Position numbers and translations under genes: made by a program | The notes under the pieces: generated by a model | Told to the model about the DNA's origin: nothing | The model's input: the letters and a program-made list of their open reading frames with translations, nothing else | The model's database searches: none | Shown here: positions 1 to 64,000 of the stretch, piece after piece | Position numbering within the stretch: the stretch's first letter is position 1 | How the letters are laid out: each line of letters begins with the position of its first letter | Source of the DNA: Solirubrobacterales bacterium | GTDB lineage: Bacteria; Actinomycetota; Thermoleophilia; Solirubrobacterales; Solirubrobacteraceae | Length of the DNA: 64,000 nt | Assembly: GCA_003244205.1 (NCBI GenBank) | Contig: QHBW01000093.1 | Span: forward strand, 1 to 64,000 | Direction of reading: 5' to 3'

Positions 1-1
1 G

Positions 2-406
2 CTCGAGCTGCCGATCATCGTCACCGAGCAGTACCCGCAGGGTCTGGGCGAGACCGCGGAACCAGTCGCTGGCGCGCTGGGCGACGTTGCGCGAATCGAA
101 AAGGTCGTCTTCTCGGGGTGCCGCGCCGAAGGCTTCGACCTGCGCGGCCGCCGCCAAGCACTGGTGTGCGGGATCGAGACCCACGTGTGCGTGCACCAGA
201 CGGTCGCAGACCTGCTCGCCGACGGTGTCGAGGTACACCTGGCGGTGGACGCCGTGGGCTCGCGCAAGCCTCGCGACCGCGAGGTGGGCCTCGCCCGCAT
301 GGAGCATGCTGGCGCCGTGATCTCCTCGGTGGAGACCGCGCTGCTCGAGCTCGTAGGTCGCGCTGGCACCTCCGAGTTCAAGACAATCCAGGAGCTGATC
401 AAGTGA
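2..406 (+). CDS. Isochorismatase-like cysteine hydrolase (5' truncated by window edge)
   Basis: The last 134 residues of a cysteine hydrolase of the isochorismatase/nicotinamidase superfamily, cytosolic and acting on amide or related bonds; the substrate cannot be told from the sequence. The nucleophile motif GIETHVCV is clear, and the segment EQYPQGLG matches the strand before the catalytic Lys region. The N-terminus with the catalytic Asp lies outside the window. The stop codon overlaps the carA start by 4 bp (GTGA), so it is probably translationally coupled to the pyrimidine operon, where such a hydrolase is not a standard member. Family assignment is firm; substrate is unknown. Confidence 0.85.
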   Translation, partial: LELPIIVTEQYPQGLGETAEPVAGALGDVARIEKVVFSGCRAEGFDLRGRRQALVCGIETHVCVHQTVADLLADGVEVHLAVDAVGSRKPRDREVGLARMEHAGAVISSVETALLELVGRAGTSEFKTIQELIK

Positions 407-1560
407 AGCAAGAGCAGACCAGCGCCTACGTTCTGCTCGAGGACGGAGCGCGGCTCGACGGCGTCGCCGCGGGAGCCGACGCGCATGCGGTTGGCGAAAT
501 CGTCTTCACGACCGCGATGTCGGGCTATCAGGAGGCCGTCACAGACCCCAGCTACGCGGGCCAGCTGCTGTGTTTCACCGCCGTACACGTCGGCAACTAC
601 GGCGTTAACGCGAGCGCCATGGAGTCAGACCGGGTGCACGTGCGCGCGGCGATCATGCGCGCCGCCGTCAACCACGACGACGCCCCCAGCGCGCAGGGGG
701 GATGGCTCGACTGGCTGTCGGACTGCGGCGTGCCTGCCATCAGCGGCGTTGACACACGCGCACTCGTGCGCCACATTCGCGAGCGCGGGTCCATGCGCGG
801 GGGTGTGTTCCCCGTGGCGATCGGCGAGTCCGATGCGTACGCGTTGATCGAGGCCGAACCGGCGATGGACGGTCAGGGGCTGGCGCGCGAGGTCAGCCCG
901 CGCGAGACGATCGTGCTCGAGCCGACCGGACGCCGAGACGTTCTGAGCGCGCCTCGTGTCGTGGCTCTGGACACCGGCATCAAGCGTTCGATCGTGGCCA
1001 ACCTCCGGGCGCGCGGGGCCCACGTCGAGCTGCACCCCTGCGCCACGCCCGCGTCTGCCCTGCTCGAGCGCGAACCTGATGCGCTCTTCCTCGCCAACGG
1101 ACCGGGCGACCCCGCTGCCCTTGAGGAGGTGGTCGCGACGGTCCGCGAGCTGATCGGCCGGATCCCGGTGTTCGGGATCTGTCTCGGCCATCAGCTGCTC
1201 TGCCGCGCGGTCGGCTTGGAGACCTACAAGCTGCCCTTCGGCCACCACGGAGCCAACCACCCAGTCAAGGACCTCACGACCGGGCACATCGAGATCACCT
1301 CGCAGAACCACGGCTTTGCCGTCCGCGGTCCCGACGGCGCCGAGCGGCTCGAGAGCGACGACCCCGTGCGCTGGGAAACCGATTTCGGCGTTGCCGAGTT
1401 GTCGCACCTGAACATGTACGACCGCACGGTGGAGGGACTGGTCCTGCGCGACGTCGCCGGGGCCACCGTGCAGTACCACCCCGAGGCTGGCCCCGGCCCG
1501 CACGATTCGCTCTACCTCTTCGACCGCTTCATCGAGCAGATCGAAGGGCAGCGTGCCTAG
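403..1560 (+). CDS. carA: Carbamoyl-phosphate synthase small (glutaminase) subunit
   Basis: 385 residues, the usual CarA length. It hydrolyses glutamine and channels ammonia to CarB for carbamoyl phosphate, feeding pyrimidine and arginine synthesis. The N-terminal CPSase domain shows [20 protein letters not shown], and the class I glutaminase domain carries nucleophile Cys260 in GICLGHQ and the His/Glu pair in YHPEA. I chose GTG 403 because it gives the conserved N-terminus and a 4-bp GTGA overlap with the upstream hydrolase; the reading frame is open further upstream but that part is not CarA-like. It overlaps carB by 8 bp. Confidence 0.96.
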
Positions 1561-4500
1561 GCGCGACGACCTCGAGAAGATCATGATCATCGGCTCTGGG
1601 CCGATCGTGATCGGGCAAGCGGCGGAGTTCGACTATTCCGGAGCGCAGGCCTGCAAGGTCCTGCGCGAGGAGGGCTACGCGGTTGTGCTCGTGAACTCCA
1701 ACCCGGCCACGATCATGACCGACCCCGAGTACGCCGACGCCACCTACGTCGAGCCGCTGCTCCCCGGGCCGCTCGCCCAGATCATCGAGCGCGAGCGGCC
1801 CGACGCGCTGCTGGCGACCCTCGGCGGACAAACGGCCCTCAACCTCGCCCGCAGCCTCTCCACCGATGGCGTGCTCGACCACTTCGGGGTCGAGCTGATC
1901 GGCGCAGACGAGGAAGCGATCGAGCGCGCCGAGGACCGCGATCGCTTCCGCGAGACGATGCTCGCGACCGGACTGCGCGTGCCCCGTTCGATGATTGCCC
2001 ACTCCCCCGCAGACGGGCTGCTCGCGCTCGAGGCGATGGGGCTGCCGCTGATCATCAGGCCCGCGTACACCCTCGGGGGACAAGGGGGGGGCGCCGCAAG
2101 GACAGCCCAGGAGTTCGCCGAGATAGTCGAGCGTGGGCTCGCCGCATCCCCGATCAAACAAGTGCTGATCGAAGAGTCAGTGCTCGGATGGGGAGAGTTC
2201 GAGCTCGAGGTCATGCGCGACCGCGCCGACAACGTCGTGATCGTCTGCTCGATCGAGAACATCGACCCGATGGGTGTACACACCGGCGACAGCGTCTGCG
2301 TCGCCCCGCAGCAAACGCTGTCGGACCGCCAGTACCAGGCGCTACGTGACCAGGCAATCGCGTGCATCCGTGCTGTGGGAGTCGAAACCGGTGGATCCAA
2401 CGTCCAGTTCGCGGTCAATCCGGCCACCGACGAGATCGTCGTGATCGAGATGAATCCGCGCGTCTCGCGCTCGAGCGCGCTCGCCTCCAAGGCCACCGGA
2501 TTCCCGATCGCGAAGATCGCCGCACGGCTGGCGGTTGGCTACCTGCTGGAGGAGATCACCAACGACATCACGGGTGCGACGCCGGCCTGCTTTGAGCCCA
2601 CGATCGACTACACGGTGGTGAAGTGGCCGCGCTTTGCCTTCGAGAAGTTCCCCGGTGCCGAGAGCGAGCTCACCACCAGCATGAGGTCGGTCGGCGAGGT
2701 GATGGCGATCGGGCGCACCTTCGCTCAGGCCTGCGCGAAGGCGATGCGCTCGCGTGAGCTCGACGTCCCGGCGTCGCTGCAACTCGACGACGACGATCTG
2801 CTCGCGGCGCTGGAGCGCCCCGGGGCAGGGCGCTACGACCACGTGCTCGAGGCATTCCGGCGCGGCATCTCCACAGACGCAGTCCGCGCCGCCACGAACA
2901 TCGACCCCTGGTTCCTGCACGAGTTCGCGGCACTCGCCGCCGATCCCCAGTCACCGTTCGCCGGTGAGCGCGTCTATCGCGCGGTCGACACCTGTGCCGC
3001 CGAGTTCGCCGCTCGCACCCCCTACTACTACTCCGGCTGGGAGCGACCGGGGGGTCGAGGACTCGAGCCCGAGCTCGTGTGCCCAACACGTCCGTCGGTG
3101 GTGATCCTGGGCGCAGGCCCCAACCGGATCGGGCAGGGGATCGAGTTCGACTACTGCTGCGTGCACGCCGCCCTGACCGTGCGTGCATCCGGGCGCGATG
3201 CGGTGATGATCAACTGCAACCCCGAGACGGTCTCGACCGACTACGACACTTCCGATCGACTCTACTTCGAGCCGCTGACGCTCGACGACGTGCTGGCTGT
3301 CTGCGCAGTCGAGCAACCGCAGGGGTTGATCGTCCAGTTCGGCGGACAAACCCCGCTGCGGCTCGCGGCCGGACTCGCCGATGCCGGGATCCCACTCCTG
3401 GGCACCAGCGTCGAGGCGATCGATACAGCCGAGGATCGCGGACGATTCGGCGCCCTGCTCGAGCGGCTCGGCTACCGCTCGCCGCCGTACGCCACTGCCA
3501 GGACGCCCGAAGAGGCGCTGACCCGCGCCGGCGGCGTTGGCTTTCCGCTGCTCGTCCGGCCGAGCTATGTCCTGGGCGGCCGCGCGATGGAGATCGTCTA
3601 TGACCACGACGGGCTCGCCGATTACCTCGAGCGCACGGCGCGTGCGGCAGACCCCGGCGCAAGCGCGCGCGAGATCTTCCTCGACCGCTTCCTCGAGGAT
3701 GCAATCGAAGTCGACGCCGACGCTCTGTGCGATGGCGAGCAGGCGTGGGTAGGCGGCATCATGCAGCACGTCGAGGAGGCGGGCATCCACAGCGGCGACT
3801 CAGCATGCGTTCTGCCGCCGCACTCGCTCGGAGGGGAGATGCTCGAGCGAATTGCCGAGCAAACCTGCGGGATCGCGCTGGCCCTGGGCGTGGTCGGACT
3901 GCTCAACGTCCAGTTCGCCGTCTACGACGGCGAACTCTACGTAATCGAAGCCAACCCACGCGCATCGCGCACGGTGCCCTTCGTGTCGAAGGCGATCGGT
4001 CTTCCGCTGGCAAAGCTCGCCTGTCGGATCATGCTCGGCGAGCGCCTCGGCGACCTCGATCTGCCGCAAGACCCGATGGGCCACTCCCACGTGGCCGTCA
4101 AGGAGGCGGTGCTGCCGTTCGAGCGCTTCGCGGGAGCCGACTCCCTACTGGGACCCGAGATGCGCTCGACTGGCGAGGTGATGGGCGTTGCCCGCGACTT
4201 CCCCACCGCCTTCGCCAAGGCCCAGGCCGCTGCCGGCGCGACGCTGCCCCAACGGGGAACTGTCTTCATCACGGTGACCGACCGCGACAAGCCGGCCGCG
4301 GCACAGCTCGCCGCCCAACTCCACGATCTCGGCTTCCGCATCGTCGCCACCCGCGGGACAGCTCAGGCGATCGCCCGCATGGGTGTTCCAGCGGTGCAGC
4401 TCAACAAGCTGGGAGAGGGCTCGCCCCACGTCGTGGACTGGATCTGCCAGCGCGACGTCGACCTCGTCATCAACACGCCCACCGGCGCCGGCGCGCGCGC

Positions 4501-4717
4501 GGATGGCTATGAGATCCGCGCCGCCGCCGTCTCCCACGGGATCCCCTGCGTGACCACGCTCTCCGGCGGGGTGGCCGCCGCGCGCGCGATCGCCGCCGAG
4601 CGCCACGCTACAGCTCCTGTGCTCTCGCTCCAGGAGATTCACCGTGCCGCGGCGGCAGGCAGCGGGGAGGAGGCCCGCGCGCCGGGGCGGTCGGCAGACG
4701 CCGCCGCACCGGCGTGA
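1553..4717 (+). CDS. carB: Carbamoyl-phosphate synthase large subunit
   Basis: 1054 residues with the duplicated architecture of CarB: carboxyphosphate half ([23 protein letters not shown]-grasp, GGQTALNLA) and carbamoyl-phosphate half ([28 protein letters not shown]), then a C-terminal MGS-like allosteric domain from about residue 910 ([19 protein letters not shown]). It makes carbamoyl phosphate from bicarbonate, two ATP and CarA-derived ammonia. Start GTG 1553 lies inside the end of carA, typical of tight coupling of the two subunits in equal amounts. It runs into pyrK with a 4-bp overlap. The last 25 residues are an Ala/Arg-rich tail. Confidence 0.97.
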
Positions 4718-5538
4718 GCGCGGGCGACACGCGACGGACGGAGGCTCCTTTCGGGCGCCGCCTGGCGACGGTCGATGCGGCCCGCGAGGTGGGGTCCTAC
4801 CGCGTCATGCGGCTCAGCGATCGCGGAGGACCCATCCCGCGGCCCGGCCAGTTCTACATGCTCAGTGCCCACGACGGCTGGGCCGGTGGAAGCGACGGCC
4901 GACCGTTCCTTCCCCGGGCGCTCTCCTACATGAGGCACCGGCCGGAGACCGACGAGCTCGAATTCCTGCTCGAGGTCGTCGGCCCCGGCACCGCGCGATT
5001 GGCCGAGCTGCGGGCCGGCGAGCGCGTGTGGTTGACCGGCCCCCTGGGGGTTGGATTCGAAGCTCCCGCCGATGAGATCACACCGGTGCTCGTCGGTGGA
5101 GGGATCGGCATCGTTCCGCTCGTCGCCTGGCACCAGCAGCTACGCCTCAACGATCGCGATCCCGCGCTGCTGCTCGGCTTTCGCGACGCTTCACACGCAG
5201 CCGCGGCCCGGCTCCTTGGGGAGGCCGAGATGACGATCACGACCGACGACGGATCGCTGGGCGACCAGGGCATCGTCACGGCGGCGCTCGCTCGCGCGCT
5301 CGCTCAGCAGGGGCGCGCGGCGGTGTATGCGTGCGGGCCTCCGGCGATGCTCGACGCAGTGCGCGGGATCTGCGCCCGCCAGGGCCTTGATGCACAGCTC
5401 GCGCTCGAGGCTCCGATGGCCTGCGGATTCGGCGCGTGCTTCGGCTGCGTGGTGAGCACGGTGGCCGGATACCGGCGCGTCTGTCTGGATGGGCCGGTGT
5501 TCGACGCCGCCGTCATCGCCGACGGGGCGCTCGCGTGA
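4714..5538 (+). CDS. pyrK: Dihydroorotate dehydrogenase electron-transfer subunit (FAD/2Fe-2S)
   Basis: 274 residues of the PyrK flavoprotein family, which passes electrons from dihydroorotate oxidation by PyrD (type 1B) to NAD. The FAD-binding barrel is N-terminal (RPGQFYML), the NAD-binding part follows ([15 protein letters not shown]), and the [2Fe-2S] ligands are Cys237, Cys242, Cys245 and Cys257 (CGFGACFGC plus a later Cys). GTG start with a GTGA overlap to carB; its own stop overlaps the pyrD start in the same way. The pairing fixes the neighbouring PyrD as type 1B. Confidence 0.93.
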
Positions 5539-6401
5539 CGGTGCGCTTCGGCGGGCTGGAGCTGGCGCACCCGATCATCAACGCGTCCGGGACCTTCGAT
5601 GCGATCGCCGCAGCGCGCGCCTTTGGGCGCGCCGCGTTGTACGAGCGATTCCCCTTCAGCGCATTCGTCTCCAAGACCGTCACGCTGGCGCACCGGGAGG
5701 GTAACTCGCCACCCCGGCTGTGGGAGCTGGGGGAGGGGATGATCAACTCGATCGGCCTTCCCAATCGAGGGCTCGCAGGCTACTTGGAGCGCGATCTGCC
5801 TGAGCTCTCGACGCTCCCGGTGCCGCTGATTGTCAACGTGATGGGCTTTGCCCCCGACGAGTTCGCCGCGCTGGTCGAGGCCTTCAGCGCGCGCCGCGAG
5901 GTGGCGGCGATCGAGCTCAACGTCTCATGCCCGAATGTGGAGAGCGGATTGATCGTCGGCGCCGACCCGCGTGAATGCTCGGTCCTCGTCGGCCGTCTGC
6001 GCACGCTGACCGCTAAGCCGCTGATCGTCAAGCTCACCCCGAACGCCGCCGATGTGCCCGCGGTTGCGCAGGCGGCCGAGGCCGCCGGCGCCGATGCGGT
6101 CTCGCTCGTCAACACCTTGCGCGGGATGGCGCTGCGTCCCGGCTGCGCCGAGCCATGGCTGGGCGCGAAGACTGGCGGCGTCTCGGGTCCGGCGATCCAC
6201 GCGATCGCGCTCGCGCAGGTGCACGAGGTCGCCGCGCGCGTGTCGATCCCAATCGTGGGAATGGGGGGAGTGCGCAGTGGACGCGACGCGCATCGCCTGC
6301 TCTCGGCCGGCGCGACGCTTGTGGCGGTCGGTACGGAGAGCTTTCGCGACCCGCAGGCGGGGACGCGCGTGCGCACTGAGCTGGCAGCGCTGGGCGCCTG
6401 A
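5535..6401 (+). CDS. pyrD: Dihydroorotate dehydrogenase, catalytic subunit (type 1B)
   Basis: 288 residues, an FMN-dependent TIM barrel that oxidises dihydroorotate to orotate in the cytosol together with PyrK. Diagnostic motifs are the N-terminal NASGTFD, the active-site loop ELNVSCPNVESG with catalytic Cys132, and the FMN phosphate region PIVGMGGVRSGRDA. I set the start at GTG 5535, 4 bp inside pyrK, because upstream in-frame sequence is the pyrK region in another frame. No pyrF follows, unlike many actinobacterial operons; the next gene has its own promoter after a 219-bp gap. Confidence 0.95.
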   Translation: MTVRFGGLELAHPIINASGTFDAIAAARAFGRAALYERFPFSAFVSKTVTLAHREGNSPPRLWELGEGMINSIGLPNRGLAGYLERDLPELSTLPVPLIVNVMGFAPDEFAALVEAFSARREVAAIELNVSCPNVESGLIVGADPRECSVLVGRLRTLTAKPLIVKLTPNAADVPAVAQAAEAAGADAVSLVNTLRGMALRPGCAEPWLGAKTGGVSGPAIHAIALAQVHEVAARVSIPIVGMGGVRSGRDAHRLLSAGATLVAVGTESFRDPQAGTRVRTELAALGA

Positions 6402-6584
6402 GCACCGGCCGCGCGAGCGCGGCGATTCCAGGCTTTGCCTGCAAACACGCGTTTTTTGGGGCCGAGCACGGCGCCTGGAGCGCATCCTGAAATAAAACCG
6501 CTGCAAAATGCGGGGATTGTTGGCACCTCTGCTCCACTACGCTAAAGCTCAACTTGAGGTTCAGTTGAATTGGGAACATTCGGG

Positions 6585-6612
6585 TTGAAGCGCGCCGCGC
6601 GCGTTGTAGACT
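6585..6612 (+). promoter_or_regulatory. Promoter of mihF, leaderless
   Basis: TTGAAG (6585-6590) and TAGACT (6607-6612) are separated by 16 bp. Only 8 bases lie between the -10 and the ATG at 6621, so transcription should start at or within a few bases of the start codon. It is the best -35/-10 pair among the leaderless-type starts in the window. Upstream lies a short inverted repeat, TCAACT-N8-AGTTGA (6549-6568), that could be an operator. Confidence 0.6.
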
Positions 6613-6620
6613 CGCGCCCC

Positions 6621-6962
6621 ATGCCGTCGGTCAGCGACCCCGTCACCAAGCCATCGGCGGCACCCGAACGGTCTCTCACGCAGCGAATGGAGGCCCTTCA
6701 GCGCGCGAACGACATCCGCACGCGGCGGGCCAGGCTGAAGATCGAGCTGAAGGCGGGACGCCAGTCGATCCATCAGTTGCTGCTCAAGCCGCCGTCGTAT
6801 CTCGAGACAGCCAAGGTGTTCGACATCATGCTCGCGGTGCCCAAGTACGGCCGCGTGAAGGTCAACAAGATCCTCACGCAGTGCCGGATCTCGCCCAGCA
6901 AGACGATCGGCGGGCTCTCGGAGCGCCAGCGCGGCGAGCTGGTCGCACTCCTGCGGCGCTAG
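6621..6962 (+). CDS. mihF: Integration host factor, actinobacterial type (nucleoid protein)
   Basis: 113 residues. The body from SLTQRMEALQRANDIRTRRA to LSERQRGELVALL matches the small DNA-binding mIHF proteins of Actinomycetota, which bind DNA through a C-terminal helix-two-turn-helix element (YGRVKVNKILTQCRISPSKT) and act in nucleoid organisation. The basic stretch after residue 30 fits DNA contact. Start ATG 6621 sits 8 bases after a TAGACT -10. As in other Actinomycetota it lies directly upstream of gmk, rpoZ and coaBC. Confidence 0.93.
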   Translation: MPSVSDPVTKPSAAPERSLTQRMEALQRANDIRTRRARLKIELKAGRQSIHQLLLKPPSYLETAKVFDIMLAVPKYGRVKVNKILTQCRISPSKTIGGLSERQRGELVALLRR

Positions 6963-6984
6963 CGCAGCGCAGAAGCGGCCGGCG

Positions 6985-7545
6985 CTGTCGCGGGTCTTCG
7001 TCATCACCGGTCCCTCGGGCGTGGGAAAGGGGACGGTCATCGCAGCGCTGCGCGAACGCATGCCCGAGCTCGAGCTGTCGGTGTCAGCAACGACGCGTCC
7101 GCCGCGTAGCGGCGAGCGCGACGGCGTCGACTATCACTTCATCGACGATGACGAGTTCGACCGGCGAGTGCGCGCCGACGACTTCCTCGAGCACGCCACC
7201 TACGCCGGCCATCGTTACGGCACGCTGCGCAGCGAAGTAGAGCGGCGTGTGGCCGCGGGCGCTCCGGTCGTACTCGAGATCGAGGTACAGGGCGCTCGCC
7301 AGGTGCATCGCGAAATGCCCGAGGCGCTACTCGTGTTCGTTGCCCCCCCGTCACTCGAGTCGCTGCGTGAGCGCCTGAAGGCTCGCGGCACGGACGACCC
7401 CGCGCAAGTGCGAGACCGCCTGGGCACCGCCGCGCGTGAGCTCGAGGCCCAGCACGAGTTCGACCGCCGAATCGTGAATGATCGTCTCGAGGACGCCGTC
7501 GCCAAGCTCGAAGCTGCCGTGCGCGAAGTCCTGCGCACGCAATGA
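6985..7545 (+). CDS. gmk: Guanylate kinase, probable CTG start
   Basis: Phosphorylates GMP/dGMP to the diphosphates using ATP. The frame encodes VFVITGPSGVGKGT (P-loop), then SATTRPPRSGERDGVDYHF (GMP-binding region) and VLEIEVQGARQV, the full kinase of 186 residues. The first GTG, at 7021, lies inside the P-loop and cannot be the start. From the upstream in-frame stop at 6856-6858 to 7020 there is no ATG, GTG or TTG; CTG 6985 gives SRVFVITGPSGVGKG after the initiator, just what the family shows. It lies 22 bp after mihF. I therefore call a CTG start. Confidence 0.9.
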   Translation: MSRVFVITGPSGVGKGTVIAALRERMPELELSVSATTRPPRSGERDGVDYHFIDDDEFDRRVRADDFLEHATYAGHRYGTLRSEVERRVAAGAPVVLEIEVQGARQVHREMPEALLVFVAPPSLESLRERLKARGTDDPAQVRDRLGTAARELEAQHEFDRRIVNDRLEDAVAKLEAAVREVLRTQ

Positions 7546-7556
7546 GACTGCCCGGC

Positions 7557-7562
7557 TACACT
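7557..7562 (+). promoter_or_regulatory. Possible -10 of rpoZ
   Basis: TACACT just after the gmk stop, 32 bases before the rpoZ GTG. A GAAAGG ribosome-binding-like stretch at 7577-7582 lies between them, so this would give a short leadered mRNA. I see no clear -35. Confidence 0.35.
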
Positions 7563-7594
7563 CGGGCCTCACCTTCGAAAGGCCTCAGAAGACC

Positions 7595-7822
7595 GTGATC
7601 TCCCCTCGCATCGACCGCCTGCTGACCCACGTCGACTCCAACTACGCCAGCGTTCTCGTCGCCGCCAAGCGGGCGCGACAGATCAACTCCTACTACCACA
7701 ACCTCGGCGAGGGGACCTTCGACGAGTTTCCACCGCCGATGGTCGAGACAGCGTCGAAGAACTACCTCACGATCGCGCTCGAAGAAGTCGCCGCGGGCAA
7801 GATCGCCTACCGCTACCGCTAG
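7595..7822 (+). CDS. rpoZ: DNA-directed RNA polymerase omega subunit
   Basis: 75 residues starting at GTG 7595 (ISPRIDRLLTHVDSNYASVL). Omega is a small structural subunit that helps assemble beta prime into core RNA polymerase. The motif SNYASVLVAAKRARQINSYY and the following KNYLTIALEEVAAGKI are typical of actinobacterial omega. The open frame extends upstream into gmk but that part is unrelated. Position between gmk and coaBC is the conserved one. Confidence 0.92.
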   Translation: MISPRIDRLLTHVDSNYASVLVAAKRARQINSYYHNLGEGTFDEFPPPMVETASKNYLTIALEEVAAGKIAYRYR

Positions 7823-7863
7823 CTTCCGAGGCTAGCCGCCACCGCAGCCCGCCGTCCCGCGCC

Positions 7864-9126
7864 ATGGCCAGGCTGCTCCTCGGCGTCAGCGGCGGGATCG
7901 CCGCCTACAAGGCACTCGAGCTGGTGCGCCTGGCGACGGCCGCCGGCCACGCCGTGCGCGTGATCGAGACCGAGGCTGCTACGCGCTTCGTGGGGAAGGC
8001 TTCGTTCGCCGCGCTCACCGGCGCCCCAACGCTGACGAGCGCGTGGGAGCGCGACCCGGCGCGCGGCGCGTTCCCCGGCGACGCCGCGCCAAACCACGAC
8101 CCCCTGTCGCACCTGGAGTTGGTGGGACGCGCCGACTGCATGCTGATCGCGCCGGCGTCGGCGAACACGATCGCCAAGCTCGCGCATGGCCTGGCCGACA
8201 ATCTCCTCACCGAGGCCGCGCTCGCCGCCCGCTGCCCGCTGCTGATCGCCCCAGCGATGAACAACCGCATGTTCGAGCACCCAGCGACGACGGCAAACCT
8301 CGCGTTGCTGCGCGAGCGCGGCGTGACGGTGGTCGATCCGGGCGAGGGCCGGCTCGGCTCGCTCGGCGAGTGGGGCGCGGGGCGCCTCGCCGAGCCGCCC
8401 GCGCTGCTCGAGGCGATCGAGCGCCTGCTGGGCGGGGACGCCTTCCCCGGGTATGGACCCCTGGACGGCTTGCGCGTGCTGGTGTCCGCGGGAGGCACTC
8501 GAGAGGCGATCGACGCCGTGCGCTACATCGGCAACCGCTCCTCGGGCCGGATGGGCTTCGCGATCGCCGACGAGGCGGCTGCCCGCGGCGCGCACGTCGA
8601 GGTCGTGGCCGCGAACGTCGAGCTTCCCCGCAGCCCCGGGATCGGATATCAAGCCGTCGAGAGCGCCGCCGAGCTGGCGGCGGCCTGTCGCGCGCGCTTT
8701 GCCGAGTGCGACGTGCTCGTGATGTGCGCCGCAGTGGTCGACTTCCGCCCCACGCTCGAGGCTGAGGGCAAGCTCAAGAAGGGCGCCGCGCAGAGCCTGG
8801 AGCTGCGGCTGGAGCGGACCGAGGACGTCCTGCGAGGACTGGCCGACAGGCGCGCTCCGGGCCAGACTCTGGTCGCCTTCGCGGCGGAGCACGGCGACGG
8901 CAGCCTCGCCCGCGGTCGCGCGAAGCTGCGCGACAAGGGCGTCGACCTATTGGTCGTCAACGACATCGCCAAGCAGGGGATCGGCTTCGACGCGCAAGAC
9001 AACGAGGTCTGGCTGTTGAGCGGCGAAGACGAGACCCACGTTGCGCAGGCGCCCAAGCGGGTGATCGCCGGATTCATTCTCGACGCGGTTGCGACGCTGC
9101 GCGCTGCCCAGCCCGCGCGCCGCTGA
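7864..9126 (+). CDS. coaBC: Bifunctional phosphopantothenoylcysteine decarboxylase / phosphopantothenate-cysteine ligase
   Basis: 420 residues, two steps of coenzyme A synthesis. The N-terminal FMN-dependent decarboxylase (1-190) shows GVSGGIAAYKALELVR, SHLELVGRAD with the catalytic His, APASANTIAK and PAMNNRMFEHP. The C-terminal CTP-dependent ligase (about 200-410) shows VLVSAGGTREAIDAVRYIGN and AAVVDFRP. In the substrate flap, where the E. coli enzyme has a Cys next to GDIGPGR, this protein reads GRLGSLGEWGAGR and has no Cys. ATG 7864 follows rpoZ by 41 bp. Confidence 0.93.
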   Translation: MARLLLGVSGGIAAYKALELVRLATAAGHAVRVIETEAATRFVGKASFAALTGAPTLTSAWERDPARGAFPGDAAPNHDPLSHLELVGRADCMLIAPASANTIAKLAHGLADNLLTEAALAARCPLLIAPAMNNRMFEHPATTANLALLRERGVTVVDPGEGRLGSLGEWGAGRLAEPPALLEAIERLLGGDAFPGYGPLDGLRVLVSAGGTREAIDAVRYIGNRSSGRMGFAIADEAAARGAHVEVVAANVELPRSPGIGYQAVESAAELAAACRARFAECDVLVMCAAVVDFRPTLEAEGKLKKGAAQSLELRLERTEDVLRGLADRRAPGQTLVAFAAEHGDGSLARGRAKLRDKGVDLLVVNDIAKQGIGFDAQDNEVWLLSGEDETHVAQAPKRVIAGFILDAVATLRAAQPARR

Positions 9127-10094
9127 TGGAACCCGTGGGAGCCGCACGGACGGTCGCGCCGTCCCAGCTCGCGGCCGCCGCGGAAACCTGCGGACGCGTG
9201 GCGGCCAATATCCGCCGAGCAGTGGAGGTCCGCGACGGTGTGCTCCATAGCCTGCTGGTCGCGTTGCTCGCCGAGGGCCACATCCTGATCGAGGACTACC
9301 CAGGAGTTGGCAAGACGGCGCTCGCGCGTGCGCTGGCGCGCTCACTGGACTGTCAGTTCGCCCGCGTGCAGTGCACCACAGACCTCCTCCCCGCCGACGT
9401 GGTCGGCACCAACGTCTACAACCAGCGCGAGCAACGCTTCGAGTTCAGGCCCGGACCGATCTTTGCCAACGTCGTGCTCGTGGACGAACTCAACCGCGCG
9501 TCGCCGAAGACCCAGTCGGGTCTGCTGGAGTGCATGCAGGAGCGTCACGTCACCGTGGACGTGCATACCCACGAGTTGGCACGCCCGTTCGTGGTCCTCG
9601 CCACCCAGAACCCGATCGAGCTAGAGGGCACCTATCCGCTCCCCGAAGCGCAGGTGGATCGCTTCCTCTGCCGGCTCGTGCTCGGCTACCCCAGCGCCTC
9701 GGGCGAGGCGGAGATGCTCGCCGCGCACGAGTCCGGGGATCGCGTACGCGAGCTCGAGCCGGTTGTCAGACGCGACGACGTGCTCGCCGCTCAGGACGCC
9801 GCAGCCGGCGTGTTCGTCGCCCAGCCGCTGCGGCAATACATCGTCGCCGTGCTCGACCACACGCGCCAGGACCGGCGCGTCGAGCTGGGGGCAAGTCCGC
9901 GCGCGGGGCTGATGCTCCTGCGCGCCGCCAAGGCCCGGGCCCTGCTCGCCGGCCGCGACCACTCACTCCCCGACGATGTCCAGGCGCTCGCCGAGACCGT
10001 GCTCGCCCACCGCATCGTGCTCGCCCCCGAGGCAGACAGTGGCGCTCGCGCGGCCGTGCTAGCCGACGCGCTGGCCGCCGTGCCGGCCCTCTAG
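9126..10094 (+). CDS. MoxR-family AAA+ ATPase
   Basis: 322 residues. AAA+ chaperone-like ATPase with Walker A EDYPGVGKTALARALA, Walker B VVLVDELNRASPKTQSG and sensor 1 FVVLATQNPIELEGTYPLPE, the last being diagnostic of MoxR. The start overlaps the coaBC stop by one base. With the two genes after it (DUF58 and transglutaminase-type membrane protein) it forms the widespread MoxR-DUF58-TGase module, thought to remodel or mature envelope proteins; the client here is unknown. Confidence 0.9.
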   Translation: MEPVGAARTVAPSQLAAAAETCGRVAANIRRAVEVRDGVLHSLLVALLAEGHILIEDYPGVGKTALARALARSLDCQFARVQCTTDLLPADVVGTNVYNQREQRFEFRPGPIFANVVLVDELNRASPKTQSGLLECMQERHVTVDVHTHELARPFVVLATQNPIELEGTYPLPEAQVDRFLCRLVLGYPSASGEAEMLAAHESGDRVRELEPVVRRDDVLAAQDAAAGVFVAQPLRQYIVAVLDHTRQDRRVELGASPRAGLMLLRAAKARALLAGRDHSLPDDVQALAETVLAHRIVLAPEADSGARAAVLADALAAVPAL

Positions 10095-10096
10095 CG

Positions 10097-11251
10097 GTGA
10101 GCCCGCGGGGCGTCTCGCGGGAGCGCGGGCGTGGTCGCCTGCGCGGGAGCCCGGCGCTGTGGAGCATCGCACTGGGGCTTGCGCTGCTCCTGCTGGGAGG
10201 CCTCTTCGCCGCGGCGCCGCTGTACCCACCCGGGGTGGCATTTGCGCTCCTCGGCACCGGCGCGCTCGCCTGGGTGACGCGCGCCAGCGCAGGTGCGAGC
10301 GTGCGCCGTGAACTGTCCGCCACGCGGGTCGTCGAGGATCAACCGCTGCGGATGCGCCTGGAGGTCCGCTGCCGTCGCGGCAGCCTGCCGGGAGGGGAGC
10401 TGCGCGATCCGCTGCTCGCGCGATCGATTCGCGTGGCGCCCGGGAGAGATCATCTCGGCATCCCCATCGAGGTGCGTTTCGCCCGACGCGGTCGTCGCGT
10501 GCTCGCCGCTCCCCAGCTCGTCGTCCGCGACGCCCTCAACCTCGCCGCCCGCAGCGTGCCAGGCGCAGGTGAAGCCGACGAGCTGCTGGTGCTGCCACGC
10601 ACCGAGCCGGTGCGCCCGCAGGCAGGGGTGCTTGACGCGCGCAGCGCCCGCGGCCGCAGCGGATTGCGGGCGACGGTGGCCGAGTCCGACCTCGATGGGG
10701 TGCGCTCCTACCGCGAGGGTGCCCCGGCGTCGCGGATCCACTGGTCCGCGCTTGCCCGTGGCGCCGGGCTGGTCGAGCGGCGCTTCCGCGGCGAGGCCGA
10801 CCGCCTGCCGCTGGTTGTGCTCGATGCGCGTGCCGACGCAGGCCCTGCCGCCGACGTGCGCCTCGATGCGGCGGTTCGCGCTGCGGCCTCGTTGTGCCTC
10901 GAGCTCGCGGCGGCCGGTGGCTGTGCCCTGCTGCTCCCCGGAGAGCGCCGGCCACGACCGCTGGGCAGCGACCTGGCCGCCTGGCCCGCGCTGCACGCGC
11001 GCCTGGCCCTCGTCGCGCACTCCACCTCGCCGCCCTGGTCAGCGACGCTCGCCAGCCACCCGGGCGCTGTCGTCTACGTGAGCGCGCGCCCGCCGCGGGC
11101 CGGACAATCTCGGCGGGGATCGCCAGCGCGCATGGACGTGCTCGTCGTCCCCGGGCGGTGGGGCAGCCGAGCACCGCGCTTCGAGGTGAGCGGATGCGCG
11201 GGATACCTGACGCCCCGGGGAGCCCACACGACGGCGGAGACGGCTGCGTGA
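10097..11251 (+). CDS. DUF58 membrane-anchored protein
   Basis: 384 residues. Two N-terminal membrane segments (about 20-62: SIALGLALLLLGGLFAAAPL and the following hydrophobic run) precede a soluble domain with the DUF58 signature DLDGVRSYREGAPASRIHWS and a von Willebrand factor A-like region (LPLVVLDARAD). Such proteins work with MoxR ATPases. Start GTG 10097, two bases after the MoxR stop; the end overlaps the next gene by GTGA. No enzymatic residues are evident. Confidence 0.85.
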   Translation: MSPRGVSRERGRGRLRGSPALWSIALGLALLLLGGLFAAAPLYPPGVAFALLGTGALAWVTRASAGASVRRELSATRVVEDQPLRMRLEVRCRRGSLPGGELRDPLLARSIRVAPGRDHLGIPIEVRFARRGRRVLAAPQLVVRDALNLAARSVPGAGEADELLVLPRTEPVRPQAGVLDARSARGRSGLRATVAESDLDGVRSYREGAPASRIHWSALARGAGLVERRFRGEADRLPLVVLDARADAGPAADVRLDAAVRAAASLCLELAAAGGCALLLPGERRPRPLGSDLAAWPALHARLALVAHSTSPPWSATLASHPGAVVYVSARPPRAGQSRRGSPARMDVLVVPGRWGSRAPRFEVSGCAGYLTPRGAHTTAETAA

Positions 11252-13608
11252 GCGTCGCCCCACCGCCGGCAGGCGTCGCGCCTCCGACGCCGGGGGGTGC
11301 CGTCGCCAGTCCGCGGCGCGCCGAGCGTCCCGCAGCCAATCGCGTTCTCGATCCCGCTCTGACACGGCTGGCCGCCTTCGCGGCGCTCGCGGCATTCGTG
11401 GCCGTGCACTGGTCGGCGCTCGTGGTGCCCGGGGCGCTCGGCGACGAGCTCCTGGCGATGGCGGCGTGCGTGGGCGCCGCGGCGGCGTTGAGCGCCTGCC
11501 GCTATCTCCCGGGCGATCTACGAATGCTCGCGGGCGCCGCGGTGGCAGTCTTGGGCCTGGCGTTGGTACTGCTAGCGGTGGGGACGCCGGCGCACCTGCT
11601 CGCTCCCTGGCAGCTCGTCCGGCTGGCCTCCGATCTGCGCTCCGGAGTCGATGCGCTGCCCAACGCGCGCATCCCCTATGGGGATCCCGACCAATGGACG
11701 CGGCGCGCGATCGAGCTGGGCGGCCCATTGCTGCTCGGGCTGAGCGCCGTCGCCTCGTTCTGGCCGCGCCGCGCCACGCCGGCGCACGGCGCGGGCCGGG
11801 TCGTCGCCGTAGCGACGATCGTCACTGCCTATACCGCGGTCGCCGTCAACGTCAAGGGCGACGCCGAGTTCTTGCGGGGAACCCTCTTCTTCTTCCTGCT
11901 GGCTGCGTTCTTGGCGCTCGAGCGCGTCCCGCGACGCGATCTCCCGCCAGCCGCGATGCTCACAGCGCTCGCCGCGCTGGCCGGGCTCGTACTGGCACCC
12001 GCACTCCAGCAGTCAAAACCCTGGCTTGACTACGAAGGCGTCGCGCGGACGCTGGGACGGACCGGAGGTGAGCGCTTCAACTGGAACCAGACCTACGGGC
12101 CACTCGACTGGCCCCGCGTGGGGCGCACGCTGCTGGAGGTCAAGGCGGCCTTTCCGGCCTACTGGAAGGCCGAGGCGCTCGACAGCTTCGATGGACGTGC
12201 CTGGGTGGAGGACCGCCATCCGCCTGCGAACGCGATCGCAGCAGAGCTCCCCGCCGACGCGGCAACCCTCGCGCGCTGGACGCAGCAGCTCCACGTCACG
12301 CTGGGCAGCCTCGACTCGCCGCAATTCATCGCGGCCGGCACGATCACCGCGATCTCGCGCGCACCCCGCCAGCCGTTGGACGGCGCCAGCGTTGGAAGCT
12401 TCCGCGCGGCTGGTGACGGTCTTCACGACGGTCACTCCTACGACGCGACCGTATACACGCCGGCGCCTGACAGCGCCACGCTCATGGCAGCGAGTGCCAG
12501 CAACTACCCGGCCACGTTTCACCCCTACCTCAGGCTTCAGATCCCGCGGGCGGGATCTGGGACCCTACGCCGGCGCAAGCCGCCGACCACCCCGGTCAGC
12601 TTCACGCCCTTCGTCGCGGGCGCGCCGCCGAGCGGGTCGCTTGCGAGCAGCGGCGCAAGCGCCGCGTCGCCCTCTGCCGACGCGCTCGTCGCGGCTTCGC
12701 CGTACGCGCGCGCGTGGGCACTCGTTGCCCAGCTGAGAGCGCGGACGTCGACCCCTGCCGATTACGTCGATCGCGTGCTCGCCTATCTGCAACGCGGCTT
12801 CAGTTACACCGAGGACACGCCGCTGCGCAGCTGGCCGCTGGAGCGTTTCCTGTTTGACACGCGCCAGGGCTACTGCCAGCAGTTCTCCGGCTCGATGGCC
12901 CTGCTGCTGCGGATGGGCGGGATCCCGGCGCGCGTCGCGGTTGGCTTCACCACCGGACAGCTGGACCGCCGCCGCGGCGTATACGTCGTCAGCGACGCCG
13001 ACGCCCACGCCTGGGTGGAGGCGTGGTTTGCGGGAGTTGGCTGGGTGCCCTTCGACCCCACCCCCGCGACGGCGCCGGCGCGCGGAGGCACCGGCGCACC
13101 CGCCGATCTCACCCCGCCGAGGGGACGGCGCCCGAGCCCGGTTCCACGTCCGACGCCGTCGGGTCCCGCTCCCACCCCGAGACAGGCGACTCACGGCGGA
13201 GCGCCCTGGGGGCTCATCGGCGGCGCCCTCGCCGGGCTGCTGGCGGCCATGCTCGCCGGCGTTGCGTTCGCTCGGCGAACCCGGCTCTGGCTCGTTCGCC
13301 GGCCCGCGGGCGACGCCCGCCTGCGCGAGCTCGAGCGGGCGCTGCGGATTTGCGGGGTAGAGCCCTGGAGCGGGCTGACACTGACGACGCTTGCCGCCCG
13401 CCTGTCGCGCGCCCCGATCGCCGCCGCGTACATCGCTGCTCTCGCCGACGCCCGCTACCGACGCGCCGACGGCGACCACGGCGTGCGCTCGTTGCGCAGC
13501 ATGGAGGCAAACGGACGCCGCGCGCTGCGCCGCGAGCTCGGTCGCGGACACGGCCCACTCGCGCGCCTGCGGTTGCTGTTCGCGCTGCCCCCGCGGCCGC
13601 CGCGGTAA
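11248..13608 (+). CDS. Transglutaminase-like membrane protein (TgpA-type)
   Basis: 786 residues. After a Pro-rich start come about six hydrophobic segments (residues 35-250), a large extracytoplasmic region holding a transglutaminase-fold domain with catalytic Cys (RQGYCQQFSGSMALLLRMGG), His (DAHAWVEAW) and Asp (VPFDPTP), then a Pro/Thr linker, one more membrane segment (GLIGGALAGLLAAMLAGVAF) and a cytoplasmic DUF4129-like tail. It should be a cysteine peptidase or transglutaminase facing the envelope, paired with MoxR and DUF58. GTG 11248 is chosen from the 4-bp overlap. Confidence 0.88.
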   Translation: MSVAPPPAGVAPPTPGGAVASPRRAERPAANRVLDPALTRLAAFAALAAFVAVHWSALVVPGALGDELLAMAACVGAAAALSACRYLPGDLRMLAGAAVAVLGLALVLLAVGTPAHLLAPWQLVRLASDLRSGVDALPNARIPYGDPDQWTRRAIELGGPLLLGLSAVASFWPRRATPAHGAGRVVAVATIVTAYTAVAVNVKGDAEFLRGTLFFFLLAAFLALERVPRRDLPPAAMLTALAALAGLVLAPALQQSKPWLDYEGVARTLGRTGGERFNWNQTYGPLDWPRVGRTLLEVKAAFPAYWKAEALDSFDGRAWVEDRHPPANAIAAELPADAATLARWTQQLHVTLGSLDSPQFIAAGTITAISRAPRQPLDGASVGSFRAAGDGLHDGHSYDATVYTPAPDSATLMAASASNYPATFHPYLRLQIPRAGSGTLRRRKPPTTPVSFTPFVAGAPPSGSLASSGASAASPSADALVAASPYARAWALVAQLRARTSTPADYVDRVLAYLQRGFSYTEDTPLRSWPLERFLFDTRQGYCQQFSGSMALLLRMGGIPARVAVGFTTGQLDRRRGVYVVSDADAHAWVEAWFAGVGWVPFDPTPATAPARGGTGAPADLTPPRGRRPSPVPRPTPSGPAPTPRQATHGGAPWGLIGGALAGLLAAMLAGVAFARRTRLWLVRRPAGDARLRELERALRICGVEPWSGLTLTTLAARLSRAPIAAAYIAALADARYRRADGDHGVRSLRSMEANGRRALRRELGRGHGPLARLRLLFALPPRPPR

Positions 13609-13633
13609 GGACTCACCCCCCTGCCCGGCTTCC

Positions 13634-13639
13634 TAGAAT
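13634..13639 (+). promoter_or_regulatory. -10 element of the TPR gene, leaderless type
   Basis: TAGAAT, 9 bases before the ATG at 13649. No convincing -35 at 16-18 bp. The spacing matches the leaderless arrangement seen at many starts in this window. Confidence 0.5.
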
Positions 13640-13648
13640 GATCCGACG

Positions 13649-14008
13649 ATGGAGTCCGTTTACGACCTCTTCTGTCGCGGGAGCGCGCTGCTCGAGGCCG
13701 GTGACCATCACGCCGCAATCGTCGCGCTCGCGCGCGCGCGCGAGCGCGAGCCCGAGAAGGCCTCGATCCGCGAGGCGCTTGGACGGGCCTGCTTTCACGC
13801 CCAGCGCTACGAGCAGGCGGCAGCCGAGTTCGCCGCGGTCGCCGAGCGCACGCCGACCGACGACTTCGCGCTCTTCTGTCTGGGGCGCTCGCTCCAGCTG
13901 CTCGGCCGCCACGCCGAGGCACGCCGCCCGCTGGCGCTCGCCTGCTGCCTGCGCCCGGAACGCCGCGACTACCGCGTCTACCGCGACCGGGCGCGCGCGG
14001 CCGCGTAG
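13649..14008 (+). CDS. Small tetratricopeptide-repeat protein
   Basis: 119 residues, soluble and helical. Two to three TPR-like units can be read: DLFCRGSALLEAGDHHAAIV, then ALGRACFHAQRYEQAAAEFA and FCLGRSLQLLGRHAEARRPL. Such repeats bind proteins; no partner is suggested. It has its own TAGAAT leaderless-type promoter and converges on the minus-strand epimerase gene with only 17 bp between the stops, with no obvious terminator. Confidence 0.8.
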   Translation: MESVYDLFCRGSALLEAGDHHAAIVALARAREREPEKASIREALGRACFHAQRYEQAAAEFAAVAERTPTDDFALFCLGRSLQLLGRHAEARRPLALACCLRPERRDYRVYRDRARAAA

Positions 14009-14025
14009 GAGCCCTCGCTGACGGT

Positions 14026-15009
14026 CTAGGACCCGACCGGCGAGGGCTGCGCTGGCGAGGGCAGCTGGCGTAGCCACTCGACGGTGTGCGCGATGCCATC
14101 GGGAAGCGAAATCCTCGCCTCCCATCCAAGCTGAGTGCGAGCCTTCTCCACCGACGGCCAGCGGCGCTGGACATCGACTTCGAAGGCCGGCAGGTGCGCG
14201 AGCTGAAACTGGTCAGGGTCGCGGCCACAAGCCTCCCACACAACACGGGCGATCTCGGCGACGCTGCGCTCGTCGGAAGCCGAGATGTTGTAGTCCTCGT
14301 TCTCGGCGACCCCGGCACCCATCGCGACGACAACGCCGTCGGCGATGTCGTCGACGTGGGTGAGCGTCCGAGTCTGCTCGCCGGAACCGAAGATCTCGAG
14401 CGGCTGCTGGCCGGAGAGCACCTTGCGGACGAGGTCCGGGACAACATGAGCGATCCCCGGCTCGTCGTCGGGAAGCTCGCCCGGGCCGTAGGCGTTGAAC
14501 GGCCGACAGATCGTGTAGGGGAGACCGTGCTGGTCGTGGGCGGCGCGACAGTAGACCTCGCCCGTGAGCTTGGAGAACCCGTAGGCAGAGCGCGGAACCG
14601 GACAGTCGAAGATGTGATCCTCGGGAGTTGGAAACACCTCGGCGCGCTCGAACACCATCGAGCTGGAGACGTAGACGAAGCGCTCGACGTTCGCGTCGAG
14701 CGCGGCGCGCACGACGGCGTTGTAGAGCGCGTTGTTGACCTCGGTCAGGGTGTGGGGGAGCTTGTGGAAGTTGGCGATGCCGCCCACGATCGCGGCGAGG
14801 TGGATCACCCGCTCACAGCCAAGCGTCGCGACACGTGCCTCGGCGAGCTCCCGCAGGTCGCCGGTGTGCACCTCGCAGCTCTCGCGCATCCATTCGGGTG
14901 CTGGACGCTGGTCGGACACCCGCACCTCGTAGCGAGGGTCGCCCAGCAGCCGCCGAACGACGGCGGCCCCGATCGTGCCGGCGCCGCCAGTGACCAGAAC
15001 CCGGCTCAT
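14026..15009 (-). CDS. NAD-dependent nucleotide-sugar epimerase/dehydratase
   Basis: 327 residues, extended SDR family. Rossmann motif VLVTGGAGTIGAAVVRRLL at the N-terminus, conserved Ser in YVSSSMVFE, catalytic pair in SAYGFSKLTGE and the sugar-binding CRPFNAYGPGE. It should epimerise or dehydrate a UDP- or dTDP-hexose; the exact sugar cannot be told. It is the second gene of a minus-strand pair, 27 bp after the UDP-sugar dehydrogenase, which suggests a shared surface-polysaccharide pathway. Confidence 0.87.
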   Translation of the reverse strand: MSRVLVTGGAGTIGAAVVRRLLGDPRYEVRVSDQRPAPEWMRESCEVHTGDLRELAEARVATLGCERVIHLAAIVGGIANFHKLPHTLTEVNNALYNAVVRAALDANVERFVYVSSSMVFERAEVFPTPEDHIFDCPVPRSAYGFSKLTGEVYCRAAHDQHGLPYTICRPFNAYGPGELPDDEPGIAHVVPDLVRKVLSGQQPLEIFGSGEQTRTLTHVDDIADGVVVAMGAGVAENEDYNISASDERSVAEIARVVWEACGRDPDQFQLAHLPAFEVDVQRRWPSVEKARTQLGWEARISLPDGIAHTVEWLRQLPSPAQPSPVGS

Positions 15010-15036
15010 CGCGGATGGCTCATCGCGGACGTTGGA

Positions 15037-16302
15037 TCATCGCTCGCCGAGCCCGACCGGAACGTCCACCTTGGCATGCGTGGCAAACACCTCGCCGCTC
15101 TCAAGTGCATTCCAAGGATCGACTACCAGGAGATCGCGGCCAGCCGCCGCGAGCACAGCCCGCAGCGCCTCGGGGCCGCTGTACTCGGTGTGGTTGGTCG
15201 CCACCACCACCACCTCCGCGCCTTGGACGGCCTCCTCCAGCGACTGTGTCGAAGAGGACGCGTAAGGGTCGCACACGGTCACGTCGGCCAGCTCGCGCTC
15301 GAGCAGGCGGATCAGCTTGTGGGAGAGCGAATCACGCTCGTCATCGGTGTCACGCTTGAACGTCAGTCCGAGCACCGCGACCTTGCGGTTGCGCAGCTCG
15401 CCCAAGCGACGCTTGATGCCCTCGATCACAAACAGCGGCACCGACTCGTTTACACGCGAGACCGCCAACAGCATGCCGGGCGCATTGGAGCGCTCCTCAG
15501 AAAAGGCAAAGTCCTTGCGCAGGCACGTCCCAGCCGTGAAGCCGGGCGCCGCCATGCCGCCGCGCGGATAGTCGTGGTTGATCAGCTCGATCACCTCGAA
15601 GACGTTGGCCCCGGAACGCTCGCAGTCCATCATCAGCAGGTTGGGCAGCGCGAAGCTCGTGTAGCGCCAGATGTTTGTCCAGATCTTGGCCAGCTCGGCC
15701 TGCACCGCCGTGGTGCGCACGATCGGCGCGCCGAAGACGGCGAAGAGCGCGGCGGCTCGATCGCCGGAGGGCTGATCGACCCCTCCGACGATGCAGGGCA
15801 GCGTGCCAATCTCCTCGAGAAAGCGATCCACCGCGATGCGTTCGGGTGCGTGGGCGACAAAGATCTCGTCACCCACCGCCAAGCCACGCTGCTTGAAGAT
15901 GTACCCCGCCACCCACTCGGTCGTGCCCGGCGCGATCGTCGATCGCAGGATCACGCTGTGCCCAGATTCGAGCGATCCCATCACGTCGTCGAGGGCCGAG
16001 CGGATCCCGCGTAGGTCGATCTCGATATGAGACAGCGACGGCGTTCCGATCGTGATCACGACGTCGCGCGCTCGCGTCGCAGCCTGCGCTCCTTGGGCCA
16101 GCTCGAGCCGACCGCTGGCGAGCACCCGCTCGAGCAGCTCCTGCGTCCCGGTCTCCTTGAACGGCATTTGGCCCGACGCGACCGCAGCCAGGCGCTCGCT
16201 GTCGCGATCCACCCCGATCACCTTCAGCCCACGGTCCGCAAAGGACAGCGCCAGTGGCAAACCCACGCGGCCCAACCCGATAACGGAAACGTCCGCGTCC
16301 AT
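15037..16302 (-). CDS. UDP-glucose/GDP-mannose-family sugar dehydrogenase
   Basis: 421 residues. NAD-dependent four-electron oxidation of a nucleotide sugar to the uronic acid. Motifs: VSVIGLGRVGLPLALSFADR (NAD), RSTIAPGTTEW, and active-site Cys in FTAGTCLRKDFAF; the C-terminal domain shows VAVLGLTFKRDTDDERDS. Start ATG 16302 follows a TAGCCT -10 by 8 bases. The substrate could be UDP-glucose or UDP-N-acetyl-hexosamine. It is followed by the epimerase gene, consistent with making an activated uronate for an extracellular polymer. Confidence 0.88.
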   Translation of the reverse strand: MDADVSVIGLGRVGLPLALSFADRGLKVIGVDRDSERLAAVASGQMPFKETGTQELLERVLASGRLELAQGAQAATRARDVVITIGTPSLSHIEIDLRGIRSALDDVMGSLESGHSVILRSTIAPGTTEWVAGYIFKQRGLAVGDEIFVAHAPERIAVDRFLEEIGTLPCIVGGVDQPSGDRAAALFAVFGAPIVRTTAVQAELAKIWTNIWRYTSFALPNLLMMDCERSGANVFEVIELINHDYPRGGMAAPGFTAGTCLRKDFAFSEERSNAPGMLLAVSRVNESVPLFVIEGIKRRLGELRNRKVAVLGLTFKRDTDDERDSLSHKLIRLLERELADVTVCDPYASSSTQSLEEAVQGAEVVVVATNHTEYSGPEALRAVLAAAGRDLLVVDPWNALESGEVFATHAKVDVPVGLGER

Positions 16303-16310
16303 GCGGGCGC

Positions 16311-16316
16311 AGGCTA
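16311..16316 (-). promoter_or_regulatory. -10 element of the sugar dehydrogenase gene, leaderless type
   Basis: On the minus strand TAGCCT lies 8 bases before the ATG at 16302 and directly after the TAG stop of the YbjN-like gene (16319-16317). No clear -35. Confidence 0.5.
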
Positions 16317-16724
16317 CTAGCCGGTCGGTGGCAACTCGGAGGACGGGGCCGGAGTACTCGCCACCGCCTGCTCGCGTGCGCGGCCAGCTGTCGCCACCAG
16401 CACGCCGAGGAAGATGTCCAACGTCGCGGGGACCACTGCCTGCAGCGGCAGCTCGCCCATGACGAACACCTCTCCCGCGCCGTTCTGGGCGAAGCAGACC
16501 AGAGGCGCCTGCCTGTTCCAGAAGAGCAGCTGATGAGGATCGGTGACGCCGGCGGGAAGCACCGCCGCCTGCGCTCTGAGCAGCCCGCCGCGAATCGCGA
16601 TGCCGACCTCGAGCTCGAACCCTCCGGCCTCGATCGTCAGGCCCCACTCTCCTGCTGCGAGTTGCCTCGCATCCCCTTCCAGGGAGGCCATGAAACGGTC
16701 CAGCGCCGCCGTCGCATCGTCCAT
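16317..16724 (-). CDS. YbjN/CesT-chaperone-fold-like protein
   Basis: 135 residues, soluble. The alternating pattern GLTIEAGGFELEVGIAIRGG followed by LLFWNRQAPLVCFAQNGAGE and a final helix-rich part resembles the YbjN / type III chaperone alpha-beta fold used for peptide binding; I cannot name a function. It has its own TAGGCT leaderless-type promoter, is divergent from rimP (127 bp apart) and is followed by the sugar dehydrogenase. The last 15 residues are low-complexity Pro/Ser. Confidence 0.5.
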   Translation of the reverse strand: MDDATAALDRFMASLEGDARQLAAGEWGLTIEAGGFELEVGIAIRGGLLRAQAAVLPAGVTDPHQLLFWNRQAPLVCFAQNGAGEVFVMGELPLQAVVPATLDIFLGVLVATAGRAREQAVASTPAPSSELPPTG

Positions 16725-16733
16725 CGCCCACCG

Positions 16734-16739
16734 AGCCTA
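16734..16739 (-). promoter_or_regulatory. -10 element of the YbjN-like gene, leaderless type
   Basis: TAGGCT on the minus strand, 9 bases before the ATG at 16724. No clear -35. It lies back to back with the rimP promoter region. Confidence 0.45.
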
Positions 16740-16754
16740 GAGCGTTTGCGGTGA

Positions 16755-16760
16755 TATCCT
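16755..16760 (+). promoter_or_regulatory. Probable -10 of the rimP-nusA operon
   Basis: TATCCT, preceded by TGA (TGATATCCT). Transcription from about 16767 would give an 85-base leader that contains the terminator-like hairpin described next. Confidence 0.4.
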
Positions 16761-16803
16761 CGAGCCACAGCTTTCGCGTCGGCGCGGCCCGGCGGTAGTT
16801 CCG

Positions 16804-16828
16804 AAAGTGGGCGCTCGCCCACTTTTTT
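16804..16828 (+). terminator. Terminator-like hairpin in the rimP-nusA leader
   Basis: AAAGTGGGC-GCTC-GCCCACTTT followed by a run of six T: a perfect intrinsic terminator ending 23 bases before the rimP start. A comparable GTGGGC/GCCCAC hairpin is known in the leader of rimP-nusA operons of other bacteria, where it can act as an attenuator linked to NusA. It could alternatively terminate upstream transcripts, but the upstream gene is on the other strand, so an attenuator role fits better. Confidence 0.75.
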
Positions 16829-16851
16829 CTTTCTCTGCAACGGAGGTGAGG

Positions 16852-17268
16852 ATGAGCTCGATTCAGGACCAGATCGAAGCCTGCCTCGCGCGCGCAGAGC
16901 CCGACGTCGAGGTCCTGCTCGCCGAGGTCGTGGGGGGCGTCAGCGTACGCCTCTACATCGATCATCCCAACGGGGTGAGCCTCGATCTGTGCGAGCGCGT
17001 CAACAACGAGCTGGCGCCGATCCGGGAGCGCTACGCGCTCGAGGTCTCCTCGCCGGGACGCGAGCGTCCGCTGACCAAGCCATCGCACTTCCGCCGCTAC
17101 CTCGGCGCCCGTGCCCGTGTTCGCACTCGCGCTCGTCACGACGGCCACCGAAGCTTCACCGGCGAGCTGGTGGGAGCGTCCGACCAGGATCTCACCCTCG
17201 CTGCCGACGCCGGTGTCCTGACCATCCCCTATGCCGACATCCAGCGCTGCAACCTGGTCGGCGACTGA
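16852..17268 (+). CDS. rimP: Ribosome maturation factor RimP
   Basis: 138 residues. Needed for 30S assembly. N-terminal alpha-beta domain with VSVRLYIDHPNGVSLDLCER and YALEVSSPGRERPLTKPSHF, a signature of the family, followed by a C-terminal SH3-like domain (TGELVGASDQDLTLAAD). Start ATG 16852 has a good GGAGG site at 16842-16846. First gene of the classical rimP-nusA-ylxR-infB-rbfA string. Confidence 0.95.
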   Translation: MSSIQDQIEACLARAEPDVEVLLAEVVGGVSVRLYIDHPNGVSLDLCERVNNELAPIRERYALEVSSPGRERPLTKPSHFRRYLGARARVRTRARHDGHRSFTGELVGASDQDLTLAADAGVLTIPYADIQRCNLVGD

Positions 17269-17282
17269 CGAAGGAGGTAACG

Positions 17283-18662
17283 ATGTCCAAGGAGATCCTC
17301 GAGGCGACCCGGGCACTTGCCCGCGAGAAGGGCATCGCCTCCGAAAAGCTGTTCGCCGCGCTCGAGGACGCACTGCTGTCGGCCTACCGCAAGACTCCCG
17401 GGTCCGCGCGCTACGCGCGCGTTGAGATGGACCGTGAGACAGGTGACTTCACCGTCTGGGAACTGCTCATTCCACCCGAGCTCGAAGCCCAGCTGATCGT
17501 CGAGACGATCGACGACGAGATGACCGTCGACCCCGAAACCGGTGAGCCACGCGAGCCCGAGGAGCCGGAGATCGATCCAGTCAAGTTCGCCGAGTATCAG
17601 GACCAGATCGAGACCAGGGACGTCACCCCGCACGACTTCGGTCGGATCGCCGCGCAGACCGCCAAGCAGGTGATCCTTCAGCGCATCCGCGAGGCCGAGC
17701 GCGACATGATGTTCGAGGAGTACCGCGACCGCGTCGGCGAGCTCGTCACCGGCATCGTCCAGCAGAAGGATGCCCGCTACACCCTGATCCAGCTGCGCGA
17801 GCGCGTCGAGGCGCTGCTGCCCAAGTCCGAGCAGGTCGAGGGTGAGCGCTACGAGCACTCCCAGCGCGTCAAGGCAGTGATCAAGGAGGTCTCAGCCTCG
17901 ACGAAGGGACCGAGCATCATCGTCTCGCGGCGCGATCCAGAGCTGATCAAGAAGCTCTTCGAGCTCGAAGTACCTGAGATCGCCGACGGCCTCGTCGAGA
18001 TCACCAACGTGGCGCGCGAGCCGGGATACCGCTCGAAGATCGCCGTCATTTCCCATGCCGACGGCGTCGATCCCGTTGGCGCCTGCGTGGGTCCGCGCGG
18101 ATCGCGCGTGCGCATGGTCGTCTCCGAGCTGCGTGGCGAGAAGATCGACATCATCCCCTACAACGACGAGCCCGCGCGCTTCGTCGCAAAGGCGCTCAGC
18201 CCGGCGCGCGTGCGCGAGGTCCTCGTCGACGACGACGGCAGGCAGGCGACTGTCGTCGTCCCCGACGACCAGCTCTCGCTGGCGATCGGTCGTGAAGGTC
18301 AGAACGCACGGCTCGCCGCTCGCCTGACCGGGTGGCGCGTCGACATCCGCTCTGAGACCGAGTTCGCCGCCGAGGAGGCCGAGCACGGATACGAGGAAGA
18401 GGAAGTAGGTGGACGCTGTGCCGCAATCCTCTCCTCTGGGCGGCGCTGCCCCAATGCGTCCCTGTCGGGCTCGCGCTACTGCGGCCTTCCCGCCCACCAA
18501 GCGCTGGCCGAGCAGGAGGGCGACCGCGTCGATGGGCCGTCGGAACCGGCGGCCCCCGCCGCCAACCGTCCCGCCGCCGAGCCGCACCCCGGCACGCCGG
18601 CGTCCCTCCCCGATCCCGCCCCGACCAGTCCGGCAGCGAGCGCTTCGGCGGAGGGCGGCTGA
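17283..18662 (+). CDS. nusA: Transcription factor NusA with Cys3His C-terminal extension
   Basis: 459 residues. NusA binds RNA polymerase and nascent RNA, controlling pausing, termination and antitermination. N-terminal domain about 1-125, S1 about 130-200, two KH domains about 200-345 (GACVGPRGSRVRMVVSELRG, VVVPDDQLSLAIGREGQNAR). Past the acidic stretch EEAEHGYEEEE comes an unusual module with Cys379, Cys389, Cys400 and His405 (C-x9-C-x10-C-x4-H), then an Ala/Pro-rich tail. AAGGAGG precedes the ATG at 17283. The extension is absent from ordinary NusA and looks like a small zinc-binding finger. Confidence 0.95.
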   Translation: MSKEILEATRALAREKGIASEKLFAALEDALLSAYRKTPGSARYARVEMDRETGDFTVWELLIPPELEAQLIVETIDDEMTVDPETGEPREPEEPEIDPVKFAEYQDQIETRDVTPHDFGRIAAQTAKQVILQRIREAERDMMFEEYRDRVGELVTGIVQQKDARYTLIQLRERVEALLPKSEQVEGERYEHSQRVKAVIKEVSASTKGPSIIVSRRDPELIKKLFELEVPEIADGLVEITNVAREPGYRSKIAVISHADGVDPVGACVGPRGSRVRMVVSELRGEKIDIIPYNDEPARFVAKALSPARVREVLVDDDGRQATVVVPDDQLSLAIGREGQNARLAARLTGWRVDIRSETEFAAEEAEHGYEEEEVGGRCAAILSSGRRCPNASLSGSRYCGLPAHQALAEQEGDRVDGPSEPAAPAANRPAAEPHPGTPASLPDPAPTSPAASASAEGG

Positions 18663-18667
18663 CCCGG

Positions 18668-18910
18668 GTGCCCGCCAACCCCCAGCGCCGCTGCGTCGGC
18701 TGCGGTCGCACGGCGGCAAAGGGGGACCTCCTCCGTCTGGTCGCGCTGGGCGGAGAGCTGGTGAGCGACCCTGCCGGACAGCGCCCCGGGCGCGGTGCCT
18801 ACGTGCATCGCGACCCCGCCTGCTACCGCGTCGCAGCACGGCGACGCGCCTTCTCAAGCGCTCTGCGCACGCGCGTCAACGTTGCAGACGAGCACCCCAA
18901 CGCCTTCTAG
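18668..18910 (+). CDS. ylxR: YlxR (DUF448) RNA-binding protein
   Basis: 80 residues. Small basic protein encoded between nusA and infB in many bacteria; implicated in RNA binding and transcription regulation. Signature RRCVGCGRTAAKGDLLRLV and GRGAYVHRDPACYR are both present. GTG 18668 starts 5 bp after nusA. Its TAG stop forms the first three bases of the TAGAAT -10 in front of infB. Confidence 0.9.
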   Translation: MPANPQRRCVGCGRTAAKGDLLRLVALGGELVSDPAGQRPGRGAYVHRDPACYRVAARRRAFSSALRTRVNVADEHPNAF

Positions 18911-18913
18911 AAT
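18908..18913 (+). promoter_or_regulatory. -10 element of infB, overlapping the ylxR stop codon
   Basis: TAGAAT; the TAG is the ylxR stop codon. Ten bases separate it from the infB ATG, so the infB mRNA would be leaderless or nearly so. A TTGCAG at 18882-18887 is 20 bp upstream, long for a -35. Confidence 0.5.
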
Positions 18914-18923
18914 TCGCGCTGCA

Positions 18924-21146
18924 ATGGCCAAGAAACGCGTACACGAGATCGCCAAGGAGCGAAACATGACGTCCAAGGAGCTGCTGCGCCAGCTCCAGGA
19001 GGCGGGCATGGACGTGCGCGCGGCCGCTTCGAATATCGACGAGCAAGCCGCCCTACAAGCGCTCGGCGTACTGCCCGAAACCGGCCCCACGAACGGCTCT
19101 CCTGCGGGCGCCTCTGCCAGCGACGGTACGGCGCCCGGCGAGGCCTCCGCCGCCCAGGCCGGCGAGGAACGCCGCGCCGCGCCGCGTCCCACCCGTGACT
19201 CGATTCAGGGTGAACGCGCGCCGGCTTCGGCCGGCGCGGGCCGGCGTCGGGTGATCATCGACTCCCAGGCGTCCAGGCGCCAGGGGGGCGGACCGGTCTC
19301 TCAACCGCCTCGCCGTCAGCGGCGGGGACGCCGCCGGCGTGGCACCTACGAGGAGCCAGCGCCGATCGACACGACCACGCTGAAGGCCGACCTCATCCGT
19401 ATCAACTCTGGCTCGACGGTCAAGGATGTCGCCGAGTACTTCGGCCTGCCGGTCGGGGAGATCATCAAGAAGCTGATGGGGCTGGGCGAGATGGCCACCC
19501 TCACCCAGACGCTCTCCGACGACGCGATCGAGCTGCTGGCCTCCGAGTTCTCCAAGGAGATCGAGATCGTCCATGCCGCCGACGACGTCGTCGAGGAGCC
19601 CGAGTTCGACGACACCGAGGGTGACCTCAGCGAGCGCCCGCCGGTGATCACGATCATGGGCCACGTCGACCACGGCAAGACCTCCTTGCTCGACGCGATC
19701 CGCTCGAGCGAGGTGGTGGCTGGTGAGGCCGGGGGCATCACCCAGCACATCGGCGCCTACCAGGTCCACCACAACGACAAGGCGCTCACCTTCCTCGACA
19801 CTCCCGGCCACGAGGCCTTCACCGCCATGCGCGCCCGCGGCGCCAGCGTCACCGACATCGCGGTGATCGTGGTGGCAGCCGATGATGGAGCCAAGCCCCA
19901 GACCGATGAGGCAATCGACCACGCGCGTGCTGCGGACGTGCCCATCCTGGTCGCGGTAAACAAGGTCGACAAGGAAGCCGCCCAACCCGATCGCGTCCGC
20001 ACGGAGATGACCCAGCGCGGTCTGCAGCCGGTGGAGTGGGGTGGGGACGTCGAGTTCGTGGACGTGTCGGCGACGACCAAGCAGGGGCTCGACAATCTGC
20101 TCGAGACGCTCCAGGTGATGGCCGAGGTCGAGGAGCTGCGAGCCAACCCCGACGCCGACGCCTCCGGCGTCGTGATCGAGTCCAAGCTCGACCCGGGGCG
20201 GGGACCGGTCGTGACGATCTTGGTGCAGCGCGGCACGCTCGAGGTCGGCGACCCGCTGGTGGCTGGCCCAAATTGGGGCCGCGTTCGCGCGATGCACCTC
20301 TTCACCGGTGAGAAGGCGCGTCGCGCGCGTCCTGGCGATCCGATCGAGGTCCTCGGCTTCGATGGCGTCCCCGAGGCCGGCGAATACGTGCACGCGGTGG
20401 AAAACGAGCGTCGCGCCCGGCAGCTCGCGGGCGAGCGCGCCAACCGGCTCAAGACGGAGTCGCTGGCGCGCCGGTCGGGCAAGAAGTTCTCCCTCCAGGA
20501 TGTCTTCACGCGCGTCAAGGAGGGCGCCGTCAAGGAGGTCAACCTCGTGCTCAAGGCTGATGTGGCGGGGTCGCTGGAGGCGCTCGAGGACGAGATCGCC
20601 CGCCTCCCGCAAGACGAGGTCGCCGTCAACGTCATCCATCGCGGAGTCGGGGGCATCAACGAGTCCGACGTCATGCTCGCGGCGGCTTCCGCCGGGATCG
20701 TCCTTGGCTTCAACGTCCGTCCCGTGGGCGAGGCGCGTCACGTCGCCGACCGCGAAGGCGTCGAGATCCGCAACTACTCAGTCATCTACCGCGCCATCGA
20801 CGAGCTGCGCGCGGCGATGCAGGGGATGCTCGAGCCAGAGCAGGTGGAGGAGGCGTTGGGCTCGGTCGAGGTGCGCCAGCTCTTCAAGGCCTCGCGCGTC
20901 GGCACGATCGCGGGCTCCCACGTGACTGAGGGGAAGGTCACGCGCGGGGCGGCGTGCCGGCTGGTTCGCGACGGCACCGTCGTCTACAGCGGGGAGATCG
21001 CTTCCCTGCGACGCTTCAACGACGATGTCCGCGAGGTTGCTGCGGGCTTCGAGTGCGGGATCGTCCTGAAGGACTTCCAGGACGTCAAGGAGGGCGACAT
21101 CATCGAGGTCTTCGAGACGCGTCAGGTCGAGCGCGCGCTGGCGTGA
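18924..21146 (+). CDS. infB: Translation initiation factor IF-2
   Basis: 740 residues, short for an actinobacterial IF-2 because the N-terminal linker is brief. GTPase that places initiator tRNA on the 30S subunit. N-terminal IF2N ([20 protein letters not shown]), an Arg-rich segment near 130-145, second IF2N ([20 protein letters not shown]), G-domain motifs [17 protein letters not shown] and NKVD, then domains II-IV. ATG 18924 is the natural start; in-frame sequence upstream lies over ylxR and is unrelated. It ends in a GTGA overlap with the DUF503 gene. Confidence 0.97.
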
Positions 21147-21514
21147 CCGAGCACGGCTACGTTTGCCTGCTGCTCATCCACCTGCACTTCCCCGACGCCA
21201 CCAGCCTCAAGGCCAAGCGGGCTGAGCTGCGACCGGTCCGCGAGCGAATCGCACGCATGGGACTCTCGGTCAGCGAGGTCGGACACCACGACCGCTGGCA
21301 GCGCGCAACGCTCGCGGCTTCGCTGACCGGGGGAGAGCTCGGGCGATTGCGGGAGAGCGCCGACGCGGTGCAGCGCTGGCTCGACGCGCGCTTCGTCCAT
21401 GGGGCGCGCGTTGACGGCACCTTCGTCTCGATGGACGAGCTGCTCGACGAGCGCGGCGACCCCCCGGGTGAGACTGTGTTAAGCATGTGGGGCCGAGGGT
21501 CGGAGACCCATTAG
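21143..21514 (+). CDS. DUF503 (YlxP-like) protein
   Basis: 123 residues. The N-terminal two thirds (VCLLLIHLHFPDATSLKAKR ... SEVGHHDRWQRATLAA) matches the DUF503 ferredoxin-like fold found between infB and rbfA in many bacteria; function unknown, possibly ribosome-linked by context. GTG start with GTGA overlap to infB. The TAG stop is one base before the rbfA ATG. Confidence 0.85.
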   Translation: MTEHGYVCLLLIHLHFPDATSLKAKRAELRPVRERIARMGLSVSEVGHHDRWQRATLAASLTGGELGRLRESADAVQRWLDARFVHGARVDGTFVSMDELLDERGDPPGETVLSMWGRGSETH

Positions 21515-21515
21515 G

Positions 21516-21869
21516 ATGGCCAGCGAGCGCATGCGCCGGGTCGACGAGGCGATCCGGGAGGTTCTCAGCGAGGCTCTCGCGGCGGGCCTCAAGGATCCTC
21601 GCATCGGCTTCGTCACCGTGACCTCCGTCGACACGAGCCCCGACCTACGCCAAGCGCGCGTCTACGTGAGCGTGCTCGGTGACGAGCGTTCGCGCGATAA
21701 CACGCTGGACGGGCTGACTTCGGCCGCCGGTTTCCTGCAGCGTGAAACAGGCAGGTCGCTGCGCCTCAAGCGCACGCCGACGCTCAGCTTCCACTACGAC
21801 GAGTCGATCGATCGGGGCATGCGCATCGGCGCGCTGCTTGCCCAAGACGACAGCAAGCAGGCGCGCTGA
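21516..21869 (+). CDS. rbfA: Ribosome-binding factor A
   Basis: 117 residues. Cold-responsive 30S maturation factor binding near 16S helix 1. KH-like fold with RMRRVDEAIREVLSEALAAG, DPRIGFVTVTSVDTSPDLRQ and the end LSFHYDESIDRGMRIGALL, all typical. ATG 21516 lies just after the DUF503 stop, and the nrnA ATG overlaps its TGA by one base. Confidence 0.95.
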   Translation: MASERMRRVDEAIREVLSEALAAGLKDPRIGFVTVTSVDTSPDLRQARVYVSVLGDERSRDNTLDGLTSAAGFLQRETGRSLRLKRTPTLSFHYDESIDRGMRIGALLAQDDSKQAR

Positions 21870-22897
21870 TGGAGACCAACGGATCGCGCTCGTCGCGTGC
21901 GCTGGTGCTCGAGGAGATCCGCCGCTCGGCACGCTTCGTCCTGGTCACGCACGAGAACGCCGATGGCGATGCCCTCGGCTCGTTGCAGGCAATGCATCAG
22001 ATCCTCACCTCCTTGGGCAAGGACTCGCGCATGTACATATCCGCCGAGGAGTTCCCGCTGCCCTACGAGTATCGCTTCTTCTCCTTCGACGGGCTGGCCG
22101 ATGTGTCGCCCGAGGACATGGCCGAGCGCACGACCGTCTTCCTGGACTGCGGCAACATCGACCGCAATCCAGCAGCGGTCTCCGCGGGACCCGGCCGCCA
22201 CATCCTCAACATCGACCACCACCATGACAACACGCGCTTCGGGACCATCAACCACGTCGTGCCGGAGGCCTCCTGCACCGCGGAGATCGTCTGGGATCTG
22301 ATGCGCGAGCTGGGGGTGGCGCCGACGCAGGCGGTCGCTGAGGCGCTCTACGTCGGCCTCGTCACCGATACGGGCCGCTTCATGTACGAGAACACGAGCA
22401 CGTGTGCCCACATCATGGCTGCGGAGCTGATCGAGGCCGGTGTAGACGTTCACCAGATCTACCGGCGTCTCTACGAGGGCCTCCCGTATCCGAAGCTGAC
22501 GCTGCTCGCGCGCGCCCTGGAGGCCGTCAAGCGCTACGACGACGGGCGTCTGACGATTACACGCTTGGCCCGCGAGGACTTCCTCGAGACCGGAGCCGAG
22601 GAGAACTACTCCGAGGGCGTGATCGACCATCTGCGGGCCGTGTCGGGCACCGCGGTGGCCGCGCTCGTGCGGGAACGCGTCGGCGCCTCCGCCAACGCCC
22701 GTGGCGCCCACAAGGTCTCACTGCGCGCGGCCGACAACCGCGTTGACGTCTCGCGGATCGCGCGCGAGCTTGGTGGCGGCGGTCACCGACAGGCCGCTGG
22801 CTTCAGCACTGATCTCTCCTTCGCAGAGCTCGTGACCACGTTGCGCGATGCCGTCGCCGCCCAGCTCGCGTCTGCGCAATCGCCGACGACTCGCTGA
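21869..22897 (+). CDS. nrnA: Bifunctional oligoribonuclease / PAP phosphatase, DHH family
   Basis: 342 residues. Degrades 2-5-mer RNA and dephosphorylates 3'-phosphoadenosine 5'-phosphate. DHH-family metal motifs are readable in order: THENADGDALGS, VFLDCGNID, NIDHHHDN, and TDTGRFMYEN; the DHHA1 C-terminal domain ends with the GGGHRQAAGF signature. The gene closes the nusA-infB string and complements RNase J, RNase Y and PNPase elsewhere in the window. It converges on the PPTase gene with 23 bp between stops. Confidence 0.92.
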   Translation: METNGSRSSRALVLEEIRRSARFVLVTHENADGDALGSLQAMHQILTSLGKDSRMYISAEEFPLPYEYRFFSFDGLADVSPEDMAERTTVFLDCGNIDRNPAAVSAGPGRHILNIDHHHDNTRFGTINHVVPEASCTAEIVWDLMRELGVAPTQAVAEALYVGLVTDTGRFMYENTSTCAHIMAAELIEAGVDVHQIYRRLYEGLPYPKLTLLARALEAVKRYDDGRLTITRLAREDFLETGAEENYSEGVIDHLRAVSGTAVAALVRERVGASANARGAHKVSLRAADNRVDVSRIARELGGGGHRQAAGFSTDLSFAELVTTLRDAVAAQLASAQSPTTR

Positions 22898-22920
22898 GCG
22901 CGTCGCGCGAGCCACCTAGC

Positions 22921-23427
22921 TCAGCTCTCGCCCTGGCGACGGGTCGAGCGCCAGCACACCCAGGCGGTGTGACCCGCGGGCACCGGGAGCCTCGCCGCTC
23001 GCCACGGGCCCGCCGCACCGCCCGGCCAGCGCATCGGCGATTCCAGCCGGCGCGGGTCGTAGCGGAGCGCGTCGCCGAGTGCCTTGGCGAGCGCCTCCTT
23101 GCTGGACCACAGAGACGCGATGTGGGCGTCGGGCGCGGCGGGCCGGCCCAGGGCGACGCGCTCAGACGGGGTGCAGATCGACTCCGCAAAGGCGGCATTG
23201 AAGCGCTCGATGCGCTCAATGTCGACGCCGACCGGCTCGCTGTGCCATGCCACCAGCCCGAACGGGTGGCGGTAGGAGCGCGCCACGTGCGACGCGCTGG
23301 GCGGCCCCTGCGTCCGCGCGCATGCGCGCAGATCGGCCTGGTCGAGCCCGTTCGCGCGCGCGTCGAGCAGTATGACCTGGGGAGCGCCTTCAGCGTCCGT
23401 GTTGACCGCGAGTGCCGACACGACCAT
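22921..23427 (-). CDS. 4'-phosphopantetheinyl transferase (Sfp superfamily)
   Basis: 168 residues. Transfers phosphopantetheine from CoA to a carrier-domain Ser. Signature motifs VGVDIERIERFN and LWSSKEALAKALGD hold the Mg and CoA ligands. It is shorter than Sfp (about 220) at the N-terminus. It lies 17 bp downstream of the Pls-like synthetase, so the obvious client is that enzyme's carrier Ser542. The start at 23427 has a GGGGGA site before it. Confidence 0.87.
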   Translation of the reverse strand: MVVSALAVNTDAEGAPQVILLDARANGLDQADLRACARTQGPPSASHVARSYRHPFGLVAWHSEPVGVDIERIERFNAAFAESICTPSERVALGRPAAPDAHIASLWSSKEALAKALGDALRYDPRRLESPMRWPGGAAGPWRAARLPVPAGHTAWVCWRSTRRQGES

Positions 23428-23444
23428 TCCGTCCCCCGAAGCGA

Positions 23445-26400
23445 TCAGAAGCTCTCGACGGGAGCCCCGTGCCAGCGCGTATTGCTGGGCAGCTCCTCGT
23501 CGCGCAGCACGACCGAGCGTCCGCCCACGCAGCAGCCGGCGCCGAGCCTCGTGTCGGGGAGCACCGCGCTGCTGGGGCCGAGCGTCGATGCCGGGCCTAG
23601 GACGGCGGGCCCGATGCGCATCAGCCGGTCATGGAAGAGATGGGTCTCGATGCACGCACGGCGATTGATCGTGCATCCGTCCCCGAGTTCGACAAGATCG
23701 AACTCGGTGATCGCCAGGGTGTCGCACCACACATCCTTGCCAACACTGGCACCCATCGCCCGCAGGTAGACGGGCACCAGCGGCGTCGCGAGCGCCGGGT
23801 TCAACAGCCATACGCCCGCGAGCTGCTCCTGACAGGAGTTGACGATCTCGTCGCGCCAGACGAATGACGACCACAGCGGGTGCTCGCCCGGGCGGTAGCG
23901 GCCCATCAGCAGCCATTTCACCGCCACGGTGAACAGGGCGGCGCAGATCCCCGCCGCCAGCAACACGAGCGGTGCGCTCGCGGCCATCGTCCACAGGCCG
24001 GCGGCGGCGGCGATCGCTTCCAGCGCCCAGAACGTGAGCGCCGCCAGGCCGACCGACGCGCTTGCGGGCAGCAGGATCCGGATTGCGTCCATGACACCGC
24101 GGGAGAGGACCAGTCGCCTTGACGGATTCGTCGTTCGCGAGGGGTCGGGGCAGTCCGGCACCCGGGGGAGCTCGAGTGGCGGCGCTCCCAGCCAGGAGGT
24201 GCCGTCGGCGGTGTCGTGCGGCGCGACGGTCAAGACTCCGAGGAGGCAGTCGTCGCCGAGCTTGCTGCCGGCGCCGAGGATCGCGCCGTTGCCCAGAAAG
24301 GTACCGCTGCCGACCTCGATCGGCGCCACATGCAGCCAGCCGCCGCGCGCGCGTGTTCCGGCGAAGACAACGTCGTCTGCCGCGAAGCTCTTCTCCGCGA
24401 GGCTCGTTAGCCGGTCCAGGCCGACGGCGGTCGAAACCTCCGTGCGCTTGCCGACCCGCACCCCGAGCAGGCGCAGCCAGGTGCGCGTGTAGATGCTCGA
24501 GTAGAGCGGGAACATGACAGCGCGCGTGGAGTCCATCAGCGCCGCACTGAACCAGGATGCCCACGCCACGGCGCCCTGATCGGTGTGCCAGCCGGCGGTG
24601 AGGAGGCGCGAGACGCCCCTGAACAGCAGCGCGACGAGAATCGCGTAGGTGACCAGGAAGCTAATCGCGAGCAGCGGCGCTGCGGTGATCACGACGCTGA
24701 CGGCACCGTCGAGCGTCGTCGGACCGGAGATCATCAGCCTCAGCAGCAGCAGCCCGGGCAGCGCCGCCGCCAGCGGAAGCAGCGTCTGGACACCGAGACC
24801 AGCGCCGTACATGGCCTTCCAGAAGGGCCACAGGCGGGAGCGGGCTGGAGGGCCGAGCGGCCAGTCGTGACCCGCGCCACCTTCGCACCTCGCAGGGCAG
24901 CCGGCCCAGCGCTCGTTGGCGGGCACGCTTCCGCGTACGACACTGCCGGGCTCGATCTCGGCGCCCGCCCCGACGTCGGCGCCCGGCAGCAGCAGGCTGC
25001 GCGTCCCAATGCGTGCTCCAGCACCGATCCGGAGCTCGCCGATCACGAGTTCATGGCCGTCAATCCACCATCCCTCAACGTCAACGTCGGGCTCAAGCGT
25101 TGCGCCGGCGCCGATGTGGATCAGGCTGGTCGCTGGGGGCAGCGTCCCCAGCCGCACCCCCCGACCCACCTCGTGGCCCGAAATCCGCGCGTAGCGCGCA
25201 GCCCAGGGCGTTCCGGCGAGCCCTTCGAGCCGGCAGACCTCGGCGAGGCGCTCCACGAACCACATACGGCAGGCGAGCCATCCGCGCCGCGGGTAGCGTC
25301 CGGGTCGGAGGCGGCCGATCATCAGTCGCCTCGCGACCAGGACGATCAGCGCTCTCCCAGGGGCGCTGGCGAGCACGAGCCAGCCGGCGATCAGCCAGCC
25401 CCATGCCATTTGCGGGCCAAGCCCGCCTCCCTGCAGGTTGTCCAAGGCGAGGATGCCGATCACCCATTGGCAGGCGACGAAAGCCAGCAGAAGCAAGATA
25501 CCCGCGAGCTGCACGGCGCCCCAACGACGCTGCTGAACCAGGCGTGCGCCCGCGGCAACGTGGACTGGCACTTCGAGCCGATCGAGCCGAGCCGCGAGCG
25601 TGCCGAGACGTCGATGGTTGTACACGTCGGCAACGGCGACCGTCGGGAAGCGGCTGCGCAACACCGACACCAGCTTCGCCGCCGCCAACGAGTTGCCACC
25701 GAGCTCGAAGAAGTCGCTCTCCGGCGTAATCGGAACTGGACCCAGCTGGTCTTCCCAGCGTTCTGCCAGCCAGGCGGCCGTGCCGGTCGGAGCGCCGGCG
25801 TTCTCGCCGCCACCATCAACATCTGTATCCCGAGGTGGCCGGGGCCAGGGCAGGGCGTTTCGGTCTAGCTTGCCCGAGCTGGCCGCCGGCAGAGAGTCGA
25901 CAACGACAACCAGCGGGACGATGCCTTCCGGGAGCCACTCGGCGACGCGAGCTCGCACCACCGTGGGGTCGACCTCGCCGACGACGTAGCCGACGAGCAG
26001 CTGGTTGCCGGCCGCCGTCTCGTGGACGGCCGACGCGGCCGCGCGCACACCCGACACAGCGCTCAGCCGCGCGTCGATCTCGCCGAGCTCGAGGCGCCGG
26101 CCTCCGAGCTTGACCTGGTCGTCCTGACGACCGACGAACTCGAGTCCGCTCATCGTCTCGCGCACGATGTCGCCGGTTCGGTACGCCCGCGCCCAGCCCA
26201 AGCGCTCGATCCCGGCGAATCGGGTCTCAAGCGCTTGGTCGAGATAGCGGCCCAAACCGACACCCCCGATTACCAGCTCGCCGTCCTCACCGAACGCCAC
26301 CGGCTCGCCGACTTCGTCGACGACGGCGAGCCTCCAACCGTCCAGTGGCCAACCGATGGTGACCGGCTGACCCGGGTACAGGCGTCCCGCCGTGGTCACC

Positions 26401-27314
26401 ACAGTGGCCTCCGTGGGTCCATAGGTATTCCAGACCTCGCGGTCCTCCGACACCCGCCAGGCGAGAGCCTCCGCGCAAGCCTCACCACCCAGGATCAGCA
26501 GCCGGACATCCCTAAGGGCGTCGCTGTCCCACATCGCGGCGAGCGTGGGAACCGTGGAGATCGCCGTGATTCCGTTCTCGGCGATCCAGTGCCCGAAATC
26601 CACTCCCGACCGCACGACTGCGCGGGGAGCGGGTACGAGCGTCGCGCCGTGTCGCCAGGCCAGCCACATCTCCTCGCAGCTCGCGTCAAAGCCGACGGAG
26701 AGCCCGGCGAGGACGCGATCCTCTACGGCAAGACTCCACAGCCGCGCTTCGGCATCCACCAGCGCCGCCGCGGAGCGATGCGTGACCGCCACGCCCTTGG
26801 GCTCGCCGCTCGAGCCCGACGTGAAGATCACCCAGGCATCGTCGTCAACTCTGAGTTGGCGATCGCCGGAGACCACGGCGGCGAGTTCGCTGATTGCCAG
26901 GCCGTTCTCGACTACGGCGCAGGCGCCCGAGCCCTTCCAGATCGCCGCGGCGCGCGCGCGCGGGTCGTCCGCGTCCACCGGGACGTAGGCAGCGCCCGCG
27001 CTGAGCACGCCGAGGATCGCGACATACAATTGCGCCGTACCGCTTGAGACCCTCACCCCGACGCGGTCGCCGGGCCCGATCCCCAGCGACTGCAGCCGGG
27101 CGGCGAGTTCCTGAGCGGCCTCCGAAAGCTCGCAGTAGCTGAGCACCGCGTCTCCGGCTTCCACCGCGACTCGATCGCCACATCTAGCGACGGTCGCGTT
27201 GAAGACGCCGAGCAGGGAACGTGGCGCCGGCGCCTGCGCCGCCGCTGCGAGCGTGGTTCTCTCGTGCAGATGCACCCCGGGAGGGGAAATGGTGGGACGG
27301 GGTTCGCGCAGCAT
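23445..27314 (-). CDS. Pls-type single-module non-ribosomal peptide synthetase (poly-lysine synthetase-like)
   Basis: 1289 residues, close to epsilon-poly-L-lysine synthetase (about 1320) and with the same plan. Adenylation domain (about 30-500): VIFTSGSSGEPKGVAVTH, NTYGPTEATV, YRTGDIV, SGKLDRNALP. Carrier domain with Ser542 in FFELGGNSLAAAKL. Then six membrane helices in three pairs, each pair followed by a hexapeptide-rich left-handed-helix domain (IHIGAGATLEPDVDVEG; VGSGTFLGNGAILGAGSKLG; LGDGCTINRRACIETHLF). Known relatives polymerise one amino acid through the epsilon or other amine. The real start is ATG 27314; the open frame continues upstream across truB but is not NRPS. Monomer unknown; PPTase gene follows. 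Confidence 0.92.
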   Translation of the reverse strand: MLREPRPTISPPGVHLHERTTLAAAAQAPAPRSLLGVFNATVARCGDRVAVEAGDAVLSYCELSEAAQELAARLQSLGIGPGDRVGVRVSSGTAQLYVAILGVLSAGAAYVPVDADDPRARAAAIWKGSGACAVVENGLAISELAAVVSGDRQLRVDDDAWVIFTSGSSGEPKGVAVTHRSAAALVDAEARLWSLAVEDRVLAGLSVGFDASCEEMWLAWRHGATLVPAPRAVVRSGVDFGHWIAENGITAISTVPTLAAMWDSDALRDVRLLILGGEACAEALAWRVSEDREVWNTYGPTEATVVTTAGRLYPGQPVTIGWPLDGWRLAVVDEVGEPVAFGEDGELVIGGVGLGRYLDQALETRFAGIERLGWARAYRTGDIVRETMSGLEFVGRQDDQVKLGGRRLELGEIDARLSAVSGVRAAASAVHETAAGNQLLVGYVVGEVDPTVVRARVAEWLPEGIVPLVVVVDSLPAASSGKLDRNALPWPRPPRDTDVDGGGENAGAPTGTAAWLAERWEDQLGPVPITPESDFFELGGNSLAAAKLVSVLRSRFPTVAVADVYNHRRLGTLAARLDRLEVPVHVAAGARLVQQRRWGAVQLAGILLLLAFVACQWVIGILALDNLQGGGLGPQMAWGWLIAGWLVLASAPGRALIVLVARRLMIGRLRPGRYPRRGWLACRMWFVERLAEVCRLEGLAGTPWAARYARISGHEVGRGVRLGTLPPATSLIHIGAGATLEPDVDVEGWWIDGHELVIGELRIGAGARIGTRSLLLPGADVGAGAEIEPGSVVRGSVPANERWAGCPARCEGGAGHDWPLGPPARSRLWPFWKAMYGAGLGVQTLLPLAAALPGLLLLRLMISGPTTLDGAVSVVITAAPLLAISFLVTYAILVALLFRGVSRLLTAGWHTDQGAVAWASWFSAALMDSTRAVMFPLYSSIYTRTWLRLLGVRVGKRTEVSTAVGLDRLTSLAEKSFAADDVVFAGTRARGGWLHVAPIEVGSGTFLGNGAILGAGSKLGDDCLLGVLTVAPHDTADGTSWLGAPPLELPRVPDCPDPSRTTNPSRRLVLSRGVMDAIRILLPASASVGLAALTFWALEAIAAAAGLWTMAASAPLVLLAAGICAALFTVAVKWLLMGRYRPGEHPLWSSFVWRDEIVNSCQEQLAGVWLLNPALATPLVPVYLRAMGASVGKDVWCDTLAITEFDLVELGDGCTINRRACIETHLFHDRLMRIGPAVLGPASTLGPSSAVLPDTRLGAGCCVGGRSVVLRDEELPSNTRWHGAPVESF

Positions 27315-27485
27315 AAGAGTGGTCCTGGTTGGCTCCGTTGGGCGTTCGCGCAACGCCGAGCGCGACCCGGCCGGAGCGCGACGCGGGTCCCTCCACCGAC
27401 CGACACGCCAGATGACCACAAGCATCGACCACGGTCGTGAAGATTGTGTTAGGACACCCGAAGCATCCCTTTGGGCGTCACTGCC

Positions 27486-28322
27486 ATGATCGATGACCCC
27501 ACTCCCGGCGACGACGGGCTGATCCTCTACGACAAGCCGGCCGGCTCGACGTCGCACGATGTCGTGGCGGAAGTTCGGCGCGCAATCGCCGCCAGTGCGG
27601 ACCGCCCGCCTGGCCGACGGTTGCGGGTCGGCCACGCCGGCACGCTCGACCCTTTTGCAACCGGTCTGCTGCTCGTGCTTGTGGGGCGCGCAACACGCGC
27701 GCAGCGCTATCTCATGGCGCTGCCCAAGCGCTATGAGGTGGTGGCGCGGCTGGGGTGGGCGTCGAGCACCGGCGACCCCGAGGGAGAGCTCACGCACACC
27801 GGTCGCGTCCCCGCTTCCGATGCCGTACTACCCACCGGAACGCTGCGACAGCGGCCACCGGCGTACTCGGCTGTCAAGGTCGATGGCGAGCGCGCCTACC
27901 GGCGTGCGCGTCGTGGCGAGACCGTGGAGACCACCGCGCGCGACGTCGTCGTGCACCGCTTCAAGCGCACCTGGACCGATGGCGAGCACGCAGGCTTCGT
28001 CGTGGAGTGCTCGTCGGGCACCTACGTCCGCGCGCTGATCGCCGAGCTCGGGGATGCGTACTGCCTCGAGCTGCGGCGCACGGCGATCGGACATTTCGAC
28101 GTCGCGGACGCCGACCCGGCGCAGACGCTGTCGCTGAGCCAGGCGCTCGCCTTCCTCCCGGAGCGCCGCCTGGGGGCTGACGAGGCCCGCTCGGTTGCCC
28201 ACGGCTTGGCGGTTACGGGGGAGGCCGACGGCCCCGTGCGCCTGGTGGACGACGACGGCATCGTGGCGATCGGCGAGCCGCGAGCAGGGACGCTCAAGCC
28301 CGTCGTAGGCTTCCGCGGGTGA
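27486..28322 (+). CDS. truB: tRNA pseudouridine-55 synthase
   Basis: 278 residues. Isomerises U55 in the T-loop of tRNA. Catalytic Asp is in RVGHAGTLDPFATGLLLV; KPAGSTSHDVV and QRPPAYSAVKVDGERAYRRA are further family blocks, and the tail has a small PUA-like segment. ATG 27486 is preferred over a TTG 15 bases upstream. It is divergent from the Pls-like gene (171 bp) and overlaps ribF by GTGA. Confidence 0.94.
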   Translation: MIDDPTPGDDGLILYDKPAGSTSHDVVAEVRRAIAASADRPPGRRLRVGHAGTLDPFATGLLLVLVGRATRAQRYLMALPKRYEVVARLGWASSTGDPEGELTHTGRVPASDAVLPTGTLRQRPPAYSAVKVDGERAYRRARRGETVETTARDVVVHRFKRTWTDGEHAGFVVECSSGTYVRALIAELGDAYCLELRRTAIGHFDVADADPAQTLSLSQALAFLPERRLGADEARSVAHGLAVTGEADGPVRLVDDDGIVAIGEPRAGTLKPVVGFRG

Positions 28323-29200
28323 CGCTTGTCCCCACGCCCCTGGCCGCCGTACGCCTGCGTCCGCGTCGTCTAGCCGTAGGCGAGTTCGACGGAGTGCACG
28401 TCGGCCACCGGGAGGTCATCCGTGGAGCGGACACGGTTTTGACGTTCGATCCACACCCGCGAGCGGTGATCGCCCCCGACGCCGCGCCGAAGCTGCTCAC
28501 CCCGACGGAGGTCAAGGCGGAGCTCGTGGAGTCCCTCGGCGTCGGCGAGCTGGTGGTGATCCCCTTCGACCGCGCGTTTGCTGCGCTCGGTCCAGAGGCC
28601 TTCATCAACGACGTGATCGTCGGCAGGCTCGGCGCTACGCACGTCAGCGTGGGCGAGAATTTCCGCTTCGGCAACCGTGCACGCGGTGACGCTGCGATGC
28701 TCGCGGCCCACGGCGGCTTCGAGACCCGCGTCGTTGCCCTCGTCGAGGCCGACGGCGAGATCGTGTCCTCCTCACGCATCCGGGGGCTCGTCTCAGCGGG
28801 CGACATCGCTCACGCCAACCACTTCTTGGGCGCTCCGTTCCAGCTGCGCGGGACCGTCGTGTCGGGCGACCGGCGCGGCCACGAGCTGGGTGTCCCCACC
28901 GCGAACCTGGTTCCCGACGAGCACCTCGCCTACCCGGGACACGGCGTCTATGCCGCCCGCGCCAACGGACACCTGGCCGCTGCCGTCAATGTCGGCGTGC
29001 GTCCGCAGTTCCAGACGGGGCGCGGGACGCTGATCGAGGCCCATCTGATCGATTGGAGCGGCGATCTCTACGGCACTGAGCTCAAGCTCGAGTTTCTCGC
29101 GCGTCTGCGGGGGGAGCGCCGCTTCGACGCCGTCGAAGCGCTGGTGGCACAGATGCATCGTGACATCGACCAGGCTAGGGAAATAGCGGCCGCCAGCTAG
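28319..29200 (+). CDS. ribF: Bifunctional riboflavin kinase / FMN adenylyltransferase
   Basis: 293 residues. Makes FMN then FAD. N-terminal nucleotidyltransferase domain with [17 protein letters not shown] (HxGH) and the [13 protein letters not shown] loop; C-terminal flavokinase domain with [12 protein letters not shown] and [11 protein letters not shown] start overlaps the truB stop by 4 bp. The TAG stop is the first half of the TAGACT -10 of rpsO. No FMN riboswitch is apparent, consistent with its place inside an operon. Confidence 0.93.
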
Positions 29201-29203
29201 ACT
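29198..29203 (+). promoter_or_regulatory. -10 element of rpsO, overlapping the ribF stop codon
   Basis: TAGACT, with TAG being the ribF stop; 10 bases separate it from the rpsO ATG. Same arrangement as at infB. No clear -35. Confidence 0.5.
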
Positions 29204-29213
29204 CTCCCGCCGC

Positions 29214-29486
29214 ATGAGCGCAGTCACCAAAGAGCGCAAGCACGAGCTGGTGGAGAAGTTCGGCAAGGCCGAGGCCGACACCGGATCCCCGCAGGTGCAG
29301 ATCGCCCTTCTCACAGAGCGCATCAACGCGCTCACCGAGCACCTGCGCTCTCACGCCAAGGATCACCATTCGCGGCGGGGGCTGCTGATGCTCGTCGGCC
29401 AGCGCCGGCGCATGCTGGCTTATCTGCAACGGCGCAACCTCGAGGGCTACCGGACGCTGATTCGCGAGCTCGGCCTCCGTCGCTGA
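29214..29486 (+). CDS. rpsO: 30S ribosomal protein S15
   Basis: 90 residues, standard length. Binds 16S rRNA helices in the 30S platform. The sequence [20 protein letters not shown] and [20 protein letters not shown] is unmistakable. Its place downstream of truB-ribF and upstream of pnp follows the usual bacterial order, here with two redox genes inserted before pnp. Confidence 0.97.
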
Positions 29487-29505
29487 GCGCCTCGGCGGCA
29501 CACGC

Positions 29506-29961
29506 GTGACACCGATCGCGCCCGGCGTCAGAGCACCGGACTTCGCCCTCGCCAACGAGGAGGGCGCGACCACGACGCTGGCCGATCTTCGTGGCCACAC
29601 CAGCGTGCTCGTCTTCTACCCGTTCGCTTTCAGCCCGGTCTGCACCGACCAGCTCAACCTCTACGACGAGGTGCGCGACCGCTTCGCCGCACTCGGCGCG
29701 CGGCTGCACGCGATCTCCTGCGATGCCACCTGGTCGCAGCGCGCGTTTCGCGAGCACCTGGGGGTCAGCATCCCGCAGCTGTCGGACTTCGAGCCCAAGG
29801 GCGCAGCCTGTCGGGCATTCGGGGTCTATCACCCAGACGGCTTCCCGCAGCGCGCGCTCGTGATCCTCGACCCCGAGGGGATCGTGCGCTGGAGCTATCA
29901 GGCACCCTCGCCCGGCGATCTGCCGGGAGCCAACCTGATCTTCGACGCGCTCGCTGTCTAA
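29506..29961 (+). CDS. Peroxiredoxin, AhpE/BCP-like
   Basis: 151 residues. Thiol peroxidase. Peroxidatic Cys in FAFSPVCTDQ (the PxxxTxxC motif is replaced by a Ser-Pro-Val-Cys version as in AhpE-type enzymes); a second Cys is in HAISCDATWSQ and a third in GAACRAFGV. GTG 29506 is 19 bp after rpsO. The DsbA-like gene follows 15 bp later, so the two probably form a redox pair. Confidence 0.85.
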   Translation: MTPIAPGVRAPDFALANEEGATTTLADLRGHTSVLVFYPFAFSPVCTDQLNLYDEVRDRFAALGARLHAISCDATWSQRAFREHLGVSIPQLSDFEPKGAACRAFGVYHPDGFPQRALVILDPEGIVRWSYQAPSPGDLPGANLIFDALAV

Positions 29962-29976
29962 CAGGGCGCCGGCGCA

Positions 29977-30492
29977 ATGGAAGACCTGCGTAGCGCACCG
30001 CTCGCACCGGTCGGGAGCAGCGACCACATCCGCGGAACCCTGGGTGCCCCGATCGTCGTCGAGTACGCCGACTTCGAGTGTCCGTTCTGCGCGCTGCTGC
30101 ACACCCGCCTGTCAGCGCTACGCCTGCGACGCGTCTTTCGACACTTCCCCATGCGGTCCAAGCACCCACGCGCCTGGCCGGCCGCGGCGGCCGTCGAAGC
30201 CGCGGACCGGCAAGGGGCCTTCTGGCCGATGCACGACGCCCTTTTCGCCGACCAGGGCCGACTCGAGGACCCCCACATCTGGCGGCGCGCCGAGCAGCTC
30301 GGCCTCGACCTCGAACGCTTCGAAGCAGACCGTCGCGATCCCACGACCACCGCCAAGATCCAACACCACTTCGATGCCGCCATCCGCGCCGGCGTTGTCA
30401 CCACGCCGACGATCTTCATCGCCAACGAACCCTTCGCCGGCGCGCCGACCCCCGAGCTCCTAAGTCGCCTCGCAGCTCTGACCAGGACATGA
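29977..30492 (+). CDS. DsbA-like thioredoxin-fold oxidoreductase
   Basis: 171 residues. Thioredoxin fold with active site CPFC in VVEYADFECPFCALLHTRLS and the cis-Pro in VVTTPTIFIANEPFAG; helical insert between. No signal peptide, so cytosolic, as in Actinomycetota proteins of this group that serve thiol-disulfide exchange. It follows the peroxiredoxin and may reduce it; that is inference. Confidence 0.85.
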   Translation: MEDLRSAPLAPVGSSDHIRGTLGAPIVVEYADFECPFCALLHTRLSALRLRRVFRHFPMRSKHPRAWPAAAAVEAADRQGAFWPMHDALFADQGRLEDPHIWRRAEQLGLDLERFEADRRDPTTTAKIQHHFDAAIRAGVVTTPTIFIANEPFAGAPTPELLSRLAALTRT

Positions 30493-30626
30493 ACGAAGCC
30501 GATTGAGCAGCCGACGGGGCCGGGTGCCCGGCCACACCCCCTTCCAGCCACCCACCGCCAGGGCCCTCACCCAGAATCCGCGCTGATAGGGGGATGTGGC
30601 CTGGGCACCACGCCCGCCCAGCCCGC

Positions 30627-30684
30627 TAGGATGGCCAGCGTTCACTACCGAAAAGACTGATTTGTCCGCGCATCCGACGCGCGG
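30627..30684 (+). promoter_or_regulatory. pnp promoter -10 and leader hairpin
   Basis: TAGGAT at 30627-30632 is a -10-like hexamer; the leader of about 63 bases holds a hairpin CCGCGC-N7-GCGCGG (30666-30684, extendable by G-U/G-C), then AAGGA at 30691-30695 before the ATG. pnp leaders in other bacteria carry hairpins cut by RNase III for autoregulation; a like role here is inference. Confidence 0.4.
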
Positions 30685-30701
30685 GCCCGAAAGGACTACA
30701 T

Positions 30702-32960
30702 ATGAGCAGCAACGCCGCCACGCGGGTCTCCGTCGAGATCGCGGGTACCGAGATCTCTCTGGAGACCGGGCGGATGGCCAAGCAGGCCTCCGGCGCCGTC
30801 GTCATCCACGCGGGAGACACGATGGTGCTCTGCACCGCCACCGCCGGCAACCTCCGCGACGTCGACTTCCTCCCCCTCACCGTCGACGTGGAGGAGCGCA
30901 TGTACGCCGCCGGCAAGATCCCCGGCTCGTTCTTCAAGCGCGAGGGCCGTGCCGGCGAGAAGGGCACGCTGACCGCGCGCATGATCGATCGCCCGATCCG
31001 TCCGCTTTTCCCCAAGGGCTGGCGCTACGAGACCCAGCTCGTGGCGATCCCGATCTCCGTGGACCACATCACCCCGTATGACATCCTCGCCATGAACGGC
31101 GCCTCGGCAGCGCTGATGGTGTCCCACATCCCTTTCCCCGCGCCGGTCGGCTCGGTGCGCATCGGCAAGGTGGACGGCAACTTCGTCGTCAACCCCTCCG
31201 AGCAGGACCTGCTCGAGAACACCGACCTCGATCTCGTCGTGGCCGGAACAGAGGAGGCCATCCTGATGGTCGAGGCGGGCGCCAACGAGATCCCCGAGGC
31301 CGAGATCCTCGACGCGCTCGACATCGCCCACGAGGCGATTCGCAAGGTTTGCGCCGCTCAGCGCCAGCTGGCCGAACAGGCGGGCAAGGAAAAGATCGCC
31401 GTCGCGGTCCTTCAGGTCGACGAGCGCCTCTACGAAGAGATCGAGCGCTCCCACGGCGAGAAGCTCGCGGCGGCCACGAGCGTCGAGGACAAGCTCGCGC
31501 GCCAAGATGCGACCAAGGCGGTCGAGACAGAGGTGCTCGAGGCCTACGCGGCCACGGCCGCCAGCGACGAGGCGCCGGCCGCTGAGCGTCGCTCCGCCGT
31601 CCAGCGCGCGTTCGACAAGCTGGAGAAGACGCTCGTGCGCGAGCGCATAGCCGTCCAGAAGCTGCGTCCGGACGGTCGCGGCGCCGGGGAGATCCGACCG
31701 ATCGACATCGAGGTCTCCGTAGGCCCGCGGACGCACGGGTCGGCGCTCTTCACGCGTGGCCAGACGCAGGCGCTCTCCGTCGTTGCGCTCGGAACGCTGC
31801 GCGACGAGATGCGGCTCGACACGCTCGGGCTCGAGACCTCCAAGCGCTACTTCCACCACTACAACTTCCCACCCTTCTCGGTGGGCGAGGCCGGCTTCAT
31901 GCGCGGGCCCAAGCGCCGGGACATCGGACACGGCGCGCTCGCCGAGCGTGCGCTCGTGCCGATGGTGCCGAGCAGCGAGGAATTCCCCTACACGATCCGC
32001 GTGGTGTCGGACATCCTCGAGTCCAATGGCTCGAGCTCGATGGCTTCGGTTTGCGGGTCCTCTCTGTCGCTGATGGATGCCGGCGTGCCGCTCAAGCGTC
32101 CGGTCGCCGGGATCGCGATGGGCCTGATCAAGGAGGGCGACGACTACGTCGTGCTCACCGACATCGCGGGGGTGGAGGATCACCTCGGTGACATGGACTT
32201 CAAGGTCGCCGGCACCGAGCGCGGCATTACCGCGCTGCAGATGGACATCAAGATCTCCGGCGTCACCTTCGACATCTTGCGTGACGCGCTCAGCCAGGCC
32301 CACGATGCCCGCACGTTCATCCTCGAGAAAATGGGTGAAGCGATCGACGGACCACGCACCGAGCTCTCCGAGTTCGCGCCGCGGATCTCAACGATCCACA
32401 TCGACCCCGAGAAGATCGGGCTGTTGATCGGCAAGGGCGGCGAGACGATTCGCGCACTCCAGGAGGAGTTCGAGTCTCAGATCGACGTTAACGACGAGGG
32501 CCAGGTGCTCGTCTACGCCCAGTCCGGCATCCAGGGTGACGCGCTCGTGGAGCGCATCCGCTCGATGACCAAGGAGGTCGAGGTCGGCGACGAGTTCTCC
32601 GGCAAGGTGGTCAAGACGACCACGTTCGGCGCATTCGTCGAGCTCGCGAAGGGCACGGACGGCCTCCTGCACATCTCCAACATCGCTCCCGGACAGCGTC
32701 CCGATACCGTCGAGGAGATCCTCAACAAGGGAGACGAGGTCGAGGTCAGAGTGGTCGAGGTCGACCGCGAGCGCGGTCGCATCGGGCTGCGCCTCGCTGG
32801 CGACCCCGAGGTCGCTGGCAAGAGCGTCGACGAGCTCGCGGCCGTCGGCAGCGGCGACCGAGGGCCGCGGGCGCCACGACGCGACGGCCGTCCCCCGCGG
32901 GATCGCGACCGTGACCGTTCCGGACGTCCGCGGCGCGACCGCGACCCAGAGCGACGCTGA
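30702..32960 (+). CDS. pnp: Polyribonucleotide nucleotidyltransferase (PNPase)
   Basis: 752 residues. Phosphorolytic 3'-5' exoribonuclease. Two RNase PH domains (first: LETGRMAKQASGAVVIHAGD; second: RGQTQALSVVALGTLRDEM), a KH domain (IDPEKIGLLIGKGGETIRAL) and an S1 domain (GKVVKTTTFGAFVELAKGTD). The catalytic second-core motif MDAGVPLKRPVAGIAMGLI is intact. The tail after about 725 is Arg/Asp-rich (RRDGRPPRDRDRDRSGRPRR), likely RNA binding. The stop overlaps a CTG that seems to start the M16 protease. Confidence 0.97.
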   Translation: MSSNAATRVSVEIAGTEISLETGRMAKQASGAVVIHAGDTMVLCTATAGNLRDVDFLPLTVDVEERMYAAGKIPGSFFKREGRAGEKGTLTARMIDRPIRPLFPKGWRYETQLVAIPISVDHITPYDILAMNGASAALMVSHIPFPAPVGSVRIGKVDGNFVVNPSEQDLLENTDLDLVVAGTEEAILMVEAGANEIPEAEILDALDIAHEAIRKVCAAQRQLAEQAGKEKIAVAVLQVDERLYEEIERSHGEKLAAATSVEDKLARQDATKAVETEVLEAYAATAASDEAPAAERRSAVQRAFDKLEKTLVRERIAVQKLRPDGRGAGEIRPIDIEVSVGPRTHGSALFTRGQTQALSVVALGTLRDEMRLDTLGLETSKRYFHHYNFPPFSVGEAGFMRGPKRRDIGHGALAERALVPMVPSSEEFPYTIRVVSDILESNGSSSMASVCGSSLSLMDAGVPLKRPVAGIAMGLIKEGDDYVVLTDIAGVEDHLGDMDFKVAGTERGITALQMDIKISGVTFDILRDALSQAHDARTFILEKMGEAIDGPRTELSEFAPRISTIHIDPEKIGLLIGKGGETIRALQEEFESQIDVNDEGQVLVYAQSGIQGDALVERIRSMTKEVEVGDEFSGKVVKTTTFGAFVELAKGTDGLLHISNIAPGQRPDTVEEILNKGDEVEVRVVEVDRERGRIGLRLAGDPEVAGKSVDELAAVGSGDRGPRAPRRDGRPPRDRDRDRSGRPRRDRDPERR

Positions 32961-34234
32961 TCGACCACCGAGTCTCGACCCTACCCTCCGGGGTCCGGGT
33001 GATCACCGAGGCGATGCCCTCGGTGCGCTCGGTGACGCTCGGCTTCTGGATCGGCACAGGGTCGCGCGGCGAGAGCGCTGAGCAGGCTGGGCTCTCGCAC
33101 CTGATCGAGCACATGCTCTTCCGCGGCTCGGAGCGCCTGACGTCTTTGCAGATCGACGAGGCGTTCGATGAGATGGGTGCTGAAATCAATGCCGGCACCG
33201 GCAAGGAGACGACCTCCGTCTACGCACGCGTGCTCGACCGCCACCTCGAGCGCGCCGTCGAGATCGTCTCCGAGATGGTGTGGCGGCCAGTGATGCGCGA
33301 CGTCGACGCCGAGCGAGAGATCATCCTCGAGGAGATCGCGATGTACGAGGACGATCCCCAGGACAAGGTGTTCGACATCCTCGGGGAGGCGATCTTCGGG
33401 TCCCACCCGTTGGGGCGAGCGATCGTTGGGCGAGCGGAGGTCGTGCGCGAGACGCCAGTTGAGGCCATCGCCGCGTTTCACAGCGCGCGCTATCACCCAC
33501 GCAACGTCGTGATCGCGGCAGCCGGGTCAGTTGACCACGACGAGCTTGTCGCGCTCGCCGAGCGCTTTGGGCCACGAGCGCGCCGTGGTTCGGAGGTCCC
33601 CACGACTGCGCCAGCGCCCCAGCGCAGCGTGCGCTTCGAGACCAAGGAGACCGAGCAGTTCCACGTCTGCCTCGGAGGCCCGGGTCTGGCGCGCGACGAC
33701 GAGCGCCGTTTCGCGCTGCGCGTGCTCGACAACGTCGTCGGCGCGACCGGCTCCTCGCGCCTCTTCCAGGAGGTCCGCGAAAAGCGCGGGCTGGCCTACT
33801 CCGTCTACAGCTTCCTCGCCCACCACGAGGGCACGGGGCAGGTCGGCCTGTACCTCGGGACGCGGCCCGAGAATCTCGCCGCGGCGCTGCGCGTGGTGGG
33901 CGACGAGCTCGCGCGCCTGCAGCGCGATCCCGCGAGCGCGGAGGAGCTTCATCGAGCCAAGGAGAACGTCAAGGGCCGTACCGTGCTCGCGCTGGAGTCG
34001 ACTGCTGCGCGCATGAACCGCCTGGGATCCTCGCTGCTCAGCGGGGTGCCGCTGTACTCGCTCGACCAGCTCGTCGAGCGCATCGACGCCGTCACCCGTG
34101 AGGACCTCGCGTCGCTCGTCGAGGAGCTCTGGGAGCCCGTTTCGCTGTCGGTCGCCGGGATCGGGTCAGACGAGGCTCGCTTCGACTTGGCACTGGCACC
34201 GTTCGGGGGGAATCGCGAGGCCCGGGCTGCATGA
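32957..34234 (+). CDS. M16-family zinc protease, probable CTG start
   Basis: 425 residues. Processing-peptidase-like M16 protein. Zinc site HLIEH (His48, Glu51, His52) with the distal Glu in ILEEIAMYEDDP, plus the second domain with EVREKRGLAYSVYS. The first GTG, 32999, would cut the conserved first strand. From the in-frame stop at 32912-32914 there is no ATG, GTG or TTG; CTG 32957 gives IDHRVSTLPSGVRVITEAMP, a normal family N-terminus, and a CTGA overlap with pnp. Its place between pnp and dapB is common in Gram-positives. Ends in ATGA overlap with dapB. Confidence 0.9.
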   Translation: MIDHRVSTLPSGVRVITEAMPSVRSVTLGFWIGTGSRGESAEQAGLSHLIEHMLFRGSERLTSLQIDEAFDEMGAEINAGTGKETTSVYARVLDRHLERAVEIVSEMVWRPVMRDVDAEREIILEEIAMYEDDPQDKVFDILGEAIFGSHPLGRAIVGRAEVVRETPVEAIAAFHSARYHPRNVVIAAAGSVDHDELVALAERFGPRARRGSEVPTTAPAPQRSVRFETKETEQFHVCLGGPGLARDDERRFALRVLDNVVGATGSSRLFQEVREKRGLAYSVYSFLAHHEGTGQVGLYLGTRPENLAAALRVVGDELARLQRDPASAEELHRAKENVKGRTVLALESTAARMNRLGSSLLSGVPLYSLDQLVERIDAVTREDLASLVEELWEPVSLSVAGIGSDEARFDLALAPFGGNREARAA

Positions 34235-34893
34235 TCCGCGTCGGCGTCGCTGGAGCGGCCGGGCGGATGGGGGAGACCGTGTGCACCGCTGTCCAGCAAG
34301 CCGATGACCTCGAGCTCACCGCCCGCGCAGATCCCCGCCTGAGCGTCGCCGTTGGCGATGTCCTGGACCGATGCGACGTGATGGTGGACTTCACCGAGCC
34401 CGATAGCGCCCTGCCCAACGCCCGGGCCTGTCTCGCTGCGGGCGTGCACGTCGTGATCGGAACCACCGGGTTCGACGCGGGCAAGCTGCTCGGCGTGAGC
34501 GGCGCGAACGCGTTCGTTGCCCCCAACTTCGCGATCGGGGCCGTGCTGATGATGCGCTTCGCGGCCGAAGCCGCGGCCCACATGTCGGGGGCCGAGATCA
34601 TCGAGCTCCATCACGACACCAAGCTCGACGCGCCGAGCGGGACGGCAAAGCGCACGGCGGAGTTGATCAAACAGGCAGCGCCAGAGCGCGGGGTGCCAAT
34701 TCACTCCGTGCGCCTCGCCGGGCTGATGGCCCACCAGGAGGTCATCTTCGGCGACGTTGGTCAGACGCTGACGATTCGACACGACTCGATCGCGCGCGAG
34801 AGCTTCATGCCCGGAGTACTGCTCGCCGTACGTCGCGTCGCCGATCTCGAGCGCTCCCCGGTCGTCGGTCTGGAGCGCCTGCTGTTCGCTTGA
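34231..34893 (+). CDS. dapB: 4-hydroxy-tetrahydrodipicolinate reductase
   Basis: 220 residues, on the short side (240-270 usual). NAD(P)H-dependent step of the diaminopimelate/lysine path. GVAGAAGRMGE (dinucleotide), the hinge VIGTTGF, and the substrate motif ELHHDTKLDAPSGTA with catalytic His and Lys are present. ATG 34231 overlaps the protease stop by 4 bp. The N-terminal half is compact, which accounts for the length. Confidence 0.94.
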   Translation: MIRVGVAGAAGRMGETVCTAVQQADDLELTARADPRLSVAVGDVLDRCDVMVDFTEPDSALPNARACLAAGVHVVIGTTGFDAGKLLGVSGANAFVAPNFAIGAVLMMRFAAEAAAHMSGAEIIELHHDTKLDAPSGTAKRTAELIKQAAPERGVPIHSVRLAGLMAHQEVIFGDVGQTLTIRHDSIARESFMPGVLLAVRRVADLERSPVVGLERLLFA

Positions 34894-34936
34894 GCCTCGC
34901 TGCTCGGCCGACACCAAGCAGCCCAGGGCGCCTTGC

Positions 34937-34942
34937 GATACT
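34937..34942 (+). promoter_or_regulatory. -10 element of dapA, leaderless type
   Basis: GATACT, 8 bases before the dapA ATG at 34951. No clear -35. The same hexamer occurs before miaA. Confidence 0.45.
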
Positions 34943-34950
34943 GCGCGTCG

Positions 34951-35823
34951 ATGCCAGCGCTCGGGAGGCTCCTCACCGCGATGGTCACGCCACTGGACGC
35001 CGCCGGCGCGATCGACGACAACGCCACCGTCCGTCTCGTCCACCATCTCCTGGACCACGGGTCCGACGGGCTGGTCGTGGCGGGCAGCACCGGCGAAGCC
35101 GCCACGCTTAGCGATGATGAGCACATCGGCCTGATCGATCTGGTCGTCGAGGAGCTGGGCTGCCACGCCGCGACCGTGATCGCCGGCGCTGGATCCAACG
35201 ACACCCGCCATGCCTGTCAGCTGACCGAGCGCGCGGTGGCCGCCGGAGCCGACGCCGTCCTGTCGGTCACCCCTTACTACAACAAGCCCAACCGCCGTGG
35301 CCTGCGCCGCCACTACGAAGAGGTCGCGCGCGCCGCTGGCGGGACACCCATCCTGCTCTACAACATCCCGTCGCGCACGGCGCTCGACGTTCCCAACGAC
35401 CTGCTCGGCGAGCTCGCACAAATCGACGGAATCACGGGCGTCAAGCAAGCGAACCCCGACAACCTTGGCTTGATCGACGGGCTGGATCTCTACGCGGGCA
35501 ACGACGACATGTTCTGCGACGTGCTCGAGCTGGGCGGTGCCGGGGGCATCCTCGTGGCCAGTCACCTCGTCGGCGATGCGATGGCGCGCATGGTCTCAGA
35601 GCCGTTGAAGCGCCGCGCGATCGACCAAGAGCTCCAGGACGTCTACAGCGCGCTGGCGGTGACCACCAACCCGATCCCCGTCAAGGCGGCGCTCAACATG
35701 ATCGGGCTCGACGTCGGCGGGCTGCGCCTCCCGCTGGTCGAGGCGGATGCCGGCGAGGCCGGTGTCATCCGCGCTGCGCTCGAGCAGCACGGCCTGCTCG
35801 CCGCCACGCCGAGCGCCTCGTGA
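34951..35823 (+). CDS. dapA: 4-hydroxy-tetrahydrodipicolinate synthase
   Basis: 290 residues. Condenses pyruvate and aspartate semialdehyde. Schiff-base Lys in GITGVKQANPD, catalytic Tyr in VTPYYNKPNRRGL, and the GSTGEAATLSDDEH loop are intact. ATG 34951 is preferred to the upstream TTG 34933 because the family starts right there (LLTAMVTPLDAAGAID) and the -10 fits. Ends in GTGA overlap with rnj, a dapA-RNase J order common in Actinomycetota. Confidence 0.96.
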   Translation: MPALGRLLTAMVTPLDAAGAIDDNATVRLVHHLLDHGSDGLVVAGSTGEAATLSDDEHIGLIDLVVEELGCHAATVIAGAGSNDTRHACQLTERAVAAGADAVLSVTPYYNKPNRRGLRRHYEEVARAAGGTPILLYNIPSRTALDVPNDLLGELAQIDGITGVKQANPDNLGLIDGLDLYAGNDDMFCDVLELGGAGGILVASHLVGDAMARMVSEPLKRRAIDQELQDVYSALAVTTNPIPVKAALNMIGLDVGGLRLPLVEADAGEAGVIRAALEQHGLLAATPSAS

Positions 35824-37493
35824 GCCTCGGCACACTGCGCGTCCTGCCGCTCGGCGGCATGGGCGAGATCGGCAAGAACATGACCGTCTTCGAGTACGAC
35901 GGCCGCATTGTCGTCGTCGATGTCGGACTGCGTTTCCCCACCGCCGACATGCTTGGCATCGACCTCGTCCTGCCCGACTTCAGCTATCTGCGCGAGCGCG
36001 CACAGGACATCGAAGGGTTCGTCATCACCCACGGGCACGAGGATCACCTCGGCGCGCTGCCCTGGGTGATGCGCGAGCTGGGGCCCGATGCGCGCGCTGC
36101 ACCGGTCTACGGCGGCCCGCTGACGATGGCGATGGGCCGCTCCAAGCTCGACGAGCACCGCCTCAAGGACGTGCGCCTCGAGGACCTCGAGCCCGGCCGC
36201 GAGCTCGAGCTCGGCCCGTTCGTGGTCGAGCTCGTGCACATGACGCACTCGATACCAGACGCCTGTGCCGTGGTCTTGTCATGCGAGCTGGGCACCTCGC
36301 TGATCAGCGGCGACTACAAGTTCGATCAGACGCCCGTGGATGGCGAGCCCGCCGACGTCGCCCGCCTGGCCGAGCTCGGCCGCGACGGCGTGCTGCTGCT
36401 CTGTGGAGACTCGACCAACGCCGACCGAGCAGGGTGGTCGCCGTCGGAGTCGGGCGTCGGACCGCAGCTGGAAGAGGTCTTCTCGCGCTGCGAGGGTCGC
36501 ATTGTCGTCACCAGCTTCGCCTCCAACATCCACCGCGTTCAGCAGGTCATCGACGCTGCGCTGGCCCTCGGACGCAAGGTCTCGCTCGTCGGTCGCTCGA
36601 TGCGCAAGAACGTCAACATCGGCAGCCAGCTCGGGCACATCGAAGTGCCCGACGGCCTGCTCGTCCAGCCGCGCGAGATCGACGACTTCCCCGACCACAA
36701 GGTCGTCGTCATCTCCACCGGCTCGCAGGGGGAACCGCTGTCGGCCCTGCGCCGGATGGCCCACAACGACCACCGCCAGGTCACCCTGCGTCCCCACGAC
36801 ACGATCGTCTTCTCGGCCACCCCGATCCCGGGCAACGAGCGCGCCGTCAACGAGACGATCGATCGTCTCTACCAGATCGGCTGCGAGGTCATCACCACGC
36901 GCGACGCCCCGGTGCACGCCTCCGGGCATGGCTACCAGGAGGAGATCAAGCTGATGCTCAACCTCCTGCGGCCGCGCTATGTCATGCCGGTGCACGGCGA
37001 CGTCAAGCGCATCCACCTGCATGCCCAACTAGCGGAGGCGACCGGCGTGGACCCGACCGACATCTTCCGCGGCGAGAACGGGCTGCCGCTGGAGATCGAC
37101 GAGCAGGGAGCGCGCTTCGGCGAGCGCCAGCAGTCGGGCATGATCTTCGTCGACGGGGTCGACATTGGCGACCCCGCCGATGTCGCGCTGCGCGACCGGC
37201 GCATGCTCTCGGCGGACGGGATCTTCATCGTCGTCGCGACCATTTCGGGCCAGGACGGAGCCTCGGTGGCAGCGCCCGAGGTCATCTTCCGCGGCGTTCC
37301 CTTCCTCGACGAGGCCGATGGGCTCGTCGAGGAGATTCGAGACGTCGTCGAGGGCTCTCTGGCGCAGGCCGCCAAGGAGCAGATGCGCGAGATCGACCTC
37401 GTCCAGCAGCTCCTGCACGACGACCTCGCGGCGTTCGTCTACGAACGCCTGCGCCGGAGGCCGATGGTACTGCCGGTCGTCGTCGAGGTCTGA
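35820..37493 (+). CDS. rnj: Ribonuclease J
   Basis: 557 residues. Metallo-beta-lactamase/beta-CASP nuclease with 5'-3' exo- and endonuclease activity for mRNA decay and rRNA processing. Metal site THGHEDHLGALPW, further His in VELVHMTHSIPDA, beta-CASP region SDYKFDQTPVDG-like with CGDSTNADRAGWSPSES, and MPVHGDVKRIHLHAQLA. GTG start, GTGA overlap with dapA. Converges on the histidine kinase gene with 14 bp between stops. Confidence 0.95.
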   Translation: MSLGTLRVLPLGGMGEIGKNMTVFEYDGRIVVVDVGLRFPTADMLGIDLVLPDFSYLRERAQDIEGFVITHGHEDHLGALPWVMRELGPDARAAPVYGGPLTMAMGRSKLDEHRLKDVRLEDLEPGRELELGPFVVELVHMTHSIPDACAVVLSCELGTSLISGDYKFDQTPVDGEPADVARLAELGRDGVLLLCGDSTNADRAGWSPSESGVGPQLEEVFSRCEGRIVVTSFASNIHRVQQVIDAALALGRKVSLVGRSMRKNVNIGSQLGHIEVPDGLLVQPREIDDFPDHKVVVISTGSQGEPLSALRRMAHNDHRQVTLRPHDTIVFSATPIPGNERAVNETIDRLYQIGCEVITTRDAPVHASGHGYQEEIKLMLNLLRPRYVMPVHGDVKRIHLHAQLAEATGVDPTDIFRGENGLPLEIDEQGARFGERQQSGMIFVDGVDIGDPADVALRDRRMLSADGIFIVVATISGQDGASVAAPEVIFRGVPFLDEADGLVEEIRDVVEGSLAQAAKEQMREIDLVQQLLHDDLAAFVYERLRRRPMVLPVVVEV

Positions 37494-37507
37494 GCCGCCG
37501 CCCAGGG

Positions 37508-39019
37508 TCAGGCAAAGGCGTCCGCGGGTGCGCTCGCGCGAACCGCGCTCCGGGCCCCGGGGATCCGCACGACGAAGCGCGCGCCACGACCGCTCGCGGG
37601 GTGCTCGAGAGCAACCTCGCCGCCGTGAGAGTCGGCCACGGCACGCACAATCGCGAGCCCGAGACCGGAGGATCCGGCCCGCTCACCGCCACCGCGCACA
37701 AAGCGCTCAAAGACCTTCTCGGACATCTCCCCCGGCACGCCGGGGCCGTCGTCCTCGACCGTGATCAGGACGTCGTCGCCGGCAACGTGCATGCTGACGC
37801 GAATCTCCGTCCCCTCGGGCGTGTGGCGAACCGCGTTCTCGAGCAGGTTGAGGACCAGGCGGTGCAGCTCGTCGCGTACACCGACGACCCGGACGGGTTC
37901 CAGGTCAACCGAGAGGCGATGCTCGCCGGCGACCGGCTCTAGCTCGGCCACGGCCTCGGTCACAACCGCGCTGAGGTCCAGCTCGGCGCGCGGCGCCTCG
38001 CGGCCGGCGTCGGCGCGCGCGAGCAGCAGCAGGTCAGCCACGAGCCGGCGCATGCGCTGCGACGAGCGCAGGGCGGCGGCGGCGATCTCGTGGTGCTCGC
38101 CATGGAGGTCCTCGGCGAGCATCTCCAGGTTTGCGAGCACGGAGGTCAACGGCGTGCGCAGCTCGTGGGAGGCGTCGGCGACGAACTCGCGCTGGCGGTG
38201 CAGCGCCGACTCGGTCTCCGAGCGTGCGGAGTCCAGCGCCCGCAGCATGTTCTCAAACGTGCGCGCGAGCTCGGCGACCTCGTCGTCGGCAGCGGGGTGG
38301 GGGACATGCCCGCGGGGGTCGCGGGTGCGCTCGATCTCCTTCGCGCGTGCCGTCAGCTCCGCGATCGGGCGCATCGCGCGGCGAGCCAAGGCCAAGCCGG
38401 CCAGCAGCGCCAAGGCCGCGCCGCCGAGGACGCCGAAGAGCAGAAACGCGCGCACCCTCGTGAGCGTGTCGGTGAGCTCCGTGTCCTTGCGCGCGTACTG
38501 CAGGATCGCGCTGCCGTTGGTCACGACGGTCTCGCCGGTCGGGAGGTTCTCGAGCACCGGTATCACGCGGTACTCGACGCGGTAGTCGCCGACGCTCTGC
38601 GACGGCGAGGCTGGTCCGGGACTGCCGAGATAGGGCGCGGCCTTCGGCGTCTGACAGATCGTCAATCCGTCGTAGGTCATGTAGCGGATGACGGCGTCCT
38701 CGGTGATCGCCAGATCGGCGAGCGTGCTCAGCGCCGGACAGCTGATCTGGCTGCCACCCTTTATCAAGTACGGCGCGAGCGCGGTGTCGGTGGCGATGTT
38801 CTGCACCAGCTGGTTGGCGCTGGTCTGTACGCGGCGCGTGAAGTCGGCGCTCACCTGGCGCGTCGTGAGCAGCCCTACGACGACGGCGAAGCCCATCAGG
38901 ATCACCAGCGTGAGGACAGCCGAGGTCAGCCCCAGGCGCCAGCGGATCGAGAGCCGAGCCCACGGTCCGATGCTGCGGCGCTGGCCGCCGCGCGGGCCGC
39001 GATCAGCCGCGAAGGACAT
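37508..39019 (-). CDS. Membrane sensor histidine kinase
   Basis: 503 residues. N-terminal membrane helix (about 29-52), a periplasmic sensing region with two Cys (residues near 90 and 118), a second helix (about 190-215), HAMP linker, then HisKA with phospho-acceptor His in FVADASHELRTPLTSVLANL and HATPase_c with N box LVLNLLENAVRHTP, G1 VEDDGPGVP and GLGLAIVRAVADSHGG. Its ATG lies 17 bp inside the end of the response-regulator gene, so both are one operon. Overall shape is like MprB/MtrB-type kinases. The signal is unknown. Confidence 0.92.
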   Translation of the reverse strand: MSFAADRGPRGGQRRSIGPWARLSIRWRLGLTSAVLTLVILMGFAVVVGLLTTRQVSADFTRRVQTSANQLVQNIATDTALAPYLIKGGSQISCPALSTLADLAITEDAVIRYMTYDGLTICQTPKAAPYLGSPGPASPSQSVGDYRVEYRVIPVLENLPTGETVVTNGSAILQYARKDTELTDTLTRVRAFLLFGVLGGAALALLAGLALARRAMRPIAELTARAKEIERTRDPRGHVPHPAADDEVAELARTFENMLRALDSARSETESALHRQREFVADASHELRTPLTSVLANLEMLAEDLHGEHHEIAAAALRSSQRMRRLVADLLLLARADAGREAPRAELDLSAVVTEAVAELEPVAGEHRLSVDLEPVRVVGVRDELHRLVLNLLENAVRHTPEGTEIRVSMHVAGDDVLITVEDDGPGVPGEMSEKVFERFVRGGGERAGSSGLGLAIVRAVADSHGGEVALEHPASGRGARFVVRIPGARSAVRASAPADAFA

Positions 39020-39692
39020 ATCCGGCGCCCCGAATGGTGTGCAGCAGGCGCGGCTCCCCTCCCGCCTCGAGCTTGCGCCGCAGGTTGGAGACGAACACCT
39101 CGATCGTGTTGGTCATCGAGAAGGGGTCATAACCCCACACTTCGTCGAGCAGGCGCTGGCGAGAGATCACCAGGCGCTCGTTGCGCATGAGGTACTCGAG
39201 CAGCTCGAACTCGCGCTGGGTGAGCTCGACCGCACGCTCACCACGGCGCACGTCGTGAGTGTCGGGGTTGAGCATCAGATCGGCGACGGTCAACGACGCG
39301 GTGCCGCGGGGCGGACGCCGACGCAGCAGGGCGCGCAGCCGCGCAAGCAATTCCTGGCGCTCAAACGGCTTGACCAGGTAATCGTCGGCGCCGGCATCGA
39401 GCCCCTCGACGCGCGCCTCGAGCGCATCGCGGGCGGTGAGCATCAGGATCGCTAGGTCGGTCTCGGCTCGCAGCTGACGTGCGACTTCTACGCCGTCGAG
39501 CTTCGGCAGGCCGAGATCGAGGACGACGACGTCGGGCATGAACGCGCCGGCCTGCTCGAGCGCCGCGACTCCGTCGGCGGCGGTGCGCACCTCGTAGCCT
39601 TCGAGCCGCAGCGAGCGCTGCAGCGCATTGGCGATCTCCTCGTCATCCTCGACCACGAGCACTCTCGGCGCGCGCGCGGTGTTGATCGCCAT
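39003..39692 (-). CDS. OmpR/PhoB-family response regulator
   Basis: 229 residues. Receiver domain with acidic pair VEDDEE, phospho-acceptor Asp in DVVVLDLGLPKLDG, and Lys in DYLVKPFERQELLAR; C-terminal winged helix with ELTQREFELLEYLMRNERLV and NTIEVFVSNLRRKLEAGG. ATG 39692 is chosen because the receiver begins right after it; a TACCAT -10 lies 6 bases upstream, so the mRNA is leaderless. Divergent from ftsK with about 110 bp between. Confidence 0.94.
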   Translation of the reverse strand: MAINTARAPRVLVVEDDEEIANALQRSLRLEGYEVRTAADGVAALEQAGAFMPDVVVLDLGLPKLDGVEVARQLRAETDLAILMLTARDALEARVEGLDAGADDYLVKPFERQELLARLRALLRRRPPRGTASLTVADLMLNPDTHDVRRGERAVELTQREFELLEYLMRNERLVISRQRLLDEVWGYDPFSMTNTIEVFVSNLRRKLEAGGEPRLLHTIRGAGYVLRG

Positions 39693-39698
39693 GTGCAG

Positions 39699-39704
39699 AT
39701 GGTA
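39699..39704 (-). promoter_or_regulatory. -10 element of the two-component operon, leaderless type
   Basis: On the minus strand TACCAT lies 6 bases before the response-regulator ATG at 39692. No clear -35. Confidence 0.45.
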
Positions 39705-39802
39705 GGGCGGCTGGGTGGATCGGGACCGATGGGCGGGCGGGGAGCCGATTCCCGCGCTCGGCAGGGGTCGAAGCGGTAGACGTCGAAGTGTCTGGTGCCG
39801 CC

Positions 39803-42292
39803 ATGCCTGCGCGCCGCGTTTACGCACGTCCCAAGTCCCGTGCCCGCCGTTCTGCGCGAGGTACGTTGGCGCGCCTGGCCGTGCTCAACCAGCGCCAGCT
39901 GGACCTGCTGGGGCTCGCGCTGATCGCGCTTGGGGTGCTGCTTGGCTGCGTGCTCTATCTCGGCTGGTCGGGTGGGCAAGCCGGGGAAGCGATCGCCAAT
40001 GGCCTGGCGTGGCTGGTCGGTCAGTTGCGCTACGCGGCGCCGGCCGCCTTCCTGGCGAGCGGGGCGCTCGTGATCGCCCGACCGCTGCTCGCCTCCGCGC
40101 GACCACTCCGCGCGGGCGGTCTCTGCCTGCTCGCCGCAAGCGCGCTTGCGCTCGCAGCTGGGACGGGCGGGATCGGCCCCTCCGGCGCTCGCCACGGCTA
40201 CTGGGATCCGTCCTACTACCGCGTCCGCGGGGGCGCGCTGGGAGAGGCCCTCGACTGGGCAGCCACGACGCTCTTCTCCAGCGCTGGTGCCCACATCCTC
40301 GCCATTTTCCTCTTCCTTGCCGCGCTGCTGTTGCTCTCGGGCGCAACGGTCGCCGGCGTCATCCAGGCTACCCGTACGCACGTGCAGCTCGGCTCCGAGC
40401 GGCTGCGCGCGGCTACACGAGCTTCCTGGACGCACTCCGCCAGCGATCGTGCCGGCACTGCTGAGCTCGACGCGGTCCATCCGCCAGAGCCCAACGACCG
40501 CGAGCTGGTGGTACGCGCTGCCCATGTCGAGGCGCCGCCGCTCGACGGTGCCTCGCAGTTCGCTGATCTGCTCGATGCGGAGGACCTCGGCGGAGAGGAT
40601 GGGGGCGACGCACCCGAAGTCGTGCTCGTTGACCCTGACCACGGAGCGTCAGATGAGGTGGGGGGGACCGCAGACCTACCGGTCACGCTGGCCACAGGCT
40701 CGCTGACACCGCAGGGCCGCTATCGCTCCTCGATCACCGACGATCCCGGCTTCGTCTGGCGCGTTCCCGGCGCAAAGCTGCTGACGCGTTCCACGGGAGA
40801 GAACGCCAAGCCGGACACTGCTGGACAGGAGAAGGTCTCGGCGCAGCTACTCGAGGCGCTCGGCCACTTCGGCGTGCAAGCGCGCGTGGTCGGGCGCGTC
40901 ACAGGGCCCCACATCACACGCTATGAGCTGCGCCTGGCCCCCGGCACCAAGGTCGCGAAGATCAGCCAGCTCAAGGATGACCTCGCCTACGCCCTGGCGG
41001 CCACCGACATCCGCATCCTCGCGCCCATCCCCGGCAAGCAGGCGGTCGGGGTGGAAGTGCCCAATGCACGCCGCCGCATCGTGCACCTCGGCGACGTCCA
41101 TCAGGATCCGCCCGCGGACTGGTCCCCGCTGACCGTCTGGCTCGGCAAGGACGTCGCGGGCCGCGCGATCGGGGCCGACTTGGTCAAGATGCCGCACCTG
41201 CTCGTCGCCGGCACGACCGGCGCCGGGAAGTCCGCCGCGATCAACGCGATGCTGGTGTCGGTGCTGCTGCGCGCCACCCCGCACGATGTGCGCCTCGTGC
41301 TCGTTGACCCCAAGCAGGTGGAGCTCAACCACTACGACTCGATCCCGCACCTGCTCACGCCGGTGATCACGTCGCCGCGCCTGGCCGCGAACGCGCTCGG
41401 AAACCTCGTACGCGAGATGGAGGAGCGCTACGGCATGATGTCGCTGGCGCGCACGCGCACGCTGCCCGAGCTCAACCGCGTCCGTGGGGACCGCGGCGAG
41501 AAGGCGCTGCCGTACGTGCTCTGCGTGATCGACGAGCTCGCCGACCTGATGATGGTCGCCCCGGCCGATGTCGAGGACTCGATCATCCGCCTCGCCCAGA
41601 AGGCTCGCGCGGTTGGAATCCATCTGGTTCTCGCCACGCAGTCCCCCCGCGTCGATGTGATCACCGGCATGATCAAGGCCAACGTGCCATCGCGGATCGC
41701 CTTCGCCGTCAGTTCGCAGACCGACTCGCGCGTGATCCTCGACCAGGGTGGGGCCGAATCGCTGCTCGGCCAGGGCGACATGCTCTTCTCGCCGGTCGGG
41801 ACGAGCCGGCTGCAGCGGATCCAGGGGGCCTACGTCGACGAGGAGCAGATCGCCCGGATCACCGAGCTCTGGCGTGAGCAGGGCGAGCCCGAGCTCCACG
41901 AGCAGCTGCTGGCGGAGCTTCCCAAAAGTGAGGACGAGCAGGACACCGACGAGGATGGCTTCTCGCCCAACGAGGATCCGCTGCTCGAGGAGGCGATCGG
42001 GCTCGTTGCGCAGATGCAGACGGCGTCCACCTCGATGCTCCAGCGACGCCTGCGCCTCGGCTACACGCGTGCCGGCCGCTTGATCGACATGCTCGAGCGG
42101 CGCGGAATCATCTCGGGCTATGAGGGCTCGAAGCCGCGCCAGGTTCTGATCGCCGAGGGCGATGTCCCGCGCGTGCTGGCCAACCTCGCCGAGGCCGGGC
42201 GGGGAAGCTCACCGGTGTCGGTCCCCGGTGGCGCAGGCAGCCAGGAGACGGTGCAGACCGTTGCCGGTGACGAGCCAGCGAATCACCAGTGA
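39803..42292 (+). CDS. ftsK: DNA translocase FtsK
   Basis: 829 residues from ATG 39803. Pumps chromosome ends through the septum and triggers dimer resolution. Four hydrophobic segments within residues 30-190, a linker, the RecA-like motor with Walker A VAGTTGAGKSAAINAML and Walker B CVIDELADLMMV, and the DNA-reading gamma winged helix at the end (LLEEAIGLVAQMQTASTSML, YTRAGRLIDMLERRGII). A GTG at 39788 is an alternative start: TAGACG lies 5 bases before it and would fit the leaderless pattern. Divergent from the response regulator. Confidence 0.95.
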   Translation: MPARRVYARPKSRARRSARGTLARLAVLNQRQLDLLGLALIALGVLLGCVLYLGWSGGQAGEAIANGLAWLVGQLRYAAPAAFLASGALVIARPLLASARPLRAGGLCLLAASALALAAGTGGIGPSGARHGYWDPSYYRVRGGALGEALDWAATTLFSSAGAHILAIFLFLAALLLLSGATVAGVIQATRTHVQLGSERLRAATRASWTHSASDRAGTAELDAVHPPEPNDRELVVRAAHVEAPPLDGASQFADLLDAEDLGGEDGGDAPEVVLVDPDHGASDEVGGTADLPVTLATGSLTPQGRYRSSITDDPGFVWRVPGAKLLTRSTGENAKPDTAGQEKVSAQLLEALGHFGVQARVVGRVTGPHITRYELRLAPGTKVAKISQLKDDLAYALAATDIRILAPIPGKQAVGVEVPNARRRIVHLGDVHQDPPADWSPLTVWLGKDVAGRAIGADLVKMPHLLVAGTTGAGKSAAINAMLVSVLLRATPHDVRLVLVDPKQVELNHYDSIPHLLTPVITSPRLAANALGNLVREMEERYGMMSLARTRTLPELNRVRGDRGEKALPYVLCVIDELADLMMVAPADVEDSIIRLAQKARAVGIHLVLATQSPRVDVITGMIKANVPSRIAFAVSSQTDSRVILDQGGAESLLGQGDMLFSPVGTSRLQRIQGAYVDEEQIARITELWREQGEPELHEQLLAELPKSEDEQDTDEDGFSPNEDPLLEEAIGLVAQMQTASTSMLQRRLRLGYTRAGRLIDMLERRGIISGYEGSKPRQVLIAEGDVPRVLANLAEAGRGSSPVSVPGGAGSQETVQTVAGDEPANHQ

Positions 42293-42297
42293 TGATC

Positions 42298-42303
42298 TAG
42301 CCT
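42298..42303 (+). promoter_or_regulatory. -10 element of the RodZ-like gene, leaderless type
   Basis: TAGCCT, 7 bases before the GTG at 42311 and just after the ftsK stop. No clear -35. Confidence 0.4.
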
Positions 42304-42310
42304 CCTGGTC

Positions 42311-43099
42311 GTGACAGACATCGGCGCCAGCCTGCGCGAGGCGCGGATGCACGCGCGCATCGACATCTCTGAGGTCGAAGCGGCGACCAAGATCCGCGCC
42401 AAGTACCTCAGAGCGATCGAGAACGAGGAGTGGGACCTGCTCCCAGGGTCCACTTTCACCAAAAGCTTCTTGCGCACGTACGCCGAGCACCTCGGGCTCG
42501 ACGCGCGGCTGCTGGTCGAGGAGTACAAGCAGCGCTACGAGCGGCTCGCCGAGCACGATCTGCGTCCAATCGTTCCGCTCGGTGCCGAGCAGCGCGGCTC
42601 GGCAACGCGCGTGATCTCGCCCGGTGTGATCGCGGGCGTCATCGTCGTGGCGCTGCTTGGCCTGCTCTTTTTGATCGGGTCTCTGGGAGGGTCTGGCAGC
42701 TCGACGACGTCAGCACCGCCGCAGCGCGCGCCAGCGCCCGGCGCGCAGCTGCAGGCGCAGAGCCACGCGCACGCGGTGGCAGTCGCCCGCGCCCGTCGCG
42801 CCCGCCTGGCGCGCACGCGCGTCCAGCTCCAGGTGCTCCCGAGCGGTACGGTATACGTCTGCCTCGTCGACGACGCGGGGCACGTCCTGATAGCGGGCCG
42901 TGACCTCGGCGCCGGAGGCCCACCGCGGACCTTCACCGCCCACGGGTTTCGCATCACGCTCGGCAACGCCCAAGTCACGCTGCGGGTCAACGGCGTCGTG
43001 ATCACACCGCCGAACACCGCCACCGGTGTGGCCTACAGCCTGCGCCCCGGTGCACACCCTCTGCCGCTCCCCGTGAGCCAGGGACCGACCTGCTTGTGA
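42311..43099 (+). CDS. RodZ-like HTH membrane protein
   Basis: 262 residues. N-terminal helix-turn-helix of the Xre/RodZ type ([35 protein letters not shown]), a membrane helix (about 98-121), a low-complexity Ala/His/Arg stretch and an extracytoplasmic DUF4115-like beta domain ([19 protein letters not shown]). Such proteins link cytoskeleton and envelope shape. Here it lies between ftsK and cinA, as in other Actinomycetota. GTG start; GTGA overlap with cinA. Confidence 0.85.
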
Positions 43100-44430
43100 G
43101 TACGCGCGCTGGCATCCTCGTCACCGGTACCGAGGTACTCAGCGGAATCATCTCCGACCGCAACGGACCGTGGCTCTCGGCGCGCCTGCGAGAGCGCGGG
43201 ATCGATCTCGCCCACCTAATCGTGGTGGGCGACCGTTCCCAAGACATGCTCGCCGCGCTCGAGTTCCTGGGCCGCGAGGACGTCGATGTGATCGTCACCA
43301 GCGGTGGTCTCGGTCCGACCGCCGATGACCTGACCGCGGAGATCGTAGCGCGCTTCTGCGGACGCGAACCGGTGCTCGACGAGCAGCTGGAAAGGCGCAT
43401 CGCCGAGATCATCGCCCCGATGCGCAAGCGCTGGCCGCAGCTCGACGATGAAGCGATCCGGAGCTCCAACCGCAAGCAGGCGGTGGTTCCGGAAGGCGCC
43501 ACGGTGCTCGCGCCCGTGGGAACGGCGCCGGGGCTGGTAGTGCCCCCAGCCGAGGGCCGCGACGGACCCACGGTGGTCGTCCTCCCAGGGCCGCCACGGG
43601 AGCTTCAGCCGATGTGGGACGCCGCCGTGCAGACCGAGGCGTTTCGCGCGGCGACGACGGCGACGACCGTCTATCGCCAGGGCATCATGCGGCTGTTCGG
43701 GATCCCCGAGTCCGAGATCGCCGCAACGCTGCGAGCGCTTGCAAGCGAGGGAGTCCCTCTATCCGGGCTCGAGATCACGACCTGCTTGCGACGAGGCGAG
43801 ATCGAGATCGCCACACGCTACGAGCCCGACGCCGAAGAGCTCTACAGAGGATTCCTGGCCGCGGTCAGCGCCCGCCATCGCGACACGCTGTTCTCGGTGG
43901 ACGCCACGACCATCGACGACCTCGTCGCCAAGCAGCTGAGCGATGGCTCCACGGTCGCCACCGCGGAGTCCTGCACCGGCGGGCTGCTCGCCGCGCGACT
44001 GACCGAGCGCCCTGGGGCGTCCGCTTACGTGCTCGGTGGGCTGGTGGTGTACGACGACGACGCCAAGGTCCGGCTCGCGGGGGTCGATCCCGCTGTCATC
44101 GCTGCGCACGGCGCGGTCTCCACCGAGGTCGCCGTAGCGCTGGCCGACGGGGCGCGCATGCGCCTAGACGCCGCCCTCGGCGTCGGCATCACCGGCGTTG
44201 CCGGACCTGATGGCGGGACAGCGGCCAAGCCGGTTGGCAGGGTCTGCCTTTCGGTCTCCGGACCGGGGGAGATGAGGTTGACCCGCAGCGTTGATCTACC
44301 CGGCGATCGCCTGGCCGTGCGCGACCGCTCGGTGACGGTGGCGATGCACATGTTGCATCGCGTGCTGCTCGGCGAGCACGACGGACCGCGGATCGCCCCG
44401 GGCGGCGAGCGTAGCGTCCCGGCTCGGTGA
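43096..44430 (+). CDS. cinA: CinA-family protein, full length (ADP-ribose pyrophosphatase / NMN amidase)
   Basis: 444 residues. N-terminal MoaB-like domain ([47 protein letters not shown]) and C-terminal PncC-type NMN deamidase domain ([32 protein letters not shown]) with the catalytic Ser in AESCTGG. Acts in NAD repair. GTGA overlaps at both ends link it with the RodZ-like gene and thpR, an order (cinA, thpR, recA) also known in other bacteria. Confidence 0.93.
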
Positions 44431-44984
44431 GCGGCGCCTCCGCGGACCGCGGACGCCTCTTCATTGCCCTCGAGCTCCCGCTCGAGCTCCGCCGCGCACT
44501 GTCGGCGTGGGCTGCCGAGCCGATCGCTCGGCTCGGGCTGCGGGCGCTTGCAACCGAGCAGATGCACGTCACGGTCGCCTTCTTGGGGGCCCAGCCACTG
44601 TCGCGGGCACCGGCTTTGGGCGATCTGGTCGGGGAGCAGGCTCGCGCCGTCGAGGATCTCCTCGTTGGCACAGCGCTCTTGCTGCCGCGGCGGTCCCCGC
44701 GCGTGCTCGCCGTCGAGCTCGAAGATCGATCCGGCAGCTTCGCCGGGCTGCACACCGGCGTCATCGATGCCCTCGCTGGTCTCGGCCTCGGGACAGCAGG
44801 CCCCTCGCGGCGCGTTCTCCCGCACGTCACCGTCGCGCGCGGGCGCCCGCGTAGTGACCTTGGCGTCGTGGTCCCACGGCTGGGCGAGCCGTTTGCGGCC
44901 AGCGCGCTGACGCTCTTGCGCTCCCACACGCTTCCGGACGGGGCTCGCTATGAGATGCTCCGACGCGTGCGCCTGGCGCCCTAG
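44427..44984 (+). CDS. thpR: RNA 2',3'-cyclic phosphodiesterase
   Basis: 185 residues. LigT/2H family; hydrolyses 2',3'-cyclic phosphate ends of RNA. Both HxTx motifs are visible: MHVTVAFLG near residue 47 and LPHVTVARG near 130. GTG start overlapping the cinA stop by GTGA. Length is normal. The physiological RNA substrate is unknown for the family. Confidence 0.9.
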
Positions 44985-45088
44985 TCTGGTCGGCGCTCCC
45001 GGCTAACGGGGTGACTGGGGCCACGAACCGCGGCGCGGTTGCAGGGCCTCGTTTACAGTCCGGTCACGCGTAGTGCCAGCGACTGCGA

Positions 45089-45094
45089 TATGTT
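45089..45094 (+). promoter_or_regulatory. -10 element of the VOC gene, leaderless type
   Basis: TATGTT, 6 bases before the ATG at 45101. No clear -35. Confidence 0.4.
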
Positions 45095-45100
45095 CGAGCC

Positions 45101-45880
45101 ATGGGCGAACGAACACAGTACGCCCCTGGCACGTTTAGCTGGGCCGACCTGAGCACGACCGACCAGGACGCCGCCAAGGCCTTCTACGGCGGGCTCTTCG
45201 GCTGGGTGGCCGACGATCGTCCCGTCGGCGATGGGGTCGTCTATTCGCTGATGCAGCGCGACGGCAAGGACGTCGCCGCGATCTCCGCCCAGCCGCAGAT
45301 GCAGCGCGACGCCGGGCTCCCGCCGACCTGGAACTCCTATGTCACGGTCGACAGCGCAGACGCGACCCTGGAGCGTGCCAAGGAGCTCGGGGCGACCGTG
45401 CACGCACCCGCGTTCGATGTGATGGACGCCGGCCGCATGGCCGTCATCCAGGATCCCCAGGGCGCCTTCGTGATGGTGTGGCAGTCCAAGGACCACATCG
45501 GCGCGTCGCTCGTCAACGCACCCGGTGCCCTTTGCTGGAACGAGCTTGCCTCGCCCGACCTCGACGGATCGGCTGCCTTCTACGGCGGTCTTTTCGGTTG
45601 GACGCTCGAGCCGTTCGAAGGCAGCCCCACGCCGTATCTCATCGTCAAGAACAGCGACCGCGCCAACGGCGGAATCCGCCCGAACGATCCGCCGGGCATG
45701 CCGCCGCACTGGCTCGTGTACTTCGCCGTCGAGGACATCGATGCCGGGCTGGCCAAGGTCGAGGAGCTTGGTGGCACGAAGCACGCAGGTCCGATCGACA
45801 TTGGGATCGCCAAGATCGGCATCGTGCAGGACCCCCAGGGCGCTACGTTCGCGCTCTACGCCGGCCAGCTCGAGTCCTGA
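45101..45880 (+). CDS. Two-domain VOC (glyoxalase-fold) protein
   Basis: 259 residues in two homologous halves of the vicinal oxygen chelate fold: each has the block AAKAFYGGLFGW / SAAFYGGLFGWTLEPF, and an end block VIQDPQGAFVMVW / IVQDPQGATFALY. Likely a small-molecule binder or dioxygenase-like enzyme; metal ligands are incomplete, so activity is uncertain. Single gene between thpR and recA with a leaderless-type promoter. Confidence 0.85.
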   Translation: MGERTQYAPGTFSWADLSTTDQDAAKAFYGGLFGWVADDRPVGDGVVYSLMQRDGKDVAAISAQPQMQRDAGLPPTWNSYVTVDSADATLERAKELGATVHAPAFDVMDAGRMAVIQDPQGAFVMVWQSKDHIGASLVNAPGALCWNELASPDLDGSAAFYGGLFGWTLEPFEGSPTPYLIVKNSDRANGGIRPNDPPGMPPHWLVYFAVEDIDAGLAKVEELGGTKHAGPIDIGIAKIGIVQDPQGATFALYAGQLES

Positions 45881-45915
45881 GCCGCGCCCGCGCTGCGCGG
45901 GGTCGTGTGACGTGC

Positions 45916-45932
45916 TCGCACCAAGTGTGCGA
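45916..45932. promoter_or_regulatory. Inverted repeat upstream of recA
   Basis: TCGCAC-N5-GTGCGA, a perfect 6-bp inverted repeat, about 80 bp before the recA start. It could be an operator, but it does not resemble the GAAC-N4-GTTC LexA box. A TAGCGT hexamer (45973-45978) downstream may be the recA -10, giving a leader with AAGGAG. Confidence 0.3.
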
Positions 45933-46011
45933 CGAGGGTCGCCGCAAGGCCCGATCCGTCCGAAGAGGGCCCTAGCGTGTCTCGTCCAATGCGCCTCAAG
46001 GAGCCTTGCCG

Positions 46012-47121
<1,110 letters not shown>

Positions 47122-47132
47122 GCTCCGGCCGG

Positions 47133-47633
47133 ATGCCGCTCAGCGACGAAGCCCGTCGCGAGCGCGCCTTCGCGCTCGCCTATCAGCATCTCGCCCGGCG
47201 TGACAGAAGCGTCGCTGAGATGCAGCGCCATCTCAGCGTCCGGAACGTCGACGCTCAGATCGCCGGCGAGGTCGTTGAGGAGCTGTGCGCACAGGGCTAT
47301 CTCGACGATGCGCGCTTCGCCTCCCGGTTCACCGCCGATCGACGGACACTCGACATGTGGGGACGCGAGCGCATCGCGCGCCGACTCCTCGAGCTCGGCA
47401 TCGACGAAGCGCTGATCGAGGAGGCGCTCGCCAACGGCGACGTCGGCGACGAGCGGGCGAGAGCGATGGCCCTGCTGCGCAGGCGCTTCGTCGATCCGCC
47501 CTGCGACGACCGCTCTCGCGCGAGCGCGCTCGGGCTGCTGGTCAGACGTGGCTACGAGCTCGACCTCGCCTACGACGCCGTCCGCGCCCACGCTGGGGAG
47601 CAGGCCGCAGACCCGTCGAGCGCGGTCCCCTGA
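47133..47633 (+). CDS. recX: RecX family regulator of RecA
   Basis: 166 residues. Three tandem three-helix repeats typical of RecX: ALAYQHLARRDRSVAEMQRH, EELCAQGYLDDARFASRFTA and LRRRFVDPP with LVRRGYELDLAYDAVRA. RecX caps RecA filaments and limits their activity. It lies 11 bp after recA. A LexA-box-like palindrome starts one base after its stop codon. Confidence 0.9.
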   Translation: MPLSDEARRERAFALAYQHLARRDRSVAEMQRHLSVRNVDAQIAGEVVEELCAQGYLDDARFASRFTADRRTLDMWGRERIARRLLELGIDEALIEEALANGDVGDERARAMALLRRRFVDPPCDDRSRASALGLLVRRGYELDLAYDAVRAHAGEQAADPSSAVP

Positions 47634-47655
47634 CGCAAACGGACGTTCGTTTGCG
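47634..47655. promoter_or_regulatory. LexA (SOS) box-like palindrome
   Basis: 22-bp palindrome with 10 of 11 base pairs: CGCAAACG-GACGTT-CGTTTGCG. On the minus strand its core CGAACGTCCGTTTG (47649-47636) matches the Gram-positive LexA consensus CGAACRNRYGTTYG at 13 of 14 positions. It overlaps the -35 of the promoter that follows, so LexA binding would repress transcription toward RNase Y. Confidence 0.6.
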
Positions 47656-47679
47656 CGCTCACAAGCGCGGTACTACGAT
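47651..47679 (+). promoter_or_regulatory. Promoter between recX and RNase Y
   Basis: TTGCGC (47651-47656), 17 bp spacer, TACGAT (47674-47679). Transcription would begin near 47686, leaving a leader of about 290 bases before rny. Confidence 0.55.
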
Positions 47680-47976
47680 CAAGGGACAAACGAGCGACCC
47701 GAGCCCGCGAGGGCATGAAACCGCAGCAAACTGGCATCATTTTCGCGAAGGCCCGATCGACAAGCGACGCCTCGCCGTGCACCGACGCCTCGCCGTGCAC
47801 GCTTGAAGCGCGCTCGCAGGCGGGCCACAGACGTCGAGAATCGGTTGGCAGCGCTTCCGGCGGCGCCTTCGCCGTCCGGGGGTCGGCTGGCTCCCGCGTA
47901 GGCCCGGTGCGCGCTCGACAACGACAACGAGCGAGCGGGCGTGCGCGCCCGACGTGGACCCGGGAGATGATCGGAT
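47680..47976 (+). other. Leader region of RNase Y with an 18-bp tandem duplication
   Basis: Almost 300 bases without a gene I can support. Two adjacent copies of an 18-bp unit, CGACGCCTCGCCGTGCAC, lie at 47765-47782 and 47783-47800. An open frame from ATG 47715 crosses it and overlaps the rny start, but its composition (Ser/Arg/Gly-rich, no recognisable domain) looks non-coding. No terminator hairpin followed by T is seen. Confidence 0.6.
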
Positions 47977-49374
47977 ATGGAGATCGCGCTCGCGATCGTG
48001 GTAGCAGCGGGACTGGTAGCGGCAGCGCTGATAGCCACGCGACGGGGGAGCCGCCCAGCGGCCGGGCGCCCGGCTCCGAGCACTGAGGCAACGACTACGG
48101 ATCGCGCGCACGCCGCGCGCAACGGCGCCGCGGCAGAGTCCGATCTGGATGCCCGCAGCCAGGAGCTCGAGCGCCGCGAGCGCGAGCTCGATCGTGCGCG
48201 CGGCGAGCTCGATGCTGAGCGGCGGACGCGCATTGCTGCCCTCGAGCGCGTGTCCGGCCTGAGCGCTGCGCAGGCCAAGCAGACGATGCTCTCCGAGCTA
48301 CAGGATGACGTGCGCCACGAGCGCGCCCGCGTCATCCGCCAGGTCGAGGAAGAGACAAAGCGCGACGCCGAGCGACGCGTCCGCAACATCCTGTCGGTTT
48401 GCATGCAGCGGCTCGCCGCCGCTCACGCCGCCGAGACCTCTGTCTCGGTCGTTCAGCTCGCCTCCGACGACCTCAAGGGACGGATCATCGGCCGCGAGGG
48501 CCGCAACATCCGTGCGCTGGAGAATCTGACCGGCGTGGACTTCATCATCGATGACACCCCCAATGCGGTCGTGCTGTCGGGCTTCGATGGGGTCCGCCGT
48601 GAGGTCGCGCGCCTCACGCTGGAGAAACTGCTGGCTGACGGCCGCGTGCATCCCGCACGGATCGAGGAGACCTACTACCAGGCAAAGTCAGAGCTCGATG
48701 CCCGGCTGGTGGAAGTGGGCGAGGAGGCTGTCTTCGACGCCAATGTGGGCTCCGTTCATCCGGAGCTGGTCAAGCTGCTCGGACGGTTGCGATTTCGGAC
48801 GTCCTACGGACAGAACGTGCTCGCGCACTCCGTCGAGTGCGCGAACCTCGCCGCGATGATGGCCCACGAGCTCGGCGCCAGCCCGCGAACCGCACGACGA
48901 GCCGCTCTGCTGCACGACATCGGCAAGGCTGTGACCCACGAGATCGAGGGGCCACACGCGCTCGTGGGCGGCGACCTCGCGCGCCGCCATGGCGAGGAGG
49001 AGGCCGTTGCCCACGCGATGGAGGCCCACCACAACGAGGTCGAACCCCAAACAGTCGAGGCAGTCATCGTGCAATCGGCCGACGCGCTCTCCGGCGCGCG
49101 TCCCGGCGCCCGCGGCGAGTCGCTCGAGCAGTACGTCAAGCGCCTGCGCGAGCTCGAAGAGCTGGCCGGCCGGCACGCGGGCGTCGACAACGTCTACGCG
49201 ATGCAGGCCGGCCGCGAGATCCGCGTGATGGTCGCCCCCGGCGCGATCGACGACGACGCAGCCGTCATGCTCTCGCGAGACATCGCCCGCGAGATCGAGC
49301 AGGAGCTCGAGTACCCCGGCCAGATCAAGGTGACGGTGATCCGCGAGTCGCGCGCGGTCGAGTACGCGCGCTAG
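47977..49374 (+). CDS. rny: Ribonuclease Y
   Basis: 465 residues (about 510-520 usual; the coiled coil is shortened). Membrane-anchored endoribonuclease that starts mRNA decay. N-terminal helix MEIALAIVVAAGLVAAALIA, coiled coil about 55-130, KH domain (DDLKGRIIGREGRNIRALEN) and HD domain (AALLHDIGKAV, ADALSGARPGARGESLEQYV). GGGAGATG precedes the ATG. With RNase J and PNPase in the same window, the organism has a Gram-positive-type decay set. It ends 2 bp from the convergent lipoprotein gene. Confidence 0.95.
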   Translation: MEIALAIVVAAGLVAAALIATRRGSRPAAGRPAPSTEATTTDRAHAARNGAAAESDLDARSQELERRERELDRARGELDAERRTRIAALERVSGLSAAQAKQTMLSELQDDVRHERARVIRQVEEETKRDAERRVRNILSVCMQRLAAAHAAETSVSVVQLASDDLKGRIIGREGRNIRALENLTGVDFIIDDTPNAVVLSGFDGVRREVARLTLEKLLADGRVHPARIEETYYQAKSELDARLVEVGEEAVFDANVGSVHPELVKLLGRLRFRTSYGQNVLAHSVECANLAAMMAHELGASPRTARRAALLHDIGKAVTHEIEGPHALVGGDLARRHGEEEAVAHAMEAHHNEVEPQTVEAVIVQSADALSGARPGARGESLEQYVKRLRELEELAGRHAGVDNVYAMQAGREIRVMVAPGAIDDDAAVMLSRDIAREIEQELEYPGQIKVTVIRESRAVEYAR

Positions 49375-49376
49375 GT

Positions 49377-49991
49377 CTAGCGGCGCACCCCCAGCCGGGC
49401 ACCGAGAGCCTTCCAGTCGCGCGCCATCGCGCGCTGCACTTCCGTCACGCCGATGCTTCCCGCGCAGACCGCGGCCCGCGCGGCGCGCTCGACACGATCC
49501 TTGGCGCTCGCGCCGTCGGGACCGTGACGCTGCTCGGGCCACAGGTTCGCGAGCGACGTCGGCGCTCCACCGATCTCCAGCGCGACCAGATGGTCGAGCT
49601 CGAACTGGCGCAAAGGTTGACCGGCGAAGCCGTACGCCGCCAGCCGCTCGCGCTTGATCGGCTCCGTCAGCCTCAGCGGCGGGCGCACACCGCGCGTGTA
49701 GCCCCGTTGGCAGATGGTGCCGGCGAGGTTCCGCTGCGTGACCCGGGGATCGACAGCACCGGGAGTGCACGCCCTGTCCGGGTAGCCGTGGTCAGCGACG
49801 CATCCGCTGATGCGTCGCATCGCGCCCAGCGCCCGAGCGGGGCGCTGTCCCGACAGCGCCCCGCCGGCGTGCTGTGTCCCGCAGGACGCGAGCGCGCCGG
49901 CGCTGATGGCAGCCCCCGCAAACAGGGGTAACCATGCGCGGCGCAGGAGAAGGCCGGACGCTGAGCGGAGTGGAGCGGTGGCCCACGCCAT
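49377..49991 (-). CDS. Predicted lipoprotein with HNH-like domain
   Basis: 204 residues. N-terminal basic part, hydrophobic segment and lipobox LASC near residue 36, so a secreted lipoprotein. The body matches a family of exported HNH-like proteins: CTPGAVDPRVTQ, TICQRGYTRGVRPPLRLTE, and FELDHLVALEIGGAPTSLANLWPEQ with the His-Asp-His-like core and AKDRVERAAR. Nuclease activity is possible but unproven; the third metal His of classic HNH is not evident. Start ATG 49991 gives the signal peptide without an upstream extension. Confidence 0.75.
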   Translation of the reverse strand: MAWATAPLRSASGLLLRRAWLPLFAGAAISAGALASCGTQHAGGALSGQRPARALGAMRRISGCVADHGYPDRACTPGAVDPRVTQRNLAGTICQRGYTRGVRPPLRLTEPIKRERLAAYGFAGQPLRQFELDHLVALEIGGAPTSLANLWPEQRHGPDGASAKDRVERAARAAVCAGSIGVTEVQRAMARDWKALGARLGVRR

Positions 49992-50070
49992 GGCGGCGAT
50001 GGTAAGCGGGGTCCGCTGATCGCAGGCGACGGAGGACAGGATCAGCACAGGTTTGTCACACGCACGCCGG

Positions 50071-50076
50071 TACCCT
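50071..50076 (+). promoter_or_regulatory. -10 element of miaB, leaderless type
   Basis: TACCCT, 9 bases before the GTG at 50086. A TTGTCA lies only 12 bp upstream, too close for a standard -35. Confidence 0.4.
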
Positions 50077-50085
50077 GGCCAGATC

Positions 50086-51408
50086 GTGAAGCGCTACCAC
50101 CTGACCACGTTCGGCTGCCAGATGAACGAGCACGACTCCGAGCGGATGAAGGGCATGCTGGAGTCCCTCGGCTACGCCGAAGTCCATGCTCGCGATGAGG
50201 CCGACGTGATCCTCTTCAACACCTGCTCGATCCGCGAGCGGGCGGACTCGCGCTTCGTCGCCCACCTCGGCGAGGCCAAGCGCCTCAAGCGCGAAGATCC
50301 CGAGCGCATCGTCGGCGTGGGGGGATGCTGGGCCCAGTCGGTCAAGGACGGCGTCTTCCGCCAATTCCCGTTTGTCGACGTGGCCTTCGGACCAGGCCAA
50401 GTGCACAAGCTCGGCGAGTTTCTGACATCGGATTCGATCACGGCGCAGGGATTCTTCGAGTTCGAGGGCTTCACGGGCCACCTGCCGGCGCACCGCGAGC
50501 GTCCGTTTCAAGCATGGATCCAGATTTCGGTCGGGTGCAATTGCGTGTGCTCTTACTGCATCGTGCCCTCGACGCGAGGCCGTGAGGTCTCGCGTCCGCC
50601 CGGGGAGCTGTTCGACGAGATCAGGCGGCTGGCATCCGACGGGGTCCGCGAGGTCACGCTGCTGGGCCAGAACGTGAACTCCTACGGGCGCGAGCTTCGG
50701 GGCGCTGAGGCTTGCTCGTTCGCCGAGTTGCTGACGCGCATCGACGAGATCGAGGGCATCGACCGCATCCGCTACACCAGTCCGCATCCCAAGGACATGC
50801 GTGAGGACGTCATCCGTGCCCATGCTGAGCTGCCCTCGCTATGCGAGCACATCCATCTGCCACTGCAATCGGGCTCGTCGCGAGTCCTCAAGGCGATGCG
50901 GCGCACGTACACGCGCGAGCGCTACCTCGAGCGCGTGAGCTCGATCCGCGAGCTGGTCCCCGACTGCGCGCTCACAACCGATGTCATCGTCGGGTTCCCG
51001 GGCGAAAGCGAAGACGACTTCGCGGCAACGCTCGAAGTCGTCGAGGAAGTGGGCTTCGACGGGGCATTCACGTTCATCTTCTCGGCGCGGCGCGGCACCG
51101 AGGCGGCCGACCTGCCCGACACACTCGCGCACGAGGCCAAGGTCGAGCGCATGCAACGGCTCGTCGAGGTGATCCAGCGTCGCGCCGCCGAGCGCTCGCA
51201 GCGCTTCGTGGGGCGCGCACTCGAAGTCCTGGTAGAGGGTCCCTCGCGCACCGATCCCGCCCGCATGCGGGGGCGCTCACGCCACAATAAGGTGGTCAAC
51301 TTCGACGGCGTGGCGGCGCCCGGAGAGCTCGTCGAGGTCGAGATCTCAGGGGCCAGCAGCCAGACGCTCTCAGGCAGCGAACGGCTGCTCGCCCGCGCGG
51401 TGGACTGA
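50086..51408 (+). CDS. miaB: tRNA-2-methylthio-N6-dimethylallyladenosine synthase
   Basis: 440 residues. Radical SAM methylthiotransferase acting on i6A37 made by MiaA. N-terminal UPF0004 domain with its three cluster Cys (TFGCQMNEHDSER, NTCSIRE, GGCWAQ), radical SAM motif CNCVCSYCIVPSTRGRE, and C-terminal TRAM domain (GRALEVLVEGPSR). GTG 50086 is chosen over an upstream frame opening because the family begins KRYHLTTFGCQMN. miaA lies about 6 kb downstream. Confidence 0.95.
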   Translation: MKRYHLTTFGCQMNEHDSERMKGMLESLGYAEVHARDEADVILFNTCSIRERADSRFVAHLGEAKRLKREDPERIVGVGGCWAQSVKDGVFRQFPFVDVAFGPGQVHKLGEFLTSDSITAQGFFEFEGFTGHLPAHRERPFQAWIQISVGCNCVCSYCIVPSTRGREVSRPPGELFDEIRRLASDGVREVTLLGQNVNSYGRELRGAEACSFAELLTRIDEIEGIDRIRYTSPHPKDMREDVIRAHAELPSLCEHIHLPLQSGSSRVLKAMRRTYTRERYLERVSSIRELVPDCALTTDVIVGFPGESEDDFAATLEVVEEVGFDGAFTFIFSARRGTEAADLPDTLAHEAKVERMQRLVEVIQRRAAERSQRFVGRALEVLVEGPSRTDPARMRGRSRHNKVVNFDGVAAPGELVEVEISGASSQTLSGSERLLARAVD

Positions 51409-51758
51409 CGGACCGCAGTGCCTTGACAGGGACGCAGCCTGATATCGATGTTCTACGAGGCGAGCGTGACCAGCCAGCCAACAAGAGCGAGCGCCACGTG
51501 GACGGTGCGCTGGGATGTTTGCGTCGGGCGTGATCACGCGCCCGAGCACCAAGAGCGCGCTAGGATTGCAGTAGGATTGCAGTAGGAACTGCGGGGGACG
51601 TCCTGCCGGCAATTGAGGACGCTGATTCGCCGCTTTCCAGCCCCATATCTCGTTGACATAAAGATCGCGCGCAATCTTCCGATTTAAGACATAATGGCGC
51701 ATTGGGCGGGATCCGCTAAGGCTCTACGGGGTCGCTACTACCGAGCAGGAGGTATGCA
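51409..51758 (+). other. Intergenic region upstream of the secreted repeat protein
   Basis: 350 bases, clearly richer in A+T than its surroundings. It holds an 11-bp tandem repeat TAGGATTGCAG (51561-51571, 51572-51582, then TAGGA), a TTGACA at 51423 and another at 51653, and CATAAT at 51690-51695, but no -35/-10 pair with normal spacing. A strong AGGAGG site at 51747-51752 serves the next gene. A minus-strand open frame here shows no domain and I do not call it. Confidence 0.5.
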
Positions 51759-52295
51759 GTGACGCAGATTGTTTCCAGGATGCGGCGAGGCTTGCGAGGC
51801 AAGGCCTTGTCGGTGGCAGTGGCAGCCGTTGTGGTAGCCGTTGTAGGCACCGCGGTGGTCTTTGCCGCCCCACCGGCCGGAAATCCGGGTCATACCCCCG
51901 GCTTGAACAACGGCAGCACGGTCCAGGGTGGGGGGATTCCCGGGTGCGGGCCATCAGGCAACACCCCGAAGAAGTGTCAGACGACAACCACCACAACGAC
52001 GACCACCGTGAATGTGCCCGGCGTCAACGGCGTCAATGGGACCAACGGCGTCAATGGGACCAACGGCGTCAACACCATTACCACGACGACCCAGATCCAA
52101 CAGAACGGCGAACCGAACCGCGAGGAGCACCACCACGCCGTTCGCGAGAATGAGGGTGCGCCCTCCTGTCCGTCAACGGGCCAGGATCCCGATGGCGACT
52201 GCGACGTCGATCCGGGCGCCGCGGAAAACAATGAGACGGTGCCTCTCAGCTCTCCCGCCGCCGCGGTGGTGCGTGTCGGGAACTTCACCGGCTAG
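51759..52295 (+). CDS. Secreted low-complexity protein with GVNGTN repeats
   Basis: 178 residues. Signal peptide (basic MTQIVSRMRRGLRGKAL, then hydrophobic VAVAAVVVAVVGTAVVFA), mature part very poor in long hydrophobics: a CGPSGNTPKKC pair of Cys, a run of nine Thr, GVNGVNGTNGVNGTNGVN, a second Thr run, and an acidic segment (CPSTGQDPDGDCDVDPG) resembling a calcium-binding thrombospondin-type-3 repeat. GTG start with AGGAGG 6 bases upstream. No homologue recognised; exported surface protein is all I can say. Confidence 0.7.
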   Translation: MTQIVSRMRRGLRGKALSVAVAAVVVAVVGTAVVFAAPPAGNPGHTPGLNNGSTVQGGGIPGCGPSGNTPKKCQTTTTTTTTTVNVPGVNGVNGTNGVNGTNGVNTITTTTQIQQNGEPNREEHHHAVRENEGAPSCPSTGQDPDGDCDVDPGAAENNETVPLSSPAAAVVRVGNFTG

Positions 52296-52309
52296 CACGC
52301 AGGAGCCAT

Positions 52310-52342
52310 CTGCGCCGGCCGGCCGCGAGCCGGCCGGCGCAG
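52310..52342 (+). terminator. Strong GC hairpin after the secreted protein gene
   Basis: Perfect 14-bp inverted repeat (52310-52323 and 52329-52342) with a 5-base loop, 15 bases after the stop codon. No T run follows, so it would be a U-less terminator, common in GC-rich Actinomycetota. Confidence 0.6.
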
Positions 52343-52409
52343 CGTGCTGCAAGCAGGTCGTCGGGTTCGCCACCTCCAACGCGAGGGCATTCGTGGTTAG
52401 CCCCCCCCA

Positions 52410-53828
52410 GTGAGCTCCACGACGAAGACCTCCGCCAAAGGTGTGCGGGGCGACGATGACGACGGCACGCAGGGCAGGGCCGCCGCGATCGCGGTACCCG
52501 AACCGGCGTGGGACGTCGACGTCGAGCGCTTTGAATCGGTAGCGGTAAGCGACACCCTGGTGCTCCTACGCATCCGGGGTTGGCTGATCGCGCCCGAGCC
52601 TGACGCGATCGCAGCGCCACGCATGGTCGTCGCTGTAGGGGGCGAACGACACGAGCTCAGACCCGTGTACCCCCGCGTGGAGCTGAAGGTCGGCCCGGAG
52701 CGCCGGTGCTGGATTGACGCGTTCTCCGCCCCCCGTGACCTGGTGACGCAGGCGAGCGCCGAGCTCTTCCTGGAGGGCGCGGGATTCGAGTCGGTGCTGC
52801 TGCCCGTGCCACTCGAGCGCGAGGCCCAACGCCAGCCCTCCAAGCGTTCGGCCGGGGAGGTGTCTGCCGAGCTGCTCGCGCGCGGGCAGGCGGTTGTGGG
52901 TCGGATGCTCACCGGGGGACTACCCCGGGCGGTTGGACGCGTCCTCACCCTGGAGCGCGCCCAGACGGCCCTGCGGCGGGTTCTCACCCTGGAGCGCGCC
53001 CAGACGGCCCTGCGCCGAGTCTTCACCCTGGGACCGGCCCAAAGGGTCCTGCTGCAGGTCGTCACCGTCACTGGCGTCGCGCTCATCGCCTGGCAGTCGT
53101 TTGCCCTCGTCCGGGGAGGCGCCCGGCAGTCGCAGACCAGGACCCATTCTGCGGCCGTCGCCACGGGCACGCCGGCCGGCCACAGCCGGGTGAGACCCGC
53201 CGCCGCCAGCCTAGTACCTCCCCCCGGCACAGTCCTAGTTGCCCATGCACGGCGGCGACGCGTCGCGATCTACGGATCGCGCACTGGAGGACATCCGCGG
53301 ATGATCCTGGCCAATCCCGACGCCCAGGGCATCCCGGTGGTGTTCACGGTCGCTGCCACAGCGAGCGCTCGGCTGCACGTGCGGCTTCCCACCCGTCCGA
53401 ACAACAGCACCGGCTGGATCGCCCGCAGCGCGGCCTCCCTTACGCTGGACCCATACCGCATCGACGTCCATCTCCGCCGGCACGTGCTCATCCTTTGGCG
53501 CCGGGGCCTCAGGGTCGCACAGTATCCCATCGGCGTGGGCGTCGCCGCCCTCACCCCGACGCCTCCGGGGGTCTACTACATCACGGAACTGCTTAAGCAG
53601 CCCGATCCCTCTGGGATTTATGGTCCATACGCGTTCGGCCTCTCAGCGCATTCGTCCGTGCTGCACGAGTTCGCCGGCGGAGACGGCCGGATCGGACTCC
53701 ACGGGACCAACCAGCCGTGGCTGGTGGGCCGGGATGTCAGTCACGGATGTATCCGCGTGCGCAACGCGGTGATCAGGCGCCTCGCCGAGATCCTGCCGCT
53801 CGGCACGCCGGTCCAGATCTCCCGCTGA
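52410..53828 (+). CDS. L,D-transpeptidase (YkuD) with N-terminal cytosolic domain
   Basis: 472 residues. The C-terminal YkuD domain (about 350-472) has HGTNQPWLVGRDVSHGCIRV with catalytic Cys447, so it should form 3-3 crosslinks or attach proteins to peptidoglycan. Before it: a beta-rich N-terminal domain (about 30-140), a helical part with 13-residue repeats RVLTLERAQTALR (177-189 and 190-202, a third divergent copy after), a single membrane helix (about 213-236) and a linker. No signal peptide: type II membrane protein. GTG 52410 follows eight C. It may act on the secreted protein upstream; inference. Confidence 0.83.
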   Translation: MSSTTKTSAKGVRGDDDDGTQGRAAAIAVPEPAWDVDVERFESVAVSDTLVLLRIRGWLIAPEPDAIAAPRMVVAVGGERHELRPVYPRVELKVGPERRCWIDAFSAPRDLVTQASAELFLEGAGFESVLLPVPLEREAQRQPSKRSAGEVSAELLARGQAVVGRMLTGGLPRAVGRVLTLERAQTALRRVLTLERAQTALRRVFTLGPAQRVLLQVVTVTGVALIAWQSFALVRGGARQSQTRTHSAAVATGTPAGHSRVRPAAASLVPPPGTVLVAHARRRRVAIYGSRTGGHPRMILANPDAQGIPVVFTVAATASARLHVRLPTRPNNSTGWIARSAASLTLDPYRIDVHLRRHVLILWRRGLRVAQYPIGVGVAALTPTPPGVYYITELLKQPDPSGIYGPYAFGLSAHSSVLHEFAGGDGRIGLHGTNQPWLVGRDVSHGCIRVRNAVIRRLAEILPLGTPVQISR

Positions 53829-53883
53829 CGCGCTGCCTGGCGGCCCTGCACTAATTAGAAGCGGCCTGCAGACGCCGCACCGG

Positions 53884-54087
53884 CATCGCTCCGACCTGGT
53901 CGGGCGCTATCGTGAGTTCTACCGTCGAGGCGCCTACCTGCCTCGGGCCGAGCGCGAGCGCCTGAGCCGGCTGCTACGCACGCAGCGCCGCGAAGCGCTC
54001 CGCGGCCCCCGAGCCGCGGGACACGAGCGAGCGGCCGGCAGGAGGAACGCGTCAGGCCGCGGAAGGGCGCAGCAGGCGCTGTTCTGA
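53884..54087 (+). pseudogene. C-terminal remnant of a radical SAM protein (SPL/Rv2578c-like)
   Basis: Without any start codon in a gene-like position, the plus frame reads HRSDLVGRYREFYRRGAY then LPRAERERLSRLLR, the typical last helix segment of radical SAM proteins of the photolyase-like/Rv2578c group, followed by an Arg-rich tail and TGA at 54085. The catalytic body is missing; directly upstream is the end of the L,D-transpeptidase gene. It looks like the end of a deleted gene. Confidence 0.4.
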
Positions 54088-54151
54088 CCCCTAAGGCGAT
54101 CCAGACAACGCGCGCCCCGACGACAACCACACGACCACGACTCCACGACGA

Positions 54152-55132
54152 ATGCCCAGCGATCGACCGACACCGATGCGCGACATGTTCAAGACGCGTA
54201 GCTACGCCTGGCGCGAAGTCGGTCTCGCACGCCAGCTCAACAGCAAGTTCGTACGGCGGGCGCGGCGCGAGCTGGCGGGGATTGCGCTCGCCCTCGCGGG
54301 CTTGCTGATCGTCTACGGCTACCGCGACCGCATCTTCGGGCGCTCGTTCGACACGCCGGTTCGGATCGCCACCGTCTTGGCCCTGGTCATCCTCGGATGG
54401 GCGTTTGCGCGGGACGTGGGGCGCGCGCTGGGTCCCCAGCTCTTCCGGCGCCTGGATCCCGGGACGGCCGGGATCGTCGGCTTTGTCATCCGTCTCGTGA
54501 CGATCGCCACGGCAGTCGTCGTGGCCCTGCGGATCGCCGGACTTCAGGCCCGCGAGCTGCTGGCAACAACCACCTTCACCGCCGTCGTCCTCGGCCTCGC
54601 TGCCCAGCAGACGCTGGGCAACCTCTTTGCGGGGACTGTCCTCATCAGCGCACGCCCGTTTCGCGTGGGTGAGCGCGTGCGGATGGAAGCGGGGGCCATC
54701 GGCGGAGCGCAGGAAGGCATTGTGAGCTCCCTGGGTCTGCTCTACACCACGCTCTCATCGGGGGAGAACTCAATTCTGGTCCCCAACAGCCAAGTCCTCG
54801 CAGCGGCGATCATCCCATTGCGCGAGCCCGAGGCGGTCGATCTCCGCGCGCGTCTGCGTTCCGACGTCAAGCCGAGCCAGCTCCAGGACCTGCTCAACGA
54901 TGCGGTCACCGTCCCCGTGCGCGGCGCCGCAGACATCTCACTCGAGGAGATCGACGCCGACGAGGTGGTGGTGCGAATCCGGGCAGCCCCGGAGGTACCG
55001 AAGGACGGGACCCAACTAGCTGACGAGATTCTCTCCGCCATTGCCACGCTGACCACCGAGACTCCCCGCCTGGATCGCGGCGGGGACGACGGCAAGGGGG
55101 ACCCAGGGGCGTCGACGCCAAGTAGGCATTGA
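54152..55132 (+). CDS. MscS-family mechanosensitive channel
   Basis: 326 residues. Three membrane helices (about 35-55, 70-88, 105-128) and the pore-lining helix with AVVLGLAAQQTLGNLFAGTV, then the beta domain (FRVGERVRMEAGAIGGAQEG, NSILVPNSQVL). Gates ions under membrane tension. ATG 54152 gives a basic N-terminus. Single gene; it converges with the SDR gene. Confidence 0.9.
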   Translation: MPSDRPTPMRDMFKTRSYAWREVGLARQLNSKFVRRARRELAGIALALAGLLIVYGYRDRIFGRSFDTPVRIATVLALVILGWAFARDVGRALGPQLFRRLDPGTAGIVGFVIRLVTIATAVVVALRIAGLQARELLATTTFTAVVLGLAAQQTLGNLFAGTVLISARPFRVGERVRMEAGAIGGAQEGIVSSLGLLYTTLSSGENSILVPNSQVLAAAIIPLREPEAVDLRARLRSDVKPSQLQDLLNDAVTVPVRGAADISLEEIDADEVVVRIRAAPEVPKDGTQLADEILSAIATLTTETPRLDRGGDDGKGDPGASTPSRH

Positions 55133-55173
55133 GCTCGGGGGTCCGGATCGAGCCTCGCGCAGAGGGCGGCGCC

Positions 55174-55965
55174 TCAGCGCTTGATGCGCTGAGCCGCGGC
55201 AAAGCGCCGCGCAAGGTCCTCGGAGCCCATCCGGCGCGCTACGCGGTTGGCCGTGGCGGGGGCCATTCCCCCGAACTTGGCTCCGAGGCGCATGCTCAGG
55301 GGTGCGACATCGATCTCGGCGGGGCCGCGCTCGATCGCCCGCAGGACCGCGGCGGCGACGTCCTCGGGCGCGCGCGTCCCTACCCCGCGTGGAAGGGCGA
55401 CGCCGGCATCGGCGAACATTCCCGCGCCGCGGATGAATCCAGGGAAGATCGAGGACACGCTGACTCCGCTGCCGCGCAGGTCCTCGCGCAGCGCCAGCGC
55501 AAAGCCGCGCAGGCCGAACTTCGTCGCCGAATAGAGCGCCTGTCCCGGCGTCGTCGCCTTGCCCGCAATCGAGGATACGAACACCAGCGCGCCGCGACGG
55601 CGAGCAATCATTCCCGGCATCACGGCCCGCACCAGCTGAATCGGGGCGCGCAGGTTGACGTCGAGCGCACGATCGACCTGCTCGGGCGTGTAGTCGTCGA
55701 GCACGCCGCTCGCCGGCAGCGCGGCGTTGGCCACCAACACGTCGACATCTCCGGCCCACTCGGCCAGCGCAGCAGGGGCTGCGCGCTCGGCGAGATCGAC
55801 TGCCAGTACGCGGGCGCTGAGCTCGTCGCCCAGCGGCTCCAGCACGTCGGCGCGCCGCCCGCTCAGCGCGAGCTCCGCGCCCGCGGCGGCGAGCGCGCGC
55901 GCAATTGCGTGGCCCAGCCCGCCGCTCGCCCCGGTCAGCAGGACACTGCGCTCGGTGGCCTTCAA
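55174..55965 (-). CDS. Short-chain dehydrogenase/reductase
   Basis: 263 residues, classical SDR. NAD(P) motif LLTGASGGLGHAIARALA, NAAL, catalytic Ser in VFVSSIAGKA and YSATK (Tyr-x3-Lys). Substrate unknown; the C-terminal extension is basic. Start overlaps the stop of the FIST gene by 4 bp (ATGA), so the two are co-transcribed. Confidence 0.88.
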   Translation of the reverse strand: MKATERSVLLTGASGGLGHAIARALAAAGAELALSGRRADVLEPLGDELSARVLAVDLAERAAPAALAEWAGDVDVLVANAALPASGVLDDYTPEQVDRALDVNLRAPIQLVRAVMPGMIARRRGALVFVSSIAGKATTPGQALYSATKFGLRGFALALREDLRGSGVSVSSIFPGFIRGAGMFADAGVALPRGVGTRAPEDVAAAVLRAIERGPAEIDVAPLSMRLGAKFGGMAPATANRVARRMGSEDLARRFAAAQRIKR

Positions 55966-57125
55966 GGCGCGAACACCGCCACGGTTGCCGTGTAGCCGTG
56001 CAGGAAGCTCTCACCGCCGACGGGCCCAATCTCCCCGGCCGCGAAGAAGCCTGCTGCCGGAGCGCCGTGAAGCTCATGCTCCAGCAGCGAGACATCGTGA
56101 TGCTGGCTGGCGAACATCGCCCGGCCGCGGCCGTTGCAGGAGAAGAGGATCGCCCCCGCCGAGCGCTCCTCCCCCAAGGCGACGGCGCGTAGAGCCAGAG
56201 CTTCGCGGAGGTCGCTGTGGGCGGAGTCTGCGTCACGCGCGTGCAGGCGTACGATCTGCCCCGCTCGAACAGGAGCACCCACGGCCACTGCACCGCTGTC
56301 AGGATCGGCACCGGCCAGCGTCCGCACGAGGAAGTCACCTTGGGCGTCGCCGGCGCGATCGAGATCGATCACGATGCCAATCAGCGGCGGACTTCCCATC
56401 AGCGCCCGATCTTCGGGATCGAGCTCCTCCACGGCCTCGCTCAGCGCCACTAGCGCGGGACGGCCGGCCAGTTGCTCGATGATCCCCTCGCGCGCGGTCG
56501 TGATGGTCAGCTCCGGGCCGATCGGAGTCGCGCCCTGAGAGACGCAGGGCAGGATCTCCACACCGGCAAAGCGCACGCCAACGGCACCGTCATCGACCAC
56601 AGTGTCCTTCAGGAACAGGGCGGCAGAGCCTTCGTGGGTGCGGGCGCTCGCGACGCCGCCGAGTACGGGGACGCCTGGAGCGCGCTCGGCTAGCGCGCCC
56701 AGCAGCGCTTCGGCGGGAAAGTTGAGCGGATCGGGGAGCAGCAGCGCCGCGCTCGCGCCATCGAGGTCCGGGATCCCTGCAAGCGTACAGCCACCGTCGT
56801 GCTCCTCGGTGGTGACGTGAAATGTGCTGGCCTCACCGTCGCCCAGAGCCGCGGCCCACACCGCCACGGCCGTCCCACCCTCGACCTCCTGGCCCGCCGC
56901 GAGGACTCCGCCAGCCCCGCAGCCCGCCAGCTCCGCGGGAGCGAGCGTTTCGACGACGCCCTCGAGCGTGGCCTCGGGCGCGGCGAGGTGATGGCCACTG
57001 GCGAACACCAGCGCGAGGTCAACGGTCTCGCCGGCGAGCGTGCCGCGGGCCGCCAGCGAGGCCTCGACAGCGGCCGCGCGCGCATCAATCCCCGTGGACA
57101 GGCCGCAGCCGATACGCACGCTCAT
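55962..57125 (-). CDS. FIST-domain sensor/ligand-binding protein
   Basis: 387 residues. N-terminal FIST_N (about 20-200) and FIST_C (about 225-370); marks: CGAGGVLAAGQEVEGG, GGVASARTHEGSAALFLKD, ILFSCNGRGRAMF and GFFAAGEIGPVGGESFLHGY, the last being characteristic. FIST domains bind small ligands such as amino acids in signalling proteins; here it stands without an output domain. ATG 57125 follows a TATCGT -10 by 7 bases. Divergent from miaA with only 21 bp between. Confidence 0.88.
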   Translation of the reverse strand: MSVRIGCGLSTGIDARAAAVEASLAARGTLAGETVDLALVFASGHHLAAPEATLEGVVETLAPAELAGCGAGGVLAAGQEVEGGTAVAVWAAALGDGEASTFHVTTEEHDGGCTLAGIPDLDGASAALLLPDPLNFPAEALLGALAERAPGVPVLGGVASARTHEGSAALFLKDTVVDDGAVGVRFAGVEILPCVSQGATPIGPELTITTAREGIIEQLAGRPALVALSEAVEELDPEDRALMGSPPLIGIVIDLDRAGDAQGDFLVRTLAGADPDSGAVAVGAPVRAGQIVRLHARDADSAHSDLREALALRAVALGEERSAGAILFSCNGRGRAMFASQHHDVSLLEHELHGAPAAGFFAAGEIGPVGGESFLHGYTATVAVFAP

Positions 57126-57132
57126 GACGCCG

Positions 57133-57138
57133 ACGATA
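57133..57138 (-). promoter_or_regulatory. -10 element of the FIST-SDR operon, overlapping the miaA -10
   Basis: On the minus strand TATCGT lies 7 bases before the ATG at 57125. It shares four bases with the miaA GATACT hexamer on the other strand. Confidence 0.45.
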
Positions 57139-57140
57139 CT
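57135..57140 (+). promoter_or_regulatory. -10 element of miaA, leaderless type
   Basis: GATACT, 6 bases before the miaA ATG at 57147. The -35 position falls inside the FIST coding sequence and shows no clear hexamer. Confidence 0.45.
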
Positions 57141-57146
57141 CCCGCC

Positions 57147-58100
57147 ATGAAGAGCGGCGCGGTGGTGGCCCTGTTCGGACCGACCGCCGTCGGCAAGACA
57201 GCGATCGCGGTCGCGCTCGCGCAGCGCTTGCGCGAGCGCGGTGAGTCGCCTGTGGCGATCTCCGCCGACGCCCTGCAGGTCTACGCTGGCTTGGAGCTGC
57301 TGACGGGCGCAGCGAGCCGCGCCGAGCGAGCCCGGCTGGAGCACCGGTTGGTCGGCTTCCTCCCGGTTGACGCGCGCTTCAGTGTGGCGGAGTACGCCGA
57401 GCTCGCACATGCGGAGATCGACAGCCTGCTCGAGCACGGCCAGCGCCCGCTGGTCGTGGGGGGGACCGGGCTGTACCTGCGCGCGGCGCTGAGCGAGCTC
57501 GACCTCCGCCCGCCCCCGCCCGACGGCGTCCGTGAGCGCTGGCAGGCCCAGCTCGCACGCTCGGGCGCCGGAGCCCTGCACAGCGAGCTCGCTCGGCGCG
57601 CTCCGTGGGCCGCCACGACGATCGATCCCAACGACCGTCGCCGCGTCGTGCGGGCGCTCGAACTGCTGGACTCCGGCCAGCTCGAGCCCCCGACTGGGCC
57701 ATCCCAGCTATGGACGGCAGATACCCGACATCCGACGCTGCTCGTGGCGCTGACGATGGATCGCGCGGCGCTCGGACAGCGCATTGATGCACGCGTCGAT
57801 GCGATCGTCGCCGCGGGTGCCGTCGAGGAGGTGCGCCGCGCCCACGCTGGCGGGGCTTCCGCCACCGCGCGCCAGGCACTCGGCTTTGCTGAGCTGCTCG
57901 CCGGTGACGTCGACGCCCTCAAGCGCCGGACACGCACCTTTGCGCGGCGCCAGGTCACCTGGATGCGCAAGCTCGCCGGCGCCCACGAGCTCGACGTCAC
58001 CCAGCGCATGCCCGAGCAGGCCGCGAGCGCCGTCGTTGGGCTGCTCGATCGCCTGGAGGACCGCGGGGGCAAGCCCGGGCAGCTCTCGCTGGATCCCTAG
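57147..58100 (+). CDS. miaA: tRNA dimethylallyltransferase
   Basis: 317 residues. Adds the dimethylallyl group to A37 of tRNAs reading UNN codons; its product is the substrate of MiaB upstream. P-loop ALFGPTAVGKTAIAVALA, SADALQVYAGL with catalytic Asp, PLVVGGTGLYLRAAL, and the C-terminal KRRTRTFARRQVTWMRK. ATG 57147 is the first start after the -10. dapF follows after 52 bp with its own hexamer. Confidence 0.95.
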   Translation: MKSGAVVALFGPTAVGKTAIAVALAQRLRERGESPVAISADALQVYAGLELLTGAASRAERARLEHRLVGFLPVDARFSVAEYAELAHAEIDSLLEHGQRPLVVGGTGLYLRAALSELDLRPPPPDGVRERWQAQLARSGAGALHSELARRAPWAATTIDPNDRRRVVRALELLDSGQLEPPTGPSQLWTADTRHPTLLVALTMDRAALGQRIDARVDAIVAAGAVEEVRRAHAGGASATARQALGFAELLAGDVDALKRRTRTFARRQVTWMRKLAGAHELDVTQRMPEQAASAVVGLLDRLEDRGGKPGQLSLDP

Positions 58101-58138
58101 CCGCAGGGCAGCGGCGCCGATTGCCTGCCCCCGCGCAC

Positions 58139-58144
58139 TACCCT
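58139..58144 (+). promoter_or_regulatory. -10 element of dapF, leaderless type
   Basis: TACCCT, 8 bases before the GTG at 58153. Same hexamer as before miaB. No clear -35. Confidence 0.4.
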
Positions 58145-58152
58145 CCCGCCCC

Positions 58153-59001
58153 GTGCGCTTTGAGAAGTGGCAGGCCCTTGGCAACGACTACGTGATCATC
58201 GAAGCGGCTGTCCTGCCGTTCGAGCTCACTGCAGGCCGCGTGCGCGGGCTCTGCGCCGAACACACCGGCGTAGGGGGAGACGGAGTCCTCCTGCTCTCTG
58301 GGCCCGACGACCCCGGTTGCGTGGCGCGGCTGCGGATCTTCAATCCCGACGGCTCTGAAGCCGAGTTGTCGGGCAATGGCGCACGCGAGGCGGTCCTCTA
58401 CCTGCGCCAGGCGGGTTGGACCGACGCCACAACCTTCTCGCTGCAGACCTCCGTTGGCGAGGTTCGCGCGACGATCCTCGACGAGCGTACGTGCAGGCTG
58501 GACATGGGCGCCGCCAAGCTGCGCTCGAGCGCCTACCCTGCCGGCCCGCCGCGGGGCGAGGGCGAACTCCAATCTGGGGGGCGCCGCTGGAGCTTCCAGC
58601 ACGTCTCGATCGGAAACCCGCAGTGCGCGATCTTCGTCGCTGAGGATGAGCTCGACCAGCTGCGACTAAGCGAGCTGGGACCCGAGATCGAGCGCCACGC
58701 GCTGTTCCCATCGCGCACGAACGTGTCGTTCTCGGCCGTGCTTGCGCCCGACAGCTTGCGCACGCGAATCTTCGAGCGTGGCGTGGGGGAGACGATGGCG
58801 TCGGGCACCGGAGCCTGTGGCGCCGCCGTCGCTCACGTCCTCCGAGGTGGCACGAGCCCAGTCAGCGTGAGGCTGGACGGGGGGGAGCTGCTCGTCGACG
58901 TGGGCGAGAACCTGCATGTCGATCTCACCGGGTGGGCGGTGCCGGTCTTCGCCGGCGAGCTCGCCAAACCGCTGATCGAGGAGCTGCATGCGACCGAGTA
59001 A
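58153..59001 (+). CDS. dapF: Diaminopimelate epimerase-like protein with both catalytic Cys replaced by Ser
   Basis: 282 residues with the full two-domain DapF fold: FEKWQALGNDYVIIE, the first active-site loop ELSGNGAREAV, HVSIGNPQCAIF, and the second loop GVGETMASGTGACGA. In DapF the two bases are Cys73 (CGNG) and Cys217 (CGTG). Here exactly residues 73 and 217 are Ser (codons TCG at 58369 and 58801). It should turn LL-DAP into meso-DAP, but Ser is a poor acid/base, so activity is uncertain. GTG start chosen by the FEKW start; it overlaps the aminotransferase gene by 14 bp. Confidence 0.87.
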   Translation: MRFEKWQALGNDYVIIEAAVLPFELTAGRVRGLCAEHTGVGGDGVLLLSGPDDPGCVARLRIFNPDGSEAELSGNGAREAVLYLRQAGWTDATTFSLQTSVGEVRATILDERTCRLDMGAAKLRSSAYPAGPPRGEGELQSGGRRWSFQHVSIGNPQCAIFVAEDELDQLRLSELGPEIERHALFPSRTNVSFSAVLAPDSLRTRIFERGVGETMASGTGACGAAVAHVLRGGTSPVSVRLDGGELLVDVGENLHVDLTGWAVPVFAGELAKPLIEELHATE

Positions 59002-60154
59002 GCGCCTGGAGCGAATCCCGCCGTACCTGTTCGCCGAGCTGGAGCGCAAGGTGGCGGCCAAGCGCGCCACCGGCGTGGACGTGATCTCGCTCGGCATCGG
59101 CGATCCAGACCGGCCGACTTACGAGCCGGTGGTGGCTGCGGCGCAGCGTGCCGTCGCCGACCCCGCGACCCATCGCTATCCGTCCAATCGCGGACGCGGC
59201 GAGTTTCGCCGCGCGGTAGCCGCCTTCTACGCGCGCCGTTTCGGCGTCGAGCTGGACTGCGATCACGAGATCATCCCGGCGATCGGCGCCAAGGAGTGCA
59301 TCTTCAACATGAACCTGGCCTTCCTCGACCCTGGCAATGTCGCCCTCGCCACCGATCCCGGCTATCCCGTCTACACCGCCGGACCACTGCTGGCCGGGGC
59401 CGAGCCGCATGGGATGGCGCTCGAGCCCGAGCGCGGCTTCATCCCGGACCTCGACGCCATTCCCGGCGACGCAAGGCAGCGAGCTCGGCTGATGTTCCTC
59501 AACTACCCCAACAACCCGACGGGTGCGGTCGTCCCCGACGGCTTCTTCGCGGACGTGATCGATTTCGCGCGCGCCAACGACATTCTCGTGGTGCACGACA
59601 ATGCCTACTCGGAGACCACCTACGACGGCTATCGCGCTCCGTCCTTTCTCGCCGAGGACGGGGCCCGCGATGTCGGCGTCGAGCTCTTCTCGCTCTCGAA
59701 GGGCTACAACATGACCGGCTGGCGCTGCGCCGCCCTCGTCGGCAACGCCGAGGCGATCGAGACTTACTGGCGCCTGAAGACGAACGTCGACTCCGGGCTC
59801 TTCGACGCCGTCCAACTCGCCGGGGCGGCGGCTTTGGCCCCCGAGGTCGATCTGCTCGTCGCTGCCCAGAACGCGATCTACGCACGCCGCCGCGACCTGG
59901 TCTGCGATGCCCTGCGGGCGGCGGGGGTGGACGTCACGCCCCCCCGCGGCACGATCTACGTGTGGGCGCCGATACCAGCCCGTTTCGCCACAGCCGCAGA
60001 GTACTGCGAGCACGTGCTCGAGCAGGCCGCTGTAGCGATCTCCCCGGGGGGAGCCTACGGTCCCAGCGGAGAGGGCTACTTCCGCATCTCGCTGACAACG
60101 CCCGACGATCGCCTGGTCGAAGCGGTCGAGCGGCTGCGCACGCTCGGCGGCTGA
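58988..60154 (+). CDS. dapL: LL-diaminopimelate aminotransferase-like enzyme
   Basis: 388 residues, fold-type I PLP aminotransferase. The start RLERIPPYLFAELERKVAAK with VDVISLGIGDPDRPT is typical of the DapL/class Ib group; PLP Lys in SLSKGYNMTGWR; NYPNNPTGAV and the C-terminal Arg in YFRISLTTPDDR. DapL converts tetrahydrodipicolinate to LL-DAP in one step, bypassing DapD, DapC and DapE. Overlap with dapF supports that role, but related enzymes use aspartate or alanine, so I give the symbol tentatively. Confidence 0.75.
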   Translation: MRPSKRLERIPPYLFAELERKVAAKRATGVDVISLGIGDPDRPTYEPVVAAAQRAVADPATHRYPSNRGRGEFRRAVAAFYARRFGVELDCDHEIIPAIGAKECIFNMNLAFLDPGNVALATDPGYPVYTAGPLLAGAEPHGMALEPERGFIPDLDAIPGDARQRARLMFLNYPNNPTGAVVPDGFFADVIDFARANDILVVHDNAYSETTYDGYRAPSFLAEDGARDVGVELFSLSKGYNMTGWRCAALVGNAEAIETYWRLKTNVDSGLFDAVQLAGAAALAPEVDLLVAAQNAIYARRRDLVCDALRAAGVDVTPPRGTIYVWAPIPARFATAAEYCEHVLEQAAVAISPGGAYGPSGEGYFRISLTTPDDRLVEAVERLRTLGG

Positions 60155-60187
60155 AGTCCAACGCGGGCGATCCCGGCGGGCCGAGCC

Positions 60188-60193
60188 TAGACT
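60188..60193 (+). promoter_or_regulatory. -10 element of hflX, leaderless type
   Basis: TAGACT, 8 bases before the hflX ATG at 60202. Same hexamer and spacing as before mihF. No clear -35. Confidence 0.5.
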
Positions 60194-60201
60194 GGCAGTG
60201 A

Positions 60202-61602
60202 ATGCAGCGCAGCCGCCACGGACGTAGCGAGCAGTCACGCCTGGCTGCGGGCATCGATGGCGGCGGTCGCGCCGCCCAGCGCGCGCTGTGCGTCGCGGTG
60301 ACGACCTCCCGCGAGGACTTCGCCGAGCTCTCAGAGCTGCTGCGTACAGCCGGCGTCGCGGTTGCGGGCGAGCTTGTCCAGCAGCGCGAGCAACCCCACC
60401 CCAACAGCTACCTGGGTCGCGGCAAGCTGGAGGAGCTCAAGCTCGCGATCGATCGCCAGGATGCCAACCTGGTCGCCTGCGACGACGAGCTCACGCCCCG
60501 CCAGGAGCGCAATCTGGAGGCGGCGTTGGGTGTCCCCGTAATCGACCGCCCGGCGATCATCCTCGACATCTTCGCCAGCCACGCCAACTCGGCCGAGGGC
60601 AAGCTCCAAGTGGAGCTTGCCCAGCTCGAATACAACCTCGCGCGGATGCGCGGGTTGTGGACACATCTCGAGCGACTCGGCGGCGGGATCGGCACGCGCG
60701 GACCGGGGGAGACGCAGATCGAGACCGACCGCCGACTCGCCCGCGACCGCATCGCGGCGCTGCGCCGACGGCTGGCCCGCGTGCGTTCATCGCGCTCGAT
60801 CATGCGCCGCGAGCGCGAGCGCGCCGCGTTGCCCGAGATCGCGCTTGCCGGCTATACGAACGCCGGCAAGTCGACGCTGCTCAATGCTCTCACCGGGGCT
60901 GCGGTCGGTGTACGCGATCGCCTCTTTCACACGCTCGATCCGAGCACCCGCACGCTGATGCACGATGGGCGTACGTTCTTGCTCACGGACACAGTCGGAT
61001 TCATTCGCAAGCTTCCCCACCAGCTGGTGGACGCGTTCGCCGCCACGCTCGAGGAGACCAGGAGAGCGGACCTGCTCCTGCATGTGGCAGACGCCAGTGC
61101 CGACGCGGAGACGCTCGCAGAGATGCTGAGCGCAGTCGACGCGGTGCTCGACGAGATTGGGGCAGGCGAGCAGCCGCGGCTGCTGGTGCTCAACAAGGTG
61201 GACGCGATCGATGACGAGCGCCGCGAGGAGCTCGGCCTGCGTCACCCCGACGCGATCTTCGTCTCGGCGCTCAACGGTGAGGGCCTCGACCTCGTGCGCG
61301 CGCGGATCGCCACCGCCTTGCGCGACGGGTTGCGCAGCGTTGAGCTGCTCGTCCCCTACTCCGAGGGGGCCCGCGTGTCTGAGCTGCATGCGATCGACTC
61401 TGCTCTGCAGCGCCGTGACACTCCGGACGGGGTGCTCGTTCGCGCGCGGCTGCCCGCGCCCGCGCTCGAGCGTTACGCCTGCTTCCTCTCGGCTGGGCCA
61501 TCCAACGGAGCTCAGCGGCCGGAGGAGCCGAACCCGTCGGCGCCGCGGTCATCCGGCGACGGCAACAGCGCCTCGACCACCGTCGGCTCCAGCGGCCAGT
61601 AG
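60202..61602 (+). CDS. hflX: GTPase HflX
   Basis: 466 residues. Ribosome-splitting GTPase of the Obg-HflX family. N-terminal domain with NSYLGRGKLEELKLAI and IDRPAIILDIFASHANSAEG, Gly-rich linker GGIGTRGPGETQIETDRR, G-domain motifs GYTNAGKST, DTVGFIRKLPHQLV and NKVD. The last 35 residues or so (Pro/Ser-rich) are not conserved and are encoded antisense to the end of dut. Follows the usual miaA-dapF-hflX order. Confidence 0.94.
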   Translation: MQRSRHGRSEQSRLAAGIDGGGRAAQRALCVAVTTSREDFAELSELLRTAGVAVAGELVQQREQPHPNSYLGRGKLEELKLAIDRQDANLVACDDELTPRQERNLEAALGVPVIDRPAIILDIFASHANSAEGKLQVELAQLEYNLARMRGLWTHLERLGGGIGTRGPGETQIETDRRLARDRIAALRRRLARVRSSRSIMRRERERAALPEIALAGYTNAGKSTLLNALTGAAVGVRDRLFHTLDPSTRTLMHDGRTFLLTDTVGFIRKLPHQLVDAFAATLEETRRADLLLHVADASADAETLAEMLSAVDAVLDEIGAGEQPRLLVLNKVDAIDDERREELGLRHPDAIFVSALNGEGLDLVRARIATALRDGLRSVELLVPYSEGARVSELHAIDSALQRRDTPDGVLVRARLPAPALERYACFLSAGPSNGAQRPEEPNPSAPRSSGDGNSASTTVGSSGQ

Positions 61603-61976
61603 GGCACCACCAGCAGCTGGGCGATCCGGTCGCCGGGCTGCACCGAGAAGGGCTCCTGGCCCGCGTTGTGAAGGATCACGCGACACTCGCCCCGGTAGTT
61701 GGGGTCGATCAGGCCAGGGGCGTTGAGCGTGGTGATGCCGTGGCGCGCAGCGAGCCCCGAGCGCGGTAGCACCAGGCCCGCAAGGCCAGGGGGTATCGCG
61801 AGGGCGATGCCCGTGCCGACCACCTGCCGCTCCCCTGGCTGCAGTGTCGCTGCCTCCACGCTGACGAGATCGAGCCCAGCGTCGCCGCGGCGGCCTCGGC
61901 GAGGGGGCTGGGCCCCCGGGTGCAGCAGGACCACCTGGAGCTGCTCGCCTGGCGGAGTGATCCTGGCCTGTGTCAC
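61512..61976 (-). CDS. dut: dUTP diphosphatase
   Basis: 154 residues. Hydrolyses dUTP to dUMP, keeping uracil out of DNA. The five trimeric dUTPase motifs are readable: DAGLDLVS, PRSGLAARHGI, NAPGLIDPNYRGE, GDRIAQLLV, and the C-terminal arm DDRGADGFGSSGR. GTG start 2 bp after gatD. Its last 91 bp overlap the 3' end of hflX on the other strand, so the essential motif 5 is part of the overlap. Confidence 0.93.
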   Translation of the reverse strand: MTQARITPPGEQLQVVLLHPGAQPPRRGRRGDAGLDLVSVEAATLQPGERQVVGTGIALAIPPGLAGLVLPRSGLAARHGITTLNAPGLIDPNYRGECRVILHNAGQEPFSVQPGDRIAQLLVVPYWPLEPTVVEALLPSPDDRGADGFGSSGR

Positions 61977-61978
61977 GC

Positions 61979-62728
61979 TCAGCGCTCCGCGATCCCAGCC
62001 GCGCGGCGCGCGGCGGCGTGGGCCGCATCCTCGAGCGCGTCATCCAGTGGCCCGAGCTCGGCTACGCCAGTATCGAGCGCCGCGGCGATCAGCCAATCGG
62101 CGAACCATGCGTTCTTTGGCAGCAGCGGTCCGTGCAGGTAGGTGCCGATGACTCCGCCCCGTCGCACTCCCTCGGCGGCGGATCTGCCGTCGTTGCCGTG
62201 TCCGCGCAGCACGCGCCCGAGAGGGTGCTCGTCTGCTCCCAGACGAGTGCGCCCAGCGTGGTTCTCAAAGCCGGCGAGCACGCGCTTGGGACCGTCGTCC
62301 AGGTCGACCTCGATCGCGACGTTGCCGATCAGCCGCGGCCCCTCGACCCGCACGGTCTCGAGATCGACGAGGCCGGCGCCTGGCAGCCAGGCATCCTCGA
62401 GCTGGTAGCCATGGCCGAGCAGCTGGTAACCGCCGCACACCCCGAGCACGAGGGCCCCTCGAGCAGCCGCAGCGTGGAGCGCCGGAGCCTTGTGCTCGAC
62501 AAGGTCCGCGGCGCACAAGCGCTGGTCGGCGTCCTGACCGCCGCCGATGTAATAGAGGTCGTGGGCATCGGCATCGAGTCGGTCTCCGAGGGTGGCGTTG
62601 GCAAGCTCGAAACCGATCCCGCGCCAGCGGCAGCGACGCTCCAGCAGCAGCAGGTTGCCGCGATCCGCGTAGATGTTCATCAGCTCGCCATAGAGCGCAC
62701 AGACGCGCAGCGTGGGGTTTTCAGCCAT
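61979..62728 (-). CDS. gatD: Lipid II isoglutaminyl synthase, glutaminase subunit
   Basis: 249 residues, class I glutaminase-like amidotransferase of the GatD/CobQ group. Catalytic Cys in LVLGVCGGYQLLGHGYQ and His in GVIGTYLHGPLLPKN; N-terminal ALYGELMNIYADRGNLLLLE is diagnostic for GatD. It hydrolyses glutamine and gives ammonia to MurT, which amidates the D-Glu of lipid II. ATG 62728, 8 bp inside the methyltransferase gene. Confidence 0.92.
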   Translation of the reverse strand: MAENPTLRVCALYGELMNIYADRGNLLLLERRCRWRGIGFELANATLGDRLDADAHDLYYIGGGQDADQRLCAADLVEHKAPALHAAAARGALVLGVCGGYQLLGHGYQLEDAWLPGAGLVDLETVRVEGPRLIGNVAIEVDLDDGPKRVLAGFENHAGRTRLGADEHPLGRVLRGHGNDGRSAAEGVRRGGVIGTYLHGPLLPKNAWFADWLIAAALDTGVAELGPLDDALEDAAHAAARRAAGIAER

Positions 62729-63476
62729 GCCACATAACGACCGTCGAGGAGACGTGCTCGCTCGTCGATGCGATCTCGCGGTGGGCAAGCCCGCGCAGAC
62801 CCGCGCGCTCGCCCTCGGCGCGGAGATCGTCGGGCTTCACGCGGTCGAGCGCGACGGCGTCGAGCTCCTCGTATGCGCCACCGCTGGGCGTGAGCGCGCG
62901 ACGCCGACGCTCGAGCTCAATCGCATGCACCGAAATGCGGATGGCCGTCGGCTGGCTCTCGAAGACGGTGCCGTGGCGCTCGTGCACGTCCGCAGGTGGG
63001 AGCGCTCCGCCGTCCGCGGCAGCGAAGCCCGGCAGCTCGTCCACGATCGCGGTCGCAAGTACTCCGCCCGCGCTCAGGTGGCGACGAGCGCAGCGCAGGA
63101 AGCGGCGGCGACCGCCCGGTCCACCCAGCAGTTGGACGGTCTGCATCGGCACGACGATCAGCGCGAAGCGGCGCTGCAAGTGGAAGTCGCGCGCGTCGGC
63201 GAGCACCGGCGACACTGCTGGGTGTCGCGAGGCCAGCTCTGCCAGGAGCACCGGATCGATCTCGAGCGCGACGACGTCGTGGCGCGCTGCGGCCAAACAC
63301 CCGCTGACGCGACCGGTTCCGGCGCCGATCTCCAGCACGGGCCCCTCCGTGGCAGCCGCGAGCCCCAGCCAGAGGTCGAGATCGGCGTCATAGCGGCCGC
63401 ACTCGAGCTCGTGCCAGGTCACGGCCTCGGAGGGAGCGCTGTGATCGGAGGTAGTCAGCCACGTGCTCCTGCTCAT
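62721..63476 (-). CDS. Class I SAM-dependent methyltransferase
   Basis: 251 residues. Motif I VLEIGAGTGRVSGCLA, motif II-like acidic VALEIDPVLL, and the region DARDFHLQRRFALIVVPMQT are clear; substrate unknown. It lies between murT and gatD with overlaps on both sides (4 and 8 bp), so it is co-translated with the lipid II amidation genes. A cell-wall precursor or lipid is a possible substrate, by context only. Confidence 0.85.
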   Translation of the reverse strand: MSRSTWLTTSDHSAPSEAVTWHELECGRYDADLDLWLGLAAATEGPVLEIGAGTGRVSGCLAAARHDVVALEIDPVLLAELASRHPAVSPVLADARDFHLQRRFALIVVPMQTVQLLGGPGGRRRFLRCARRHLSAGGVLATAIVDELPGFAAADGGALPPADVHERHGTVFESQPTAIRISVHAIELERRRRALTPSGGAYEELDAVALDRVKPDDLRAEGERAGLRGLAHREIASTSEHVSSTVVMWHG

Positions 63477-64000
63477 CGCCAGAACCTCGCGGCGACGCCT
63501 CTGTCGGCGAGCAGTCCGCGCAGCTGCAGCAGAGCGGTGTAGGTCGGTAGCGCATAGAGCGTCCCATTCCCCGCAGCGCGGGCGCTGTCGAAGGCGTCAG
63601 GCAGATCGCCGACGATCGCGATCTTCTCCGGGGCTACGCCCGCGTACTTGAGGCGTACGCCCAGCTCGTCGGCGCGCGTCCCCGAGCAGGTCACACCCCT
63701 TAGACGACTAGCGAGCAGCTCGAAATCTGCGTCCCAGATCCAGGACACGTCGCGCCCGTCCGCGATGCCGTCGTTGAGTACGCCCAGCACGTCGTGCTGT
63801 CCAGGCTCGAGCACAAGCGTGCGCAACACCTCGTTGGCCCCGGCGGGATTCTTGATTAGCATGATCGAGAGAGCGCGACCGTCCACCGCGATCGTCTCGG
63901 CACGCCCGAATGCGGCCTCCGCATCCTGCAGCCCGGCAACCACGTCGCCCAACGCGACCCCGAGCGACAGGCACAACGCGGCGGCGCCCAGCGCGTTGTA
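63473..64000 (-). CDS. murT: Lipid II isoglutaminyl synthase, MurT subunit (5' part outside window)
   Basis: The last 175 residues of a Mur-ligase-like protein, running off the window edge. The end of the Mur ligase middle domain (NALGAAALCLSLGVALGDVV) and the C-terminal DUF1727 domain (IKNPAGANEVLRTL, GRDVSWIWDADFELL) are typical of MurT. ATP-dependent amidation of lipid II with GatD. ATGA overlap with the methyltransferase gene. Confidence 0.9.
   Translation of the reverse strand, partial: YNALGAAALCLSLGVALGDVVAGLQDAEAAFGRAETIAVDGRALSIMLIKNPAGANEVLRTLVLEPGQHDVLGVLNDGIADGRDVSWIWDADFELLASRLRGVTCSGTRADELGVRLKYAGVAPEKIAIVGDLPDAFDSARAAGNGTLYALPTYTALLQLRGLLADRGVAARFWR

What the first reader, a model, noticed from the sequence alone, without database searches (positions are those of the whole stretch)
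58369..58803. DapF with both catalytic cysteines (73 and 217) replaced by serine
Seen: loop 1 reads SGNGAR and loop 2 ASGTGA, with Ser at exactly residues 73 and 217, the positions of the two catalytic Cys in characterised DapF. All other family blocks are intact and the gene sits in frame with dapL. Known: the Cys thiolate/thiol pair does the two-base epimerisation, and Ser is a much weaker base. Inference: either a slow or differently wired epimerase, a protein with another substrate, or a wall built on LL-DAP with another enzyme in meso-DAP formation.
Basis: partly seen in the sequence, partly recalled or inferred. Interest (0 to 1): 0.75.

Follow-up and report, generated by a model that had tools for sequence, protein, structure and literature searches.

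The report
Cysteine-free (Ser/Ser) diaminopimelate epimerase, DapF
The cell-wall and lysine enzyme DapF in this bacterium has serine in place of both textbook catalytic cysteines; the same swap is found throughout its order, in most sampled Acidobacteriota and in several other phyla, arose several times, and occurs where DapF is the only known source of meso-diaminopimelate, so a thiol may not be needed for this reaction.

Summary
dapF (58153-59001, +) has Ser at residues 73 and 217 (both TCG). It is not a sequencing error or a curiosity of one genome: all 37 aligned orthologues from the window's order are Ser/Ser. So are 43 of 70 sampled Acidobacteriota DapFs, and many from Nitrospira, Opitutae, Rokubacteria and Gaiellaceae. 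Ser/Cys and Cys/Ser forms exist too. On the tree, Ser/Ser needs 9 changes, at least 5 of them forced by well-supported branches.

In 34 Ser/Ser genomes DapF is single. DAP dehydrogenase exceeds its cut-off in only one, an atypical MAG. LysA and MurE, which use meso-DAP, are present in the window's genome. Published chemotaxonomy gives meso-DAP walls for the whole order. Substrate-contact residues are as conserved as in Cys/Cys DapF. Residue 206, next to Glu208, is nearly always enlarged (Val/Thr to Ile/Phe) where residue 217 is Ser.

Best reading: a working LL-DAP epimerase whose two acid/base residues are serines, a recurrent thiol-free variant of DapF. I found no enzyme assay of such a protein, so catalysis is inferred.

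The parts
58153..59001 (+). dapF, 282 aa, GTG start: Ser/Ser diaminopimelate epimerase homologue
   Evidence: TIGR00652 191.1 bits; PF01678 two repeats; AlphaFold2 pLDDT 96.4, pTM 0.92; best PDB fold matches are DapF structures
58369..58371 (+). codon tcg, Ser73, in place of the first catalytic Cys; N-terminal end of helix 74-86
   Evidence: alignment with E. coli DapF C73; predicted secondary structure
58801..58803 (+). codon tcg, Ser217, in place of the second catalytic Cys; N-terminal end of helix 218-230
   Evidence: alignment with E. coli DapF C217; predicted secondary structure
58621..58623 (+). codon cag, Gln157, in place of His159 of E. coli DapF
   Evidence: His in all 51 Cys/Cys rows and Gln in 66 of 161 Ser/Ser rows
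58768..58770 (+). codon atc, Ile206, where Cys217 enzymes have Val, Thr or Ser; two residues before Glu208
   Evidence: I/F/L in 0/87 C/C, 1/28 S/C, 8/8 C/S and 160/189 S/S rows
57147..58100 (+). miaA (tRNA dimethylallyltransferase), upstream neighbour
   Evidence: PF01715 191.4 bits; conserved neighbour of dapF in Cys/Cys and Ser/Ser lineages
58988..60154 (+). dapL, LL-diaminopimelate aminotransferase; overlaps the end of dapF by 14 nt in another frame
   Evidence: NF006756 520.7 bits, cut-off 507; conserved downstream neighbour
60202..61602 (+). hflX GTPase, further neighbour of the miaA-dapF-dapL cluster
   Evidence: TIGR03156 434.9 bits, cut-off 216.75; conserved order

Best explanation
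The gene encodes the cell's LL-diaminopimelate epimerase, and its two acid/base residues are serines instead of cysteines. Shown: Ser occupies exactly both positions; each Ser lies at the start of a helix in the predicted fold, as the Cys do; the residues that hold DAP are unchanged; it is the only DapF in the genome; meso-DAP-using enzymes are present and the order is reported to have meso-DAP walls. Inferred: LL-DAP made by DapL, encoded next door, binds in the usual closed cleft; one Ser, deprotonated with help from the helix dipole, backbone NH groups and Glu208, removes the alpha proton, and the other Ser gives a proton to the opposite face. The larger residue at 206 plausibly repacks the space behind Ser217. 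Turnover may be slow but enough for wall and lysine needs. Loss of the thiol pair would also remove the known disulfide inactivation of DapF; that this is the selective reason is only a guess.
For: Ser at 73 and 217 is fixed through the order. In 234 aligned DapFs the two positions hold only Ser or Cys, never Ala, Gly or Thr, which is not how a decaying active site looks; note that part of that set was chosen for Ser73. N11, N64, N75, R78, N157, N190, E208, R209, G218 and T/S219 are as conserved in Ser/Ser as in Cys/Cys proteins. Ser/Ser arose repeatedly: 9 changes on a 165-row tree, at least 5 forced by starred branches, with the two sites and residues 72, 159 and 206 left out of the tree data. 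Position 206 changes with Ser217 and not with Ser73: bulky in 0/87 C/C, 1/28 S/C, 8/8 C/S and 160/189 S/S rows. Thirty-four Ser/Ser genomes carry one full DapF each; DAP dehydrogenase passes its cut-off in 0 of 41 relatives and 1 of 34 Ser/Ser genomes. LysA passes in all 9 Thermoleophilia Ser/Ser genomes, the window's included; MurE passes in all 14 tested and carries the DNPR motif in 13, the window's included. meso-DAP is stated to be the wall diamino acid of all Solirubrobacterales (PMC3035278) and was detected in a Solirubrobacter (PMC10722151). Synteny miaA-dapF-dapL is shared by C/C and S/S lineages. Three Ser/Ser DapFs have no Cys at all, and in one of them the genome has a single DapF, a LysA and no DAP dehydrogenase over cut-off. 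Ser is a natural catalytic residue in the related proline racemase superfamily: a Ser/Cys 4-hydroxyproline epimerase and a Ser/Thr dehydratase (PMC4113996).
Against: No assay of any Ser/Ser DapF was found. Cys-to-Ser mutation of PddB leaves under 0.1% activity, and M. tuberculosis DapF is reported to behave alike (PMC8225329); in HisR it greatly reduces turnover (PMC11602996). The window also lacks His159, and with pKa about 16 serine is a poor base. E. coli dapF mutants accumulate LL-DAP and are viable (PMC6254735, citing Richaud 1987; viability from my own knowledge), so a weak or inactive DapF can be tolerated. The 206-217 link cannot reach significance with independent pairs (6 pairs on starred branches, 3.4 in the same direction and 0.0 against).
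Confidence: 0.62

Rival explanations
1. The Ser/Ser protein is catalytically dead or nearly so and is kept for another role (scaffold, partner of DapL, or RppH-type regulator), while an unknown enzyme makes meso-DAP.
For: Cys-to-Ser is crippling in characterised members. E. coli DapF also binds RppH, so non-catalytic roles exist (PMC4227774, title seen). An unrelated racemase cannot be excluded by sequence searches.
Against: Active-site residues with no obvious non-catalytic role stay invariant. Repeated origin in several phyla would need the same unknown replacement enzyme each time. No second DapF and no DAP dehydrogenase.
Confidence: 0.17
2. The protein is an epimerase or racemase for a different substrate, as happened to HisR, CntK, PddB and O-ureidoserine racemase.
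For: The DapF fold has changed substrate before.
Against: The DAP-contact residues are unchanged; the gene keeps its place beside dapL; it is the sole DapF in a genome with LysA and MurE.
Confidence: 0.07
3. The protein catalyses a different reaction on DAP, such as irreversible one-way inversion, with water or a conserved neighbour (Glu208, Gln157) as the true base and Ser only positioning it.
For: Glu208 is invariant, Gln replaces His159 in the window's order and part of the Acidobacteriota, and Ser is a weak base. Glu/Asp catalysis is known in the PhzF branch of the fold (own knowledge).
Against: His159 stays in most Ser/Ser rows outside these groups, so there is no common replacement residue. 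Only Ser and Cys occur at the two sites, which suggests their hydrogen-bearing side chain matters.
Confidence: 0.12
4. Artefact: assembly or sequencing error, or a second canonical dapF missed in the incomplete genome.
For: The genome is a 100-contig assembly, 92.9% complete.
Against: Same residues in the order's one-contig genomes and in Patulibacter americanus DSM 16676; single DapF in those genomes too.
Confidence: 0.02

Closest known systems
DapF, diaminopimelate epimerase (TIGR00652, PF01678, EC 5.1.1.7)
   Same: Fold, length, two-repeat architecture, substrate-contact residues, Glu208-Arg209, helix starts behind residues 73 and 217, genomic place miaA-dapF-dapL.
   Different: Both catalytic Cys are Ser; His159 is Gln; Val/Thr206 is Ile.
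Proline racemase superfamily, Ser/Cys 4-hydroxyproline 2-epimerase (B9JQV3) and Ser/Thr trans-3-hydroxyproline dehydratase (B9K4G4), PMC4113996
   Same: Same overall fold class; Ser naturally replaces the first catalytic Cys and is treated as catalytic.
   Different: Remote sequence (PDB fold matches to this superfamily at 11-18% identity), other substrates, and a second residue that is Cys or Thr. I found no Ser/Ser epimerase reported there.
DapF C73S and C217S mutants of H. influenzae (PDB 2q9h, 2q9j)
   Same: Same single substitutions; fold matches at TM 0.85 and 0.84.
   Different: Laboratory single mutants of a Cys/Cys enzyme; the window has both changes, plus 159 and 206, fixed by evolution.
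Histidine racemases (HisR, CntK), O-ureidoserine racemase, PddB
   Same: DapF-like fold, cofactor-independent inversion.
   Different: They keep both Cys and changed the substrate; here the opposite holds.

Membership tests
DapF (diaminopimelate epimerase) | Score over the curated cut-off of the equivalog model across the full length | tested here: met
   TIGR00652 191.1 bits against 114.65, residues 1-271
DapF (diaminopimelate epimerase) | DapF fold with two like domains | tested here: met
   AlphaFold2 pLDDT 96.4; Foldseek top hits are DapF, TM 0.84-0.88
DapF (diaminopimelate epimerase) | DAP-contact residues N11, N64, N157, N190, E208, R209 and the GN/GT backbone loops | tested here: met
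DapF (diaminopimelate epimerase) | Catalytic cysteine pair 73/217 | tested here: not met
   Ser/Ser. I therefore call it a Ser/Ser variant of DapF by descent and inferred function, not a standard member
DapF (diaminopimelate epimerase) | His159 and Glu208, thought to tune the Cys pKa (own knowledge) | tested here: not met
   Glu208 present, His159 replaced by Gln
DapF (diaminopimelate epimerase) | LL-DAP / meso-DAP epimerisation | not testable with these tools
   needs an enzyme assay; indirect pathway evidence only
Proline racemase superfamily with catalytic Ser | Membership by sequence | tested here: not met
   the only Pfam match is PF01678; fold similarity only
Histidine / O-ureidoserine / Dab racemases | Altered substrate pocket with both Cys kept | tested here: not met
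   DAP-contact residues kept and Cys lost; DapF chains rank above O-ureidoserine racemase in the PDB sequence search

The most novel reading that the evidence does not exclude
DapF has repeatedly switched from a thiol to a hydroxyl acid/base pair, giving a widespread class of cysteine-free, redox-insensitive two-base amino-acid epimerases, reached through Ser/Cys and Cys/Ser states and accompanied by repacking at residue 206. This would mean that the cysteine pair is not required for cofactor-independent alpha-proton abstraction in this family.
Probability: 0.5. Interest if true: 0.85.

Novelty: new variant of a known kind. Interest (0 to 1): 0.7.

Why it matters
DapF is the standard example of an enzyme that uses a cysteine thiolate to take a proton of pKa about 29 from an amino acid, and DapF inhibitor design has largely aimed at those cysteines (aziridino-DAP, iodoacetamide and other thiol reagents). 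If most sampled Acidobacteriota and a whole actinobacterial order do it with two serines, the mechanism is not what the textbook says is required, and such organisms should resist thiol-directed DapF inhibitors and oxidative inactivation. The natural Ser/Cys, Cys/Ser and Ser/Ser sets, with close Cys/Cys sisters in the same class, make the question testable with ordinary enzyme kinetics. If Ser/Ser proteins turn out inactive, these phyla must contain an undiscovered route to meso-DAP, which would matter equally.

Tried and rejected
Sequencing error and second canonical dapF: rejected. DAP dehydrogenase bypass: rejected for the order. LL-DAP wall: contradicted by published chemotaxonomy. A relocated cysteine acting as base: no Cys column is specific to Ser/Ser proteins; Cys34 is equally common in Cys/Cys proteins, and three Ser/Ser DapFs have no Cys at all. 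Link between Ser/Ser and the DapL pathway: rejected, since dapL lies beside Cys/Cys dapF as well. A single ancient Ser/Ser subfamily: rejected by the tree, 9 changes with at least 5 forced by starred branches; the tree is unrooted, so direction is not shown. A statistical test of the 206-217 link by independent pairs is underpowered. Literature searches for a natural Ser/Ser DapF found none, but the library holds only open-licence papers.

Full report
WHAT IS THERE. The window carries miaA (57147-58100), dapF (58153-59001), dapL (58988-60154) and hflX (60202-61602) on the + strand. dapF has a GTG start and 282 codons. Residues 73 and 217 are Ser, both TCG, where E. coli DapF has its catalytic Cys. 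dapL overlaps dapF by 14 nt in the +1 frame, so the genes are not in one frame. And the conserved His159 is Gln (GNPQ for GNPH, codon 58621-58623).

HOW WIDE IT IS. G000 is a 2.66 Mb, 92.9% complete genome with one PF01678 gene. All 60 relatives searched have an orthologue; the 30 fetched are all SGNG/SGTG, and further rows from the order, some from one-contig genomes, agree. In the same class the families coded f5, f6, f8, f9 and f10 are Cys/Cys, while f7, which groups with a Gaiellaceae record, is Ser/Ser with His159 kept. Of these, 97 read Ser/Ser and 11 Ser/Cys on a simple motif, in Acidobacteriota, Nitrospira, Opitutae, Rokubacteria, Aminicenantes, Latescibacteria, Zixibacteria, Myxococcota and Thermoleophilia; the rest were truncated or not parsed. 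That scan selects for Ser73. In samples drawn without such selection, Acidobacteriota gave 43 Ser/Ser, 23 Cys/Cys and 4 Cys/Ser of 70. Actinomycetota gave 48 Cys/Cys, 9 Ser/Cys, 6 Ser/Ser and 4 Cys/Ser of 67 loci, a few of them second copies in one genome. Nitrospirota, best-scoring 30 only, gave 28 Cys/Cys and 2 Ser/Ser.

REPEATED ORIGIN. On a 165-row tree built without columns 72, 73, 159, 206 and 217, the Ser/Ser label needs 9 changes, at least 5 of them forced by starred branches; site 73 needs 11 changes and site 217 needs 13. Ser/Ser Gaiellaceae are joined to Cys/Cys f5 by a starred branch, and the window's order lies among the other Cys/Cys families of its class, with weaker support for its exact place. 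The tree is unrooted and was made with the quick method, so direction and exact numbers are uncertain.

WHAT IS KEPT AND WHAT CHANGES WITH IT. Across 234 aligned DapFs, sites 73 and 217 hold only Ser or Cys. N11, N64, G74, N75, R78, N157, N190, E208, R209, G210, G218 and T/S219 are as conserved in Ser/Ser as in Cys/Cys. Residue 206, two before Glu208, is Val, Thr or Ser in all 87 Cys/Cys rows but Ile, Phe or Leu in 8 of 8 Cys/Ser and 160 of 189 Ser/Ser rows, and in only 1 of 28 Ser/Cys rows. It follows residue 217, not 73. This looks like repacking behind Ser217, but independent pairs are too few for significance. No Cys column is special to Ser/Ser proteins, and three Ser/Ser DapFs have no Cys at all, so a displaced thiol cannot explain catalysis there.

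IS MESO-DAP NEEDED, AND WHO ELSE COULD MAKE IT? LysA, which decarboxylates meso-DAP, is over cut-off in all 9 Thermoleophilia Ser/Ser genomes, the window's own included. MurE is over cut-off in all 14 tested, with the DNPR motif of DAP-adding MurE in 13, own genome included (the meaning of the motif is own knowledge). DAP dehydrogenase is over cut-off in none of 41 relatives and in one of 34 Ser/Ser genomes. Each of the 34 has one full-length-type DapF. The Conexibacter woesei genome paper states that meso-DAP is the position-3 residue in all Solirubrobacterales (PMC3035278), and a Solirubrobacter species gave meso-DAP on hydrolysis (PMC10722151). That the window lies in Solirubrobacterales rests on its dapF grouping with named Solirubrobacterales, Conexibacter and Patulibacter records.

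MECHANISM. AlphaFold2 gives a confident DapF fold (pLDDT 96.4, pTM 0.92), with helices starting at 74 and 218, so both Ser stand at helix N-terminal ends. The best fold matches are DapF structures, including the C73S and C217S mutants of H. influenzae. I propose the usual two-base inversion with Ser in place of Cys, helped by the helix dipoles, backbone NH groups and Glu208. The steps after substrate binding are inferred. Laboratory Cys-to-Ser mutants keep under 0.1% activity in PddB and are similarly poor in M. tuberculosis DapF (PMC8225329), so natural Ser/Ser enzymes must be compensated, or be slow but sufficient. A natural catalytic Ser is known in the related proline racemase superfamily, in a Ser/Cys epimerase and a Ser/Thr dehydratase (PMC4113996). 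CgDapF is shut off by a disulfide between its two catalytic Cys (PMC5296763); Ser/Ser enzymes would be immune, a possible selective reason that I did not test.

STANDING. Fold, substrate pocket, gene order and pathway context make it DapF by descent and, most likely, by function. The defining Cys pair was tested and not met, so I file it as a Ser/Ser variant. I found no report of natural Ser/Ser DapF in the open-licence library, which does not prove there is none.

Noticed in passing
window 61979-62788 (-) and 63473-64000 (-): GatD-like (158.9 bits) and MurT-like (114.4 bits, partial) lipid II isoglutaminyl synthase genes lie close to dapF-dapL; both are below the curated cut-offs.
   Followed up: partly
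L060 (genome G068), L103, L153: DapF proteins of 224-233 aa without a single cysteine, shortened between residues 36 and 44 but with the DapF motifs kept.
   Followed up: partly
L327-L330 (genomes G191, G218, G240, G250): Actinomycetota families f24 and f38 carry two DapFs, one Cys/Cys and a paralogue with Ser/Ser and a changed loop (NPDASEA..SGNG, ASAAG).
   Followed up: no
L302, L305, L306, L310, L265, L267, L287, L207: Natural Cys/Ser DapFs, all with Ile or Phe at 206.
   Followed up: partly
L129 (genome G463, Pseudomonadaceae MAG): A Ser/Ser DapF fragment that groups with E. coli DapF, in a MAG that also has a full DAP dehydrogenase; possibly a relaxed gene or a mixed assembly.
   Followed up: no
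L096: Record titled Bifidobacterium breve holds a Ser/Cys DapF that groups with Acidimicrobiia, probably a mislabelled or contaminated MAG.
   Followed up: no
L331-L333 (genomes G536, G498, G511): Divergent DapF-like proteins in some Acidobacteriota (CSNGSR loop, below cut-off): a second copy beside the main DapF in G536, the only match in G498 and G511.
   Followed up: no
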